DNA of 64,000 nucleotides, taken from assembly GCA_002239025.1 (NCBI GenBank), contig MPNM01000011.1:1-64000 (forward strand). Reading direction: 5' to 3'. Position 1 is the first letter of the stretch. Each line of letters begins with the position of its first letter. The translations under genes and the position numbers were made by a program. The notes beneath the pieces were generated by a model. That model was not told the DNA's origin and did not search any database. It saw only the letters and a program-made list of their open reading frames with translations. This document shows, piece after piece, positions 1 through 64,000 of this stretch. The stretch is from Chloroflexi bacterium bin125 (lineage in GTDB: Bacteria; Chloroflexota; Dehalococcoidia; Bin125).

Positions 1-122
1 ACTTCCGGCCTACGGAACCCCAACCGTTGTCAGCGGTCAGCCCCAGAACAGCCGTCAATCATGACAGGCCCGGCTGCGGCCATCAATACTTCAGCAGCCT
101 GCTAGGGATTGCGTGCCGATCG

Positions 123-1829
123 TCAGGGCAACCGAAGCAGCGTCTGGCGAACTTTCTGTTTGGCTTCGTCCAGATCGGTGGCGAGGTCTTCGGCGGGAAT
201 GTCCTCGAGCATTGCCATCGATTGGAACCTGCGTTCCACGTCCTTTGGTATACCGGCGATCACTACCCGTTTGGCCCCGTGCGACCTGGCGATGTGGATC
301 AACTCGCCGATCATCACGGCGGCCGAGTCGTCCAGGAATTGAACTCTCGACATCTCGAAGATGATTGCCTGGTGTTGGCTCAGGTCGGCGCGCAGGACTC
401 GGCCAATCTGGCGGGCCGAGGCCATGCTGACACGGTCGGGCAGGACGACCAGGCCGCTCCGCGCGGCGAAGCGATCGGCATCACCGACTTCGTCTCGACC
501 CAGAACGGTCGCATCGAGCAGGGGGACGGAAGCAAGCGATCGCATTTCGATCTCTTCCAGTCGACGCGCGTTGAGCAACCAGGCAACGACCAGACCGACC
601 ACGAGCGCCGCGGCAAGCGTCGTGAACACGGTCAAGATGACGGTCGTGACCATGACGATCGAGAATGAGGCGGGAATGCGGTGGAGTCGGCGAATGAAGC
701 GCCAGTCAATCAGGTTCCAGCCTGTGGTGAGCAGAATGCCAGCGAGGACGGCGAGTGGGATCTGTTCCACGAGCGGACCCATGAACACCATGACCGCCAG
801 CAGAAATGCGGCAACGGTCGCTCCGGCAACCACCGTTCGCCCGCCACTGAAGATGTTGACAAACGTTGCGGAACTGACGGCGCAGTACAACCCGCCGAAC
901 AGCGCGGCGATGATGTTGCCCAATCCGAGGCCAAAGACGATTCGATTCGACTGATGCTGGCCGCCGGTGATCACATCCATGTTCAACGAAACGACCAACA
1001 TGGTGATCGAGCTGAGCAGCGCGAGCATGAACGCTGGTTCGATCGCGCGCACAACAAAATCGGCGGACAGCGCGGACAAGTCGACACCGGGGAAGCCGCC
1101 CGGGATGTCGTCGATCACCGGCGCTCCATCGAGCCAGAACGCCCCGATAGCGGTACCGCAGAGCAGCACAGCGAAGGCGCCGGGAATCAACGCCATCAGG
1201 CGGCCGCGCCAGAGCGCGCCCAGGAGCAAACAGAACAAGGTCAGGACCAGAGCCTCATCGTTGAGTTCGCGGATTGCCGCTGGCAACGCGCTCAGGTTGT
1301 CGATCAATCCCACACCACCGGAGGCGACGCCCAGCGCAGGAAAGGCCTGGCTGGCGATCACGAGAATGCCGAACGCGGTAAAGAATCCTGAAATCAGAGA
1401 CTGGGGGACATAAGTCACGTAGCGACCGAGCCGGAGCAAGGCGAAGACGAGCTGGATGAGGCCGGCCATGATGCCAATCGTGGCCGCCTCAGCCAGACTC
1501 GAGGCGTAGTCGGTCACGACCACGGCCATCATCATTGCGACAATCACGTTGGGACCGGCGATCACTCCCCTGGCCCCGCCAACAATGGCCGAGATCAGCG
1601 CCGTCGCGAACGCGCCATAGAGACCGGCCGCGGGACCGAGACCTGAGAGGATGCCGTAGCTCAGGGCAATCGGCAGGGAGACGACGCCAGCGGTGATTCC
1701 GCCGAACACGTCTCCACGGAAGTCATCGATGCCGTAGCTGGGGCGTCCAACGCTCAGGGAGCGGCCGATGGAAGCTCTCGTGAGGTGTTCCCGGATCTGC
1801 TGCGCTAGCGTCGTCCTGGGCATGGTCAT
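123..1829 (-). CDS. SulP-family (SLC26-like) anion/sulfate permease with C-terminal STAS domain
   Basis: 568 aa; multiple TM segments, SulP-like N-terminus (FGGITAGVVSLPIALSYGILSGLGPAAGLYGAF), C-terminal STAS-like region (IIFEMSRVQFLDDSAAVMIGELI). Confidence 0.92.
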   Translation of the reverse strand: MTMPRTTLAQQIREHLTRASIGRSLSVGRPSYGIDDFRGDVFGGITAGVVSLPIALSYGILSGLGPAAGLYGAFATALISAIVGGARGVIAGPNVIVAMMMAVVVTDYASSLAEAATIGIMAGLIQLVFALLRLGRYVTYVPQSLISGFFTAFGILVIASQAFPALGVASGGVGLIDNLSALPAAIRELNDEALVLTLFCLLLGALWRGRLMALIPGAFAVLLCGTAIGAFWLDGAPVIDDIPGGFPGVDLSALSADFVVRAIEPAFMLALLSSITMLVVSLNMDVITGGQHQSNRIVFGLGLGNIIAALFGGLYCAVSSATFVNIFSGGRTVVAGATVAAFLLAVMVFMGPLVEQIPLAVLAGILLTTGWNLIDWRFIRRLHRIPASFSIVMVTTVILTVFTTLAAALVVGLVVAWLLNARRLEEIEMRSLASVPLLDATVLGRDEVGDADRFAARSGLVVLPDRVSMASARQIGRVLRADLSQHQAIIFEMSRVQFLDDSAAVMIGELIHIARSHGAKRVVIAGIPKDVERRFQSMAMLEDIPAEDLATDLDEAKQKVRQTLLRLP

Positions 1830-1868
1830 CAGCGCCGATCGGCGGTTCGATCACGGACCCCGCTCGCT

Positions 1869-2504
1869 CTAATCCTCCCCTGGCACACGGCTCGGCAGTC
1901 CGGCGATTCGCTGCTTGACTGCTGCGATGTCATCCGAGGTTGCCCCGCGTTGGAGCAGCATGCAGCCCAGCCCGGCGTCCCTCAGTATCTCGAGGTCGCT
2001 GGAGGACACATCGATTGGGCAGAGGATCGCCAGGGGGATACCGGTCAACATGCCCAGCCGCTGCAGATTCACGGCATCGCGCAAGCTCAACGGAAACTGC
2101 GGCGCCGGCGAGATCGCGGCAGGCCGCAACCGAGCCAGCGCGCGGACTGTGGTCTCGTCCATGTCGGCATCAAGCAACCGCACGACAACGTCGAACTCCG
2201 AATCGAGAGCGACCTCGGCCCGTACTTCATCAAGCGTGCAGGATGCGTACGACGCGCCTAGAGCCTTCGCCATCTGCACCCGGTCCCCGGTCAGCACAGT
2301 AAACCGGACACCGCAGATTGGAACGTCCCCCTGCTCAATCTCCGCTAGGTCAGTTTCGTTGTAGGCAATGCAATGATCGGCGCCCGGGACGAATCCAATC
2401 GTGCCGACCAGCACCTCGCATTCAACTGCCCCACCGCCGGCGCAGTCGTGCGGTTGTCGACGCTGTTGGCGATTGGCTTTGATCGCTTCTGCCAATCTAC
2501 CCAT
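1869..2504 (-). CDS. hypothetical protein
   Basis: 211 aa uninterrupted ORF with balanced composition, downstream of SulP gene orientation. Confidence 0.6.
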   Translation of the reverse strand: MGRLAEAIKANRQQRRQPHDCAGGGAVECEVLVGTIGFVPGADHCIAYNETDLAEIEQGDVPICGVRFTVLTGDRVQMAKALGASYASCTLDEVRAEVALDSEFDVVVRLLDADMDETTVRALARLRPAAISPAPQFPLSLRDAVNLQRLGMLTGIPLAILCPIDVSSSDLEILRDAGLGCMLLQRGATSDDIAAVKQRIAGLPSRVPGED

Positions 2505-2529
2505 GAATCAACTCCTTACCCATCTGGTC

Positions 2530-3339
2530 CTAGGTGATCGCCCATATGGCTTTGCCATGCGGTGTGTAGGCAGTGAAAGAATCATTTGCACATTCCAAGC
2601 AATGACGACCGTTCAACCCTGTCCCGCCGCGCGAGTCGGCGGAGCGCTCGGTGTGCACTGGCCCGTTGTCGACACTCCAGGTCACCGGGACCTGTTGATT
2701 GGCAGAGCCATCGCCAAGGTGACTCGGCAGTCCGCCGATGCTGACGGACCTCTCGTGGTCCTGGCAGGTGATGGTGGTGCGCAGCTCGCCGTCGGGCGCG
2801 CCGACGGACGCGCTCTAGATCGATGCCCTGGTGACGAGGTCGCCTTCGTCGTCGTGATACGCGGAGTAGTAGACGTCGCCGACCCATTCGTCCTGTCCGC
2901 TGACGAGCACGACCTCACGTGCAGACGAGGGCTCGAACTGGCCGGCGCGCGTCACTCGGCCGTGGCCGGAGTCGTTGATTTCCAGGATCACCGGCGAGCT
3001 GGAGAGCCAGCGTTCCGTGCGGGCATTGGCTGGGTCAAGACGGTGAGCTCGCGGCGTCACCGGCGCTGACCATTCACCGTTCCCATTTTGCGCCCGCAAG
3101 CCGAAACGGATGTGGCCGTTCTCGAGTCGTTGAGCCGCGATGCGCACGCCTACATCGACATCAGGGCTTGGCTCCTGGCCGCGCGCAATGTGGCCAGATA
3201 TGACCAACGCCACAACGGCAAGGGACATCGCCATCAGCATGACAGCGATGGCGATGCGACCACTCACCGGCGTCCGGGCCCGTTCGGCATCGGCACGCAT
3301 TCGGTCTCTCCCTCTAACAAGTACGTAGAAGTGTGACAC
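2530..3339 (-). pseudogene. membrane-anchored/secreted hypothetical protein interrupted by in-frame TAG
   Basis: ORF 2815..3339 has an N-terminal TM segment; the frame continues 94 codons past the TAG at 2815-2817 with protein-like sequence (SASVGAPDGELRTTITCQDHERSV...VPVTWSVDNGPVHTERS...) to a stop at 2530. Confidence 0.6.
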
Positions 3340-3578
3340 CGGCCGATGGGGTGGTGATAGATCGCTAAAGCTGGGTTGAGCCTTCGATGTGCTCAGTAGC
3401 GATGTAGCGTTTTGCTCATTCGACTGCGAACCCGTTTGCAGGGAATGGCGCTTGGAGTCAGCCAGCTCAACTTGGTCAACGTCTCAGACGATGATTGTGG
3501 TGGCTCATCGTGCAGTGCCGCGCTGTTCGCCGGACGGCTTCTCCGTGATCCACTGAACTCGCTAAGTCGTGACTCGAA

Positions 3579-4262
3579 TCACTGCTCATCGATCCCCACG
3601 ACAACGTCATCGAGCAGGCCGCTGCGGACGGCCCAGATCACCAGTTCCTGCTTGGTTTCGATGCCGAGCTTGTCCTGGATGCGGTAGAGCGTGTTGCGCA
3701 CCGTGACGACGCTGATTCCCCGCTGCCTGGCGATCTCGGTGTAGGACGTGCCCCTGGCGAACAATGACAGCGTTTGTCGCTCTATTGCCGTGAGCCGGTC
3801 TGGCTGGCTGCGCGAGTCGAGTTGGCGCTGGCCCCGCAGCATCGCGAAAACCTTCTTGACCGCCTCGTCGGGAACGTGAAGGCGACCTTCGGCGACGTCC
3901 ACTACCGCCGCCAGCAAGGCTTCTGGGGGCGCATACTTCTCGAGATACCCGGTGGCGCCGGCGGCGACCGCGTCAACCACAGCATCTTGCTGGGTGGCCG
4001 CGGTCAACATCATGACCTGAGTGTCGGGCAGCAGCGACATGAGCTCTCGGCATGCTTCAATGCCATCCATGCGGGGCATGATCACGTCCATGATCACCAC
4101 CTGCGGCTTGAGTTCCTCGGCTATGCTCAGGGCTTCTTCTCCATCTCCGGCCTGGCCGACCACGACGAACCGGCCGGAACTCTCCAGCAGGTCACGCAAG
4201 CCGCTCCTCATAATCGGATGGTCATCCACCACCATCACTGCGATTGGGTCATTCGTTGACAT
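3579..4262 (-). CDS. NarL/LuxR-family response regulator
   Basis: REC domain (VMVVDDHPIMRSGL...VVIMDVIMPRMDG) plus C-terminal HTH (LTAIERQTLSLFARGTSYTEIARQRGISVVTVRNTLYRI). Confidence 0.93.
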   Translation of the reverse strand: MSTNDPIAVMVVDDHPIMRSGLRDLLESSGRFVVVGQAGDGEEALSIAEELKPQVVIMDVIMPRMDGIEACRELMSLLPDTQVMMLTAATQQDAVVDAVAAGATGYLEKYAPPEALLAAVVDVAEGRLHVPDEAVKKVFAMLRGQRQLDSRSQPDRLTAIERQTLSLFARGTSYTEIARQRGISVVTVRNTLYRIQDKLGIETKQELVIWAVRSGLLDDVVVGIDEQ

Positions 4263-4263
4263 T

Positions 4264-5577
4264 TCAGTCGCCGCCCCTGTTCTGTTGCTGAGGCACTACG
4301 CAGGTGATAGTCGTTCCACCTACAGCATTCGCACCGTTCAACCTCAGTGTCCCTCCCATACGAACGGCATCTTCCATCATGCCACTGATGCCCCGGCCCC
4401 GCCGTGCGTGGTCGTCCGGCAGACCTATGCCATCGTCCATCACATTCAAGACGATTTCCTCGTTGACGAAACTCAAGCTGACCTCGACTCGGCTTGGACC
4501 AGCGTGCAGGAACGCATTGGTCAGTGCGTTGTGGACGATGGAGAAGAGACGAGTTCGAATGGCTATTGGCAACGACGGCTCCGTGTCAGTCTGCGACAGC
4601 GTGGTTGGGATCCCAGTGATCAGTTCAAACGTTGCGCAATGTGACGACAAAACCAGGCCGAGTTCGCGGCCCTCGACGATGTGGCCGGCGTCGATCGGTC
4701 CGCGCATCTCCCACATGGCCGACTTTGACAGTGAAGCAGTCGCCTCGAGCGCAGAGAGCAATTCCTTGTTCGACTCTTCTGCCAGCGTCTGTGCTCGGTG
4801 AATGCCGAGGTTGATCATGAACGCGGTTTGCGCGGTGGTGTCGTGAATCTGCTGAGACAGTTCGATTCGCTCTCTGCGCAGCTGCTGCGCACGTGACAGC
4901 GCCGACTGCCAGCGAAGGCGTTCGTAGCGGATCAGCATGCCGATGCCCACGGCGACGATGTACATCGTGGCCACTCTGGCGACGAGCACCTTCTCCTGTC
5001 CCAGTTCGAGATCTAGACCGCCGCCAATCCAGAGGCAGAGCGAAACGTAGATCACCGCTGCCACTGATGTCCATGCCAACGTGACCCAAAGTGCGGAGAA
5101 CAACACCGCGAAAAGACCAAGCGCCGGGTAGAAGCCAAGGAAGGCGAACGATGAGTATCCGCCAAGGATGACCACGGCGAAGATGATCTGTGCGACATCG
5201 CTGGCGCTGCACAGGAACAGGAGGCGCTGAGTAATCGGCCGTTTGGCGAGGAGCCGATATTGAACGAGCCCGTTGATCAGCAGTTGCGCGATTGGCATCG
5301 CGATGAATTCCACGTGATGCGGGTACCAGAAATCCGGTCGGTAGGCCAAAAGGAACACCAGCAACAGCCAAACGAACCAACGTCCCCAGATCGAAATCCA
5401 GGTCGCAAACCGGACTACGTCCGGTTCGTTCAAGGTGACCGGCGTCAGCCATGTTTGTATAGCCTCATCTGTCGCCTTCAGCACGCGCGACTTCCAATCC
5501 AGCAAAACACCCAAGGCCCCAGCACGATCCGACTCATGAACATGCCGTTCCATTGCTGCCAGTCTTCCGCCAGCCAC
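4264..5577 (-). CDS. membrane sensor histidine kinase (HisKA_3 / NarX-DegS type)
   Basis: N-terminal TM segments, ELSQQIHDTTAQ phosphoacceptor region, HATPase motif (DDGIGLPDDHARRGRGISGM); immediately upstream of the response regulator. Confidence 0.9.
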   Translation of the reverse strand: MAGGRLAAMERHVHESDRAGALGVLLDWKSRVLKATDEAIQTWLTPVTLNEPDVVRFATWISIWGRWFVWLLLVFLLAYRPDFWYPHHVEFIAMPIAQLLINGLVQYRLLAKRPITQRLLFLCSASDVAQIIFAVVILGGYSSFAFLGFYPALGLFAVLFSALWVTLAWTSVAAVIYVSLCLWIGGGLDLELGQEKVLVARVATMYIVAVGIGMLIRYERLRWQSALSRAQQLRRERIELSQQIHDTTAQTAFMINLGIHRAQTLAEESNKELLSALEATASLSKSAMWEMRGPIDAGHIVEGRELGLVLSSHCATFELITGIPTTLSQTDTEPSLPIAIRTRLFSIVHNALTNAFLHAGPSRVEVSLSFVNEEIVLNVMDDGIGLPDDHARRGRGISGMMEDAVRMGGTLRLNGANAVGGTTITCVVPQQQNRGGD

Positions 5578-5928
5578 AATCGAAAATCTACTTGAATTGC
5601 TCAGGCGTGACGAGAGCGATCAGTACCAATGCAAAGTGAGCAAAACGCTCATCGCGGCATAGCAAAAGAAAAACCTATCGCCGCCCTTGTGATCTATTGC
5701 GGCACAGGCGTCTAGTGGAAGCTTCTATGCAAGTGTTGACGCGGAAGAATGGCACGCCAACGCGCAGCACGATCTGACGTGGGACGTAGCCATGACCTGC
5801 AATCCCTCCAGCACCAAGCCGGGAGGAGCGGATTCCATGCACGCCTATCGAGACGATCTCGTTCGATACCACGCAGCGTCTCGGACCAAACGTTGTCAAC
5901 CAGACCAGCGGAGCGCGACTAGCACGAA

Positions 5929-6879
5929 TTGATCGAACCTCATCCGCACGTTGCTGTCCAGCAGGAGGTTTCGTCGTGGACGCGCACATCCTCTCCAACG
6001 AGCATCACTTTGGACCGATCATTGCCTGCGAACGATCACATTCGATACGAACCGGAAGATCCGGCGCCCGCGCTCTTGACGGTGAATGTGGCATTCCAGG
6101 GCGCGGTCCTGATCGTCTCGAACACGGTCACCTTTGTCCTGATCTTCTCCGCCGCGTTCAACGACGACGGCAGCTACGCCGCTTGGGCGATGGTCGGCGC
6201 GCTGATTGTTGCAGGCCTGGTCACGGCGCTCCATGCATCGCGTCTCGGCCGCCTGGGACCGGGCCACATTCTTCTGATGGGTTCCGGCGTGCCGTTCCTC
6301 GCCGTCTGCGTGTTGGCCGTCAATGAAGGCGGCCTGGCGCTAATGTCCAGCCTGGTGGTGGCGGCTTCACTGGTCCAGTTCGCGGTAGCTGCCTGGCTAG
6401 CGCGGCTCAGGCGACTGATCACGCCGGTCGTCTCCGGCGTCGCCTTCATGATGATCGCACTCTCGGCCATGCCGATCGCGATTGAGCGGTTGAACGACGT
6501 GCCTGTAGGCCTCTCCGACCTGGCCGGCCCGGCAGTGGGTGTGGCGGCGCTGGCTGTGGTCTCCCTGTTGATGCTGCGCGGCGTAGGGCTCTGGAGCCTC
6601 TGGGCGATGCCGATTGCGATCCTGGCCGGCTGTGTGGTGGCCATTCCTCTGGGTGTCTACGACCTGCAGCCGGTGATTGACGCGCCCTGGATTGATCTAC
6701 CCGAGGTCGGAGGCTGGCCTGGGTTCGGCTCAGTCCTGAACGAGGACTTCTGGGCGCTGCTGTTCGTCTTTCTCGTGGTCAGTGCCGTGGTCGCAGTGCG
6801 CTCCAGCAGTGAAGGCGCCGCGATCCAGCAGGTCTCTCGCCGCCGCCCGCGCTCGATCGACTTTCGCGGCGTGCCGTGA
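5929..6879 (+). pseudogene. xanthine/uracil permease-family transporter, C-terminally truncated
   Basis: 316 aa; family-like TM pattern but ends right after AIQQVSRRRPRSIDFRGVP, where the family normally continues for more than 100 residues. Confidence 0.65.
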
Positions 6880-6963
6880 AGTCCAGGGTCGTGGTCGTCG
6901 AGGGCTACAGTTCCGACGCATAGCATGCTGCTGAAACGATAGGATGCTCAGCCGGCTCACGCC

Positions 6964-7571
6964 GTGACTGACGGCTCTTCTCGGGCTGACCGTGCAGAGC
7001 GGTCGGATTCCGTAAGCCGGGAGGCGCGAGGTTGGACGGGCGTTCGCACGTCTGAGTCCGCTTCCGCGCCGCCCGGCGCGAGCCCCAGTATTAACGTTGT
7101 TTGCCGCTTTGACTCCGCGGGCATCGCAGACCTCCTGTGGCTGTCGGTCGGCTGTTCCGACGACGAGCCGCAAGAGCCACAGCAACAGACGATTGCAGAG
7201 CAACAGTCCCACGCAACACAGCAGCAAACCGAACCGTCCGCATCGACGCAACCAGCCTCAATGCAGGAGCAACGGTCCCAATCGCAAGCCCAGACACAGG
7301 CCCAACCTCAGGCGGTCTCTGCAGTGCCGCTCAACGTCGTGGTCTCGACGCAATGATTGGCGACCGGGTCCGCCAGGTCGGCGGCGACCAGGTCGACGTG
7401 AATGCGCTCGTCCGGGCGGGGGCAGACGCGCAAATCATTGAGCTCACTGAGTCGGACATCCGAGCAAATGGAGATGCGGAGCTTGTGGTCATCAACGGAG
7501 GGGAGTCCTGGTCTGTCTGTCCCTTCGGTTCGTCATTTGCCAGGGGCCCTCTATCACTGTGTGACATCTAG
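6964..7571 (+). pseudogene. ZnuA/TroA-like metal-binding lipoprotein fragment with frameshift
   Basis: Frame 1 has lipobox-like SVGC plus Q-rich linker ending PLNVVVSTQ*; the next frame continues MIGDRVRQVGGDQVDVNALVRAGADAQIIELTESDIRANGDAELVVINGG, typical of the ZnuA N-terminus; 3' part missing. Confidence 0.6.
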
Positions 7572-7645
7572 CTCGGCAAGCGGGCAGAGGGGAATGGGAG
7601 ATCTTGCATCGGACTCTGCAAGGTGAAAGGGGGACTACGCCCAGG
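7549..7645. repeat. degenerate half copy of the palindromic MITE-like element
   Basis: ccctctatcactgtgtgacatct...ggcaagcgggcagaggggaat...gcatcggactctgcaag resembles the right arm of the copies at 11.95, 30.13, 36.70 and 40.84 kb. Confidence 0.5.
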
Positions 7646-7698
7646 TCTTCAGAGGGGGAAGCGTGCGTTTGAAGGGGTGTGCTTATCCTGTGACCAAT

Positions 7699-8928
7699 AT
7701 GCCGTCCAATCTTCCTCTCCCACTTGACGGGATCCGCGTAACCGACTTCTCCTGGATCGTGGCAGGTCCGCAGGCGACGCGGATTCTGGCTGACCTCGGC
7801 GCCGATGTTGTGAAGGTTGAGAACGAGTCCTATCTCGACTCCATGCGCATCGGCCTGAAACAGGATGCGGACAATCCGTCGCTCAATCAATCGGGATTCC
7901 ACTCAAGCCTGAGCCGCAACAAGCGCTCCATTACGGCCAACCTCTTCCACCCCAAGGGCCGCGAAGCGGTTGAGCGCCTGCTGGCGGTCTCGGACGTCGT
8001 AATCGAGAACTACAGCGCCGGCGCCTTTGCCCGGATGGGTTTTCCCTGGGAACACCTGCAGGAGATCAATCCGTCGCTGATTTATGTCTCCGTCTCGGGC
8101 TTCGGCCATGTCGGCCGCGACGCCTCCTATGGCACATGGGGCCCGACAGCCCAGGCAGTCTCAGGCGCGACAGCCATGTCCGGCCTCCCCGATCAGCCAC
8201 CTGCAGGTTGGGGCTTCTCCTATCTGGATCATTCCGCCGGTTACTACGCGGCCATCGCTGTGCTGATGGCGCTGCACCACCGGGCTCGCACCGGGGAGGC
8301 GCAGCACGTCGACATGTCCCAGATCGAGACCGGGATGGCGGTCAGCGCTGTGCCGATGCTCGACTACCAGGTCAACGGACGCACCTACGAGCGCATCGGC
8401 AATCGATCGCGCCATCCCGCCACGGCGCCACATAATACCTATCGCTGCGCCGGAGACGACCGCTGGATTGCAATCGCCGTCGATGATGAGGCTCAATGGG
8501 CGTCGCTCTGCGATGTGCTTGGCCTCGACGCGTTGTGCGACGATCCTCGCTTTGTTGATATGACCACGCGCAAGGCACACGAGGACGAACTCGACGAGGC
8601 GATAGCCGCCGTGACTTGCGAGCGCGACCCGTTCGACCTCATGCTGGAGCTCCAGGGGCGCGGTGTCCCGGCCGGCGTCTGTCAGCGCACCGACGACAAA
8701 CAGGAGCGCGATCCTCAGCTTGCCGAGCGCGGCTTCTATCCGACCGCGCCCCACGCTGAGCTCGGTGAGCACCGCTATGAGGGATTGCCGATGCAGTTTT
8801 CCGGGGCGAGATGGCGCATGGATCGTGGGGCGCCCTTAATCGGCGAGCACAACCACGCCGTCCTGACCGAGCTGTTGGGCTACGACGAAGAGGAATTCGC
8901 CAGCATGGTCTCGGAGCTCGCAATCTGA
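7699..8928 (+). CDS. CaiB/BaiF (class III) CoA-transferase
   Basis: PLPLDGIRVTDFSWIVAGPQATRILADLGADVVKVE; VIENYSAGAFARMGF; GEHNHAVLTELLGY. Confidence 0.92.
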   Translation: MPSNLPLPLDGIRVTDFSWIVAGPQATRILADLGADVVKVENESYLDSMRIGLKQDADNPSLNQSGFHSSLSRNKRSITANLFHPKGREAVERLLAVSDVVIENYSAGAFARMGFPWEHLQEINPSLIYVSVSGFGHVGRDASYGTWGPTAQAVSGATAMSGLPDQPPAGWGFSYLDHSAGYYAAIAVLMALHHRARTGEAQHVDMSQIETGMAVSAVPMLDYQVNGRTYERIGNRSRHPATAPHNTYRCAGDDRWIAIAVDDEAQWASLCDVLGLDALCDDPRFVDMTTRKAHEDELDEAIAAVTCERDPFDLMLELQGRGVPAGVCQRTDDKQERDPQLAERGFYPTAPHAELGEHRYEGLPMQFSGARWRMDRGAPLIGEHNHAVLTELLGYDEEEFASMVSELAI

Positions 8929-10202
8929 TGCCGAACTCGAGCAGCGCTCCTCATGAAGGCCCGCTCGAAGGACTGCGTGTTCTCGAGATTGGCGACCTGG
9001 GCGAGGTCGCGGGCAAGCTGCTCGCCGATGCCGGAGCCGACGTCATCCGCCTCGAACCGCCCGGCGGCGGCCGGAGCCGGCATGTTGGGCCGTTTGTCGA
9101 TGATGATCCTGGCCAGCCCTCACTGCTCCACGCCTCGCGCAACACCAGCAAGCGTGCCGTCACCCTCGATGTCACCCAGACTGCCGGCCTCGCAATCTGG
9201 CAGCGGCTGGTCGGCCTCGTCGATGTGGTGATTGATGCCACCACACCGACATTCCTCGACAACCTCGGCGGGGGCTGGCAGTGGGCTGAAGGACAGTCCG
9301 ACCTGCGCGACTGCGTCTGGTGCAGCATCACTCCGTTCGGTCGCACGGGGCCGCGCCGCGACTGGGTCGTCAATGACCTGGTGCAGCTCGCCCTCGGCGG
9401 CCCCATGATGAGTAACGGCTACGACGACCACCAACTGCCGCCGATCCGGCCCGACGGTGAGCACAGCATCGCCGTCAGCAATGAGTACGCAGTCTCCGGC
9501 CTCCTCGCAGCACTCTGGATGCGGAATGCCGGGCATCCGGGTCAGCTCGTTGATGTCTCGATCCATGAGGCTGTTTCCGCCACCACTGAAGGTGCGTTTC
9601 CCAACTGGGAGTACTTTGGCCGCCTCGTCCAACGGCAAACTGGTCGTCATTCCTCACCCGCGCCGACCGCTCCCTGGCAGCATCTGGCAGCCGACGACGA
9701 GCATGTCTGCCTGATTAACGGTGGCCTGCCTCGGGGTGGCGCGTCCTGGACGGGCCTGCTCGATTGGATGGACGAATACGACGCCGCGGCCGATCTGCGC
9801 GATCCGCAATACCAGGAGCTGCTCTTCCGCGACCCACGCTCCAATCCCGAGGGCCGCCTGCACGTCGCCAGGACGATCGGCGATTTCGTTCAGCGCCTGC
9901 CAGCCGACGAGGTCTACCGTCGCGGTCAGTCCCTCCACTTTGCCTGGGGGACCGTCCGCCGGCCTGAAGAGAACCTGGACGACCCGCACTGGGCCGACCG
10001 CGACTTCTTCTGGGAGGGAGCATGCCCTGGGGTCGACCAGCCCGTCCGATATCCGGGCGCCCCCTACCGCTTCACGCGTTCTCCCGTCCGCCTGCGCCGT
10101 CGCCCAGCGCTCCTCGGCGAGCACAATCATGAGGTCTATGTCGGTGAACTTGGTTTGACCATCGCCGAACTGCGCGAGCACCTGGAGGCGGGCGTCGTCT
10201 AG
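8928..10202 (+). CDS. CaiB/BaiF (class III) CoA-transferase, second member of pair
   Basis: PLEGLRVLEIGDLGEVAGKLLADAGADVIRLEPP; start overlaps previous stop (TGATG at 8926-8930). Confidence 0.9.
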   Translation: MPNSSSAPHEGPLEGLRVLEIGDLGEVAGKLLADAGADVIRLEPPGGGRSRHVGPFVDDDPGQPSLLHASRNTSKRAVTLDVTQTAGLAIWQRLVGLVDVVIDATTPTFLDNLGGGWQWAEGQSDLRDCVWCSITPFGRTGPRRDWVVNDLVQLALGGPMMSNGYDDHQLPPIRPDGEHSIAVSNEYAVSGLLAALWMRNAGHPGQLVDVSIHEAVSATTEGAFPNWEYFGRLVQRQTGRHSSPAPTAPWQHLAADDEHVCLINGGLPRGGASWTGLLDWMDEYDAAADLRDPQYQELLFRDPRSNPEGRLHVARTIGDFVQRLPADEVYRRGQSLHFAWGTVRRPEENLDDPHWADRDFFWEGACPGVDQPVRYPGAPYRFTRSPVRLRRRPALLGEHNHEVYVGELGLTIAELREHLEAGVV

Positions 10203-10571
10203 CCGGGTGGCAGGCCTGGCGGCTCACCTCCGGAGCCGGAGCCGTCGGACGCTGATTTTGACTGGAACGTGAGCCGCGACATCGAGGTCCTCGATCGCGT
10301 CCATCAGACTCCGACGGACATTTGGTCGGACGGCAAGACGGTGTGGGCGCTGGACCACGCCGCTAGTGGCGCCGACCGAGTGTTTGCCTCTGAGATCAAT
10401 GGCTGCCAGCGAATGGAGGCGAGCGAGTTCGAATTTGACCGCTGCAACCGCTTCTTGCACGGCATCTGGTCTTACGGCGACACCCTATTCGCGGTAGACG
10501 AGCAGGACCGGCACATCCTCAGCTACAACATGCCCGATGCTACCCAGGCCTGGCTCGCTCGGAGCTCATGA
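10203..10571 (+). pseudogene. fragment of a beta-propeller-like WSDG-repeat protein
   Basis: PTDIWSDGKTVWALDHAASGADRVFASEI... and HGIWSYGDTLFAVDEQDRHILSYNM repeats; short and isolated, directly after and in frame with the CoA-transferase stop. Confidence 0.45.
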
Positions 10572-11780
10572 GCGGCGAAATGCCAGCCAGAAGAGCAGCG
10601 CGGCCGCAACCAACAGCACAGCCGCGCCGCCATAGAGTCCCTGCAGTGCGGCCAGGCTGGCGAACGAGAGCCCGATCAGGGGACCGAGCGCGCTACCCAG
10701 GTCGAGGAAGGTGGCATAGGTGCTGAGGACGGCATTGCGTCGGTCGGGAGGGGCCAGGTCTCCGGCTGTCGAGTGGAGCGTCACGGTGAGCGCCGTCGAT
10801 GCGACGAAGCCTGCAAAGATTGCCAGGAGCATTAGCCAGATCGATTGAGTCACAGCGAGGGCAACCAATCCGGCAGCGCCCACCCCGAAGCCGCTGCTGA
10901 TCAGCGGCACGCGGCCGAAGCGGTCGGAGAGGTGTCCAAGCACCGGCGATAGAGGCAGCCACTGCGAACCGAGCAGAATCCCTGTGGCGGTCGTTACTCC
11001 GAGCGCGACCCCAAGGAACGCGACCTGTTGTCCGAAGTGGGAGCTCAGATAGAAGCCGAGCGAGGCCGTGACCAGCCCCGAAAAGACGAGACCGGTAATC
11101 AGAATTCCACTGCACGTCGCTAGTAAGCGGCGATCCCCCAGCACCGCGCGGAGGTCGACGCCGTCGGTGCGTTGCGGTGTCGGTTGCTTGTCCGGCGCCG
11201 CCTGTCGGCTGAAGATAATCCAGGTGACGGCCGTTGCCGCCATCACCGCCGCGAAGAGCGTCAGGGTCAGCTGGTGCCCGACCACGTCCGTTAGGGCCGC
11301 CCCGACCAGTACGCCGCCGACTGAGCCCAGCCGCACGATCGCCTGGTAGGACCCCATCAGCAGACCACGATTGTCGTCGCTGGCCTCGGTCAGTACCGTC
11401 CAGAAGCCGCCCAGCCTGAGGGTTGACCAGCACAGCCCCCAGCCCATCCTCGCCACCAGGAGCACTGCGAAGGCGCTGGTCCAGCCGTAGCTGAGCGTGA
11501 CCACGACCGACAGCACCAGCGCCCCGATGAAGGGACCGCGCTGGCCTAGCCGTTGGAAGATCACGGCCACCACCGAGTTCGTGACGAGCCGCACGAGCCG
11601 GTTGGCGGAGAGCAGGATGCCGACCGCGGGGATCGAGAGAGCCCAGGCCTCGGGCTGAGCCGGCATCACGGCGTAGAGCATTGAGTCGCCGAGCAAGGTC
11701 GATCCGACGGCTAGCGCTACGGCGATGACCGGGAGCGACACGCCGCGGAAGGTTACCCTCGCAGCGGCGCGCTCGCTCAT
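10566..11780 (-). CDS. MFS transporter
   Basis: 404 aa, ~12 hydrophobic segments, MFS-like repeats (LSDRFGRVPLISSGFGVGAAGLV). Confidence 0.88.
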   Translation of the reverse strand: MSERAAARVTFRGVSLPVIAVALAVGSTLLGDSMLYAVMPAQPEAWALSIPAVGILLSANRLVRLVTNSVVAVIFQRLGQRGPFIGALVLSVVVTLSYGWTSAFAVLLVARMGWGLCWSTLRLGGFWTVLTEASDDNRGLLMGSYQAIVRLGSVGGVLVGAALTDVVGHQLTLTLFAAVMAATAVTWIIFSRQAAPDKQPTPQRTDGVDLRAVLGDRRLLATCSGILITGLVFSGLVTASLGFYLSSHFGQQVAFLGVALGVTTATGILLGSQWLPLSPVLGHLSDRFGRVPLISSGFGVGAAGLVALAVTQSIWLMLLAIFAGFVASTALTVTLHSTAGDLAPPDRRNAVLSTYATFLDLGSALGPLIGLSFASLAALQGLYGGAAVLLVAAALLFWLAFRRS

Positions 11781-11954
11781 CGCAGCACGGTAACAGGCTG
11801 GATGGTCCCTTCACGGGTGTCATGAGTGAAGACAGATCGCTGTCTTCGCATTCCGCCTGAAGGCGTTGCGCAACACTTGGCGTCATGAACGAACGTGCGT
11901 CGTACCTATGCACTCAACATCCCTCACAACCGGCTCTACGGAGAGCTTTGAATG

Positions 11955-12100
11955 CTCCCCTTCTCCCCCCTTGCGGGGGAGATGCCGAAGGCAGAGGGGA
12001 TCCGATGTTCGGGATCCCTATCTGTTCATTGTCAGCCAACCCCCGCCTCTGTCACTCCGTGACATCTCCCTCCGCAAAGGGGGGAGAGGGGATTCGGGAG
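11955..12100. repeat. palindromic MITE-like element copy 1
   Basis: ctccccttctccccccttgcgggggagatgccgaaggcagagggg ... ctctgtcactccgtgacatctccctccgcaaaggggggagagggga; core ccctatctg. Confidence 0.75.
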
Positions 12101-12242
12101 TCTTGCGAAGGCCTCGCTCATCGCGGGTATCTGGCTAAGAGCGGCAAGAACGTCGGCGCAGCACAGGTCGACTTTGCCGCGGCAAGCCTGGCAATGACGC
12201 TCTCGGGTCGGTGGTTGGAGGTGCCCCGTCACTGATCTGCAG

Positions 12243-13790
12243 TTAGAGATCAGGCCTGACGAACTGCGGGGCAGGCCACTCCGAGCGAATGAAGTCCGCG
12301 ATTCGTTCGCCGATCATGATGCTGGTTAGATTCGTGTTGCAGCTCACGATGTCCGGCTGCAGGCTGGCGTCCGCGACCCGCAGGCCGTTGAGGCCATGGA
12401 CTCGACCCTGCTGATCGGTGACCGCCATCGGGTCGTCGGATGGTCCCATGCGCGCGGTGCCGCTGATATGGAACACGGTCGAGGCCGCCCTGAGAACGAA
12501 GTCGGCCAGCGCCGTGTCCGATTCAAACACTTCCGGCGGCGGCGCGATGACCTGCTCGACGTAAGGACCGATCTGATCGCTGTTCATGAGTTCCCAACCG
12601 AGACGCGCCGCCTCCATCAGTCGTCGCAGGTCCTCGGGATGGCTGACGTAGTTCAGGTCCATGTTGGGTTGCTCAGCCGGATCGGCAGAGCGCAACGTGA
12701 CCGAGCCTCGCGAGTAGGGCCGCTGCAACATGGCGGTGAACGCGAGGTTCTGCTGTTCCAGCCGCCTCATGGCGATGCCTCTCACGTGATCCGGATCCCA
12801 GACTGTCGAGAGTGCGATCTGCATGTCGTTGAACAGGTCGCTACCGGGCACCGTGTAACGCAGACCCATCTCGAAGACAACGCTGGGATCGTGGGCCACC
12901 CCCGGCTTGGCCAGGGCCACTACACCAAGCGCAACGTGGTCGATCAGGTTCTCGCCTACGCCCGGCAGGGCGTGACGTTGTTCGATGCCGTGGGGCGCTA
13001 GCTTTTCCGCTGAGCCAATGCCTGATCTCAGCAGGATCGCCGGGGTGACTGCCGCACCGGCGCTGATGCAGACGCGGTTCGCTTCGATCACCTCGCCTCC
13101 CGAGAGCACCACACCTGTGGCCCGCCCGTGCTCGAGCTCCACGCGGTCAACCAGCGCTCGATGACGGATGGTCAGGTTCTCGCGATCGCGAATACCCATC
13201 AGGTAGGCGATGTTGGTTGAGATGCGAAGGCCGTCTCGCTTGTTGCGCGGCCACGGTCCGACGCCGGTCGCATCGGGCAGATTGTGATCCCAGACATCGT
13301 CAAAGCCGCGATCGCGGCAGGCGTCATGGAAGGCGCGATGCAGCGGTTGCCAGTCTTCCCTGGCGGGCCGCTCGATGGGCAGCGGACCGTTCGTCCCGTG
13401 GAAGTCGCCGCCTTCAGGGTCGGACTCAAGCTTGCGGTACCAGGGCAGCACATCTTCGTAGGACCACTCGTCGCAGCCCATCGCAACCCAGGCGTCGAAG
13501 TCTTCAGGTACGCCCCGTAGCGCGACTGCGCCGTTGACGGCCGAACTGCCTCCGACGAGCTTGCCGCGATGCATGCGCAACTCGCGGCCGTGTCGCGCAT
13601 TCGCGCGGAAGCCCCAGTCGTGGTCTTCCCAAGAGATCCAGGGCTCGACCAGGTCGCGAGGCAGATCCTCGACTCGCGCATAGTCTGGCCCCGCCTCCAG
13701 TAGCAGCACCTGCCGCTCAGGATCCTCAGTCAGCCTCGCCGCAATCACCGCTCCGGCCGAACCGGCCCCGATGATGATGTCGTCGAACAT
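12243..13790 (-). CDS. GMC-family oxidoreductase (choline dehydrogenase-like)
   Basis: FDDIIIGAGSAGAVIAARLTEDPERQVLLLEAG; VGGSSAVNGAVALRGVPEDFDAW; VADASLQPDIVSCNTNLTSIMIGERIADFI. Confidence 0.95.
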   Translation of the reverse strand: MFDDIIIGAGSAGAVIAARLTEDPERQVLLLEAGPDYARVEDLPRDLVEPWISWEDHDWGFRANARHGRELRMHRGKLVGGSSAVNGAVALRGVPEDFDAWVAMGCDEWSYEDVLPWYRKLESDPEGGDFHGTNGPLPIERPAREDWQPLHRAFHDACRDRGFDDVWDHNLPDATGVGPWPRNKRDGLRISTNIAYLMGIRDRENLTIRHRALVDRVELEHGRATGVVLSGGEVIEANRVCISAGAAVTPAILLRSGIGSAEKLAPHGIEQRHALPGVGENLIDHVALGVVALAKPGVAHDPSVVFEMGLRYTVPGSDLFNDMQIALSTVWDPDHVRGIAMRRLEQQNLAFTAMLQRPYSRGSVTLRSADPAEQPNMDLNYVSHPEDLRRLMEAARLGWELMNSDQIGPYVEQVIAPPPEVFESDTALADFVLRAASTVFHISGTARMGPSDDPMAVTDQQGRVHGLNGLRVADASLQPDIVSCNTNLTSIMIGERIADFIRSEWPAPQFVRPDL

Positions 13791-13849
13791 CTCTTGCCCC
13801 CGACTCCCGTGAGCGACATTTGCCTGCAAATCTAATGGACAGTTATCGA

Positions 13850-14260
13850 AATCTGGTTCGGCACGCCTCCACTCAGGGACGCTGCTGCCTGGTTCTGCGG
13901 TCTGGGTTCATTCGACATAGCCGCAATCAAGGCGGTTCCGGGCGGGATTCCGGACTCAAGGTGCTGGCGGAACGCCAGGTTGAGGAACTCGGGCTGGTTC
14001 GGAGCGAAGAGCAGCTAGGATTTGCCGCTCCAGTCGAAAAACGCAGCGACGGCTTGCGTTCGCGCGCACCGCGCGAGCTCCTCCAGGCTGCCGCCGGAAA
14101 ACGTGACTTCGCTCAGACGCTCGTCGCCTGGTTGGGCAAGACAGGTCGGCTTCTGAACCTGAATCTGGTAAAGCTGTTGTCGGCTGTCATCCTCTGATGC
14201 GACGGTGACGCGAATTCCGCTCCCCGTTGTCGATCCGACCTCGTGGCAGTGGCTCGAGTG
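13850..14260 (-). pseudogene. decayed remnant of a secreted-protein ORF with in-frame TAG
   Basis: Minus frame reads VGSTTGSGIRVTVASEDDSRQQLYQIQVQKPTCL..VTFSGGSLEELARCARTQAVAAFFDWSGKS*LLFAPNQPEFLNLAFRQHLESGIPPGTALIA; TAG at 14015-14017. Confidence 0.5.
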
Positions 14261-14269
14261 GACGATCGC

Positions 14270-14572
14270 TTAGAAGCTGCCGATGTCGCCGCCAAATCCG
14301 CCACCGTCGAAGCCGCCGCCGACGTCGTGACCACCACTGTGACCCCCGTCGTAATGTCCGCCTTCGTAACCGCCGACGCCGTGTCCCTGGTCGCTTCCCA
14401 GGTGATGGTCGCCGACCATGTAGCCCACGGCGGCCGCTCCCAACCACCAGGTCCAGGTGTTGTCTTGCCACTGGCGCACCCTGGCGTTGGCCCGACGACC
14501 GAACACTCGTGAGACGATTCGCAACGGCCAGAAGAAGACCAGCGTGATGATCTCCATGAGCAACGTCTTCAT
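14270..14572 (-). CDS. small membrane protein with Gly/His-rich C-terminal tail
   Basis: 100 aa; N-terminal TM, tail HHLGSDQGHGVGGYEGGHYDGGHSGGHDVGGGFDGGGFGG. Confidence 0.6.
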   Translation of the reverse strand: MKTLLMEIITLVFFWPLRIVSRVFGRRANARVRQWQDNTWTWWLGAAAVGYMVGDHHLGSDQGHGVGGYEGGHYDGGHSGGHDVGGGFDGGGFGGDIGSF

Positions 14573-14770
14573 CAGAACCTCCGTAGTGTGGGAGTCCGCT
14601 CGTCTGCGTGTTTTGCAGATTGGCGACCCACCGGCATACGTTGAATGCTAGTGCTCTGCGACGACGTGAAGCGGACTGTCAACAGGATCGCCTCAACGCT
14701 TGTGAGCGCCGGGCGTCCGTGAGGGGGCTGCTGACGCGCGAGTGAGAATCCTCGATTGACGACGTCCCTG

Positions 14771-17056
14771 CTATGTGAACGCGCTGGTGTCCAGGAATCG
14801 GTCGAGCACGTTGCGCGTGATACGCGAGATGTTGTTGTCGTGATCGTTGTGGAACAGTGCGGAACTCCAGCCGATCGATCCGGTGGAGAACACGGCGCCA
14901 CCGCGCGGCGTCTCGAAGAAGACTACGTCGGCATGCACTCGGGGATCGTCCTGTCCGCCGATCGCGGGCAGCATGTGACCGATGTCCTCGTTGACGCGGA
15001 TGTAGGCGTCGGTGTGCTGCTCGGAGGTCGCGACAACAAGGGCATGAGGCGGAGTCCCGTAGGCACGGCTGGCCCAGTCAAGCTCGAGGCCGGCTGCGCC
15101 GCCGCCGATCAGACCGAAGTCGCCGATGATCTCGTCGTCGACGCCCTCGAAGATGAATGCGGCGCGAGGATCGTCGCTGCCGGGGGCCCGGCGGAAGTAG
15201 GAGGAGTGGTCGAAGCCCTGGGCGATGAATCCGTTGCCGACGAGGGACTGCGGGGTGCGTCCAGCGCGCCACCAGAGTCCGCCGTATTCGCCGGTGAAGG
15301 CCATGTAGTACTCGCCCGGCTCGCTGGCCCAGGAGCGGGATCCGTCTTCGGTCCGGCGCATCTCCATGGCGCCGGGCTTGTCGTCGCGGTAGGCGACGCG
15401 CCAGTAGAAGCCGTTGCCGCCCATGTACATCAGCCGACCGCCGCGCTGGGTGAAGGCGTGTACCGCGTCCCACATGGGAGTCGAGTAGTACTCGGGGTGG
15501 CTGCAGGTCATGACGCAGGAGTAGCGTTCCAGGAGCGAGACGCCATCCTGGTGCATGTCTTCGTCGGTAATGACATCGAAGGGGATGTGTTGCGCTTCGA
15601 GCCATTCGACGAGGTGCATGTCGGCGCTGAGCTGCCAGAGCCAGGGATGGGTCGGGCGGATATTGATCAGCGGTCGCAGACGAGATGAGTAACAGACCCC
15701 CGTGCCGTCGTTGTGGACGTCGTACATGGAGTTGCCGTACTCAGGGTGTCGGTTGAGATAGCGTTCGTCCGGCGAGACTACGTGGAGGCTGTTGGAGAGC
15801 AACTCATTGCCGGTCTCGATTCCGCCGCGCGAGTTGCCGTATGCCATGTAGCTGGCCGTGGGGATGAGCAAAGCCAGCGACGCCGTAGCGCTCTCACCCC
15901 GATCATTGTGTTCACTGAGTTCACTCTGATCATTGCGTTCACTGAGTTCACGCGGAGGCCGCACGACGAAGGTGATGTGGTCTTCCTGGTCGCCGGCCCT
16001 GATCCGGGCGGCGTAGAGGCCGCTCGGCGTGTCCGCGGGGACTTCCAGTTCGAAGTCGGCGTCCCACTCGCAGTCGTAGAGCGAGTCGTCGAGGAAATGG
16101 ATCGCGGCATACTGATCCGGCGCGTGGCGAAAACTGAGCTCATCACCAGTCCAGGTGGAGCCGCGTACGGCGCGAATCGGAAGGTTGACGAGCTGGCCGT
16201 GTGCGCGGTTCGGCGAGATATCGATGATCTCGTCCGTCTCGAATGCGCGGGCGAAGTCCCAGGCGGCGCAGATGTCGACTCGCAACGCGACGGGAAGATC
16301 GTCCCTGCGCAAGGCTTCAACCTCGCTGTGCGTCAGGACTCGTGAGGCGACAACCGGACGCTCAATGCGACCGTTGAAGATCATCTCGCCGATCGGTCTC
16401 CCGCGAGCCTCTTCACGACTGGCGGCCGCGATCAGGAGTGGCGCGTCGCTGGCGACGACAGCGGCCTTCTCGCTGGTGTGTTCGGCCTCGCCGCTCGATG
16501 TGTCCAGCGCGTAGGAGCCCAATAGTTGTTGCCGCAGGTGGACTTCACCGCTCGCGGCGTCGTATGTAGCGCTGACCAGGTACCACTCCCGGCCGACGAA
16601 GGGCCGACCGAGGGCGAATTCCTGTAGTCCCCCGTCACCGTCGCCGAGTTGTAGGACCAGACCGCCTGCGGGATCGGTCCAGAGGGCGAAGCCGCGGCCG
16701 GCGTCAACGTCCATCTTGGAGATGACGCATGCACGACGAAGGCTCGGGAGCGTAGGAAAGATGGTCGCCTGCAGGGAGAGATTGTCAAGGCCGTCGAAGG
16801 CCGGACCGTGCGGAACGATGGCGTATGAGCCGATGTAGGTTTCTTGCGTGCGGCCGGGGTACTCACCGCTGACGGATGTTGGCAGGAGTTCGTCGCGGTA
16901 GCCAGGCCCGCCGGGTTGGCGATCGCCGGAGATGAGCCGGACGATATCGGCCTGATAGCGATCGATACCGGGCTCGCAGCTGACCATGAAGCGGATACGT
17001 TCGCCCGGAGCCACGCTGATCTCGTCGCTGTAGCCCGCGATCTTCTTTTCGAGCAT
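14771..17056 (-). CDS. N,N-dimethylformamidase large (beta)-subunit-like protein
   Basis: 761 aa with central concanavalin/LamG-like region and C-terminal DMFase-like domain (TASYMAYGNSR; SADMHLVEWLEAQHIPFDVITDEDMHQDG; GGRLMYMGGNGFYWRVAY). Confidence 0.85.
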   Translation of the reverse strand: MLEKKIAGYSDEISVAPGERIRFMVSCEPGIDRYQADIVRLISGDRQPGGPGYRDELLPTSVSGEYPGRTQETYIGSYAIVPHGPAFDGLDNLSLQATIFPTLPSLRRACVISKMDVDAGRGFALWTDPAGGLVLQLGDGDGGLQEFALGRPFVGREWYLVSATYDAASGEVHLRQQLLGSYALDTSSGEAEHTSEKAAVVASDAPLLIAAASREEARGRPIGEMIFNGRIERPVVASRVLTHSEVEALRRDDLPVALRVDICAAWDFARAFETDEIIDISPNRAHGQLVNLPIRAVRGSTWTGDELSFRHAPDQYAAIHFLDDSLYDCEWDADFELEVPADTPSGLYAARIRAGDQEDHITFVVRPPRELSERNDQSELSEHNDRGESATASLALLIPTASYMAYGNSRGGIETGNELLSNSLHVVSPDERYLNRHPEYGNSMYDVHNDGTGVCYSSRLRPLINIRPTHPWLWQLSADMHLVEWLEAQHIPFDVITDEDMHQDGVSLLERYSCVMTCSHPEYYSTPMWDAVHAFTQRGGRLMYMGGNGFYWRVAYRDDKPGAMEMRRTEDGSRSWASEPGEYYMAFTGEYGGLWWRAGRTPQSLVGNGFIAQGFDHSSYFRRAPGSDDPRAAFIFEGVDDEIIGDFGLIGGGAAGLELDWASRAYGTPPHALVVATSEQHTDAYIRVNEDIGHMLPAIGGQDDPRVHADVVFFETPRGGAVFSTGSIGWSSALFHNDHDNNISRITRNVLDRFLDTSAFT

Positions 17057-17077
17057 GGATCGCTCCCTTTGGCTACA

Positions 17078-17392
17078 TCAGTCGAGGCTGAGTGGTGCGC
17101 CGGTGATCAGTTCCCAGCGCAGTTTGAACACCGCGCGTTCTCCGTCTTCGATTGACGTGAAGACCTGGTCCTCCTCGAGGGTGACATCAACGCCACGCTG
17201 ACCGGAGAGCCGAGCGAGACCCCACTCCTTGTACGGCACCAGCGTGACGAGGACGTAACGGCCGGCCGCTTCGGTGTCCCGCATACGGGTGACGATGCGC
17301 TGCAGCGCAGCGCTATGAGGGCCCATGGGGTTGGCCATGAACTCTCGGGCGAGATCGGTACGGCTTGGATCGATCGGATACTGAGACGGCAT
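17078..17392 (-). CDS. small protein upstream of the DMFase-like gene (candidate small subunit)
   Basis: 105 aa from MPSQYPIDPSRTD; same strand, 21 bp from the large-subunit start. Confidence 0.6.
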   Translation of the reverse strand: MPSQYPIDPSRTDLAREFMANPMGPHSAALQRIVTRMRDTEAAGRYVLVTLVPYKEWGLARLSGQRGVDVTLEEDQVFTSIEDGERAVFKLRWELITGAPLSLD

Positions 17393-17602
17393 CGACACCC
17401 TCCCGTGTTCGATGGCAAGGCTAGGCCCGCGGCAGAAACGTTGCAACCGACAGGGATGGCCGCCGTCCTGGAGGCGGGAGCGGTTTCCAGGTTAGGCATA
17501 GATCTGATGCAGTGGGAGCTGCCGGAGGCTGAGGGGGTTGCGCTCCCCACCGGCCGTGCGGTGTAGCTCTCGTCCGGTGTCTCACTCGCCATCTGAACAG
17601 GA

Positions 17603-18118
17603 TTACTCGCGCAGTCTGGTGTAGATCAGACGGTCGATGATCTCTCCGTCCTTGTAGACGGCCTTGCGCAGGCGCGCCTCCTGCACATAACCGGCCTTCT
17701 CAAGGACGCGGCATGATGCCGGATTCCACTCGAACACGCTGGCGTCGATCCTGACCAGCTCGAACTGCTCGAAGGCGAACTCGGTCAACGCTCGGACTGC
17801 GGCGGTCGCAATGCCCTGGCCCCAGTGCGATTCACCGAGCCAATAGCCAATCTCGGCCGAGCGACGAAACACATCCTGGCGGAGCTCCAGACCGATGCCG
17901 CCGATGAACTGTTCCCCGGAGGCGATCGCGAAGGTCTGCTGCGGAACCTGATTCACCGTCAGTGCGATCCGGGCCTGGGCGTCGGCCAGGGTGAAGGGAT
18001 GCGGAAATCCGTCCTGCATGTTCCGCCAAATGTTGCGGTTGTTGGCCGCCGCTGCCATCGAGACGGCATCATCCTGGCGGTAGTGGCGAATCTGACAGGT
18101 TCCGATGTCGATGTGCAT
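17603..18118 (-). CDS. GNAT-family N-acetyltransferase (RimJ/RimL-like)
   Basis: IRHYRQDDAVSMAAAANN...EIGYWLGESHWGQGIATAAVRALTEFAF...NPASCRVLEKAGYVQEA. Confidence 0.92.
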   Translation of the reverse strand: MHIDIGTCQIRHYRQDDAVSMAAAANNRNIWRNMQDGFPHPFTLADAQARIALTVNQVPQQTFAIASGEQFIGGIGLELRQDVFRRSAEIGYWLGESHWGQGIATAAVRALTEFAFEQFELVRIDASVFEWNPASCRVLEKAGYVQEARLRKAVYKDGEIIDRLIYTRLRE

Positions 18119-18288
18119 CCGTGACTTCCCTTGGATGCAGTATGGCATCGGTTGAGCCCGGTTTGCGTTGCAAGGGGCTGGGCTCCGACGACATGAAACA
18201 ACGTCGATGGCAACGACTCGCGAGAGCTTCGGGGGAGACTGTGGTCGTCTATCTTCCTTGCGATCCCGATCCGACCTCAGGAGGTTCC

Positions 18289-19377
18289 ATGGACTACGGC
18301 ATTGCCTTTCCCTCATACATCGATGCGTGGCGCGACGCTGCTGCGGCTGAAGCGGCGGGTTTCACGCACGCCTGGTTCTTTGATTCGCAACTGATCTACA
18401 GCGATGTCTACGCCACCATGGCTTTGGCGGCGGAGCACACCAGCCGGATCAAGCTGGGCACCCTGGTGGCGATCCCGAGCAACCGCATCCCGGCGGTGAC
18501 CGCTTCCGCCATCGCCACGATCAACTGCCTGGCGCCAGGACGGGTCATTCTGGGTCTGGGCACGGGCTACACCGGTCGCAACACTATGGGTCTGCCAGCC
18601 GTGCCGGCCGCTGAGTTCCGTGAATACACGCAGCAAGTCCGCGGCCTGCTAGAGGGCGAGGAAGTGCTGATTCGCGAGGGCTCGCGAGAGCGTTGGATTC
18701 GATTGCTGCATCCGGATCGTGGAGACTTCATCAACATCGAGGACGACATCCCGATCTACCTCGCCGCGAATGGTCCGCGGGCGCTGGCGGCGACGGGCGA
18801 ACTCGCCGACGGCTGGGTGACCGGCGCACTCACACGCGACCTCGAGACTGGCTTCGAGACGATACGCGTCGCCGCTGCCGCCGCCGGGCGGTCGACCGAC
18901 AAGCCGTACACGGTCGGCTTGACCAGTGGCTGCGTGTTGCGCGACGGCGAGTCGCTCATGTCTCCGCGCGTGGTCGAGCGGGTGGGTCCCAACGCGCTAC
19001 CGGGTCTGCACGCGATGTGGGAGTCTCACTATGGTCCGGGAGCGAACCTGGGGATTAAGGATCCCGATGCCGCTGCTTCGTTCCATCGCTACATCGTGGA
19101 GTACGGCGAGGCACGCGGCAGTCAGCCCGATCGGCGGTACCTCGATGTCCACACGGGCCACATGGTTTTTCTCAAGCCGGGCGAGGAGCAGTTCATCAGC
19201 GAGACTTCGATTGGCCAGACGCTGACCGGCACCCCGGCACAGATCATCGAACGGCTTGAGCAGATGGAGGCTGACGGCATTGACAACGTCGCCATTGCCT
19301 GTACGAACGCAGCCGGCGCACGCGATTTGGTCGCCGACTTCGGCCGAGAGGTGATCGCCAAGCGGTCCGTCGCCTAG
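18289..19377 (+). CDS. LLM-class (luciferase-like) flavin/F420-dependent oxidoreductase
   Basis: DYGIAFPSYIDAWRDAAAAEAAGFTHAWFFDSQ...IKLGTLVAIPSNRIPAVTASAIATINCLAPGRVILGLGTG; AGGAGG upstream of ATG. Confidence 0.92.
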   Translation: MDYGIAFPSYIDAWRDAAAAEAAGFTHAWFFDSQLIYSDVYATMALAAEHTSRIKLGTLVAIPSNRIPAVTASAIATINCLAPGRVILGLGTGYTGRNTMGLPAVPAAEFREYTQQVRGLLEGEEVLIREGSRERWIRLLHPDRGDFINIEDDIPIYLAANGPRALAATGELADGWVTGALTRDLETGFETIRVAAAAAGRSTDKPYTVGLTSGCVLRDGESLMSPRVVERVGPNALPGLHAMWESHYGPGANLGIKDPDAAASFHRYIVEYGEARGSQPDRRYLDVHTGHMVFLKPGEEQFISETSIGQTLTGTPAQIIERLEQMEADGIDNVAIACTNAAGARDLVADFGREVIAKRSVA

Positions 19378-19685
19378 CTTCTGGTGAGCAACATCTGCGG
19401 GAAACGAGCGTAGTCGGCTGGCGTGCAGAGCATGTCTCCGTAGAGACCACTGCCGGACAGCAGAGTCCTCGAGCGGACCGTACCTTAGCGGTTGTCTCGG
19501 GGAGGTCGCGATGCATTCCATCGCCGGTCTATCAGAACGACGACGCGATGCGCACAGGCTCTAACATGGTTGCGATCCAGTCGACTCCAGGGTCCTTGTG
19601 AAGCAATGAGGGAGTTCGTGGTGGTACGCCAATTTCGACCGAACTGGCAGCTTCCTGGTTTCGTTGGCGCTGCAGGAGAGAGGCT

Positions 19686-20717
19686 GTGACCCGCCTATTC
19701 GCCAGGCGGTCGAGTGGTCGCTCAGTTGGGCACCTGGATCCTGAGGAGATCAAGCCGGCGGTTGAGGACTATTCGGGGCTGTTCGATGGGAGCCTCGAAC
19801 AACGCAAAGATCGCTATCACGCGGTCGTCAATCACTACTACAACCTTGCGACCGATTTCTACGAGTTCGGTTGGGGTCGGTCATTTCATTTTGCGCCCCG
19901 ACGCCGCGGCGAGAGTTTCAACGAATCGATGCTGCGGCACGAGCACTTTCTCGCCAAACAGTTAACCGTGACCTCGGGCATGCAGGTGCTGGATGTTGGC
20001 TGTGGGGTCGGCGGGCCGATGGCCAATTTGGCCCGCCGCACTGGAGCGAACTTTGTTGGAATCAATCTGAACGCCTACCAGATCGATCGCGCCAAACACC
20101 ACACGAGGGATTTGCAGTCGCAGTGCCGATTCATTCACGGCGACTATATGGACATTCCTGAAGCTGACGACCAGTTTGACGCTGCGATCAATATCGAAGC
20201 CACACCGCACGCGCCCGACAAGACGGCAGTGTTCCGGGAGATCTTCCGTGTCCTGCGTCCGGGCGGCGAGTTTGCCGGCTACGAATGGTGTCTCACCGAC
20301 TTGTACGATCCCGAGAACGCCGACCACGTGCGGATCAAGCAGGACGTCATGAAGGGCAACGGACTTCCAGATATTGCGCACACATCGGAGATCAGCTCGG
20401 CGCTGGTCGCAGCAGGGTTCGAGGTCGTGGAAGCTCGCGACCTCGCCCCCGAATCGGATCCGGAGACTCCCTGGTACCGCCCGCTACAAGGTCGCGATCT
20501 GAGTCTGGCGAGTTTGCCACGAACGCCGATTGGCCGAGCCCTGACAAACATGTCGTTGCGAGTCGGAGAGAAGCTGCGGATCGTTCCTGAGGGCGCTCGG
20601 GAGATCAGCAGCGTGTTGAATGCGGGCGCTGATGCGCTGGTCGAGGGCGGGGAGGCCGGTGTGTTTACGCCGATGTTCTACTACCTGGCGAGAAAACCCG
20701 AACAGTCCGAGGGCTGA
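19686..20717 (+). CDS. sterol C-24 methyltransferase-like SAM-dependent methyltransferase
   Basis: SMT signature regions: YEFGWGRSFHFAPRRRGESFNESMLRHEHFLA, LDVGCGVGGP, IEATPHAP, GYEWCLTDLYDPENADHVRIKQDVMKGNGLPDI, GFEVVEARDLA; GTG start with AGGAGAG upstream. Confidence 0.88.
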   Translation: MTRLFARRSSGRSVGHLDPEEIKPAVEDYSGLFDGSLEQRKDRYHAVVNHYYNLATDFYEFGWGRSFHFAPRRRGESFNESMLRHEHFLAKQLTVTSGMQVLDVGCGVGGPMANLARRTGANFVGINLNAYQIDRAKHHTRDLQSQCRFIHGDYMDIPEADDQFDAAINIEATPHAPDKTAVFREIFRVLRPGGEFAGYEWCLTDLYDPENADHVRIKQDVMKGNGLPDIAHTSEISSALVAAGFEVVEARDLAPESDPETPWYRPLQGRDLSLASLPRTPIGRALTNMSLRVGEKLRIVPEGAREISSVLNAGADALVEGGEAGVFTPMFYYLARKPEQSEG

Positions 20718-20747
20718 GCCACGCGGGAAGGAACATTGCGGACAGGG

Positions 20748-23700
20748 TCAGACGCTGCGGGCCTTGCGCCGCTCCTCGTACAAGCCGAGGGCGTGCAACG
20801 GGAAGTACTGTCGGTACAGCACGTAGTCCAACAGCGCTGTGCGGAAAAACACTCCAGCCAAGTCTTGTTTGGGCCAGGTCCCGTCCGGACACTGCCGTTC
20901 GATCAGGAACTGAACGCCGCGCGCAATGGCTGGCCAATCTGACGCTCCCGCCTCGAGCAAGGCGATTAGCGCCCAGGCAGTCTGGATAATCTGACTCTCC
21001 TCGTGTTGGACGTATTGTCCGGTCATGCAGCCGCTGTGATGCTCGCCCCATCCTCCGTCGTCGTTCTGGCGATCCAATAGCCATCTGCATGCTGCTTTGA
21101 GCGCCGGATCGTTCGGCTGCGCTCCATTGGCGACCAGGCCTTTGATCCCGAAGAACGTGCCGTAGATGAACTGCACACCCCACACTCCACGCCAGGAGCC
21201 GTCGCTGTTCTGAGTACGGCGGAGGCAGGCATCCGCTTGCGAGATGGCGCGTTCCGTGTCCCGATCGATGATCTCCGGGAAGTGCGTCCGGCAAGCGACG
21301 AGCGCTGCCAGGCAGGAAGCGGTGCATTCGACGAATGAGTGCTCGGTCATTGACTCGCCGAACATCTCGGCGGGATTGACTCGCTCGAGTTCGACCCTGG
21401 AGCGCTGTGCCTCATAACTGCCGAATCCGCCATCGCGATTCTGCCCACGCAGCATGAAGCCAATCGCATCGCGGAGTGCTGTCGCGCTGATCGATGTGGG
21501 ATCGGCTGCCAGAATCCCCAGCACGGCTTCCGCCGTGCAGTCCGTTACCGGCCAACCGTGCCATTGCGCGGCGAAACACCAACCGCCCTTCGGGTCGTTG
21601 CGATACGCCTCGCGATAGCCCGGAAAGCTGGTAGCGATCTGCTGTTCCCGGAGGTAAGTAGTCCCGCGCTGTAACGCGTCGGGCAAGTCGCCAATCTGAG
21701 GCACGGTCGACAGCGCCTGCAGCGCGAAGCCCGTGTCCCACGAGGCGCTTCTGGCGCCGGTCATGCGGGCGCCATGCTCCTCGTCTTCCCAGAACCATTG
21801 GTTGACCTGCTCCAGCGCTCGTTGGCAGTCGCCGTCGTCGGGATCGTGCAGCCACAGGGCGAGGATGTTGAGCAGGCCGCTGACCGGAGAGATGCTCGTG
21901 TGATCAGTCGTGTTGAGCTCCCACTTGATCTGACCGATCAGCGCCTCAATCGACCTGGCGCGCAGGCCCTTGCCGTGGAATCGCTCAAGTAGCTCCGCGC
22001 CCCGGTACCCCGCTCTCAGCAATGCTGTCGGCTTGGCGAAGAGGTCAGCCTGGCGCAGGTGGTTGCGATGCGCAGGAAAGTCGACGGTTTCAAACCCCTG
22101 GGGGAACAATTCTTCGCGTAAGGACTCGATCAGTGGTGTGACCGGCGTCTGGAACCGACGCGGATAGATCGCAGCCATGGCCATGTAGATCAGCCGGGTG
22201 TGGCAGTACCAGTTCGAGGGATGCAGTGGCAGTTGGCGGGGTAGGCTCCAGAGCTCGGGGAGCACGGGATGGATTCCACTCCACTCGTAGAGATTGAGCA
22301 GCGCCAGCCAGAACTTGCCCCAGCTTGGGATGCTCAGAGTGCCTTCCTGCTGGAGGAATCGTCGCGCCGGCTTGACCAGCGGATCGTCCCGCTCAATGCC
22401 GAGCAGTCGTGACGCCACATAGACCAGGGCGGTGACAAACACGTAGGGATGTGAGTGGTCGTGTAAGCCCCACGATCCCTCCGGCAACCGAGACTGCTCG
22501 AAGTAACGCAGAATCCGCTCGCGTCGCTCGGGATCGATCGGCCGCCCAATGATGTGCTGCAGCAGCACCCACTGCGCCGTGATCATTGGGCACCAGACCA
22601 TCTCGCCTTCCCAACTGCCATCTTCGGCCTGGAGGTCCAACAGACTCGCGGCGGCGCCCTGTATCGCCGGACGGGCATCAGGTGACAGGGCATCCGGCTG
22701 ACGCAGGTCGCCGTTTCGTGGCCGCTCTGATGGAGCCGATGGCATGGAGGTCAGAAATGCGCGGGACAGCGTCTCGGTGGGCCGTTCGGGTCCGGCATTG
22801 CCGGCTCGTCTGACACTGTGCAGGTTCCAGGCGCCTCGCAGAAGCCACGCCATGCGATTGCCCAGACCGCGAGCGACCTCGCCGAACTGGCGCCAGGCTG
22901 GAAGGTCGAGCGACCTCGGAACAGCGGCCCTGAGCGCCCACGCCACCGTCATCGAGAACTCGCGACTCAGGCTGGCCACCGAGGTGTCTTCACAGGCAAG
23001 CAGCCGCACGGTGTGGTTACGTACCGCGGCACTGGTCCTCCAGCGACCAAACATTGCCTGCCGCAGCACGGCCGCTTCGGCCCGCTGATCGGCAAACGCC
23101 TCGTAGAGTCCCATTGCCAGCAGTTCCGGAACTCTTGTCGCGTCGAATCGCTCGTTCCTAAAGTCTTCGAACTGTTCGCTCTCCGCCAGCGCGATGGCAT
23201 CACCAAAGCCCAGCGTGAGCCCTGTGGCAGTCAAGGGGTGGTAGTGTCCTGCCGCATCGCCAATCAGCACTCGACGAGAGGTGCCGTACGTGACCCGTGG
23301 GCTGACGACATTGGCGGCGGCGTGAACACGGTCTTCCGACCACGCCTCGACGAACGGCGCCCGGAGCGGTTCCGGCAACCAGCGGGCATACGAGTCCGAC
23401 AGGAGGCCTTTCCAGTCTTGAGGCGCATGTTCAAATGGGATGTCAATGACGGCGCGGACGAGATCGTCGCTCAGGCGATAGATCAGCATCGGGCCGGGAG
23501 CGCCACACACGACGTGTCCGTATCCCTCCAGTGGCAGCCGGGCGCCCTCCAAGGTGAGCCCAATCATGCGCGAAGCAGTTTTCGATCTTGTAGCCAGGCC
23601 CAACGAACGACGGACCACCGACGAGCGGCCGTCGGCGCCGACGATCCGCTCTGCAACAACGGTCTGGCTTGTGCCGTTCTGCGAGAAGGTGATTCGTTCG

Positions 23701-24104
23701 TCCTCGACGGTGTGCACGCGGGCGTGAAGTCTGAGGTCGACACCGGGCTCCGCGTCCGCCGTCTCGCGTAGACGTGAGACCAGCGTCGCGTGTTCACACA
23801 CCAGCCCGCGCGATCCGTCCGAGTAGGGAAGCACGATTGGCTCGTGGCCGTCATCCGGGAACACCGCGAAGCCCTTGCCTGAGCCGCCCCGAGCTTCATC
23901 ATGGACTGATATCCCGAAATCACGCAGGATTCGTGCGGCTGGAGGATGCAGCCACTCACCTGCCAGTCGCTCCGACGCGGACGGATTCGCCTCGAACAGC
24001 GCGACTCGATAGCCATTGCGCGCATGGGCAATCGCGCACAGGCTGCCGACAGGTCCGGCGCCGACGATCGCCACATCGTATCGGCTCACGCCGGTATCAG
24101 TCAC
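20748..24104 (-). CDS. fused squalene-epoxidase-like FAD monooxygenase + oxidosqualene cyclase
   Basis: N-term: DVAIVGAGPVGSLCAIAHARNGYRVALFEANPSASERLAGEWLHPPAARILRDFGI, GADGRSSVVRRSLG, RRVLIGDAAGHYHPLTATGLTLGFGDAIAL. C-term: WYCHTRLIYMAMAAIYPRRF, SASWDTGFALQAL, HGWPVTDCTAE, QW repeats (QNDDGGWGE, QCPDGTWPK). GTG at 24104 overlaps the CYP51 TGA; the track start at 24173 would overlap CYP51. Confidence 0.92.
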   Translation of the reverse strand: MTDTGVSRYDVAIVGAGPVGSLCAIAHARNGYRVALFEANPSASERLAGEWLHPPAARILRDFGISVHDEARGGSGKGFAVFPDDGHEPIVLPYSDGSRGLVCEHATLVSRLRETADAEPGVDLRLHARVHTVEDERITFSQNGTSQTVVAERIVGADGRSSVVRRSLGLATRSKTASRMIGLTLEGARLPLEGYGHVVCGAPGPMLIYRLSDDLVRAVIDIPFEHAPQDWKGLLSDSYARWLPEPLRAPFVEAWSEDRVHAAANVVSPRVTYGTSRRVLIGDAAGHYHPLTATGLTLGFGDAIALAESEQFEDFRNERFDATRVPELLAMGLYEAFADQRAEAAVLRQAMFGRWRTSAAVRNHTVRLLACEDTSVASLSREFSMTVAWALRAAVPRSLDLPAWRQFGEVARGLGNRMAWLLRGAWNLHSVRRAGNAGPERPTETLSRAFLTSMPSAPSERPRNGDLRQPDALSPDARPAIQGAAASLLDLQAEDGSWEGEMVWCPMITAQWVLLQHIIGRPIDPERRERILRYFEQSRLPEGSWGLHDHSHPYVFVTALVYVASRLLGIERDDPLVKPARRFLQQEGTLSIPSWGKFWLALLNLYEWSGIHPVLPELWSLPRQLPLHPSNWYCHTRLIYMAMAAIYPRRFQTPVTPLIESLREELFPQGFETVDFPAHRNHLRQADLFAKPTALLRAGYRGAELLERFHGKGLRARSIEALIGQIKWELNTTDHTSISPVSGLLNILALWLHDPDDGDCQRALEQVNQWFWEDEEHGARMTGARSASWDTGFALQALSTVPQIGDLPDALQRGTTYLREQQIATSFPGYREAYRNDPKGGWCFAAQWHGWPVTDCTAEAVLGILAADPTSISATALRDAIGFMLRGQNRDGGFGSYEAQRSRVELERVNPAEMFGESMTEHSFVECTASCLAALVACRTHFPEIIDRDTERAISQADACLRRTQNSDGSWRGVWGVQFIYGTFFGIKGLVANGAQPNDPALKAACRWLLDRQNDDGGWGEHHSGCMTGQYVQHEESQIIQTAWALIALLEAGASDWPAIARGVQFLIERQCPDGTWPKQDLAGVFFRTALLDYVLYRQYFPLHALGLYEERRKARSV

Positions 24105-25501
24105 CGGAAGACTCTGCCTTGCGAACGGCGCCGATATCGGATTCGACAGGGTGTCACGGGACCAGTGACCCAACTGCCGTAGTTGGGGGTCGGAAAGGCA
24201 GTGTCGAGACTGAAGTCGAAGCGATCGAGCAGCACGGTCCAGATGGCTTTGACCTGCATCTCGGCAAAGTGTTTGCCCATGCAGCGATGCTTGCCGCCGC
24301 CGAAGCCGATCAAGGCGTAGGGATGCTGTTTGTCCTCGCGAGCGGGTTCGGCGTAGCGGTCCGGATCGAATTGGTCCGGGTTGGCGAACAGATGCGGCAG
24401 CCGGTGAGAAACCGCCGGCGAGACCATCGCTAGCGCACCTTCAGGCACCAAGTAGTCTCCGTAGCGCATCGGCTTGAGCACCTTGCGGATCAGGATGATC
24501 AGCGGCGGGTGGAGTCGCTCGCCCTCGCGCACCGCATGCTCCATGGTCACCTGTTGTCTCAGGCCCTCGAGGCTCATGCTCCCGGTATCGCCGTACACGG
24601 CGGCCGTTTCATCTCTGACACGTTCCGCGTATGAGGAGGCTCTCAGGAGTTCAAGACCGGTCCAGGTGGCGAGCACCGCGCTGGTGTGCTGACCGGCGAA
24701 CAACACGGTCAAGAGGATTCCCGTGATCTCGTCATCACTCAACGTGCGGCCATCGCTGTAGGCCGCGTCCATAAGCGTTTGCATGAAGTCGTCAGGGCGC
24801 GCATCGGCGCGTCGACGGGCCGACATGATCCGACCAAAGATTTCGGCTACCTGTTTGCGTGCCCGGTCGCGGCTGCGATGCGCGGGAGTCGGAAGCCGGG
24901 GCAGAAAGAAGCCCAGGGTGTTGATACCCTTCTGCAGGTCGTGATAAGCATCGGCGAAGCCCGCGTCCACCTGATCGCGGACTTCCTGACCGATCAGACT
25001 GCGACTGGCGATGTTCACGGTCAGTTCGTTCATTGCTTCCGGCAGATCGAGTACGCCTTCCTCGCCGAGGGAATCGGCTAGTAGCGCCGTCTCCTCGAAC
25101 ATGATCCGGGCGAACTCTTGCATCGCAGCTTCCCTGAGTGCCGGATAGAGAAAGCCGAGCTGCTCGTCCATGATCGTGGGCGCGACATCGTAGGCCACGC
25201 CACGACCGAAGATTGGAACAGTGAACTGATAGACGTCCTTGGCGTTCAGTTGGTCCTCGGGTGCGCTAAAGAACGCGTCATGCGCCTCGGGTCCGCAGAA
25301 GAGCACAAACTGGCGAGGACCAAGTCGGAATCGGAACAGTTCGCCCAACTGACCCCAACCGCGGCTCATCATCGCCACCGGGTCGCGTTGAAAGTCCCGC
25401 AGGTGACCAATCATCGGCGCCCCACCACTCAGCTCGGGGATTGCCCGTTCATCTTGTGGAGCCGTCGGAGCGTTGCGCAGTTGAACCATCTCAGTCCTCA
25501 A
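24101..25501 (-). CDS. cyp51: CYP51-type cytochrome P450 (sterol 14alpha-demethylase)
   Basis: VPIFGRGVAYDVAPTIMDEQLGFLYPALREAAM, LFAGQHTSAVLATWTGLELL, heme loop FGGGKHRCMGKHFAEMQVKAIW, C-term VTPCRIRYRRR, all CYP51-like. Confidence 0.93.
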   Translation of the reverse strand: MRTEMVQLRNAPTAPQDERAIPELSGGAPMIGHLRDFQRDPVAMMSRGWGQLGELFRFRLGPRQFVLFCGPEAHDAFFSAPEDQLNAKDVYQFTVPIFGRGVAYDVAPTIMDEQLGFLYPALREAAMQEFARIMFEETALLADSLGEEGVLDLPEAMNELTVNIASRSLIGQEVRDQVDAGFADAYHDLQKGINTLGFFLPRLPTPAHRSRDRARKQVAEIFGRIMSARRRADARPDDFMQTLMDAAYSDGRTLSDDEITGILLTVLFAGQHTSAVLATWTGLELLRASSYAERVRDETAAVYGDTGSMSLEGLRQQVTMEHAVREGERLHPPLIILIRKVLKPMRYGDYLVPEGALAMVSPAVSHRLPHLFANPDQFDPDRYAEPAREDKQHPYALIGFGGGKHRCMGKHFAEMQVKAIWTVLLDRFDFSLDTAFPTPNYGSWVTGPVTPCRIRYRRRSQGRVFR

Positions 25502-25521
25502 CAGACCCTAAAACGCCGACC

Positions 25522-26631
25522 CTAGTAGACCCGCGGGATCAATGCGTATGGTACCCGCTGCGTGTAGCGTTCCCAGAGTTCGCCGTACTTGGTTCGGCAG
25601 CGACGGTCGTCGCGCCTCGCACGGTGCCACAACAGCGCCGTCAGCCACACCGGCAAAGCAAACGGGATCCAGGACGCGAACGCGGTCGTGAGCGCAAATG
25701 CAAAGTACACGCAAATCTCGCCGGAATAGTTCAGATGTCGGCCTACACCCCAGAAGCCAGACACCAGCAGTCGCCCGTCAAGTGTCTCAGCCGGCCGACC
25801 CCAGATTGAACTCTCCGCATCCTGCTTGAAGCGGTGCTTCTGTTCGTTGGCTCCGCGGAACATGCAGAATCCCACGACGAACAGCACGCAGATCAATACC
25901 GCCGCCCAGATCGGTATCGAGTCCGTGCTATCCAACAACCACCATCCTGCCAGGCAATAGAAGAACGGCACCAGGACATAGTCTCCCCAGGTCAACATCC
26001 AGCCAAAGCGCTCAGCGACGATGTCCCAGGTGAAGATCATGCCATTCTCAAACTGAAAGTAGTTCAGGACGTATATGAACGTGAAGGCCTGATACAAGAG
26101 CATTTGTAAAGAGAACTCACCGTGCGTGTCGTACTGGACTGCGGCAAACGACACATTGAACAATGCCAGCGAAATCAGGGATGGTCGGTAGCTGAACAGC
26201 TTCAGGTCGACCCCAAGCCAGGATGGATTGAGCTGTCGGCCGAAGAAGAACCCCCGCAACAGACCGGGCGATTCACCTGGTGATTCGCTTTGGAGACGCG
26301 ACCCTTGCCAGTACAACCCGGCTGAGAGCACACAGGCGAAGATGTTGGACACGATGAACAGCTCGGCAAAGTGCGTGTGTAGCACCGAAAGTGAAATGAC
26401 ATCGAAGACATCGCCGAGCACCGCCAGCAGCATGATGATCAAGAACAGCGCCAGCCCGTTGAGGTTGTAGGTGCGCGTCACGCCGTCAGGATCAGGCCTG
26501 CCCACCGCCTGGCGCCCCGGCACATATTTTGAACCGAGCAGCAGAACTCCGACGAACAGCAGGAATATCCCCATTGCCTCGAGCAGGTGCTGGCCTGATA
26601 CGGCCGTCCACTCCGAGGGGATATCAGGCAT
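25522..26631 (-). CDS. ERG4/ERG24-family sterol reductase (likely C-14 reductase)
   Basis: 369 aa polytopic; C-term LLVSGFWGVGRHLNYSGEICVYFAFALTTAF...HRARRDDRRCRTKYGELWERYTQRVPYALIPRVY. Confidence 0.9.
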   Translation of the reverse strand: MPDIPSEWTAVSGQHLLEAMGIFLLFVGVLLLGSKYVPGRQAVGRPDPDGVTRTYNLNGLALFLIIMLLAVLGDVFDVISLSVLHTHFAELFIVSNIFACVLSAGLYWQGSRLQSESPGESPGLLRGFFFGRQLNPSWLGVDLKLFSYRPSLISLALFNVSFAAVQYDTHGEFSLQMLLYQAFTFIYVLNYFQFENGMIFTWDIVAERFGWMLTWGDYVLVPFFYCLAGWWLLDSTDSIPIWAAVLICVLFVVGFCMFRGANEQKHRFKQDAESSIWGRPAETLDGRLLVSGFWGVGRHLNYSGEICVYFAFALTTAFASWIPFALPVWLTALLWHRARRDDRRCRTKYGELWERYTQRVPYALIPRVY

Positions 26632-27745
26632 CGTTCGAGCTTGTGGCGGTCTCGCGGTCCAGGTGCTCCTGCCACTTGCGGACTGTCACCTGCTGGAACG
26701 AGCGGACAACCGGATTGACCTCGATTGGTGCGGCATCCCAGTTCGTCTCGTAACCCGTTTGCTCAGCCTCCACCGCCCAGCGATCCTGTGAGAGCAACGG
26801 ACCGATCAACATACGGTTGGCCAGGCGCAGGACGGTGGTCATGGCCCAGCGAGGAATGCGAACCGGAAGCATGGGGATTTTGAGCGACCTGAAGTAGAAG
26901 AGGAAAAACGTCCGCGTCCTCCGCTCATCGATGGGTAGGACGAAGAGCCAGTGTTTGATTTCGCCATCGGTGTTTGATCGCTGGTAGGGATATTCGAAGC
27001 AGAGCTCCATGTGGTTGGTATTGAGGCGATCGTGATCGACGAACAATCCAGAGATGCGTCCTCGCCCGACGCGGGTCTCATAGGCCAGGTGTACGTCGTC
27101 GCCAATCGTTTCGTGGCGGGTTAGCGTGGCGCCGTCGAACGGTCGATACTGACGATGCAGGTAGGCGTGAGAGAAATCGCTCACGTTGTCGATGATGATC
27201 GAGTGGTGTGCCGCGAGGTCGAACGTCAGGGGTACGCAGGCCCATCGCCCGGACCCTTCGAGCTCGGGGATTTCCGGGATCTGGCGCTCCTCCGACAGTG
27301 CTGGATCTCCTGGGAAGATCCAGACGAGTCCGTAGCGAACTTGCACCGGATAGGACCTCACGGAGAGCTTCGGTACCTGGTTGCGACCGAACAGGTCGGG
27401 AATGTCAGCGACGTTGCCGTCTTCGTCGTACTGCCAGCCGTGGTAGCCACAGACGAGCTGGCAACCCTCGACCTCGCCTAGCGAGAGTTTGACCTGGCGG
27501 TGCAGGCAACGATTTTCGATCGCGTGAAATGAGCCATCCTCCGACCGGTAGAGCGCGATTGATTGCTTCCAGAACACGACCTCGGTCACCGCGCCCGGCT
27601 TGACGTTCCGCACTTCCTCGACGGCGTACCAGTAGTCCGGGTTCATGCCCGCCGCGCGTGCTTGCTGGCGCAGGTTGCCCTCACTGCCAAAGGCCGGCGG
27701 CCGGACCGTTGTTGCATCTGTATCGACACTCATATCGCGAGCCAT
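26624..27745 (-). CDS. Rieske [2Fe-2S] non-heme iron oxygenase, SdmA-like candidate sterol C-4 demethylase
   Basis: CLHRQVKLSLGEVEGCQLVCGYHGWQYDEDG (CxH..CxxH); DNVSDFSHAYLH iron-site region; stop overlaps the sterol reductase start by 8 bp. Confidence 0.88.
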   Translation of the reverse strand: MARDMSVDTDATTVRPPAFGSEGNLRQQARAAGMNPDYWYAVEEVRNVKPGAVTEVVFWKQSIALYRSEDGSFHAIENRCLHRQVKLSLGEVEGCQLVCGYHGWQYDEDGNVADIPDLFGRNQVPKLSVRSYPVQVRYGLVWIFPGDPALSEERQIPEIPELEGSGRWACVPLTFDLAAHHSIIIDNVSDFSHAYLHRQYRPFDGATLTRHETIGDDVHLAYETRVGRGRISGLFVDHDRLNTNHMELCFEYPYQRSNTDGEIKHWLFVLPIDERRTRTFFLFYFRSLKIPMLPVRIPRWAMTTVLRLANRMLIGPLLSQDRWAVEAEQTGYETNWDAAPIEVNPVVRSFQQVTVRKWQEHLDRETATSSNDA

Positions 27746-27779
27746 TCAGAAGTTGCGGTGGTCACTGGACTGGTCATGA

Positions 27780-28874
27780 CTACTCACCTTCCGGGACGAT
27801 CGATTCGGGGCGCTTCGCGCGTGAATTAGTGATGGCCTTGCGCTGATAGTGGAACGCGTACGCGTCGCGAACTGCGGCGCGCATTGTTGTCGGCTGAAAG
27901 CCCAGTTCCTCTTTCGCCTTGCTGGTGTCGGCGTGACGGGACTTCTGCAAGAGTCGGATCGCACCTGGGGTGAATCGCTGGGGGTCGTCGGGGCGAAGCC
28001 GGCTGAGGACGTTGCTGACCACCACTGACATCGGCAACATCAGGCTGACGGGTATCTGCCGCTGCGGTCGCCGAATGCCCGAAACCTCCTGAAACAGATC
28101 CAACATGTTGGAGATCGTCTGGTACTCGGAGCTGAAGATGTACTTCTGCCCTGTTCGCCCGCGCTCCATGCTGAGCACATGTCCCTGGACGATGTCTTGC
28201 GCCGCGACAAACTCGAACCCACCGTCGACATAGGCGTGCAGTTTGCCGTTGGCGAAATCGACCAGCGTCCGACCCATTCGCGAGGGCATGAAGTCGTTTC
28301 CGCCGACGACCGCGCAGGACGTGGCGATCACGACATCTTGACCGTTTGCTGCCGCATGCCAACACTCGGTTTCGACCATCGCCTTGCTGCGCTCATATGG
28401 CATCGTGCGTTCCATGGGATAGAACGGCATCGACTCCCTGGACGGAGCTGACGGATCGTCGAGGTCGTAGCCAACTGCGCTAAACGAGCCGGTTACTACC
28501 ACTCGTCCAGCGTCGAACTCCTGCGCCGCCTGGAGGACGTTACGAGTACCAATCACGTTGCTCTCGAAGACATCCCGCCGATGCGCGTCGTCGCCGTCGA
28601 TCGTGGATACGAGCGCCGCCGTGTGAAAGACGCCGTGGCATCCGGCAAGCGCTTGCCGCGTTGCTTCGAGATCGCGGATGTCGCCATAGACGCGCTCTAC
28701 GTCGAGCCCATCCATGGCCTCGTTGTTGTCCTCGTGTCTCAGCAGCACCCGGACGCGAGCGCCATCGCCTAACAATCTGCGCACCAGATTGGCCCCCACA
28801 TGGCCAGCCGCCCCAGTCACGAATAAGGGCGGCGCTGATGTGCCGGAGACGCTGTCAGATGGCTCAGAGTCCAT
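27780..28874 (-). CDS. NAD(P)-dependent epimerase / 3beta-hydroxysteroid dehydrogenase-like, SdmB-like candidate
   Basis: FVTGAAGHVGANLVRRLL; VFHTAALVS; MPYERSKAMVE; downstream partner of the Rieske gene. Confidence 0.88.
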   Translation of the reverse strand: MDSEPSDSVSGTSAPPLFVTGAAGHVGANLVRRLLGDGARVRVLLRHEDNNEAMDGLDVERVYGDIRDLEATRQALAGCHGVFHTAALVSTIDGDDAHRRDVFESNVIGTRNVLQAAQEFDAGRVVVTGSFSAVGYDLDDPSAPSRESMPFYPMERTMPYERSKAMVETECWHAAANGQDVVIATSCAVVGGNDFMPSRMGRTLVDFANGKLHAYVDGGFEFVAAQDIVQGHVLSMERGRTGQKYIFSSEYQTISNMLDLFQEVSGIRRPQRQIPVSLMLPMSVVVSNVLSRLRPDDPQRFTPGAIRLLQKSRHADTSKAKEELGFQPTTMRAAVRDAYAFHYQRKAITNSRAKRPESIVPEGE

Positions 28875-29083
28875 GTGGCTCTCACACTGTGCATTGGGCG
28901 GACAGGGTGTGGATGAAGTCGAAGATAATCGCTGCCCGTTAGACGTTCAAGATCAGGAATGAACGGCGTCAGCCGATTCGACTGCTAGAGAACAACCCTG
29001 CATCAAGGCAGTGTCGCTATGATGCACACTTGATCTGGCGGGAGTGGTCAGGTCGATCTGTGTAGCGAAGAGAGTCGGTCGGA
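28875..29083. promoter_or_regulatory. divergent intergenic region of the sterol locus with 7-bp inverted repeat
   Basis: 209 bp between divergent genes; TGCATCA (28999-29005) and TGATGCA (29020-29026). Confidence 0.4.
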
Positions 29084-29794
29084 TTGAGTAGCGCGAGCGA
29101 GCAAACGGGCCGATGGGGCGCACCGGCAGGTCTGATCGCAGTGCTGGCGATCGCACTCCTGGCGTTGCCGGGCATTCTCGTTCGCTACTACATCCATGGC
29201 GATTTGAACGCCTTTCAATTCCTGTTCAGCGTGTTCTTCGCGACCAATCTGCTGATCTGCTTCTGGGAAATGTGTCTCTACTTCCGCAGGGACTACATCG
29301 AGGAGCGCGCCGAACACTGGCGCAAAGAGTGGAGCGCTACTGGCCGGACGCCGGCCCTCGTATTCCTGACCACACGAGTGCCGCTCGCACGAGTCCTGTC
29401 TCCGACGGTCTGGGCTGACGTCTGGGCGACTTACTCAATGTTCGATTCGGCGTACGCAGATCGAAACACGTACGGATTCAACATCGATATCGCGAATGGG
29501 TTCACCACTCCGGCGTCGACAGCGGTTCTGTACGCGGCGTACACGGCTGGCGTGCTGCCGGCTATTGCTGTCGGCATTGTTGGGGCGATGCTGTTCTGGC
29601 AGTGGGTCTATGCGTCCTCGCTCTACCTGGTCAGCTTCTTCGTCGGTCGGAAATGGAGCCGTATCACGCCGAGCCAGTTCTACATCTACATCATGGGCCC
29701 AAACGCCGTCTGGGTGTTGATCCCGATCGTGGGGATGTACATCTCCATTCGCCTGATTTTGGACGGCGACTACAGCGTGTTGGGCATGGATTAG
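29084..29794 (+). CDS. polytopic membrane protein, EXPERA/emopamil-binding-protein-like candidate sterol isomerase
   Basis: 236 aa, TTG start; motif-level resemblance to EBP: VWATYSMFDSAYADRNTYGFNIDIANGFTT, QWVYASSLYLVSFF...FYIYIMGPNAVWVLIP. Confidence 0.6.
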   Translation: MSSASEQTGRWGAPAGLIAVLAIALLALPGILVRYYIHGDLNAFQFLFSVFFATNLLICFWEMCLYFRRDYIEERAEHWRKEWSATGRTPALVFLTTRVPLARVLSPTVWADVWATYSMFDSAYADRNTYGFNIDIANGFTTPASTAVLYAAYTAGVLPAIAVGIVGAMLFWQWVYASSLYLVSFFVGRKWSRITPSQFYIYIMGPNAVWVLIPIVGMYISIRLILDGDYSVLGMD

Positions 29795-29870
29795 GGCGAG
29801 GGTGATCGAGAGCGGGGTGCGAACAGGCTTTAGACTGTCCATCCCAGATGAAGGCGAGAGGTGCTCGGGG

Positions 29871-30083
29871 ATGAGTTTGTCCACGCACCCGCAGTTCGTC
29901 CAGAAACATCAGGACGATGTTCGCTGCGCAGGCTGCTTGAACAGGTTCCCTCGAGCGTGCCGCTGCGGTGGACAGATCCACGCGGAACGCGGAGATGAGA
30001 GTTCGTCCGGCGACGTGTGGCTGAATCGATGGTGCTCGAACTGTGGGATCGATTGGGACGAGCCAATTCGGGCCAAGAAGTAG
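29871..30083 (+). CDS. small zinc-ribbon-like protein
   Basis: MSLSTHPQFVQKHQDDVRCAGCLNRFPRACRCGGQIH...RWCSNCGIDWDE; paired Cys motifs. Confidence 0.5.
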   Translation: MSLSTHPQFVQKHQDDVRCAGCLNRFPRACRCGGQIHAERGDESSSGDVWLNRWCSNCGIDWDEPIRAKK

Positions 30084-30130
30084 CAGGCTGGCTGATTCTC
30101 CGTGTCCGCACTTTGCTGAGACCTTGGAAA

Positions 30131-30272
30131 ACTCCCCCTCTCCCCCCTTTGCGGGGGAGATGTCACGGAGTGACAGAGGGGGGGTCGGCGGATGACGACC
30201 AGATAGGGCTCACAAACTGCGGACCCCCCTCTGCCTTCGGCATCTCCCCCCGCAAGGGGGGGAGAGGGGAAC
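30131..30272. repeat. palindromic MITE-like element copy 2 (opposite orientation), with an extra partial arm to ~30320
   Basis: actccccctctcccccctttgcgggggagatgtcacggagtgacagaggggg ... ctgccttcggcatctccccccgcaaggggggagagggg. Confidence 0.8.
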
Positions 30273-30367
30273 CTGAGGATTTGCATCTGTCTCCGCAAGG
30301 GGGGAGAGGGGATTCCGAGTTCTTCATGGCAAGTGGACGATGCGAAGCCCTCAATGCGCCGGGCCGG

Positions 30368-30721
30368 TCAGGGCGCGGGCTGGAAGTAGTCGTGAGCGAC
30401 GGCCTCGTCCGGCCAGAGGAAGTCGAATCCGGCCTTGAGCGCGTACTGGCGGTCGAGATCCTCGCGATCGCCGATGTGTACGTAGGTGTCCGCTTCGAAC
30501 TTGGCCTTGACGTCCGGCAGCATGTGCTTCGAGACGACGAAGTCGACTTCGATCTCGTGCGTGGCCCAAATGCCCCGCTGACCGCTCAGCGTGCGGTCGG
30601 AACAGCTACCGATCAGGAATCCTTTGTCGCGGACCAGGCGGACCATGTCCATCGTCAATGGGCCGGGTGGATCGCCGACTTCTAATGTGCCGTCAATGTC
30701 GAAGCTGATGAGAACCGTCAC
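30368..30721 (-). CDS. HAD-superfamily phosphatase-like protein
   Basis: TVLISFDIDGTLEVGDPPGPLT; VHIGDREDLDRQYALKAGFDFLWPDEA; AGGAGG before GTG start. Confidence 0.8.
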   Translation of the reverse strand: MTVLISFDIDGTLEVGDPPGPLTMDMVRLVRDKGFLIGSCSDRTLSGQRGIWATHEIEVDFVVSKHMLPDVKAKFEADTYVHIGDREDLDRQYALKAGFDFLWPDEAVAHDYFQPAP

Positions 30722-30741
30722 GTATTCCTCCTGAACAAGCG

Positions 30742-30867
30742 CTCCGTCATACCCGCGCTTGCCGCGGAGCCCGCCCCCGGCTTGAACGGGGGTATCTCGC
30801 TGCATGTGGAGACAGCGTTGGTACAGTTCTCCTCGAGATTGCCGCGGCAAGCGCGGCAATGACGGAG
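30742..30867. repeat. inverted-repeat element
   Basis: ctccgtcatacccgcgcttgccgcgg (30742-30767) against ccgcggcaagcgcggcaatgacggag (30842-30867). Confidence 0.75.
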
Positions 30868-30902
30868 TTCTTTTGTTGGACAAGTGTCCACGTGTGATCG
30901 TC

Positions 30903-32225
30903 CTAGTCGGGGCTGGCGCTCCAGACGGTGAAGTTTCCTCCGAGGGGCATTGGCCCTCCTGAGACTGCGACTTCCGGCGTGACGCCGGTGACCTGCCTCT
31001 CGCCGGCTCGGCCCTGGAGTTGTTGGATGCAGTCGGTGTGCATCCAGACTCGGCTGCGTCCGCTTCCGACGTTGCCGCCGCTGGGCGAGACAGGGTTGGG
31101 GCCTTCGATGCTGATATCGGTCGCATAGAAGTCCAGCGCCTCGCCGAACTTGATCCCGCGAAAGCCCAGGCCTTCCAGGTGGAACTGGTGGAAGAGTGAG
31201 AAGCCGTCGTACATGTTCTCGAAGGAGAGATCGTCGGCCGTGATGCCTGCGCCCTCGTAGATCTTGCGACCGGTGCGGGCGGTGTCGTCTTCTACCTCAT
31301 CGAGCGTTGGCAGCAGGCTGCGCGGCCTCGTGTTGCTGGAGGCGTGATTGAGGATGTAGACCGGCTTCTGCTTCATATCGGCTGCGCGTTCGGCCGTCGA
31401 GAAGAGGTAGGCGCCGGACATCATGATCGGAATGTCGTTGTCGAACAGGTTGGCCGGCTTGGCGATCCATCGTGAGGCGAGATAGTCCTCGGGTCCCAGT
31501 TCCTCGGGCCGGTGCTGGGCCCAGTAGCCCTCGGGGAACCGCAGTCCGTTGCGGCGGGAGTTCTCCATGAAGGGCGCCATCATCTCGTGGGTCTTGCCGT
31601 ACTTGCGGCAATACTCGGCGAATTGCAACGCCGTGCTGTACGAGGCGGGGCCGCCCCAGAGCTGGGTGATGGCCGGAGTGCCGGGCAGTGCGTCGCCGGC
31701 GTTGGCGCCGCCCTGGTAGTAGCGACCCTCGAAGTTGTGCCAGCTCTTGACGACCAGGCAGGTGTGAGCGAGACCGTCGCCGACGGCCTGAGCCGTCACG
31801 TTCAGCGCATTCGACATGCAGCCGGGACCGTACATCGTGAACTTGACGTTGCTCAGTTCGGGCATGTTTGCCAGTAGCCACTCGGCGCTGAGCTTCGCGA
31901 TGCCGTCGAGCGGATCGTCCGTCTGCTGGAAGCTCTGGATCACGTCCATGGGCAGCGGCTTGCCCTCTTCCCAGAACGCGCCGGTCGTGGTTTCGCGGAC
32001 GACGACCAGTCCATCGATCTGATCGGGCGCGACGCCGGCGTCGGCAATCGCCTGGCGCAGCGCCTGAATGCTGATCGCGCCGACGCAGGTTTCGGGTCGG
32101 CCGTCCCAGCGGCGCGCCGTGGGCGCATGGCCGACACCGACCGCGGCGACCTTTCCTCGGTGCTCCCAGATTCCCATCCCCTCGTCGTTTCGGTACATCG
32201 CGTCAGTTGCAATGGGTGTCGTCAT
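30903..32225 (-). CDS. thiolase-like / SCP-x-type lipid-transfer protein
   Basis: VAAVGVGHAPTARRWDGRPETCVGAISIQALRQAIADAGVAPDQIDGLVV; PSGGNVGSGRSRVWMHTDCIQQLQGRAGERQV. Confidence 0.88.
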   Translation of the reverse strand: MTTPIATDAMYRNDEGMGIWEHRGKVAAVGVGHAPTARRWDGRPETCVGAISIQALRQAIADAGVAPDQIDGLVVVRETTTGAFWEEGKPLPMDVIQSFQQTDDPLDGIAKLSAEWLLANMPELSNVKFTMYGPGCMSNALNVTAQAVGDGLAHTCLVVKSWHNFEGRYYQGGANAGDALPGTPAITQLWGGPASYSTALQFAEYCRKYGKTHEMMAPFMENSRRNGLRFPEGYWAQHRPEELGPEDYLASRWIAKPANLFDNDIPIMMSGAYLFSTAERAADMKQKPVYILNHASSNTRPRSLLPTLDEVEDDTARTGRKIYEGAGITADDLSFENMYDGFSLFHQFHLEGLGFRGIKFGEALDFYATDISIEGPNPVSPSGGNVGSGRSRVWMHTDCIQQLQGRAGERQVTGVTPEVAVSGGPMPLGGNFTVWSASPD

Positions 32226-32266
32226 AGCGGGTTCTCCAAGTTGGGCGGTCCGTTGGGATTTCGGGA

Positions 32267-32680
32267 TTAGTCGGCAACGACGCGCCACTCGGGCACGAGT
32301 TGACCGTTGGCTGAGGGTTCGAAGATCACTTCGACGGCCGCGCCGACCGGTACATCGTCGACAGGCACGCCGGGCAGATGCGAGAACATCTGGATGCCCG
32401 GATCCTCCTCCAGCATGATCACGGCCAGGTTGAAAGGCTGGTCCTGTTGCAGCAGCCGTACGGGACAGTCGTGCACGACTCCGTAGTTGTAGATCGTGCC
32501 TCGTCCGCTCACCGTTTTCCACTCGAGCTCATCGCCCTTGCTGCAGCCGCGACAGGTGTCCCCGGGCGGGTGCTGCAACTGATCACAATCCAAGCAGTAC
32601 TGGATGACGAGACGCTCTTCATTCGCGGCGTCCCAGAATGGCTGGCTGAGGCTGTCCGGCACGACACCTTGCTTGGCCAT
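32267..32680 (-). CDS. DUF35 OB-fold/zinc-ribbon acyl-CoA-associated protein
   Basis: FWDAANEERLVIQYCLDCDQLQHPPGDTCRGC...GRGTIYNYGVVHDCP; partner of thiolase-like gene. Confidence 0.9.
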   Translation of the reverse strand: MAKQGVVPDSLSQPFWDAANEERLVIQYCLDCDQLQHPPGDTCRGCSKGDELEWKTVSGRGTIYNYGVVHDCPVRLLQQDQPFNLAVIMLEEDPGIQMFSHLPGVPVDDVPVGAAVEVIFEPSANGQLVPEWRVVAD

Positions 32681-32880
32681 CAGTTCCTCCTGTCTCACGG
32701 TCGCTGAGCCGCAGGACTTCGCTGCCTGCGGCGTTGGTGCAGAATAATGGCTGTGGCGGAGCAGTGAGTAACTGCCCATTTCGAAGACAGTCGCACCGAG
32801 TCGCGGCGGTGCGCAGGGGCGAGCAGGGGCGGTGCTAGCCTGCGCGTCCGCGAGCGGGGGCTGAGGGATCTGAGGCGATC

Positions 32881-33810
32881 ATGCTGCGGTCGGGGCTGAT
32901 CTGGCTCTCGCAACAGGAGTGGGCAGAACGCGGCGCACGCTCAGCCGGAGTGGAGCGGCTGCTGGTGCGCCGCTTCGTCGCCGGAGACACGAGCGCCGAG
33001 GCGCTGGCAGTGGCGCGAGGGATGTCGCGAACCTTCGATGGCCTTCCCGGAGCGGCTGCGATGTTCTCGCTTCTGGGAGAGGCGGTTACCGACCCAACAG
33101 AGGCCGAGCAAGCCGTGGCCGAGTATTGCACCCTGGCGGCCGCTATTGGTGAATCCCCGCAACTTGACGCTCGAGTCGCGGTCAAGCCGACGTTGCTGGG
33201 CCTGGACATCTCGCAGCAGACGGCGGAACGCGGGTTGCTGAGGATCGTCGAGACGGCGATGGAACACGAAGTGACAGTCGAACTCGACATGGAGGCGTCG
33301 GACACCGTGGATGCGACGCTGGAGCTGTATCGCGCCGCGGCGGCGAGATCGGAGCAGACCGGAGTGGCCTTGCAGGCGTATCTGCGTCGTACGGCTGACG
33401 ACGCGCAGGCGCTGATCGATGAGGGGATCGCGCGAGTACGCCTGGTCAAGGGCGCTTACAGCGAACCGAACCAAATCGCGCATAGCGGGGCAGGCCCAAT
33501 CCGGCGGTCATACCAGGAGCTGTTGGCTCAGCTCTGGCAGGCCGGAGCGGATGTCGGCGTGGCTACGCACGATCCGGTCTTGCATCGCGCGGCGCGCCGG
33601 CTGGCAGCGGAAACGTCGGTCGTCGGCTCCTGGGAGTTCCAGATGCTCTACGGAGTGCGGCCCGAGTTGGGACAGGCGATGCGTGCGCGAGGAGAGCGAC
33701 TGCGCGTGAGCATTCCCTACGGCGAGCGTTGGTATCCGTATCTCATGCGGCGGATCGCCGAGCGGCCCTCAAACGCACTGTTTGCCCTGCGGGCCGTGGT
33801 CGGCCGCTAG
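32881..33810 (+). CDS. proline dehydrogenase family protein
   Basis: VAVKPTLLGLDIS, VTVELDMEASDTVDATLELY, GVALQAYLRRT, VRLVKGAYSEP, EFQMLYGVRPELG, VSIPYGERWYPYLMRRIAERPSN. Confidence 0.93.
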   Translation: MLRSGLIWLSQQEWAERGARSAGVERLLVRRFVAGDTSAEALAVARGMSRTFDGLPGAAAMFSLLGEAVTDPTEAEQAVAEYCTLAAAIGESPQLDARVAVKPTLLGLDISQQTAERGLLRIVETAMEHEVTVELDMEASDTVDATLELYRAAAARSEQTGVALQAYLRRTADDAQALIDEGIARVRLVKGAYSEPNQIAHSGAGPIRRSYQELLAQLWQAGADVGVATHDPVLHRAARRLAAETSVVGSWEFQMLYGVRPELGQAMRARGERLRVSIPYGERWYPYLMRRIAERPSNALFALRAVVGR

Positions 33811-33939
33811 CTGAGACTGGTGCATGAATCTCATGCTCTCCGCAAGGTACATCTGCGCGCAAGGCACCTGCCATCCGCTTCCGGCCTTTCTCCCGGTGGT
33901 GACCTGTGCGTGAATGAAACCGAAATCAGTATGAGTTCC

Positions 33940-34034
33940 TGTAGGGGCGACCCTTGTGGTCGCCCGCCTTGGCAATGGCAAGACTGACCAGTGAGGTCCT
34001 CCAGAGTGGGCGACCACAAGGGTCGCTCCCACAA
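33940..34034. repeat. inverted-repeat element (REP-like)
   Basis: tgtaggggcgacccttgtggtcgccc ... gggcgaccacaagggtcgctcccaca, arms 24/26 complementary. Confidence 0.8.
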
Positions 34035-34041
34035 GAGACCA

Positions 34042-34216
34042 ATGCATAACTGATGGTCCAGTCCCCGCTTCACGCGGGGACCCGCTTTGGCCAGGCCGCG
34101 TCAGCTACGACCGATACCGGTTGACCAGAGATGGACGACAAGTAGATTCGCTTCGATGGAGCCGAGGAAGGAGCGGGTCCCCGCGTGAAGCGGGGACTGG
34201 AATCCGAGTTAAGCAT
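34042..34216. repeat. MITE-like element with 29-bp perfect inverted repeats
   Basis: ccagtccccgcttcacgcggggacccgct (34058-34086) is the exact reverse complement of 34172-34200; flanking atgcataact / agttaagcat extends the symmetry. Confidence 0.8.
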
Positions 34217-34265
34217 CAGGCTCATGAGGGGAGGGGAGTTGTGTGTCAGTCGCTGAGAACGAGAA

Positions 34266-35399
34266 TCAGCGACTCTCGGCGAAGTGGGGCATCACCTTTG
34301 TTGCAAAGGTCTCGAGATTGCGTAGCGTTTTGCGTAAGGGGATGCCCATGTGCGTGAACTCGACGAGCAGGTAGTCGAGATTGCAGGTGTCTTGCAGCTC
34401 ATGGACTTTTTCGACTACGTGGTCGGGGGAGCCGACCAATAGCGTGCGCGGCTCCAGGAAGTCCCAGTCGAGCTTCACTTCGGGGTCCAGTTCCTCGTCC
34501 GGGTTTGTGAAGACCTGCCGGCCGCGGAACGGGTCGTTGAAGACGAAGGACGACATGATCCCTTCTTCTGCGTCCCGGCGCGCCTCCGCCATTGACGATG
34601 CGACATAGGTCGAGCGCATGACGGCCTGATCTTCACCGACGGCGAACGGTCGCCCGTCTCGCTCCGACCTGACCCTGGCGTAGATCTCCATTCGCTGTCT
34701 GATTCTGAGTGGGGGAGGCTGCCAATAGCAGGCCTTCAGTCCCAGCTCTGCAGCGGTCGCAACCGAGCGGTCGGTGGAAACGGTCATCCACATTGGCGGG
34801 TGCGGTAGCTGGATAGGTCGTGGTGTCACCCGCAGTTTTGTGACGCTGTCACCGTCCTGCCAGTCGGGATTCGATGGATAGAGCGGATGCGAAAAGACTG
34901 TGTCCTCGACCGGAAAGCGGTAGTTGGGCCCCTCGTGGGAGAAGTACTCGTTGGTCCAGATCTCGCGCACGATGTCTATGGTCTCGGCGAACAGCTCGCG
35001 GTTTTCTTTGTCCTTGCGCGGGTCGGCGTGGGGATGGAACTGGGGACCTTCATAGGGCCAGATGCCGCGACCGAATCCGACCTCTAATCGTCCGCCGGAC
35101 ATGTTGTCCAGGGTCGCGAGGTCTTCCGCCAGCCGGATTGGATGCCACCATGGGGCGATGTTCGCCATCTGTCCGATGCGAATCGTCGAGGTCCGGGCTG
35201 CGAGGTCGGCGCCGAGCAGGATTGGATTGGGGATATCGCCGACGCCGTAGGGACCGAAGTGGTGCTCGCCGAGCCAGATCGCCTCAAAGCCGAGCTCTTC
35301 GGCCAGGATGGTTTGCTGTCTGAGGTTGTCCAACAGTCCAGCGCTGCTTTTGGATTCTCCGGCTGAGGCTGCCACGGTTGTGAAGGCGGCGAATCTCAT
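34266..35399 (-). CDS. LLM-class flavin-dependent oxidoreductase
   Basis: LAEELGFEAIWLGEHHFGPYGVGDIPNPILLGADLAARTSTIRIGQMANIAPWWHPIRLAEDLATLDNMSGGRLEVGFGRG. Confidence 0.95.
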   Translation of the reverse strand: MRFAAFTTVAASAGESKSSAGLLDNLRQQTILAEELGFEAIWLGEHHFGPYGVGDIPNPILLGADLAARTSTIRIGQMANIAPWWHPIRLAEDLATLDNMSGGRLEVGFGRGIWPYEGPQFHPHADPRKDKENRELFAETIDIVREIWTNEYFSHEGPNYRFPVEDTVFSHPLYPSNPDWQDGDSVTKLRVTPRPIQLPHPPMWMTVSTDRSVATAAELGLKACYWQPPPLRIRQRMEIYARVRSERDGRPFAVGEDQAVMRSTYVASSMAEARRDAEEGIMSSFVFNDPFRGRQVFTNPDEELDPEVKLDWDFLEPRTLLVGSPDHVVEKVHELQDTCNLDYLLVEFTHMGIPLRKTLRNLETFATKVMPHFAESR

Positions 35400-35577
35400 G
35401 GCAACGAGCTTCCGACTCGTAGGGGAGTCTGTGATGTCAGGTCATTGCGACGAGCCTGCACTCAACTACCCTTCCCAGACGCTGTGGACCTGTCGATGCC
35501 TCCAGACATCGCCAGTGTTGCACATGCAGATTGGTCCGATCTCACCTGTGGACTGCGTTGAGGAGGGGAGGGAGCCG

Positions 35578-36630
35578 ATGAGCAGAAACGAGCGACGCGG
35601 CCTGATTCAGACGGTGCTGGGGCTCATCCCACCGACTGAGCTTGGTCCCACCTCGACGCACGAGCACCTATACGCCGACTTCTCCTACATGCTGCGTCCG
35701 GCACAGGACTCACCGTCCGAGGAGCTGGCAAACGCGCCCGTAGTCATTGAGCATCTTGGTTGGATTCGGCGTCACTACTACAGCAACCGCTCGAATCTGC
35801 AGTTGACGGATCTGGATACGACGATCAATGAAGTCGTGAAGTATCGCGAGCTGGGCGGTGGCGCGATCGTGGATGCCACGTCGACCAGGATTGGCCGAGA
35901 TCCGGACGCGCTGGTGCGGGTTTCGCAGGAGTCGGGAGTCCACATCGTCATGGGTTCCGGGTTCTACGTTGATGCGTTGCATCCTCCCGATATGGACGAG
36001 CGGAGCGTGGACGACCTGGCTCGCGAGATCATCGAGGATCTGACCGAGGGCGTTGACGGCAGCGGGATCAAGGCTGGCATCATTGGGGAGATCGGTTGTA
36101 GCTGGCCGCTGACCACCAACGAGCGGAAGTCATTGTCGGCCGCTGCTATCGCGCAGCAGGAGACGGGTGCGGCGATATCGATTCATCCTGGACGGAGCCA
36201 GGATGCGCCATCAGAGATCCTGGAGTTGCTGGCAGAGAATGGGGCAGATGCCTCTCGGGTCATCATGGGACATTTGGACCGGACGGTGTTTGACGTCGAC
36301 ACGCTGCTGCGCATCGCGGAGTCGGGGTGCTACTTGGAATGGGATCTGTTTGGCAACGAAGGCTCGTACTATCCGCAAGCCAATCTCGACATGCCCAGCG
36401 ACGCGCAGCGGCTTGCGTTCGTCAGACAGATGATCGATGCGGGCTATGGCGACCGCGTAGTCCTGGGGCATGACATATTCACCAAGCATCGGCTGTTGAC
36501 ATATGGCGGGCATGGATACGGACACATCCTGCAGAACATCGTGCCGACGATGCGGCGCAAAGGCTTCTCGGAGGCTGAGATTCGGGCGATTTCGGTGGAG
36601 AATCCGGCTGCGATCCTGGCGCTTGCCTGA
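35578..36630 (+). CDS. phosphotriesterase-family metallohydrolase
   Basis: IQTVLGLIPPTELGPTSTHEHLYADFSY; IIGEIGCSWPLT; AISIHPGR; GHLDRTVFD; VLGHDIFTKH. Confidence 0.9.
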   Translation: MSRNERRGLIQTVLGLIPPTELGPTSTHEHLYADFSYMLRPAQDSPSEELANAPVVIEHLGWIRRHYYSNRSNLQLTDLDTTINEVVKYRELGGGAIVDATSTRIGRDPDALVRVSQESGVHIVMGSGFYVDALHPPDMDERSVDDLAREIIEDLTEGVDGSGIKAGIIGEIGCSWPLTTNERKSLSAAAIAQQETGAAISIHPGRSQDAPSEILELLAENGADASRVIMGHLDRTVFDVDTLLRIAESGCYLEWDLFGNEGSYYPQANLDMPSDAQRLAFVRQMIDAGYGDRVVLGHDIFTKHRLLTYGGHGYGHILQNIVPTMRRKGFSEAEIRAISVENPAAILALA

Positions 36631-36675
36631 CCTCTTATGCACTCCTAATCGTGGGAAGGAGCTGGTCCCCGCGTG

Positions 36676-36865
36676 TAGGAGACCTGCGAAAAACTCCCGA
36701 ATCCCCTCTCCCCTCCTTGCGAGGGGAGATGTCGCGGAGTGACAGAGGGCGGGTCGGCTGGCGACGACCAGATAGGGCCGACAGGCAGGGACCCCCCCTC
36801 TGCCTTCGGCATCTCCCCCGCAAGGGGGGAGAAGGGGAGTTCTTCAAAGGTCTCCGAGAAGCGGG
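36676..36865. repeat. palindromic MITE-like element copy 3 (core 36700-36842), bounded by split REP-like sequence
   Basis: ggagacctgcgaaaaactcccga...cccctctcccctccttgcgaggggagatgtcgcggagtgacagaggg...ctgccttcggcatctcccccgcaagggggga...ggggagttcttcaaaggtctcc. Confidence 0.8.
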
Positions 36866-36965
36866 GACTGGGAGTGCTGACCAGTGGGAAGGCGTCCCGG
36901 GAGAATCGGTCCAGCTATGCTCCGCCGTGAGATTGCCAATGACGGTCCAGCGACGGGAATGCAAC

Positions 36966-38012
36966 GTGAGCCAAATTTCGGCTGTCCAGACGACCATTCT
37001 CGATTCGACGCGGCTGACTCAGACGTTTGTCACTGTGACCGACAGCGATGGGCGCAGCGGGGTCGGTGAGACCTGGTGGGGCATTCCCGACCGCGAGCGG
37101 CCGGGCGCTGAGGCTCGGGCGATTGCCTCGGTGGTCGATGACATACTTGCGCCTCGGGTGGTAGGACGCGAGGCCGGCGAGATCGGCCGGCTGTGGTTTG
37201 AGTTGTGGGACTACGGATACCGCTACGCCGACCAGGGAATCTATCCGATGGCGCTGTCTGGACTCGACATCGCGCTCTGGGACCTGCTGGGCAAGACGCT
37301 GGGGGTCTCGGTGCTGCAACTGCTGGGCGGATCGCGTCACGACGCGGTGCCTGCCTATGCCAGCCTGCCGCCGCTGCGCGACCCTGAGCTGGTCGTCAGT
37401 GAGACGCAACGCGCCGTTGATGCCGGGATCGGCGGAGTCAAGCTGCACGAGGTGACGATTGACCACGTCGAGCGCCTGCGTCGGCGTTTTGGCGACGAGC
37501 TGGCGATCATGGTTGATGTCAATGGCCATTTTGACCCCATTGAGGCCGTCGATTTTGGTCGGCAGCTCGCAGATCTTGGCGTGACCTGGTTTGAGGAACC
37601 TGTTCGGCCGATGCGTGATCATCGCGCGATGCGGCGGGTGCAGCGCCAGTCGGGTGTCGATATCGCGGCTGGAGAGAATGAGTACACGCTCGAGGACTTC
37701 GAACGACTGTTGAGTACCGAGGCGATTACCTACCTCCAGCCGGAGGTGACAAAGATCGGTGGTATCACCGCGGCTCAGCGTGTGGCGACGCTGGCCGAGA
37801 TGCACAATGTGGCGCTCAGTCCGCACAACTTCCGACCGGGGCCGTCGCTCTATGCGTCGCTGGCGTATGGGTTCGCCTCATCGGTGACGCGCTGGTTTGA
37901 GATTCCATGGGTGGCCGATGGGGTGCGATTCGCCTCCGACACGCCGCTGCCAACGATGGAGGACGGCCACGTGCTCGTGCCGGAGGGTCCGGGCCTCAGC
38001 GTTCCGGACTGA
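36966..38012 (+). CDS. enolase superfamily (mandelate racemase/muconate lactonizing-type) enzyme
   Basis: DGRSGVGETWWGIPDRER; ALSGLDIALWDLLGKTLGVSVLQLLGG; IMVDVNGHFD; WFEEPVRP; AAGENEYTLEDF; QPEVTKIGGI; track start at 36651 would run through the repeat, so the GTG at 36966 is preferred. Confidence 0.92.
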   Translation: MSQISAVQTTILDSTRLTQTFVTVTDSDGRSGVGETWWGIPDRERPGAEARAIASVVDDILAPRVVGREAGEIGRLWFELWDYGYRYADQGIYPMALSGLDIALWDLLGKTLGVSVLQLLGGSRHDAVPAYASLPPLRDPELVVSETQRAVDAGIGGVKLHEVTIDHVERLRRRFGDELAIMVDVNGHFDPIEAVDFGRQLADLGVTWFEEPVRPMRDHRAMRRVQRQSGVDIAAGENEYTLEDFERLLSTEAITYLQPEVTKIGGITAAQRVATLAEMHNVALSPHNFRPGPSLYASLAYGFASSVTRWFEIPWVADGVRFASDTPLPTMEDGHVLVPEGPGLSVPD

Positions 38013-38085
38013 GTTCGGCGACTTCGACTCGGCCCCTCGGTCAATCTGGGATTGCCGCACGATGCAATGAGAAGGGCAGAGACTG

Positions 38086-38868
38086 ATGGAGCTTCAATAC
38101 AAGAATGCCGTGGTGACCGGCGCCGGACGGGGCATGGGTCGTGCGATCTCGCTGGACTTGGCCGAGGCGGGAGCGAATGTCGCGGTGGCCGACATCGACC
38201 GCGAGAATGTCGAGGGCACGAGCGAGGAAGTCAAGGAGCTGGGTCGCGAGAGTGTCTCCATTCACGCCGACATGGGCAGCGTTGCCGACATCGACCGCAT
38301 GATTGCGGAAGCCAAAGACGCGTTCGGGCGAATCGACATCATTGTCAACAATGCCGGCGTGACTCGGTACCTCTACGTGATGGATGTAGAGGAGGAGGAC
38401 TGGGACCGCATCCACCGGGTCAACGCGAAGGGGGTGTTCTTTTGCATGCAGCGGGCCGCTCGCGAGATGATCGCCCAGGGCGACGGCGGCCGGATCATCA
38501 ACATCGCTTCGGTCGCCGGCAAGGGCTACTCGGGCACCTCCAACGCGGCCTACGCCGCGAGCAAGGGCGCGGTGCTGGCGATGACGATGATCGCCGCCCA
38601 TCAGCTTGCGCCGCACAACATCAATGTCAATGCCATCTGTCCCGGCGTGACGGTGACTGAGCTGTCAATCAACAACATGCGCCAGCGCGCCGAAAGCACC
38701 GGAGTGAGCATCGCCGAGCTGGAGCAGGCGCGTGACGCTCGGATCCCGATTGGTCGTGCCAACACGCCTGAAGACATCGCCGCGATGGCGCGCTTCCTCG
38801 CCGGCCCTGGCGCGCGCAACATCACTGGCCAGGGCTACAACGTTGACGGCGGCCTGGTGATGCACTAG
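38086..38868 (+). CDS. short-chain dehydrogenase/reductase
   Basis: AVVTGAGRGMGRAISLDLAEAGA; IVNNAGVTRY; SVAGKGYSGTSNAAYAASKGAV; GPGARNITGQGYNVDGGLVMH. Confidence 0.96.
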   Translation: MELQYKNAVVTGAGRGMGRAISLDLAEAGANVAVADIDRENVEGTSEEVKELGRESVSIHADMGSVADIDRMIAEAKDAFGRIDIIVNNAGVTRYLYVMDVEEEDWDRIHRVNAKGVFFCMQRAAREMIAQGDGGRIINIASVAGKGYSGTSNAAYAASKGAVLAMTMIAAHQLAPHNINVNAICPGVTVTELSINNMRQRAESTGVSIAELEQARDARIPIGRANTPEDIAAMARFLAGPGARNITGQGYNVDGGLVMH

Positions 38869-39589
38869 CGCTCCTTCAACTTGTTGCGTTCCCGCGCAGA
38901 TTCATCGTCAAGTGTAGGAACGCCGGGTGAATGGTTGGAGCCTTGCTCCCTATGTGAAGGCACCTGCAATCTGGGTGCGCCTACCACGGATGCGCCTCTA
39001 TAGAATCAAAGCGAACCGGTGAGAGGGACACTGACACGGTGGCGCGAAGTTACAGTGCAACAGTATATTGCTTCGAGACACGTTGAAGGATGATTCAGCG
39101 CGGGTTCAATGAGGCCTCTGTTGAGATTCGAAGACGAACTGTCAGGGACGAGAGCAAGAGACTCGATGCCGCAGGTCACTGGAGCGGCGGCCCTGGGTTC
39201 AGCCTTCGGAGACGGTCCAATGGCGTGCAGTAGATTGGCGTGGCTGTGCTTGACAAGATTGGACATCAATCTGATCGCCACGAGTGAATGGCCCGGGCAT
39301 ATGTCCGTAGCAAACAGCTCTTGCCTTGCTGAGGGCGTGTGTGTCTGTCCTACTGTTATCGCCGAACCATTGGTTGCATCAGTAGCACCGATAGATAAGT
39401 ATCTCATAGGCAGGATGATAGTATCGGAAGACTCGCAACATCGGTCGGCGCGCGGTGGTGAGTTTGAAGTTACCCAGACAGCTGTGGAGCGTCCGAGCTG
39501 CGCTGCAAGCGGTGAAACTGCTGGCTGCCTTGAAGGTCCAAACCTCAAGCGCCGCGTCCACTGCGCATCAGATTGGAGAGGTGATTGAG

Positions 39590-40264
39590 ATGCCCGCGAC
39601 CAAACAGATCCGAGTCATGATCGTTGACGATCACGCCATCGTTCGCGATGGTCTTCAGGAAGTTCTGCAGCGATCCGACGACATCGAGGTCGTAGGGCTC
39701 GCTTCGGACGGCATTGAGGCAGTTGAGATCGCGCTGAAGGTCGCACCAGACGTCGTGGTCATGGATTTGATCATGCCCAACAAAGATGGAGTAGAAGCGT
39801 GCCGCGAGATCATGGACGCCTTGCCGCAAACTCGGGTGCTGGTGCTGACGGCATCAACGGCGACCGATGCGGTGATCAATGCACTGGCCGCCGGCGCGAC
39901 CGGATACCTACAGAAGTTCTCAGGACGGGATGACCTGCTGGAAGCGGTGCGAGAAGCTGCCGACGGGCGTTCACAGATTCCGGTCGACCTGGTCAAGCAG
40001 GCGCTCGAATCGGCTCGCAAAGCGCCAACTCGGTCCAAGGACGCACCGGCGGATTCGCTGACCGCTCGTGAGCGAGATGTGCTCACGCACTTTGCCCGCG
40101 GCAACTCGTACGCTCAGGTATCGGCAATCATCGGCAACAGCCCGATCACCGTGAGGAACACGATTTACCGCATCGAGCAGAAACTCGGCGTCACCACCAA
40201 GCAGGAAATCGTCGTCTGGGCGGTTCGCAACGGTCTGCTCGATGAGGAAGAACATGCCAGCTGA
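39590..40264 (+). CDS. orphan NarL/LuxR-family response regulator
   Basis: RVMIVDDHAIVRDGLQEVL...DVVVMDLIMPNKDG...LTARERDVLTHFARGNSYAQVSAIIGNSPITVRNTIYRIEQKLGVTTKQEIVVWAVRNGLLDE; paralog of 3579..4262. Confidence 0.93.
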   Translation: MPATKQIRVMIVDDHAIVRDGLQEVLQRSDDIEVVGLASDGIEAVEIALKVAPDVVVMDLIMPNKDGVEACREIMDALPQTRVLVLTASTATDAVINALAAGATGYLQKFSGRDDLLEAVREAADGRSQIPVDLVKQALESARKAPTRSKDAPADSLTARERDVLTHFARGNSYAQVSAIIGNSPITVRNTIYRIEQKLGVTTKQEIVVWAVRNGLLDEEEHAS

Positions 40265-40362
40265 CCAGGCTGGTCTCTTGGCTGGTCTCTTGGCTGGCTC
40301 CGAGCTAAAGCGCGGGAATCGCGGAGGAGGTATTGGCGCACAGCCCGCAAGGGGAAGAGGAG

Positions 40363-40686
40363 CTAACCCTTGGACCAGTAGCTCTGGTCGGATGGGAAGA
40401 CGGTTGCGGTTCGGGTGATCTCGATGTCGCCTTCGAGGGTGTCTCGGGCGGCCGACCAGACGGCGTAGTGTGGCGCCGCGCGATGCGCGGCGAGGGCGTC
40501 TTCGTTTTCGTAGACCTCGTAGAAGTAGTAGGTCAGGTCGTCGCTCGCGTCCTGCAGGACGTTGAAGCGCATGCAGCCTGGCTCGTCCTGCTCCGATCCC
40601 AGCGCATCGACCTCTATCGCGTGGAGAAACTTCTCCAGCCCCTCCGGTTTGACCTTGACCTTGACCCAGATGGCGATGTTGCTCAT
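40363..40686 (-). CDS. antibiotic biosynthesis monooxygenase (ABM) domain protein
   Basis: VKVKPEGLEKFLHAIEVDALGSEQDEPGCMRFNVLQDASDDLTYYFYEVYENEDALAAHRAAPHY. Confidence 0.9.
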   Translation of the reverse strand: MSNIAIWVKVKVKPEGLEKFLHAIEVDALGSEQDEPGCMRFNVLQDASDDLTYYFYEVYENEDALAAHRAAPHYAVWSAARDTLEGDIEITRTATVFPSDQSYWSKG

Positions 40687-40836
40687 GCGGTTCGCTTCCG
40701 TTCCTGTTTGAGGGATCAGGCTAGGGTGTGTTCGCGTGGGGTGCGAACAAATGGATGGGCGCCAAACCCCCTTGCTGGTGGAGAGTGGGACCCTCTCAGC
40801 CTTCGGCAGCTCCCCCTGCAAGAGATTGATGCATAA

Positions 40837-40978
40837 CTCCCCTTCTCCCCCCTTGCGGGGGAGATGCCGAAGGCAGAGGGGGGTTCCTGCCTATTAGCCC
40901 TATCTGGTCGTCGCCAGCCGACCCCCCCCTCTGTCACTCCGTGACATCTCCCCCCGCAAGGGGGGGAGAGGGGAATCG
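40837..40978. repeat. palindromic MITE-like element copy 4, with extended arms ~40790-41012
   Basis: actccccttctccccccttgcgggggagatgccgaaggcagagggg ... ccctatctggtcgtcgccagccgaccc ... ctctgtcactccgtgacatctccccccgcaagggggggagagggg. Confidence 0.85.
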
Positions 40979-41119
40979 GAGGATATGCATCAGTCTCTGC
41001 AAGGGGGAGCGTGGAAGACGGATATGCCTCGCATGGTTTTTCGGCATACAAGTGATCATGCCCGAGCTGCCGGGTAGTAGCTTGATGTTCATCGCTACGG
41101 CAAGCGGAAGGTAGATATC

Positions 41120-42148
41120 GTGAGCAAGCTCTCAGAAGACCGGCGCATCGATCCGAGGATCAAGGCCCTGTTCGGCGCATTTGACCTACCGGCTGCTGCA
41201 GATGTGGCGAATCGCGAGGAGTTGAGTGAGCGAGCCAACAGCGAAGAGTCCCGCGCGCAGTTCGAGGGACTGCAGGCATTCCTGGCGATGTCCGACACGG
41301 AAGAGATCGCGCCCTCGGCCGGTCTGACGATCACGACCGAGACCTTTACCTCATCGCCCGACGGCAACACGGTCAACATCCAGTACATCCGGCCCGACTC
41401 GGACGAGCCGCTGCCATGCGTCTACTACATCCATGGCGGCGGGATGGCGCAGATGTCCTGCTTCGACCCCAACTACAAGGCCTGGGGCCGGATTATCGCG
41501 CAGAACGGTGTCGCGGTGGCGATGGTTGACTTCCGCAACAGCGTGGTGGCCTCGTCGGCGCCCGAGGTCGAGCCGTATCCGGCGGGTTTGAACGACTGCG
41601 TGTCGGGGCTGAAGTGGGTGTCGGAGCACGCGGATGCTCTGGGCATTGACGCCTCGCGGATCGTGATCGCGGGCGAAAGCGGCGGCGGCAACCTGACACT
41701 GGCGACCGGGATGAAACTGCTGCGAGACGGCGATATCGGGCTGGTCCAGGGTCTGTACGCACTCTGCCCGTACATCGCGGGGAGCTGGCCTCGCGACGAT
41801 CTGCCGTCAACCGTCGAGAACAACGGCATCCTGCTCAGCCTGCATCACAACAACGGTGCGATGGGCTATGGGATTGATGCCTTCGAGGCGGAGGATCCGC
41901 TGGCTTGGCCGCTGTTCGCGTCGTCGGAGGACGTGATCGGCCTGCCGCCGACCACGATCTCGGTGAACGAGTGCGATCCGCTGCGCGATGAAGGCATTGC
42001 CTACTACCGGTTGCTGCTGGACTCGGGTGTGCCCGCTCGGTGTCGTCAGGTGATGGGCACAATCCACGGGACCGAAGTGTTTCCGATGGCCTGCCCCGAT
42101 GTGTCAAAGGACACGGCACGCGATCTGGCCGCATTGGCGATTGGCTAG
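41120..42148 (+). CDS. alpha/beta hydrolase (HSL/esterase family)
   Basis: PCVYYIHGGGMAQMS; VIAGESGGGNLTLATGMK; VNECDPLRDEGIAYYRLLLDSGV; MGTIHGTEVFP. Confidence 0.93.
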   Translation: MSKLSEDRRIDPRIKALFGAFDLPAAADVANREELSERANSEESRAQFEGLQAFLAMSDTEEIAPSAGLTITTETFTSSPDGNTVNIQYIRPDSDEPLPCVYYIHGGGMAQMSCFDPNYKAWGRIIAQNGVAVAMVDFRNSVVASSAPEVEPYPAGLNDCVSGLKWVSEHADALGIDASRIVIAGESGGGNLTLATGMKLLRDGDIGLVQGLYALCPYIAGSWPRDDLPSTVENNGILLSLHHNNGAMGYGIDAFEAEDPLAWPLFASSEDVIGLPPTTISVNECDPLRDEGIAYYRLLLDSGVPARCRQVMGTIHGTEVFPMACPDVSKDTARDLAALAIG

Positions 42149-42993
42149 CTGTCGCCGGTCCTGCTGCGCCAGATGCGGAGGGGATTCGGAATGAATATGG
42201 GCACCGCTTCCTGGTAGCGGGCATAGGAGGGATATTTCTCGAGCGAGAGCTTCTCCCCGAATCGCGTTGAGGTCTGGAACATCAGGAACAAGACCACGCC
42301 ACCGATGCCGGTCCAGTGCCAGATCTCGCCAGCCGCCGAGATGGCGAACAGGTAAAACACCAGCCACATAGCAATCTCGCACGTGTGGCTGGGATGCCGG
42401 CAAAATCGAAAGAACCCGGTCGTGATGAACGGCTGCTCAACTTCGGCTCCCTCGCTGATGAGTCGCTTCTTGTTGTTCTGAAAGCGAAGCATCTGGATGT
42501 CGCCGATGGTTTCGATCGCCAGGAAGAGCAGGAACAACACGGCAGCCAGGTAGTCGAGCCAGCCCAACGACTGGCCAGCGTGTTGCCACGCCTGATGTAC
42601 CGGCGCAGTGAACAACCACACGATCGCCATCTGGCCGAAGCAGGTGAACGTCAGGTTGAGCACCTGGAATTTCAGCTGCCCGAGGTTCTCTCTGAGATAC
42701 ACCCATCGATAGTCCTCATGGCCGACCTTGTAGCCGCCTTTCACCATGAGGTTGAGTGTCAGCCGAATCGACCAGGCGAGCGCCACCGCCGTCATGAGGT
42801 TGACGCGCGCGGACTCAAAGTCCAGATCGATGGCCACGATCAGGCAGTAGACCGATGGCATGATCGACCACATGCGGTCGATCCAGGAATAGTCGCGGGT
42901 CAAGATCGAGAGCAGCCAACCGACGGCCGTGACGATGATCGCCACGTCCAGGGCGAGTCCAAACGGCGTGTCAACTAACGCGATGTCGAACAT
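42145..42993 (-). CDS. DUF1295 / steroid 5-alpha-reductase C-terminal-domain membrane protein
   Basis: 282 aa polytopic; SWIDRMWSIMPSVYCL, GYKVGHEDYRWVYLRE, FFRFCRHPSHTCEIAMWLVFYLFA, YPSYARYQEAVPIFIP. Confidence 0.85.
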   Translation of the reverse strand: MFDIALVDTPFGLALDVAIIVTAVGWLLSILTRDYSWIDRMWSIMPSVYCLIVAIDLDFESARVNLMTAVALAWSIRLTLNLMVKGGYKVGHEDYRWVYLRENLGQLKFQVLNLTFTCFGQMAIVWLFTAPVHQAWQHAGQSLGWLDYLAAVLFLLFLAIETIGDIQMLRFQNNKKRLISEGAEVEQPFITTGFFRFCRHPSHTCEIAMWLVFYLFAISAAGEIWHWTGIGGVVLFLMFQTSTRFGEKLSLEKYPSYARYQEAVPIFIPNPLRIWRSRTGDS

Positions 42994-43112
42994 ACCGATG
43001 CCGCCTCAATCTCAAATTCATGGTCAACGGCTGGGGCTCCAATTTTCCGCTGCGGTGAAGCGGTCCCTCAGTAGTTCCGCGACGGCTCCCCCTCAGGGGG
43101 AGCTCATGGTGC

Positions 43113-43931
43113 CTAGAACGGCTTGTCGCCTTTGACCGTGACTCGGATGCCGCTTCTCGACTCGGGGTAGTAATCCCAGATGGCCATGTGCTGGGTACAA
43201 CGGTTGTCCCAGAGGGCGACCGAATGGGCGTCCCACTTGAAGCGGCAATGGAAGTTGACGTTCTTGACGTGCTCGAAGAGGAAGTTGAGGATGGCGTTGC
43301 TCTCCTCGAGCGGCAAGCCGACGATCCGTCGGGTGAAGCTCGAGTTGACGAAGAGCGCCTTGCGACCGGTCACAGGATGCGTGCGGGCGATCGGGTGCTC
43401 TGCGCGTGGAGACTCGCGCTGCGGTTTGTGGTCGCCGTACTGGCCCGAGTAGTCGGCAGCGTGCAGTGCGCTCAGCGGTTCGAGCAGCGCTTGCATCTGC
43501 GGCGAGAGACCATCCCAGGCGGCGTACATGTTGGACCAGCAGGTGTCGCCGCCTTGCGTGGGAATGCTGTGAATGTGCAGGATCGAGGCCATCGGCGGCT
43601 CTTCATCGGCTGAGACGTCGGAGTGCCAACGCTCGCCGTTGTTGCGGAAGGAGTCCTTGTCGGTGTGGATCTTCATCAGCTCAGGGTTGCCGTGTTCGTA
43701 CGGCGCGGCCGGGTGAATGTGCAGGTCGCCAAACAGGCGTCCGAAGGCGAGGTGATGGTCGGGTTCCATCGGCTGGTCGCGGAAGAAGAGCACCAGGTGT
43801 TCCATCCAGGCGTCGTGGATGAACTGAAATGTCTCCTGGTCGATCGGCTGGGTCAGGTCGACGCCGTGGACGGTCGCGCCGATCGAGGGAGTCAACGGTT
43901 CGATGGAGATGGCAGAAGTGGACATGGTCAT
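43113..43931 (-). CDS. TauD/TfdA-family Fe(II)/2-oxoglutarate dioxygenase
   Basis: IGATVHGVDLTQPIDQETFQFIHDAWMEHLVLFFRDQPME; ERWHSDVSADEEPP; HPVTGRKALFVNSSFT; VALWDNRCTQHMAIWDY. Confidence 0.94.
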   Translation of the reverse strand: MTMSTSAISIEPLTPSIGATVHGVDLTQPIDQETFQFIHDAWMEHLVLFFRDQPMEPDHHLAFGRLFGDLHIHPAAPYEHGNPELMKIHTDKDSFRNNGERWHSDVSADEEPPMASILHIHSIPTQGGDTCWSNMYAAWDGLSPQMQALLEPLSALHAADYSGQYGDHKPQRESPRAEHPIARTHPVTGRKALFVNSSFTRRIVGLPLEESNAILNFLFEHVKNVNFHCRFKWDAHSVALWDNRCTQHMAIWDYYPESRSGIRVTVKGDKPF

Positions 43932-44025
43932 CCTTGAATGCGACTGATGGTCTTGGCACGAAGATAACGGGCTAAGGAAGCGTTGCGGACGTGAGCGATA
44001 CTGAATCGAACGATGGGGGCACACG

Positions 44026-45693
44026 ATGGCAAACAAGAACGGGTCAAGCAGCAATAGGTCGAGCAGCAACAGGTCTAGCAGCAAGGGATCGCGAGAGCTG
44101 GTCTGGCAGCCGGAGATCGACCAGATCGCTCGGCGGCGGGAACTGGCACACGAAATGGGCGGCGCTGACCGAGTCCAGGAACAACACGACCGCGGCAACC
44201 TGACGGTCCGTGAGCGAATCGAGCTGCTCACCGACGATGGCTCGTTTCGCGAACGCGGCGTGCTGTCGGGCGCGGGCTACTACGACGAGTCGGGGGAGCT
44301 GGTTGGATTTCACCCGTCCGGAACGGTGACGGGGACGGCGAAGATCGGCGGTCGGCCGGTGGCCGTGTCGGGTGGCGACTTCACCTCGCGTCCGCGCAGT
44401 GGGTCGGCGGCGGAGCGCAGCCATGGCGGCAAGGCTCGGATTCACAGCGGCGGCGACAAGTCGGGACACATCGAGTCGCTGGCGATCGAGATGAAGATCC
44501 CGATGATCCGCCTGATCGACGGTTTCGGCGCCGACATCCGCGCGACCGCCGAGATGGGCCGCACCTACCTGCCCGAGCTGTTTTGGCCGCAGCGTTGGGG
44601 CAAGCTGATGGCCGAAGTGCCGGTCGTCTCGGCAGCGTTGGGATCGGTCGCGGGCTTGCCGGCTGCAGAAGTGCCGGCGTCGCACTTCTCGGTGATGGTG
44701 CGGGGTAGTTCGCAGGTGTTTGCCGGCGGACCGCCACTGGTTGCGCGGTCGATGGGCGAAAAGCTGACCAAGGAGGAGCTCGGCGGCTACGAGGTCCACG
44801 CGCGCAGCAGCGGGGTCGTCGACAACGACGCCGCCGACGAAGCCGAAGCCATCGCTCAGATTCAGCGATTCCTCTCTTATCTGCCGACCAACGTGCACAA
44901 GCTGCCTCCGGTGATTGATAGCGACGATCCGGTCGACCGTCGCGACGACCGGCTAGCGTCTGTCGTGCCCAAGCATCGGAATCGTGGCTACAACGTGCGC
45001 CGCATGCTGGAGATGGTCGTCGACCTTGGATCGTTCTTCGAAATCGGGCGCTACTGCGGTCGGTCGCAGGTGACCGGACTGGCGCGGATTGGTGGGATGC
45101 CGATCGGTGTGCTGGCCAACGATCCAATGCATTACGGCGGAGCGATGGGCGCCAAGGAGGCTCGCAAGTTCGAGAAGTTCGTCGATCTCTGCGACGTGTT
45201 CCATCTGCCGATCGTCAACTTCGCCGACCAGCCGGGCTTCCTCATCGGTAGTCCGGGTGAAGGCGCGGGCACACTGCGAGCCGGAGTCAAGGCGGCGGCC
45301 GCGATCAACGATTCGCAGGTGCCATGGGCGACGGTCGTTGTGCGTCGGCTGTACGGAGTTGCAGGCGGCGCGCACCAGGACTTCAGCCGATTCTGCTTCC
45401 GCTTCGCCTGGCCCTCGGGAGAGTGGGGATCACTGCCGATTGAGGGTGGCGTTGCTGCTGCCTACCGTCGGGAGATTGAGGCTGCCGAGGATCCGATCGC
45501 GCATCGGACGGCGATCGAGGAGCGGTTGATTGCGCTGCGAGATCCGTTCGCAGCAGCCGAGGCATTCGCGGTTGAGGACATCGTCGATCCGCGGGAGACG
45601 AGGCCGATGCTCGCCGAGTGGTTGGAGACTGCGTATGAGACGGAGTTGCCGAGTCAGGTCGGATTGAGGATCAGATACGGGATGCGTCCGTAG
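44026..45693 (+). CDS. acyl-CoA carboxylase carboxyltransferase subunit (AccD/PccB-like)
   Basis: NLTVRERIELLTDDGSFRE; FVDLCDVFHLPIVNFADQPGFLIGSPGEGAGTLRAGVKAAAAINDSQVPWATVVVRRLYGVAGGAH. Confidence 0.93.
   Translation: MANKNGSSSNRSSSNRSSSKGSRELVWQPEIDQIARRRELAHEMGGADRVQEQHDRGNLTVRERIELLTDDGSFRERGVLSGAGYYDESGELVGFHPSGTVTGTAKIGGRPVAVSGGDFTSRPRSGSAAERSHGGKARIHSGGDKSGHIESLAIEMKIPMIRLIDGFGADIRATAEMGRTYLPELFWPQRWGKLMAEVPVVSAALGSVAGLPAAEVPASHFSVMVRGSSQVFAGGPPLVARSMGEKLTKEELGGYEVHARSSGVVDNDAADEAEAIAQIQRFLSYLPTNVHKLPPVIDSDDPVDRRDDRLASVVPKHRNRGYNVRRMLEMVVDLGSFFEIGRYCGRSQVTGLARIGGMPIGVLANDPMHYGGAMGAKEARKFEKFVDLCDVFHLPIVNFADQPGFLIGSPGEGAGTLRAGVKAAAAINDSQVPWATVVVRRLYGVAGGAHQDFSRFCFRFAWPSGEWGSLPIEGGVAAAYRREIEAAEDPIAHRTAIEERLIALRDPFAAAEAFAVEDIVDPRETRPMLAEWLETAYETELPSQVGLRIRYGMRP
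44042..44086 (+). repeat. 3 x 15-bp tandem repeat at 5' end of the carboxyltransferase gene
   Basis: ggtcaagcagcaata / ggtcgagcagcaaca / ggtctagcagcaagg, encoding SSSNR-like repeats. Confidence 0.85.
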
Positions 45694-45698
45694 GACGA

Positions 45699-46235
45699 CT
45701 ATTCGTTTTCGGGTCGGATCAGGGTGACCGTGCGGTTGACGTAGCTGAGCTCGAACTCTCCTGGTCTGATGGCGTCTCGACCGAAGAGCGAAGGAACGAG
45801 CCAGTTGCCTTCTTCTGATCGATAGTCCGGCAGGGGCTCAGCAATCCAAATGCGCTGTGCTAACTCAATCGGACTGTCAGTGTCATCAGTGAGCACTAGG
45901 GTGGCTTCGAGTGGAGTCATGTAGATCTCTCGCTCCCCAATGCCCTGGAGAGGGACACTCTCCGGATGGGAACGAAAATCCATCTCGAAGTAGTGATCGT
46001 CAAACACCCAATGCGCATCTTCGGGCATCAGAATCGTCGCGTCCGAGCCAGTGTCGATCATGAAATCGACGCTGTACGACGCGGCATCGTAGGTTAGGCG
46101 CACTCCGACGAAGGGCGCGCCATCATCGGGATCGTTCGACTCGGCTCCCAGCCAGCCATGAACTCGCCTCATGTTGCGCGTCGGCGAAACGCGCTGGTAA
46201 TGCGGTGGGTGTTGGGTTTGGGTGGCGGGGGCCAC
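45699..46235 (-). CDS. retropepsin-like aspartic protease domain protein
   Basis: YSVDFMIDTGSDATILMPED with DTGS; C-terminal LVPSLFGRDAI. Confidence 0.75.
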   Translation of the reverse strand: MAPATQTQHPPHYQRVSPTRNMRRVHGWLGAESNDPDDGAPFVGVRLTYDAASYSVDFMIDTGSDATILMPEDAHWVFDDHYFEMDFRSHPESVPLQGIGEREIYMTPLEATLVLTDDTDSPIELAQRIWIAEPLPDYRSEEGNWLVPSLFGRDAIRPGEFELSYVNRTVTLIRPENE

Positions 46236-46510
46236 CTAAAGGCAGTTGACCTGTTGAGCCCATCGAGTTGAAACAAGTGGTTGAAGTGTGACTGTGCGTC
46301 CTCGTGCGCCACGACCGTCTGGCCGCCGTCGTAGATCGCGATCCAGTGTCTCGGATATTGATCGCGGATGCTCTTCCAATCACGCTGCCATCGCTCGCGA
46401 TTACGCCGCCCTTCGGCGAGAGCCTCTTTGATGGCTGCCTCTTGGAGCTGATTTGGCTCTTCCGGCCTCGGTTTTGATTCAGTCGTCATCGTCTTCCTCC
46501 CGACCTCCAT
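46169..46510 (-). CDS. small DUF5678-like protein paired with the aspartic protease
   Basis: WKSIRDQYPRHWIAIYDGGQTVVAHEDAQSHFNHLFQLDG; overlaps start of next gene. Confidence 0.65.
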   Translation of the reverse strand: MEVGRKTMTTESKPRPEEPNQLQEAAIKEALAEGRRNRERWQRDWKSIRDQYPRHWIAIYDGGQTVVAHEDAQSHFNHLFQLDGLNRSTAFRWPPPPKPNTHRITSAFRRRAT

Positions 46511-46603
46511 TCTACCGAACCGACTGCCCGTTCCTGGCTGACGATCCGCTATCTTTGACCTCGCACTGGATAGCTCGCGAGAGCGTTGATGAAGGGAACG
46601 ATC

Positions 46604-48466
46604 ATGGCACTTGGTGGATTTGCTGACCGCGTGGCGCGGATTAATCTGACCGACCGGACGGTCTCGTATGAGGGCGTCAATGAAGACGACGCGCGAAAGT
46701 ACATCGGCGCTCGCGGGCTGGGTGTGAAGTACCTGCTCGATAACGGTCCGAATACCGACGCAATGTCTCCGGACAACATGCTGGCCCTGGTCAACGGGCC
46801 AATGACCGGTTCAGAGGTGACGATGTCGGGACGCCTCGCGTTCGTGACCAAGTCGCCATTGACCGGCACAGTGACCGACTCGCACATGGGCGGTTGGTCA
46901 GCGGCTCGGCTACGTTGGGCCGGCTTTGATGCGCTGCTGATCACGGGCAAAGCCGACTCGCCCGTCTATCTCGAAGTCGAGAATGGTGAGGTCGCGATCA
47001 AGGATGCCTCCGACATCTGGGGAATGGGCATCCACGACACGGTCAAGCACTTCGGCTCGGACAGCGGCAACAAGACGAACACGTCGGTGATGAGCATTGG
47101 CCAGGCCGGCGAGAACGGTGTGCTGTTTGCCTCGTTCCTGAACGAGGACGACCGGGCCGCCGGACGTGGCGGCACCGGCGCAGTGGCCGGGATGAAGAAT
47201 CTGAAGTGCGTGGTCGTGCACGGCACGCGCGACGGTCGCTGGCGACCCGAGCAGGGCGAAGCGCGGCAGAAGTTCCGCGCGGCACAGGGCGCTCACCTGA
47301 AGCTGATCATGGAGTCGCCGGTGACGGCGCCGTCCTCGGTCAACGACGATGGATCGCTCAAGGATGGTTCGGGCGCGCTCTCGGCATTCGGGACCAACGT
47401 GCTGATGAACGCGGTCAACTCGATCGGCGGTCTGGGCACCAAGAACTCGCAGACGACGCAGACGACCCCTGAGGCGGCAGATGCGGTCTCGGGCGAGACG
47501 ATGCGTTCGGACTACCTTACGGCCGAGCCCACCTGTCACGCCTGTCCGGTGGCTTGCAAGAAGGAAGTTGAGATCATCGAGGGCGTCCACGCCGGCCTGA
47601 AGATGGAATCGTTCGAGTACGAGCCGGCCTGGTCGCTGGGCGCGAACTGCGGCAACGACGATCCGGCCGTGATCGCCAAGGTCATTGACCAGTGCAACGA
47701 CTTCGGCATGGACGCGATCGAGATCGGCAACGCGATTTCGATGTACATGGAAGCGTCCGAGCGCGGCTACGTCGACACGCCGCTCGACTGGGGCGACGGC
47801 GCGGGCATGGTCCGCGTGGCAGAAGAGATGGCGATGGGTTCGACCGGGATTGGCCGGACGCTGGGCGAAGGTCCGGCGCGCGCAGCGGCTGCCTGGGGAC
47901 ACCCGGAGATTTCGATGACCGTCAAAGGCCAGGCCGTGCCTGCCTACGACCCGCGCGGCGTCAAGGGCGAGGGTCTGGGCTACGCGACTTCGAACCGCGG
48001 CGCTTGCCACCTGCGTGGATACACGCCGGCGTCTGAGCTGCTCGGTATCCCCGTCAAGACCGACCCACTGGAGTGGGACGGCAAGGGTCCACTGCTGAAG
48101 ATCTTCCAGGATCTGCACGCGTTCTCGGACTCTCTCGACCTGTGCAAGTTCTCGGCATTCGCTGTTGGCGCTCCGGAGTACGCGGCGCTCTATGAGACGG
48201 TCGTCGGCCTGCCGATGTCCGAGGAAGATGTGATGACCGCCGGTGAGCGGATCTACAACCTCGAGCGTTTCTACAACAACCAGGCGGGGTTCGGCGGCGA
48301 CGAGGACTCGCTGCCCGATCGCTTCCTCAACGAGCCGGCGACCGGTCCGGCCGAGGGTCACGTCTGCGAACTCGACCAGATGAAAGAGCAGTACTACGAC
48401 GCTCGCGGCTGGGACAACGGCGTAGTGGGCGAGTCCAAGCTGCGCGAGCTCGAGATCATCTCGTAG
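46604..48466 (+). CDS. aldehyde ferredoxin oxidoreductase (tungsten-enzyme family)
   Basis: GFADRVARINLTDRTVSYEGV; GARGLGVKYLLD; CHACPVACKKEVEI; DPRGVKGEGLGYATSNRGACHLRGYT; DSLDLCKF. Confidence 0.95.
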   Translation: MALGGFADRVARINLTDRTVSYEGVNEDDARKYIGARGLGVKYLLDNGPNTDAMSPDNMLALVNGPMTGSEVTMSGRLAFVTKSPLTGTVTDSHMGGWSAARLRWAGFDALLITGKADSPVYLEVENGEVAIKDASDIWGMGIHDTVKHFGSDSGNKTNTSVMSIGQAGENGVLFASFLNEDDRAAGRGGTGAVAGMKNLKCVVVHGTRDGRWRPEQGEARQKFRAAQGAHLKLIMESPVTAPSSVNDDGSLKDGSGALSAFGTNVLMNAVNSIGGLGTKNSQTTQTTPEAADAVSGETMRSDYLTAEPTCHACPVACKKEVEIIEGVHAGLKMESFEYEPAWSLGANCGNDDPAVIAKVIDQCNDFGMDAIEIGNAISMYMEASERGYVDTPLDWGDGAGMVRVAEEMAMGSTGIGRTLGEGPARAAAAWGHPEISMTVKGQAVPAYDPRGVKGEGLGYATSNRGACHLRGYTPASELLGIPVKTDPLEWDGKGPLLKIFQDLHAFSDSLDLCKFSAFAVGAPEYAALYETVVGLPMSEEDVMTAGERIYNLERFYNNQAGFGGDEDSLPDRFLNEPATGPAEGHVCELDQMKEQYYDARGWDNGVVGESKLRELEIIS

Positions 48467-48481
48467 CATCCCTCTGAGAAG

Positions 48482-48597
48482 GACCCTCACCCTCACCCTC
48501 TCCCAGAGGGAGAGGGGACCGAAACACTTCTTGCGAAGGGGATGGGCCCGTTCTTTGCACTCCCTCTCCCTCGGGGAGAGGGCTGGGGTGAGGGGTC
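48482..48597. repeat. inverted-repeat element between AOR and MoaD-like genes
   Basis: gaccctcaccctcaccctctcccagagggagagggga ... ctccctctccctcggggagagggctggggtgaggggtc. Confidence 0.8.
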
Positions 48598-48605
48598 GCA
48601 CAGTT

Positions 48606-48878
48606 ATGCAGATCCGCTTCTACGCAACGCTGCGACCGCTTGTTGGTGGTCGCAGCGTTGATTTGTCTGATCCGCCGGACACGATCAAGGGCATTCTTGA
48701 ACGGCTCGCTTGCGAGTACGAGGGGTTGCACGATCAGCTCTTCGACGAGGATGGCACGGTGCGCCGGTTCGTCGCGATCATGGTCGACGGCCGCGACATC
48801 CGACATATCGACGGTCTCGATAGCCGGGTCAATCCCGAAAGCGAACTGGACATCTTCCCACCCGTCGCTGGCGGCTGA
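48606..48878 (+). CDS. MoaD/ThiS-family sulfur carrier protein
   Basis: MQIRFYATLRPLVGGRSVDL...NPESELDIFPPVAGG*, C-terminal GG. Confidence 0.9.
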   Translation: MQIRFYATLRPLVGGRSVDLSDPPDTIKGILERLACEYEGLHDQLFDEDGTVRRFVAIMVDGRDIRHIDGLDSRVNPESELDIFPPVAGG

Positions 48879-48910
48879 GCGCTAGCAACCTGCATACCCT
48901 TGTAGGTGTA

Positions 48911-49321
48911 ATGAGGTTCAGACGTTCGAGCGCCTTCTCCGTTCCATCGTGGCCTCAAAATCTCCACGTTGCCCTGTTGGGCTTCGTTGTTGCGGGCATG
49001 CTGGTTGCGATTGTTGGCGCTGTTTCCTTGCAGCTCCCAGATGCTATTCCTGAGGGCGTTCGCGAGGACGCTATTGCTGGTGGTGCTGCCCGCGGACGAT
49101 ACCTGGCCGAGCTGGAGGCACGACAGTCCGCCGTGGAAGCGGCCCCTCGCCTGGCCGAGGATGAGCTCGAAGCTCAACTCTCCGGCGGCGACGCCGACGA
49201 TGGCTACCGACGGGCGTACGAGTATGCCTGGAACGATGCGGTCAACACGCTCGCACGGGGCCTGCCCCGACAACTGCTCGCCGAGGAAGAGCACACGCAG
49301 TGGATTGAGCTGCTGCGATGA
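48911..49321 (+). CDS. cassette protein A1: single-TM protein with C-terminal ..WNDA..TQWIELLR
   Basis: 136 aa; N-terminal TM; GYRRAYEYAWNDAVNTLARGL; stop overlaps next start (ATGA). Confidence 0.75.
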   Translation: MRFRRSSAFSVPSWPQNLHVALLGFVVAGMLVAIVGAVSLQLPDAIPEGVREDAIAGGAARGRYLAELEARQSAVEAAPRLAEDELEAQLSGGDADDGYRRAYEYAWNDAVNTLARGLPRQLLAEEEHTQWIELLR

Positions 49322-49803
49322 CCACAGAAACGTCGCAGCCTTCTCCTCCCTACGGACCTCGAGAACCCATGAGGCTGGGTCGGCGGCTGCCGCCGCCGGA
49401 ACGCATTCGACCGAATCTGACCTGGTTCCTGATTGGCACGGTCATAGCCATCATCCTTGGCTGGCTCGTGATTGCGGTCATTGGAGAGACAGTTGTGTCC
49501 CAGGAACGGCAGATCGACGAGATTCGCTACGAGGCACTGGAGTCGACCTTCAATGCGGCCATTGAAGATGCCGTTCGTGATGCCAGGGAAGAATTCATCA
49601 CGCTCGAGATTGCGAGGATTCTGTCCGACCAACAAGTTGCCGCCGAGTCGGATTGGGCAAATGGGTTTCGCGCGGGGTGGTCGGATGGCTGGAATGATGC
49701 GCTCGACGCGATGCGTGCTGCTTCGATTGATGCCGGAGCCACCGAGGATTCATTGGAGTTGCAGACGCTCAACGCAGCCCCGGAGCGTCAGGCGAAGCCG
49801 TAA
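49318..49803 (+). CDS. cassette protein B1: single-TM protein with GFRAGWSDGWNDALDAMRAA motif
   Basis: 161 aa; TM NLTWFLIGTVIAIILGWLVIAVIG. Confidence 0.75.
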   Translation: MTTETSQPSPPYGPREPMRLGRRLPPPERIRPNLTWFLIGTVIAIILGWLVIAVIGETVVSQERQIDEIRYEALESTFNAAIEDAVRDAREEFITLEIARILSDQQVAAESDWANGFRAGWSDGWNDALDAMRAASIDAGATEDSLELQTLNAAPERQAKP

Positions 49804-49847
49804 AGAAACTCGTCGATTGAGAGGCCCCCGCTGGATACGCTGACTCA

Positions 49848-50243
49848 ATGTCTATCGTTCGGACCTGGTGGCGCTACGACTTGCCTCGTCAAGTCCTGCT
49901 TGCGTTTCTGGTCGCGCTGGCGGTGACGGCGGCGATTGGTTGGCTGATCTCGGTGCTTGACCAGGTCACCGCGGAAGAAATTGCCTCAGCGGAGGTGCGT
50001 GGGACGCGGGAGGGGCGAATCGATGGCTATGAGGCAGCGTTTGAGCGAGGACGGCTCGACGGCGCTGGTCGTGCCGCGCTGGCGCTGCCGGAACTGCTCG
50101 CGTCAGGGGATCCTTTGGAGGGACACCAAACCGCGTATGACTACTCCTGGAACGATGCCATCGACACGGCGCTGAACGAGGCCAAGCGCAACAAACTAGA
50201 GGTCGAGTCGGCGTTTGAGTCCTGGGAAGACCTCCGCCGATGA
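49848..50243 (+). CDS. cassette protein A2 (paralog of A1 and A3)
   Basis: 131 aa; TM; GTREGRIDGYEAAFERGR...ELLASGDPLEGHQTAYDYSWNDAIDTA. Confidence 0.75.
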   Translation: MSIVRTWWRYDLPRQVLLAFLVALAVTAAIGWLISVLDQVTAEEIASAEVRGTREGRIDGYEAAFERGRLDGAGRAALALPELLASGDPLEGHQTAYDYSWNDAIDTALNEAKRNKLEVESAFESWEDLRR

Positions 50244-50701
50244 CGGACCGACGTGGATCACTGGAAGGCTGGGGTAAGGGCGAGCGAGAGCGTGTCTGGT
50301 GGAAACGCGGCTACGACCCGATTGGCCGGCACACGATGGTCGCGGTCGTGCTCGGCGTTGCGATGGCGGCGCTGATCGGTGCGACGCTTGATCCGATGAA
50401 TCTGCGCACTTCAGATGATCTCAAGCGAGCCGAGCTGGCGGCCTATGAGGAGGCCTACGCGGCGGTCGAAGCGGAGGGCTATGCCGATGGGTTGCCCTAC
50501 GGCGAAGTGCAGCATCTGGGAGCAGAGATCGTCAACGACGGAACAGAGGTTGATGACTCCGCCTACGCACAGCAATTCGCGACAGGTTGGATTCAGGGCT
50601 GGAACGACGCCCTGGATGCCATGCGGGTTGCCGCCGAAGAACTGAGCCTGCCCGCCAACTACACTGAGTTCCGGGTTCTGGGGGAGATGACCCGGAGGTA
50701 G
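50240..50701 (+). CDS. cassette protein B2 (paralog of B1 and B3)
   Basis: 153 aa; TM; FATGWIQGWNDALDAMRVAAEEL; ATGA overlap with A2. Confidence 0.75.
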   Translation: MTDRRGSLEGWGKGERERVWWKRGYDPIGRHTMVAVVLGVAMAALIGATLDPMNLRTSDDLKRAELAAYEEAYAAVEAEGYADGLPYGEVQHLGAEIVNDGTEVDDSAYAQQFATGWIQGWNDALDAMRVAAEELSLPANYTEFRVLGEMTRR

Positions 50702-50716
50702 GCGGTCAGAGAGCCG

Positions 50717-51124
50717 ATGAAGCGCTTCAGAAGGCTCTGGCGGATCGATCTGGTACGACACTCGGCGGTTGCGTTCCTCGTCGGTGCGGTGCTTTCGACG
50801 GTAGTAGTGGTCGGCGCGTTCGCACTGGATCAGGGATCGCGAGGGGAGCTGGCGTATCAGGGACTTGGCGAGTCGCCGTCCGAAAACGATGCTGGCAATC
50901 GAAGTGCAGCGATCACGGGAGGGACTAGACAGGGGAGATTGCTGGGGCGGATGGAGGCTGAACATGCGTTGGAAGAATTGCTCGCTAGCCGAAACGAGCG
51001 ATCGGGCTATCAAACAGGATATCTACAGGGCTGGAATCTGTTGATCCTCGATTCGTCGAATGAGGCGATTCTGCAGCTCCGGTCGGCGGCTGACGGCACT
51101 CAGTGGATCGAGTTGCTCAAATGA
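50717..51124 (+). CDS. cassette protein A3
   Basis: 135 aa; TM; GGTRQGRLLGRMEAEHALEELLASRNERSGYQTGYLQGWN...TQWIELLK. Confidence 0.75.
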   Translation: MKRFRRLWRIDLVRHSAVAFLVGAVLSTVVVVGAFALDQGSRGELAYQGLGESPSENDAGNRSAAITGGTRQGRLLGRMEAEHALEELLASRNERSGYQTGYLQGWNLLILDSSNEAILQLRSAADGTQWIELLK

Positions 51125-51591
51125 GCCGTCGCACGCCGCGGTTGAGCGGGTGGTCGCGTCCCGGTACCGCCGAGTCGGGCTGGCGTCGAAAGCGCGACTT
51201 GTCGGGTCCTCACACAATCGTGAGCGTGCTGCTGGGCGTAGCTGTTCCCGTCTTGATTGCCTTCCTGAGCGGAGCCATCAAGCTGAACGACCGGGTACCG
51301 GATCTGCGCAATGATCCCGTCAAGTTGGAGGAACGGTACAGCGACGTATGGGCTGAGGCGATGGAGCGCGAGAATTCGCGGGCGTATGCTGAGCGCCTGG
51401 GTGAACTGCTGATTGACGAAGGTTTGGGCGGCGAACAACCTTGGGCGGTCGGATTCCGCGCAGGTTGGGTCGCCGGACGGCAAGACGCAGCGACAGCGAT
51501 GCGCGAAGCAGCGGTGGAACAGCAGTTAGGCGAACAGCGTATCGAATGGATCGTGCTAAACAGGATTGATCCTCTAGGAGCGCAGCGGTAA
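51121..51591 (+). CDS. cassette protein B3
   Basis: 156 aa; TM; VGFRAGWVAGRQDAATAMREAAVEQQ; ATGA overlap with A3. Confidence 0.75.
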   Translation: MSRRTPRLSGWSRPGTAESGWRRKRDLSGPHTIVSVLLGVAVPVLIAFLSGAIKLNDRVPDLRNDPVKLEERYSDVWAEAMERENSRAYAERLGELLIDEGLGGEQPWAVGFRAGWVAGRQDAATAMREAAVEQQLGEQRIEWIVLNRIDPLGAQR

Positions 51592-51622
51592 CGCTCGACC
51601 AGTTGCGACATACTCTGAGATC

Positions 51623-53095
51623 ATGACTCGGATACTGATCCTTGGCGCGAGTGGATATGTAGGTGGGCACCTGGCTCCCAGGTTGGCCTCGGAGGGATTT
51701 GCAGTTCGCGCTGCCGCACGTCGCATTGATGCGCTGCGGGCTCGCGGCTGGGAAGGTGTTGAGACGGTCCGGGCCGATGCGTTGGATCCTGACTCAATGC
51801 GCGAGGTTCTGGAAGGCGTTGACATCGCCTACTACCTCGTCCACTCGATGGCGTCGGCAGGCGACTTCACTGAGTTGGACCGCCGTGCGGCGACCAACTT
51901 TCGCGATGCTGCAGCAGAGGCCGGACTGAAGCGGATTGTCTACCTGGGCGGGATTCAACCGTCTAGCGGCGCATCGGTGCATCTCGCGTCCCGGCTTGAA
52001 ACCGGCGACATCCTACGTAGCGGCTCGACACCGGTGACCGAGCTGCGCGCCGGGATCGTGGTCGGTCCCGGCTCGGCCGCGTTTGAGGTGATCCGCGACC
52101 TTGTCTATCACTTGCCGCTGATGCTGGCGCCTCGCTGGGTGGGCTCTCGCAGCCAGCCGATCGCGCTCGATGACCTGCTTGACTATCTCGTGGGGTTGTT
52201 GCAGATAGACGGCGATGAAGCATCGCATGTCTACGACGCGGTCGGGCCTGAGACGCTGAGTTATGGCGATCTGCTACGGCAGTTTGGCGAGGTGGTCGGC
52301 AGGAAGGTTCGGATTGTTCCGTTGCCGGTGCTCACTCCGAGGCTGTCGTCCTATTGGCTGGACTTCGTCACCGCGGTGCCGGCACGGATTGCTCGACCGC
52401 TGATCGATGGTCTCAAGCATGACCTGATTTCGGAGCGCCCGGACGAACTGCGCGAACTCATTCCGATCAAGCAGCGTTCATACGCAGAGGCGGTGCGGCA
52501 TGCGCTGGAGGAGGAACGATCGGCATCGCTGACTGTCCGCTGGACGGAGGGTGGGTTTCGCTACCGACGCCAGCGGCATGATGTGTCCTGGTACGACAAG
52601 TCCGTCCGTGTCGCGCTTCCCACCGGCCGTTCCGCGACCGAGGTCTGGGGCGACATCAGTTCAATCGGTGGCGAGCGGGGCTGGTACTTCGCGACCTGGC
52701 TGTGGAAGGTGCGTGGGGCGATTGATCGGTTGTTGGGTGGTGTCGGGATGCGCCGTGGGCGTCGCCATCCGACCGAACTGCGCGTCGGCGATGCGCTCGA
52801 CTTCTGGCGTGTGGAGGCAGTCGAACCGGGACGCAGCCTGACGCTGGTCGCCGAGATGAAGTTGCCGGGCTCGGCGGTGCTGGAGTTGTCGGTGGCGCAG
52901 GCCGGCGACGGCGCAGTGGCCAAGCTCCAGGCGCACTTCCATCCGGCCGGTACCTGGGGACTGCTCTACTGGTACGTCCTCTGGCCGGTTCACATGGTCA
53001 TGTTCAGGAGGCTCGCCGAGGCGCTGGCGAACGGTGTCAGGCACCGCGCAGGCGCGGGTCGAGGACATCGCGCAAGGCGTCGCCCAGCAGGTTGA
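51623..53095 (+). CDS. NAD(P)-binding SDR (NmrA/epimerase-like) fused to DUF2867-like domain
   Basis: ILILGASGYVGGHLAPRLASEGFAVRAAARR; AYYLVHSM; C-terminal GGERGWYFATWLWKVRGAIDRLLGGVGMRRGRRHPTELRVGDALDFWRVEAVEPGRSLTLVAEMKLPG. Confidence 0.9.
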   Translation: MTRILILGASGYVGGHLAPRLASEGFAVRAAARRIDALRARGWEGVETVRADALDPDSMREVLEGVDIAYYLVHSMASAGDFTELDRRAATNFRDAAAEAGLKRIVYLGGIQPSSGASVHLASRLETGDILRSGSTPVTELRAGIVVGPGSAAFEVIRDLVYHLPLMLAPRWVGSRSQPIALDDLLDYLVGLLQIDGDEASHVYDAVGPETLSYGDLLRQFGEVVGRKVRIVPLPVLTPRLSSYWLDFVTAVPARIARPLIDGLKHDLISERPDELRELIPIKQRSYAEAVRHALEEERSASLTVRWTEGGFRYRRQRHDVSWYDKSVRVALPTGRSATEVWGDISSIGGERGWYFATWLWKVRGAIDRLLGGVGMRRGRRHPTELRVGDALDFWRVEAVEPGRSLTLVAEMKLPGSAVLELSVAQAGDGAVAKLQAHFHPAGTWGLLYWYVLWPVHMVMFRRLAEALANGVRHRAGAGRGHRARRRPAG

Positions 53096-54017
53096 AGCCC
53101 AGCACGATCATCATGATCGCGCCGCCGGCAAAGACGGTCTGCCAGGGATGCAGGTCGAGCGAGCCGCGACCAGCCTGGACCATCTTGCCCCAGCTCGCGA
53201 CGCCCTGTGGTCCAGCGCCGAGGAATGAGATTGCCGCCTCGGCGAGGATGTAGGCTCCGATGCCGATGCTGAAGGCGATGATGAGCACCGCCACGACATT
53301 GGGCAGCACGTGTCGCACCATGATCCTGAGATCGCTCGCGCCAACGACGCGGGCGGCGAGCACGAATTCGCTCTCGCGCACGGCGAAGACGGCTGATCGG
53401 ATCAGTCGTGTGGTAATCGCAAGTCCGGCAATTCCGAGCCATAAGACGACATAACTCACTTTCGGCTCGGAGATCTGCGTAAAGACGAGCACCAGCACTA
53501 AGAAGGGGATCGCCTGGAGCATGTCGACGATGCGCTGAATCAGGAGATCCAGGATCCCTGCGTAGTAGGCAGAGATCATCCCGATGACGAGTCCACCGAT
53601 CACGGCGATCACCGACGCGCCGAGTCCCACAATCAGGCTGAGTCGTGCGCCATGGATGACCTGCGACCAGATGTCGCGGCCGAACTTGTCCGTGCCGAAC
53701 CAGTGCTTGCCGGACGGCTCGGCGAACTGCTCGACAACCACAGGCGAACCGATGTCGGGATTGCGGGCGAGCTCGAGGGTTGTCGGATTGGCTTTGTAGT
53801 CGGGGTTCGGCGAGTCGAAAATCTGGTCCTGGTCGTGGCGCTGAATCTGATTGGCGAAAATCGCGATCAGGATGAAAGCGACCGCAATGATCAGGCCGAT
53901 GCCACCGAGCGGCTTGCCGCGGATGAAACGAAGCACGCTACGCAGACCGGAACCAAGCCTGATTAGCAGGTTGGGGTCGCCCTCGGGAACGATGACCTCG
54001 CCGCGTGCTTCAGTCAC
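53037..54017 (-). CDS. ABC transporter permease (DppC/OppC-like)
   Basis: KHWFGTDKFGRDIWSQVIHGARLSLIVGLGASVIAVIGG; WGKMVQAGRGSLDLHPWQTVFAGGAIMMIVLGFNLLGDALRDVLDPRLRG. Confidence 0.95.
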   Translation of the reverse strand: MTEARGEVIVPEGDPNLLIRLGSGLRSVLRFIRGKPLGGIGLIIAVAFILIAIFANQIQRHDQDQIFDSPNPDYKANPTTLELARNPDIGSPVVVEQFAEPSGKHWFGTDKFGRDIWSQVIHGARLSLIVGLGASVIAVIGGLVIGMISAYYAGILDLLIQRIVDMLQAIPFLVLVLVFTQISEPKVSYVVLWLGIAGLAITTRLIRSAVFAVRESEFVLAARVVGASDLRIMVRHVLPNVVAVLIIAFSIGIGAYILAEAAISFLGAGPQGVASWGKMVQAGRGSLDLHPWQTVFAGGAIMMIVLGFNLLGDALRDVLDPRLRGA

Positions 54018-54026
54018 AGTGGTCTC

Positions 54027-54986
54027 CTATGACAATCGAATGCGCGGGTCGATGATGCCGTAGAGGATGTCGACGACAAGATTGGTGAAGACAACGAAGA
54101 CGGCAATCAGGACGATGACGGACTGGAAGACGGGATTGTCGCGCTCGAACAGTGAGCTGATGATCAAGTTGCCAATCCCGGGGATGTTGAACATGTTCTC
54201 GAGGATGACCTGCGAGCCAATGATCGTTGCGACGGTCACGCCCATCACGGTCAGGACCGGCAGCAGCGCGTTGCGTAAGGCGTGACGAATGATCACGACC
54301 GACTCGCGCAGGCCCTTGGCTCGCGCGGTTCGGACGTAGTCCTGGCGCATCACCTCGAGCATCTGCGAACGCAGCAGCCGCATCGTCGCGGCGGTGCCGG
54401 CGAAGCCGCCGGCGAGCATCGGGATCAGGTACCAGGTGATCGCGTCTTTCGGGTTCTCCCAGATGTGTGGTTGTCCGATCACGTCGATCAGGAATAGTTC
54501 CCACTCGAGGACAAACAGCGAAGCAATGGCCGCCGTCCAGAAGACGGGCGCAGCCAGTGCCAGGATGGCCAGCGAGCGCAGGGTGTAGTCGATCCAACGG
54601 TCCTGGAAGATCGCCGACAATAATCCCACCGGGAACGCGACGGCAAAGCCGACGATGACGATCAGGACGCCAAGTTCGATCGAGTAGGGCAGCGACCGAC
54701 CGATTTCGTACCAGACGGAGTTGGCGCGATTGGTGAAGGAGTTCCCCAGGTCGAGCCGGATCGTGTCCCAGAGCCAGTTTCCGTACTGGGTCGCGAGCGG
54801 TTTGTCCAGGCCGTACTCGGCGCGTCGCTCGGCGATCTGCTCAGCGGAGGCCGATCCGGCGTCGAGGCCCAATGCCGCCGACGCGGCGTCGCCCGGCAAG
54901 ATGCGGATGGCGAAGAATGAGAAGGTACCGGCCAGAAACACGACGAAGATCGCGCCGATGATTCTGCGGATGATGTAGCCCTGCAT
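54027..54986 (-). CDS. ABC transporter permease (DppB/OppB-like)
   Basis: GYIIRRIIGAIFVVFLAGTFSFFAIRILPGD; RLLRSQMLEVMRQDYVRTARAKGLRESVVIIRHALRNALLPVLTVMG; LVVDILYGIIDPRIRLS. Confidence 0.95.
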   Translation of the reverse strand: MQGYIIRRIIGAIFVVFLAGTFSFFAIRILPGDAASAALGLDAGSASAEQIAERRAEYGLDKPLATQYGNWLWDTIRLDLGNSFTNRANSVWYEIGRSLPYSIELGVLIVIVGFAVAFPVGLLSAIFQDRWIDYTLRSLAILALAAPVFWTAAIASLFVLEWELFLIDVIGQPHIWENPKDAITWYLIPMLAGGFAGTAATMRLLRSQMLEVMRQDYVRTARAKGLRESVVIIRHALRNALLPVLTVMGVTVATIIGSQVILENMFNIPGIGNLIISSLFERDNPVFQSVIVLIAVFVVFTNLVVDILYGIIDPRIRLS

Positions 54987-55109
54987 CCTGCAGCCCGGTT
55001 ATCCGTTGATGCTTCAGGCAGAGGCTACAGTCCGCCGCCGATACGCCGGAGGGGCGAATCGGCGACGGACGAATGGCAACCTATGCCGTCGTCCTTGAGC
55101 TTCAGTCGA

Positions 55110-57107
55110 TCAGAGCGGCACCGGAGCCGTCGGCTGGCGACCTTCGGCTGACGGATCGTCGAGGTCGACCCACTGCTCAACAGAGTTCAGGCTGTAGGGC
55201 AGGAAGTTCCAACCCTCTTCGGGACTGGACAACTGCGGATGGTTGTAGTTGTAGCGGATGGCCGGGTAGATGTAGTTGTAACAGATGCTGCGCCCGAACT
55301 GGCCGCGCTCCATCACGTACTCCTGGACTTCCCGAACCATCTGGTAGGCGGTCTCGTAGTCGAGTTCCTGCTTGGCCGCATTCAACGTGTCGTCGATGTA
55401 CGGATCCGAGATCTCCCAGTAGTTCGAGCCGGCGTCGGTAGTGAATGCACCGATCATGTCGGCCCGCGCATCGGGGATTTCGATGTTCGGAATCCAACTG
55501 AAGAACGGATCGAAGTCCTTGGCGATCCAGGACGGGATGATTTCCAGGTACGGCTTGGTGATTCCGTTGAACTGGTCGGTGTCGAATGCCTGGTTGAACA
55601 TCTCGGCAACGATGCCTGGCGTTGCCGACCAGGCGGAGCGAGAAGCCCAGAGCTCGGACGTGACCCAGTCGATCTGGCCGAGCTCGGGGCCGCCGGCGGC
55701 GTTCCACAGTGCTCGCGCTTCCTCGATGTCCTGTTCTTTATCGATCCGGTAGCCGGGGAACGTCTCGAGGTCTTCCTGTGGAATGGCCCAGGCTTCCTGC
55801 ATCCAGGTGACCGGACCGGAGACTTTGCCCAGACCGTTGTGCAGCTGCTGGATCAACTGGCGCCGGTTGATGGCCAGGTCGATGGCTCGCGTCAGGCGCA
55901 AGTCGTTCCACGGCGCCTTGTTCGACGGTGTGAAGATCGCCACGGTGTTGGCGACGCCCTGGAAGGTGAGATATGTCTCATCCTGCAGGCTGTCGTGGAT
56001 CGCGAGGGTCGTGTTCGGGTCCGGGTCGCTCATGAAGTCGACCTGCTTCTGCTCGAACGCGATCCGGTACGCATTGGGATCCTGGAATGTCTGCACCCAG
56101 ACCCTGGCGTCGAGATACGGCTTGTCGGGCAGCGCGTAGAAGTTCGGGTTCTTGACTGCCGAGATGCCCTCGCCCGGATCCCACCGGGTGAGAATGTACG
56201 GGCCGGTGCCGATGACCTTGGAGGCGTCGACTTCCGTGTACTGGTCCTCGGTGCCGCCGACGAGCTCCGGCTGGTTCATCAGGTTGAACTCGTTGGCTAG
56301 ACCCTGGACAAAGGTTGCGTCCGCCTCGGTCAGATTCAACGTGAGGCTGACGTCGTCATAGTCCATCGAGCCGACGCCGCCCCAGTAGGCGCTGCGGCCG
56401 AAGTTGCTGGCTTCCTCGCCGTTCTCGAGTACCTTGTTGCGCTGTCGATCGATGTTCCAGGCGATGTCGGCAGGCGTCAACGCGCGACCGGGCGCGGCCG
56501 ACGGATGGTCGGCGCCGGGGCCGGCGTCGTGCCAGTTCACACCGCCACGCAAGTGCAAGACGATCGTGGTCGCGTCGGGCAGTTCCCATCCTTCTGCGAG
56601 GTCGCCGGTGAGGACACCGGTGTTGGGGTTCTCGAAGCGCAGCAGCTTCGACTGCACGTTGGCAAGGACCTGGAGTACCGGCGATGCGACTGTCCGCTGC
56701 GCGTCGTAGGTCTCGTAGACGTTGGCCGACTGCTCGATGATCGAGCCACCGTACTTCTTGCCCTCGGAGACCATGGCCTGCTGTTGCGCAGCCTGTTGCT
56801 CGGCCTGTTCCTGGGTCGACTGTTCCTGGGCCTGCTGCTGCATCGCCTGCTGCTGGGCCTGCTGATGCTGGTCCTGCTGCATGGCCTGCTGCTGCTGTTG
56901 CTGCATGGCCTGGTCTTGGGCCTGCTGCTGCATGGCCTGTTGCTGCTGCTGAACCTGAGCGACCGACTGACCGTCGTCATCGTCGTCGCCACAACCCACC
57001 AGGGCCAAACCGGCTGCGCCAACTCCGGCGCGAGCCGAGGCGCTCAGAATGCCGCGCCGGCTCATCCGTTTCCGACTCATCCGTTGCCAATAGGAACGCT
57101 CGCTCAT
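55110..57107 (-). CDS. ABC transporter substrate-binding lipoprotein (SBP_bac_5) with long Gln-rich linker
   Basis: SRRGILSASARAGVGAAGLALVGCG signal/lipobox, ~90-residue Q/A/M-rich tract, then SBP_5 region (DLAEGWELPDATTIVLHLRGGVNWHD). Confidence 0.93.
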   Translation of the reverse strand: MSERSYWQRMSRKRMSRRGILSASARAGVGAAGLALVGCGDDDDDGQSVAQVQQQQQAMQQQAQDQAMQQQQQQAMQQDQHQQAQQQAMQQQAQEQSTQEQAEQQAAQQQAMVSEGKKYGGSIIEQSANVYETYDAQRTVASPVLQVLANVQSKLLRFENPNTGVLTGDLAEGWELPDATTIVLHLRGGVNWHDAGPGADHPSAAPGRALTPADIAWNIDRQRNKVLENGEEASNFGRSAYWGGVGSMDYDDVSLTLNLTEADATFVQGLANEFNLMNQPELVGGTEDQYTEVDASKVIGTGPYILTRWDPGEGISAVKNPNFYALPDKPYLDARVWVQTFQDPNAYRIAFEQKQVDFMSDPDPNTTLAIHDSLQDETYLTFQGVANTVAIFTPSNKAPWNDLRLTRAIDLAINRRQLIQQLHNGLGKVSGPVTWMQEAWAIPQEDLETFPGYRIDKEQDIEEARALWNAAGGPELGQIDWVTSELWASRSAWSATPGIVAEMFNQAFDTDQFNGITKPYLEIIPSWIAKDFDPFFSWIPNIEIPDARADMIGAFTTDAGSNYWEISDPYIDDTLNAAKQELDYETAYQMVREVQEYVMERGQFGRSICYNYIYPAIRYNYNHPQLSSPEEGWNFLPYSLNSVEQWVDLDDPSAEGRQPTAPVPL

Positions 57108-57225
57108 GCTTTCCTCCAGAACTGTGGCCCCGCGACCGCGGGTGGTGTTGCCCATGAAGCGCAACGATACAGCAAAACGAGATAATGTAACGCAGTTATC
57201 ACGGATGTCCGAAGGGATTCTTCCA

Positions 57226-57543
57226 ATGTCGCGAGCAGTCAGGGAGCTCACGCTGCGCGCCATGCCTATCTGGTTGCTGCGCCAGTACCTGGAACAGCTC
57301 GGAGCGTCGGACGTGGAGCCGCCGTCGCCTGGCGCGACCGATCCCGACGGTGTGGTGCAGCCCGACGGCTCAATGTCGGGCGACGGCTGGTCGGTGCTCT
57401 GGCGGACCGAGCAGCGCTCGATGCACCCGCAACTGCCGACCAAGATGGACGAGCACTACTTCGTCTTTACGGCAGGATCGGAGGAGGCGATGGAGTCGCT
57501 GATCGAACGCTTCATGATGAAAGCCCATCGCGGCGGGGGCTGA
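57226..57543 (+). CDS. conserved small hypothetical protein (resembles DUF1952-type)
   Basis: MSRAVRELTLRAMPIWLLRQYLEQLGASDVE...GDGWSVLWRTEQRS...MMKAHRGGG. Confidence 0.55.
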   Translation: MSRAVRELTLRAMPIWLLRQYLEQLGASDVEPPSPGATDPDGVVQPDGSMSGDGWSVLWRTEQRSMHPQLPTKMDEHYFVFTAGSEEAMESLIERFMMKAHRGGG

Positions 57544-57802
57544 GCACGGTCGACCGTGCCTCGCTAGTGTGAAAGAACAGATCGAGAGCAGACAATGAGC
57601 AATGGCACGGATGACCAGGCGGTAGTCGACCAAGCAGCTCCGGCGGAAGTGGAGCGCGGTCGTGACGAAGTTGGCCCGTATGTCATCGTCAATGGTCTAA
57701 AGATTCATATCGCCGTCGTCGACCGGGGACTGATACCGCCTTGGGACGGATTCAGCATCAGCAAGTGGTGGTCCACTTCTCGATTCAATCCGCTTACTCG
57801 AC

Positions 57803-58264
57803 TTAGCTCACCGAAGTGAGTGCGGCGGCGAGCAATAGGATCGCGTCCAACGCCCAGAACGACAATGTGGCGAACACGAGCTGCGACTTCCTCCTGATCA
57901 GTCCTTCATTCGCTCCGACTGAGTCAAAGATTGAAATGGCCACTGCCAACTGAAGGTCGCTCTCAGATCTGTTGAGGCCATGCAATCGAGTCAGTGAGGG
58001 TCCTTCCAGCAGGTCAGCGTCTCGATATCCGATCAACGCCGTGATAAGCAGACCGACGTAAACACCTATCGACGCCGAGGCGAAGCCAACGGCCAACCCA
58101 CTTGCTCGGAGCCCTTCAAGGTCTTGCAGGGCGCCGAACAGCACTAACAGAGCGGTTGCGCCTGCGAACACGCCCATCAATCGGCCGTTCAGTTCACGGA
58201 TCTGAGCAAGCTGTTCGTCCAGCCGCCAACGCGCGATCTCATAGAAGACTTGTTCCGCCATCAC
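57803..58264 (-). CDS. small membrane protein, SLATT-like architecture
   Basis: 153 aa; two central TMs, helical linker, C-terminal RRKSQLVFATLSFWALDAILLLAAAL. Confidence 0.65.
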   Translation of the reverse strand: MMAEQVFYEIARWRLDEQLAQIRELNGRLMGVFAGATALLVLFGALQDLEGLRASGLAVGFASASIGVYVGLLITALIGYRDADLLEGPSLTRLHGLNRSESDLQLAVAISIFDSVGANEGLIRRKSQLVFATLSFWALDAILLLAAALTSVS

Positions 58265-58331
58265 AACTCCGACCGACAGCCTATGCCAGACCTATCATGG
58301 CGGCGGGTGAAGATCTTGGATGGAGGGCGAT

Positions 58332-59549
58332 ATGCCGGGACCGCTTGATGGGGTTCGCGTCTTCGATTTGACGTTGTGGATGGTGGGTCCCTGGGCATCG
58401 ATGCACCTCGGCGCTCTGGGCGCCGATGTGATTCACATTGAGCAACCCGGCGTCGATCCTCGGACCCTTGGCGCTGGCGTTCCGCCGGCGATCAATGGCA
58501 CATCCGTGGGCTACATCACCTGGAACATGAACAAGCGCGGACTGTTTCTTGACCTGAAATCACAGGCCGATCGACAGACCGCGTACGAACTGCTCCAGAC
58601 CTGCGATGTCTTCCTGATCAACATGCGTCCCGGAGCAGCCGAGCGCATGGGCGTTGGCTATGAGCAGGTCGTGGCGGCCAATCCCAACATCGTCTACACA
58701 GCGATTACGGGTTGGGGTGAGATCGGGCCGATGCGCGATAAGCCCGGCGCCGATGTGCAGTGTCAGTACTTCACCGGATTCTGGTCGGTGAACGGCAAGC
58801 GCGACGGCAAGCCCGAGGTCTACCGACACTTCACACAGATGGATGCGAGCACTGGCAATGTCGCGGCGCAAGCGGTGCTGATGGGTCTGTTGGCGCGCAA
58901 GCGCACCGGCAGAGGACAGCGAATACACGTCGGCATGCTTAGAGCTGGCATGGCTCTGCAGAGCGGCCGAATCGCCGAGTACCTCGCGACAGGTGCGCAA
59001 CATCAACCGCTGGGCTCGGCCGGATTCGCGGCCGCGCCCGATCAGGCGTTCCAGTGCCAGGGAGGCGATTGGATCGGTGTCGCAGCAACGAGCGAGGATG
59101 AATGGAGCCGCCTGTGCCAGGCTCTGAATGCGTCGGAAGCGCAGGTCGATGGTCTGAGCGACCTTGTGGTTGACCCTCGATTTGCCACAAACCTCGACCG
59201 GGTCGCGCATCGCGACGCACTGGCGTCTTTGCTTCAGCAGGCAATCCTACAGCGTCCACGCCGCTATTGGATGCTGCGGCTCGCCGACGCAGGTGTGCCG
59301 TGTGGCTATCCGATTTCGTTCGAGTCGCTGCAGCACCATGCCCAGACAATCGAGAATGGCTACTTGCGAGAGATCACAACATCCGGCTGGGGAGATGTGT
59401 GGACCGGTGGTCCGCCCTGGGAACTGTCTCGAACGCCGGCCCGCTGGTTCGGCACGCCGATGCCAGGCGAGCACACCGGCGACATCCTCGACGATCTCAC
59501 CAAGCGCCGAGCGTCGACCGCCGAGCCGACGCCAGTGATCGGCGATTAG
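58332..59549 (+). CDS. CaiB/BaiF (class III) CoA-transferase
   Basis: MPGPLDGVRVFDLTLWMVGPWASMHLGALGADVIHIEQPG; DVFLINMRPGAAERMGVGY. Confidence 0.93.
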   Translation: MPGPLDGVRVFDLTLWMVGPWASMHLGALGADVIHIEQPGVDPRTLGAGVPPAINGTSVGYITWNMNKRGLFLDLKSQADRQTAYELLQTCDVFLINMRPGAAERMGVGYEQVVAANPNIVYTAITGWGEIGPMRDKPGADVQCQYFTGFWSVNGKRDGKPEVYRHFTQMDASTGNVAAQAVLMGLLARKRTGRGQRIHVGMLRAGMALQSGRIAEYLATGAQHQPLGSAGFAAAPDQAFQCQGGDWIGVAATSEDEWSRLCQALNASEAQVDGLSDLVVDPRFATNLDRVAHRDALASLLQQAILQRPRRYWMLRLADAGVPCGYPISFESLQHHAQTIENGYLREITTSGWGDVWTGGPPWELSRTPARWFGTPMPGEHTGDILDDLTKRRASTAEPTPVIGD

Positions 59550-59550
59550 G

Positions 59551-60714
59551 GTGGCTGGTCCGCTCGATGGATATCGCGTCGTTGAGATCGCAGAGGGCGT
59601 AGCCGGGCCGTACACAGCGATGTCGCTCGGCGACGCCGGCGCAGATGTGATCAAGATTGAGCAGCCAGCCGGAGACCGTGCGCGGGGATGGTCGCCACAG
59701 ACGGACAGCGGCACTTCGGCACTGTTTCAAGCGCTGAATCGCAACAAGCGTGGCATATCGCTCGACTGGTCGTCCGAGAGCGACCTGGAGACTGCCAGGC
59801 AGTTGTTGGCCGACGCGGATGTCGCAATCGTCGATAAGGCCGGCTTGTCTGGCGAGTTGAGCTGGGAGTCGCTGGACGCTCCTGGGCTCGTCTATTGCGC
59901 GATCTCGGGCTTCGGTCCTCACGGTCCGTGGAGCGACAATCCGATGTCGGAACTTGCCGCGCAACTGGCCAGTGAGGCCACGGCATCTCTGGGCACAATT
60001 GGTGAGGAACCGGTTCGCCATGGCGGCGATATCGGTTCGATGTATGCGGCGAACTATGCAATTCAGGCGATCTGCGCCGGATTGTACGCTCGCGACGATT
60101 CAGATCCGTCCGCGCCGACCGGCGGCCAACGGATTGAGGTGTCACTCTTCGGCAGTCTGTTGGCGATGCGGTCGACGTTGTGGGTGGCGCTTTCGAATCC
60201 AGACGAATGGTGGGGGTTCCATCTCGACTCCTACGTGAAACCGCCCGATCACGGCTATCAGTGTCGTGACTTGCCGATCTACTTCTCGTTGGCCAGAATC
60301 CGCGGAGACGCGTTTGACTCGTTGATCGACGAGCTCGGCATGGATTGGGCGCGGACGCATCCGGACTTCGATCAGCTCCGGACCGACGGAGCGGGAGGCG
60401 CCGGACGGTACGCCGCTGAGTTGAAGCCGCTCTGGGAGCGCGGGTTCTCGAACTTCGACGCGGAGCGAGTGATCGAAATCGTCGAGCGTCACGGCGGCTG
60501 GGCCTTCCCGATGCACGACTACGAACGGCTCAGTCGAGATCCGCAGGTTGCGGCTGTGGGAGCGATCATTGACGTGGAACAGGGAGACGGTTCAATGCTG
60601 CAACAGGTCGCACCGCCCTGGGACTTTGAAGGCACGCCGGTCTCAATGAACATGCGCGCAGCCCCGAGTCTCGGGGAGCATCAGGACGAGGTGCTAGCTG
60701 AACTGCATTCATAA
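59551..60714 (+). CDS. CaiB/BaiF (class III) CoA-transferase, second member of pair
   Basis: AGPLDGYRVVEIAEGVAGPYTAMSLGDAGADVIKIEQPAGDRARGW; LNRNKRGISLDW. Confidence 0.95.
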   Translation: MAGPLDGYRVVEIAEGVAGPYTAMSLGDAGADVIKIEQPAGDRARGWSPQTDSGTSALFQALNRNKRGISLDWSSESDLETARQLLADADVAIVDKAGLSGELSWESLDAPGLVYCAISGFGPHGPWSDNPMSELAAQLASEATASLGTIGEEPVRHGGDIGSMYAANYAIQAICAGLYARDDSDPSAPTGGQRIEVSLFGSLLAMRSTLWVALSNPDEWWGFHLDSYVKPPDHGYQCRDLPIYFSLARIRGDAFDSLIDELGMDWARTHPDFDQLRTDGAGGAGRYAAELKPLWERGFSNFDAERVIEIVERHGGWAFPMHDYERLSRDPQVAAVGAIIDVEQGDGSMLQQVAPPWDFEGTPVSMNMRAAPSLGEHQDEVLAELHS

Positions 60715-60911
60715 GGTGCCGACGAAGGACGATATGATTGAGCGGTGAGAGCGTGGCAACGAATCGAGATGGCGTGATGGATGCGACAGAGCAAGGGACA
60801 GACGCCAAAGTTTCAGCTCCGGATACGAACAAGGATGATTCAAAGTCCACCGGCGAGCAACGGACGGGTCGGCCATTGCCGCTAAAGCTTCACAAGCGAG
60901 GTCTCTAGCAG

Positions 60912-61442
60912 TCAGGACCCCAAGGCCGTACCAGTTGGCGCACCAGCAATGGTTGTCGCCGCAAGAATCGCCAATTGGATGCCCAGGCCGACTATCGCAT
61001 ATTGCAGCCACTTCCGTTGCGAAGAGATTGTCTCGCTGTTCTGTTCAAATCCTGCGACAAGGGCCTCCAACGTGGCGTCCCGCATTTCCTCGGTGCTGGC
61101 ATCTCGATAGCTGCGGGCCAGAATGTCGATTTCGACGCTAAAAGCAACTTTCCTCGTGTAGTAGGAAGCCCAACAGCAAAGCCAGACTACGACCGAGACC
61201 GCCAACGCCGACAATGTGAGGACCGAAACCAGCTCACCCGATAGGCGAATTTCGCCAACAATCCCCGTTGCAGAGACGAGCAACAGGCTGATGGTGAATG
61301 TTGCAACAACGCGCACATCTTGCGAAGAAAGAAAGCGCATCTGAGCATCTATTGCATGGTGCGCCTCATCAAGTAGGAAGTCGCGAGCGTCGACAGAGCG
61401 CTCAGAATCCGTGCGGGCGTGGGATTCGGCTCCTCTGCTCAT
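60912..61442 (-). CDS. small membrane protein, SLATT-like architecture
   Basis: From MSRGAESHARTDSE; two TMs, helical linker, terminal SSQRKWLQYAIVGLGIQLAILAATTI. Confidence 0.65.
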   Translation of the reverse strand: MSRGAESHARTDSERSVDARDFLLDEAHHAIDAQMRFLSSQDVRVVATFTISLLLVSATGIVGEIRLSGELVSVLTLSALAVSVVVWLCCWASYYTRKVAFSVEIDILARSYRDASTEEMRDATLEALVAGFEQNSETISSQRKWLQYAIVGLGIQLAILAATTIAGAPTGTALGS

Positions 61443-61462
61443 AGAAGTCTTGTGTTCGGCAT

Positions 61463-61900
61463 TCAGCGCGACGGCCGAAACACTGGCAGCGTGATTTCGT
61501 CGTTGACTTTGCGGAAATCGACTTCGACGTTGAGGTCGCAACTGACGTCTTTGTCCTCGATGGCGACGAGGGTTGAGTACATGTACGGGCCCTCTTCGAG
61601 TTTGATCAAAGCGACCGTATAGGGGTACTCGTCGGGTTCCCAGCCGGGGAAGTACTTCTGCCACATGCGGATCCAGGACCAGACGGTGCCGTGACCCGAG
61701 ATTGGCCGCCATTCCCAGTCGTCCTGTAGGCATCGGGGGCAGGCTTCGGCCGGCGGGAACCAGGGCTGATCGCAGATGTTGCAGAACTGGATTTGGAGGA
61801 TGCCTTCGCGGCAGCCGTCCCAGAATGGCTTGGTCAGTTCGAGGACCGGTGGCAGGGGCTTTTCGTAGCTGAGTTCCGCAGATTGCGATTCAGTCGTCAT
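61463..61900 (-). CDS. DUF35 OB-fold/zinc-ribbon protein
   Basis: FWDGCREGILQIQFCNICDQPWFPPAEACPRCLQDDWEWRPISGHGTVWSW. Confidence 0.92.
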   Translation of the reverse strand: MTTESQSAELSYEKPLPPVLELTKPFWDGCREGILQIQFCNICDQPWFPPAEACPRCLQDDWEWRPISGHGTVWSWIRMWQKYFPGWEPDEYPYTVALIKLEEGPYMYSTLVAIEDKDVSCDLNVEVDFRKVNDEITLPVFRPSR

Positions 61901-63075
61901 GAGTTGTCTCGCTTCAGGATGTGCCCCGTGGCCAGTGGAGCGGCGCAGGCATACAGGCCGTACTGTGCATCGTCGACCTGGCGATCACCGCATTTTTGAC
62001 GCAGTTGCCTGACCGCCTCGACATGGAGCGCCCAGCCCTGCATGTATGACTCGCTCGTATGCCCGCCGCCGGTGTTGAGCGGCAGTTCACCGCGCAGTCC
62101 GATGCGTTCGGGCGTGATCCAGTCGCCGCCTTCGCCGGGCTCGCAGAAGCCCATGCCTTCGAGCGTAAACAGCATGGTCGGCGTGAAGTTGTCGTAGAGC
62201 TGGGCGAAGGCGAGGTCGTCGCGTTGGACATCTGAGTGTGTGAAGAGATCGTCTGCGATCTGCGACATTGGCTCGTGCCAGAAGTCGTCGGCAACATATA
62301 CGGGTGTGATATCTGACGCCTGTGACGTGGCATGGATGAGGACCGGCGTGTGCTTGAGGTCGCGGGCACGCTCGGCGGAAGTCACGATGAAGCAAACGCC
62401 GCCGTCGTTGATCAGGCAGTAGTCGAACAGGCAAAGCGGCTCGGCGATGTAGCGGGCGCCGTGGTAGTCGTCCATCGTGATTGGACGCTGCATGACGGCG
62501 TTCGGATTGAGCGCGGCATTGGCGCGGTTGGAGATGGCCAGGTGGCCGAGCGGCTCTGTCGTCGTGCCGTAGCGGTACTGGTGGCGGCGGAACATCATCG
62601 AGGTGACCGCGCCGGGCGAGGTCATTCCGTAGGGCGCTTCGAACATGGCCTGGGTGGAGATGCCGCGATTCTCGCCGCCATAGCGCGCGCCGGCTGAACG
62701 CCCGTTGTTGCCGTAGATGCAGGCGACCACGTCGGCCATGCCATTAGCGACAGCCAGCGCCGCGTATTGCAAGGCGATGCCGGATTGGCGACCTTCGCCC
62801 GGTAGCACGTTGACGAATCGGGGATGACGCAGTCCGATCATCTCGCACATGCGGCCGTAGTGGGGCAGTCGTGAGACGATCACGCCGTCGACGTCTGTTC
62901 GTCGAAGGCCAGCGTCCTTCAAGGCTTCGCGGAAGGCGATGAGTCCGAGTTCATAGGCTGAACGTTCGGGGTCGAGGTCGCGGTAGATCGAGCCAAACTC
63001 GGTCGTGCCGACGCCGACGATGGCCGTCTTGTCCTGGAGATTGCGCAGCGCACTGCGGTCGGGTTGGTTGGTCAT
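61897..63075 (-). CDS. thiolase-like / SCP-x-type lipid-transfer protein
   Basis: DKTAIVGVGTTEFGSIYRDLDPERSAYELGLIAFREALKDAGLRRTDVDGVIV; NTGGGHTSESYMQGWALHVEAVRQLRQ; stop overlaps DUF35 start. Confidence 0.92.
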   Translation of the reverse strand: MTNQPDRSALRNLQDKTAIVGVGTTEFGSIYRDLDPERSAYELGLIAFREALKDAGLRRTDVDGVIVSRLPHYGRMCEMIGLRHPRFVNVLPGEGRQSGIALQYAALAVANGMADVVACIYGNNGRSAGARYGGENRGISTQAMFEAPYGMTSPGAVTSMMFRRHQYRYGTTTEPLGHLAISNRANAALNPNAVMQRPITMDDYHGARYIAEPLCLFDYCLINDGGVCFIVTSAERARDLKHTPVLIHATSQASDITPVYVADDFWHEPMSQIADDLFTHSDVQRDDLAFAQLYDNFTPTMLFTLEGMGFCEPGEGGDWITPERIGLRGELPLNTGGGHTSESYMQGWALHVEAVRQLRQKCGDRQVDDAQYGLYACAAPLATGHILKRDNS

Positions 63076-63124
63076 GCGGCGAGTCTAGGGCGTGCTTCGT
63101 ACTGAAGGCGCGGGAGCCACAACC

Positions 63125-63205
63125 CTACAGTCGTTCCCGCGTAGGCGGGAATCCATGCAACATCGAGACGCCGTATGGGTCCCCGCTTTCGCGGGGATGA
63201 CGGTC
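63125..63205. repeat. REP-like hairpin pair
   Basis: gttcccgcgtaggcgggaatcc and gtccccgctttcgcggggatga. Confidence 0.65.
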
Positions 63206-63209
63206 TCTC

Positions 63210-63998
63210 CTAGTTAAGACCGAGAACGGGGCGGGCATTCTCGACGAGTACCCTGCCCAACTCAGCGTCGCTGAGACCGCTGCGCAGGAGTTGCAGGATC
63301 TGAGGTTGTTGATCAGCTCCTGGTGCATCTGAGCCGAACAGCACTCGTTCTGTACCGAGTGTTCGTATGAGTCGGGCTGCGTCTTCGAGCGCGCAGGCTC
63401 GGCGGCCGTCTCGACAGGTGAAGTGGCCGTCGTTGAAGCCACCGGCGGTGTCAAAGAGGACTTGCGGGAATCGCTTGGCGATGTCGATTCTCTGATCCCA
63501 GTATGCGCCGGGCATGTGGGCCATGATGAACTGCAGCCTGGGGAATCTCTCGAAGACGGGGATGAAGTGATCGGGCATGCCGTACACGTCGTCGCCAGGA
63601 CCGCCTCGCAGCGCGCCGGTGTCGCTGAGGATGGGCAGGCCGAGCTCTTCCAGTCGGGCGTAGAGCGGCATCATGCGTTCGTCGGCAGGGAAGTAGCGGC
63701 CCAGGCCCGGATGCATCTTCACGCCTCGTGCACCCATCGCGACGCCGCGCTCCAGCTCTTCCATTAGCAGGTCCGAATCGACCCAGGTGCCGATGTCGCA
63801 GCAGAGAAAGGTGCGAATCCTCGGGTCTTCGGCCTGCCGTTCGAGTGTCCACGTGTTGAAGCTGCGTACTCGCTCGTGGAGCATCGCCAGTATGTCTTCA
63901 GCTTGAGCGTCGAGCTTGCGTTCTCTTTGCTGTTCGAACATCTCCGGGATGACCATGTAGTTGAGGCCGACAATCGCTTCAACGTCGTTTCGAGTCAT
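63210..63998 (-). CDS. amidohydrolase-family TIM-barrel protein, probably N-terminally truncated by window end
   Basis: GVKMHPGLGRYFPADERMMPLYARLEELGLPILSDTGA; FIMAHMPGAYWDQ; RVLFGSDAPG; N-terminal HxH motif not seen inside window. Confidence 0.82.
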   Translation of the reverse strand: MTRNDVEAIVGLNYMVIPEMFEQQRERKLDAQAEDILAMLHERVRSFNTWTLERQAEDPRIRTFLCCDIGTWVDSDLLMEELERGVAMGARGVKMHPGLGRYFPADERMMPLYARLEELGLPILSDTGALRGGPGDDVYGMPDHFIPVFERFPRLQFIMAHMPGAYWDQRIDIAKRFPQVLFDTAGGFNDGHFTCRDGRRACALEDAARLIRTLGTERVLFGSDAPGADQQPQILQLLRSGLSDAELGRVLVENARPVLGLN

Positions 63999-64000
63999 GT

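Follow-up and report, generated by a model that had tools for sequence, protein, structure and literature searches.

A histidine-less EBP-like membrane protein beside bacterial sterol genes, a candidate sterol isomerase

The window analysed here, a stretch of 64,000 nucleotides, encodes a 236-residue membrane protein, designated EBPL, divergently from a sterol operon. EBPL is best read as a divergent representative of the EXPERA (EBP) superfamily that lacks the catalytic His and has five predicted membrane helices, and its link to sterols is firm. The chances are about even that EBPL is a sterol isomerase working without the EBP histidine. In this genome it would serve de novo synthesis, and elsewhere its substrates would probably be host sterols. 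Its activity would most likely be the isomerisation of a nuclear sterol double bond, from Δ8 to Δ7 in the cluster of the window. If EBPL is an isomerase, uncultured sponge symbionts have in it a candidate enzyme for the double-bond shift in ring B, and an EBP fold can be active in the absence of the histidine.

The EBPL gene and its sterol-gene neighbourhood

The EBPL frame is open from a TTG at 29084 to the stop at 29794, and an internal stop is present in the frame read on the opposite strand. The gene occurs as one copy in the source genome (3.7 Mb). By a scan of genome contigs, 80 relatives were retrieved, which are nearly full length and 52–78% identical. They come from metagenome-assembled genomes (MAGs) of about 10 phyla, many of them from sponges according to the bin name. 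The names IRC, COS, RHO and APA of EBPL-bearing bins match sponge hosts in PMC8163846, and the bins of other name types may also be sponge-associated. In an alignment of 35 members, the mean column identity is about 64%. Because of these 80 relatives and this degree of column identity, EBPL is taken as a real gene, and the 236-residue frame proposed in the first-pass annotation stands. EBPL is scarce outside its carrier lineages, with two clear matches in 201 genomes of Chloroflexota. The features of the window are as follows.

19686..20717, plus strand: sterol C-24 methyltransferase (SMT) homologue (Sterol_MT_C PF08498, E=3e-20)
20748..24173, minus strand: squalene epoxidase-like domain fused to oxidosqualene cyclase, single ORF (PF08491 at 177–406; cyclase domains at 504–1133)
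24101..25501, minus strand: cytochrome P450, putative C-14 demethylase by context (PF00067, E=7e-53)
25522..26631, minus strand: ERG4/ERG24-family sterol reductase, C-14 reductase by context (PF01222, E=4e-72)
26624..27745, minus strand: SdmA-like Rieske 4β-methylsterol monooxygenase (NF052579, E=5e-120, below cut-off; Rieske PF00355)
27780..28874, minus strand: SdmB-like sterol C-4 demethylation dehydrogenase (NCBIfam NF052578, E=3e-92, below its 600-bit cut-off)
28875..29083, no strand: intergenic region of 209 bp between the divergent sdmB and EBPL (gene coordinates)
29084..29794, plus strand: EBPL, EBP-like membrane protein of predicted EXPERA fold, 236 aa (ORF, relatives, alignment, AF2 model, Foldseek)
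EBPL residues, approximate: predicted transmembrane helices 15–38, 43–67, 130–155, 160–187 and 196–227; further helices 69–86 and 107–117

The operon sdmB-sdmA-reductase-P450-epoxidase/cyclase lies upstream of EBPL and is divergent from it, and the SMT gene converges on the operon. The fused epoxidase–cyclase scores 756 bits against TIGR03463, under the cut-off of 851 bits. No sigma-70-like promoter was found in the 209-bp gap between sdmB and EBPL, a negative result of little weight in a genome of this kind. EBPL adjoins sdmB divergently in all 13 of the EBPL-bearing genomes of the same genus, the source genome included, and it is located inside sterol clusters in MAGs of Chloroflexota, Nitrospirales/Gammaproteobacteria and Alphaproteobacteria. 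When loci are labelled on the EBPL tree as inside or outside a sterol cluster, three changes are required (in these same three groups); a single gain of this setting with later losses may have occurred instead. The sterol role suggested earlier from the gene position is supported by this conserved context, beside sdmB and in separate branches of the tree.

The epoxidase–cyclase ORF is continuous over 1141 aa. Relatives with both parts, including the loci L091–L098, have open frames of about 1130–1255 aa in several phyla, and the fusion looks conserved. The source genome has a second SMT homologue (G000:C50:221-1204, 51% identical, one TAG inside) and, outside the window, a second ERG4/ERG24-family reductase (G000:C21:32312-33373). 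At 30903–32779 on the minus strand of the window, a thiolase-like protein (PF22691) follows a small ORF that by eye resembles a DUF35 OB-fold protein. Pairs of this kind are known as lipid-transfer aldolases of steroid side-chain breakdown.

Predicted fold and active-site residues

The AlphaFold2 model of EBPL, built with 35 aligned relatives, has a pLDDT of 88.3 and a pTM of 0.83. In a Foldseek search against 350,542 PDB chains, the top match is human EBP (8w0r, probability 1.00; TM 0.54/0.59, 221 columns, 14% identity), and the runner-up reaches a probability of only 0.15. With the model of a second member (L081, Latescibacterota), EBP is again first (probability 0.97 for 8w0r and 0.63 for 6oht). 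The E-values to EBP are weak, 0.016 for EBPL and 0.096. PF05241 (EXPERA; gathering score 25.7 bits) is touched by 21 of the 35 members, all below the Pfam cut-off. The best relative has an E-value of 0.0016, and EBPL itself scores 7.5 bits. PF05241 is the sole Pfam family that recurs among the members (the next family is found in 2/35), and no rival membrane family appeared in Pfam or in the Foldseek searches with the two models.

Sequence comparisons gave a different result. PDB searches by the EBPL single sequence and by its profile yielded no EXPERA match. The hhalign comparison of the EBPL profile with human EBP (sequence verified against 6OHT) gave a 4.8% match with the last helix alone aligned, and human EBP scored with the EBPL HMM was no better than shuffles. 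As these pairwise tests are negative, the relationship to EBP is remote, and the family claim rests on the fold, the Pfam recurrence and the conserved residues. Thus, the EXPERA/EBP-like fold proposed in the first-pass annotation is supported by structure prediction, in which human EBP is the only confident PDB match, and by the PF05241 recurrence, whereas profile comparison by sequence alone did not recover it.

According to an alanine scan, the activity of human EBP needs H76, E80, W101, Y104, D108, R110, Y111, E122, T125, N193 and W196 (PMC4263179). His76 is the proton donor for C-9, Trp196 stabilises the cation at C-8, and the C-7 proton goes to the Glu80–Glu122 pair; the His76Ala and Glu80Ala enzymes are dead (PMC6549186). 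For seven of these 11 residues, the EBPL counterpart is invariant or almost so across the 35 members. The Pfam registers on PF05241 (human EBP 96–206 on 1–112; EBPL 113–219 on 5–111) place W101 on W114 and N193 on N207. Unforced MAFFT alignment with human EBP places W101, Y104, D108, N193 and W196 on W114, Y117, D121, N207 and W210; the pairing of D108 with D121 also agrees with the Pfam registers. In this MAFFT alignment TM2 was not aligned, so that the correspondence of E62 with E80 was not found, and the stretch around D135 was gapped. The TM2 register (E62 at E80, and the H76 position) was set manually, and D135 and N138 were assigned to E122 and T125 by counting residues from D121.

E62, W114, Y117, D121, D135, N138, N207 and W210 are invariant in the 35 members, and residue 124 is Tyr or Phe. 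Thus the counterpart of E122 is an invariant Asp, and that of T125 is an invariant Asn within the segment DIANGFTTP. The motifs W114..Y117..D121, D135 14 residues on, Q173..Y181 and N207..W210 are kept far beyond chance, so that the motifs listed in the first-pass annotation are present and conserved. It had also placed an acidic residue and a T-rich segment after the helix Asp; the acidic residue is found at the expected spacing, but Asn138 stands where EBP has T125. The catalytic His was reported as absent, and this agrees with the alignment: the H76 position in the manual register is I/V/A/L, and no His column is conserved throughout the 35 members. The R110 position is S/A/C, and a counterpart of this residue is absent.

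Sterol genes in the carrier genomes

A true oxidosqualene cyclase, fragments counted, is present in 13 of 50 EBPL carrier genomes. Five carriers have squalene-hopene-cyclase-like proteins only, and 32 have neither kind; these 32 include G096 (locus L055), which comes from a 1.6-Mb record that its title presents as a Dadabacteria chromosome. An SMT homologue is found in 45/50 carriers, and the sterol-specific C-terminal domain is present in the few carrier SMTs examined. In Gemmatimonadota, 18 genomes carry full-length EBPL and 14 of these have SMT, as against 2 of the 133 remaining genomes (p=2e-14, without correction for kinship). An ERG4/ERG24-family reductase occurs in 19 of the 29 cyclase-less carriers searched. 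The idea that EBPL is confined to de novo sterol clusters was rejected on the counts of cyclase and SMT. As most tested carriers are without oxidosqualene cyclase, EBPL cannot serve the de novo pathway alone, and in these carriers it probably works in the tailoring of host sterols. The set of EBPL, SMT and reductase in genomes without detected cyclase provides a testable case for the idea that symbionts rework sponge sterols, which matters for the question of which organisms make the sterols that underlie sponge sterane biomarkers (PMC10070321).

Canonical EBP over the cut-off was found in none of 61 relatives. An alternative sterol isomerase, of the ERG2/sigma-1 type (PF04622), was found in none of 18 cyclase-bearing genomes, and the control genomes likewise gave no match.

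Two loci of cyclase-less Dadabacteria, L202 (G088:C5:24000-43000) and L205 (G103:C6:118501-130000), combine one or more SMTs with an ERG4/ERG24-family reductase and with transporters of the MMPL/sterol-sensing-domain type; one locus additionally encodes a KshA-like Rieske oxygenase, and the other a LolA-like protein. They are apparent modules of host-sterol modification and transport. In two Latescibacterota MAGs (L051:3554-5295 and L081:10025-11829), EBPL has an SMT homologue as its convergent neighbour, and no further homologue of the sterol genes of the window was found at these loci. The EBPL neighbours in Gemmatimonadota and Dadabacteria gave no functional hint; in Gemmatimonadota, the recurrent neighbours include an ORF that by eye is thymidine-kinase-like.

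Proposed function and comparison with known proteins

As an isomerase, EBPL would hold the sterol in a cavity of matching size, with W114, Y117, D121, N207 and W210 in its wall, and the acidic pair E62 and D135 would sit where EBP has E80 and E122. An acid would protonate C-9 of the sterol, with W210 and N207 stabilising the cation at C-8 and with the C-7 proton passing to the E62/D135 pair. Since the donor His is gone, another acid or water would have to stand in for it. The relatives without cyclase would act on sterols from the sponge host. The first-pass annotation had suggested that the protein supplies the Δ8–Δ7 step. The EXPERA fold and the sterol role in that proposal hold, but the specific reaction does not follow from them, as His76 is replaced in the manual register and most carriers tested are without cyclase.

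The Trp, the Asn and the acidic pair are kept but the His is lost, and for this reason the isomerase is given an even chance and two related readings are weighed beside it. The loss of activity in the His76Ala enzyme (PMC6549186), with an aliphatic residue at that position in EBPL, counts against the isomerase, as does the absence of R110. The low share of carriers with a true oxidosqualene cyclase, the negative sequence comparisons with human EBP, the weak Foldseek E-values and the manual setting of E62 at E80 also weigh against it. The loss of His could mean the loss of isomerisation itself, so that EBPL would be a non-catalytic sterol-binding EXPERA protein like TMEM97/sigma-2, which traffics or senses sterols or chaperones sterol enzymes. 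The replacement of His76 in all 35 members agrees with this, as do the many EBPL genomes without de novo synthesis, including the 1.6-Mb Dadabacteria record, and the occurrence in bacteria of TMEM97, a separate EXPERA subfamily (L123). However, E62, D135, N207 and W210, the counterparts of catalytic or cation-stabilising residues of EBP, are invariant; in TMEM97-type proteins such residues are not known to be kept together. We regard the non-catalytic binder as rather unlikely. An isomerase of other regiochemistry would be rather less likely still. It would convert Δ7 or Δ8 to Δ8(14), or move the Δ24(28) side-chain double bond made by the sterol methyltransferase. EBPL follows SMT far better than cyclase, and the replacements E to D and T to N at E122 and T125 could reshape the site. 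In C. elegans, a C-8 isomerase orthologue was proposed for 8(14)-sterols, which are also found in sponges and whose eukaryotic source is an open question (PMC13277303); both points are in keeping with such an enzyme. Yet it is without known chemistry, the tie with SMT could reflect shared ecology, and the cluster of the window would remain without a known Δ8–Δ7 isomerase.

That EBPL is an unrelated polytopic membrane protein, with a coincidental fold match and a hitchhiking sterol neighbourhood, is very improbable: the sequence-only comparisons are indeed not significant, but both models match only EBP with confidence, PF05241 recurs, and the gene lies in sterol clusters of separate lineages. 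A broader proposal makes EBPL the His-independent sterol isomerase of a guild of sponge-associated symbionts from about ten phyla. Together with the methyltransferase and the ERG4-type reductase it would remodel host sterols, turning them, for instance, into 8(14)-sterols or sterols isomerised in the side chain. We consider it doubtful.

Human EBP (3β-hydroxysteroid Δ8,Δ7-isomerase, 6OHT/8W0R) resembles EBPL in the predicted fold, the W-x2-Y-x3-D helix, the acidic residue 14 positions after the helix Asp, N-x2-W in the last helix and, by the manual register, the TM2 Glu. It differs in having His76 and R110, in Glu122 and Thr125 instead of Asp and Asn, and in lacking about 25 residues (helices 69–96) that EBPL has between TM2 and the luminal helix. 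The TMEM97/sigma-2 receptor (7M93) and the bacterial TMEM97-like L123 share the EXPERA superfamily with EBPL and, like it, are without proven sterol isomerase activity. Proteins of the TMEM97 type are shorter (174–180 aa), TMEM97 is not among the top Foldseek matches of EBPL, and L123 is over the PF05241 cut-off whereas EBPL is under it. A search of Actinomycetota for bona fide EXPERA proteins gave two over this cut-off, one of them closest to TMEM97.

Bacterial C-8 isomerase homologues have been reported in Enhygromyxa salina, Calothrix NIES-4105, Nannocystis and Methylotuvimicrobium (PMC10202945, PMC10152446, PMC13277303). As for EBPL, an isomerase role in a sterol pathway is proposed for them, and the Calothrix gene is within a sterol cluster with SdmAB. 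Those of E. salina and Calothrix came from BLAST searches with known enzymes (E<1e-30, 30% identity), whereas pairwise similarity of EBPL to human EBP is undetectable at that level. The bacterial 8,14-sterol reductase 8,14-Bsr (PMC13277303) is also a bacteria-specific enzyme moving a nuclear sterol double bond, but it has a soluble NTF2 fold and is unrelated to EBPL.
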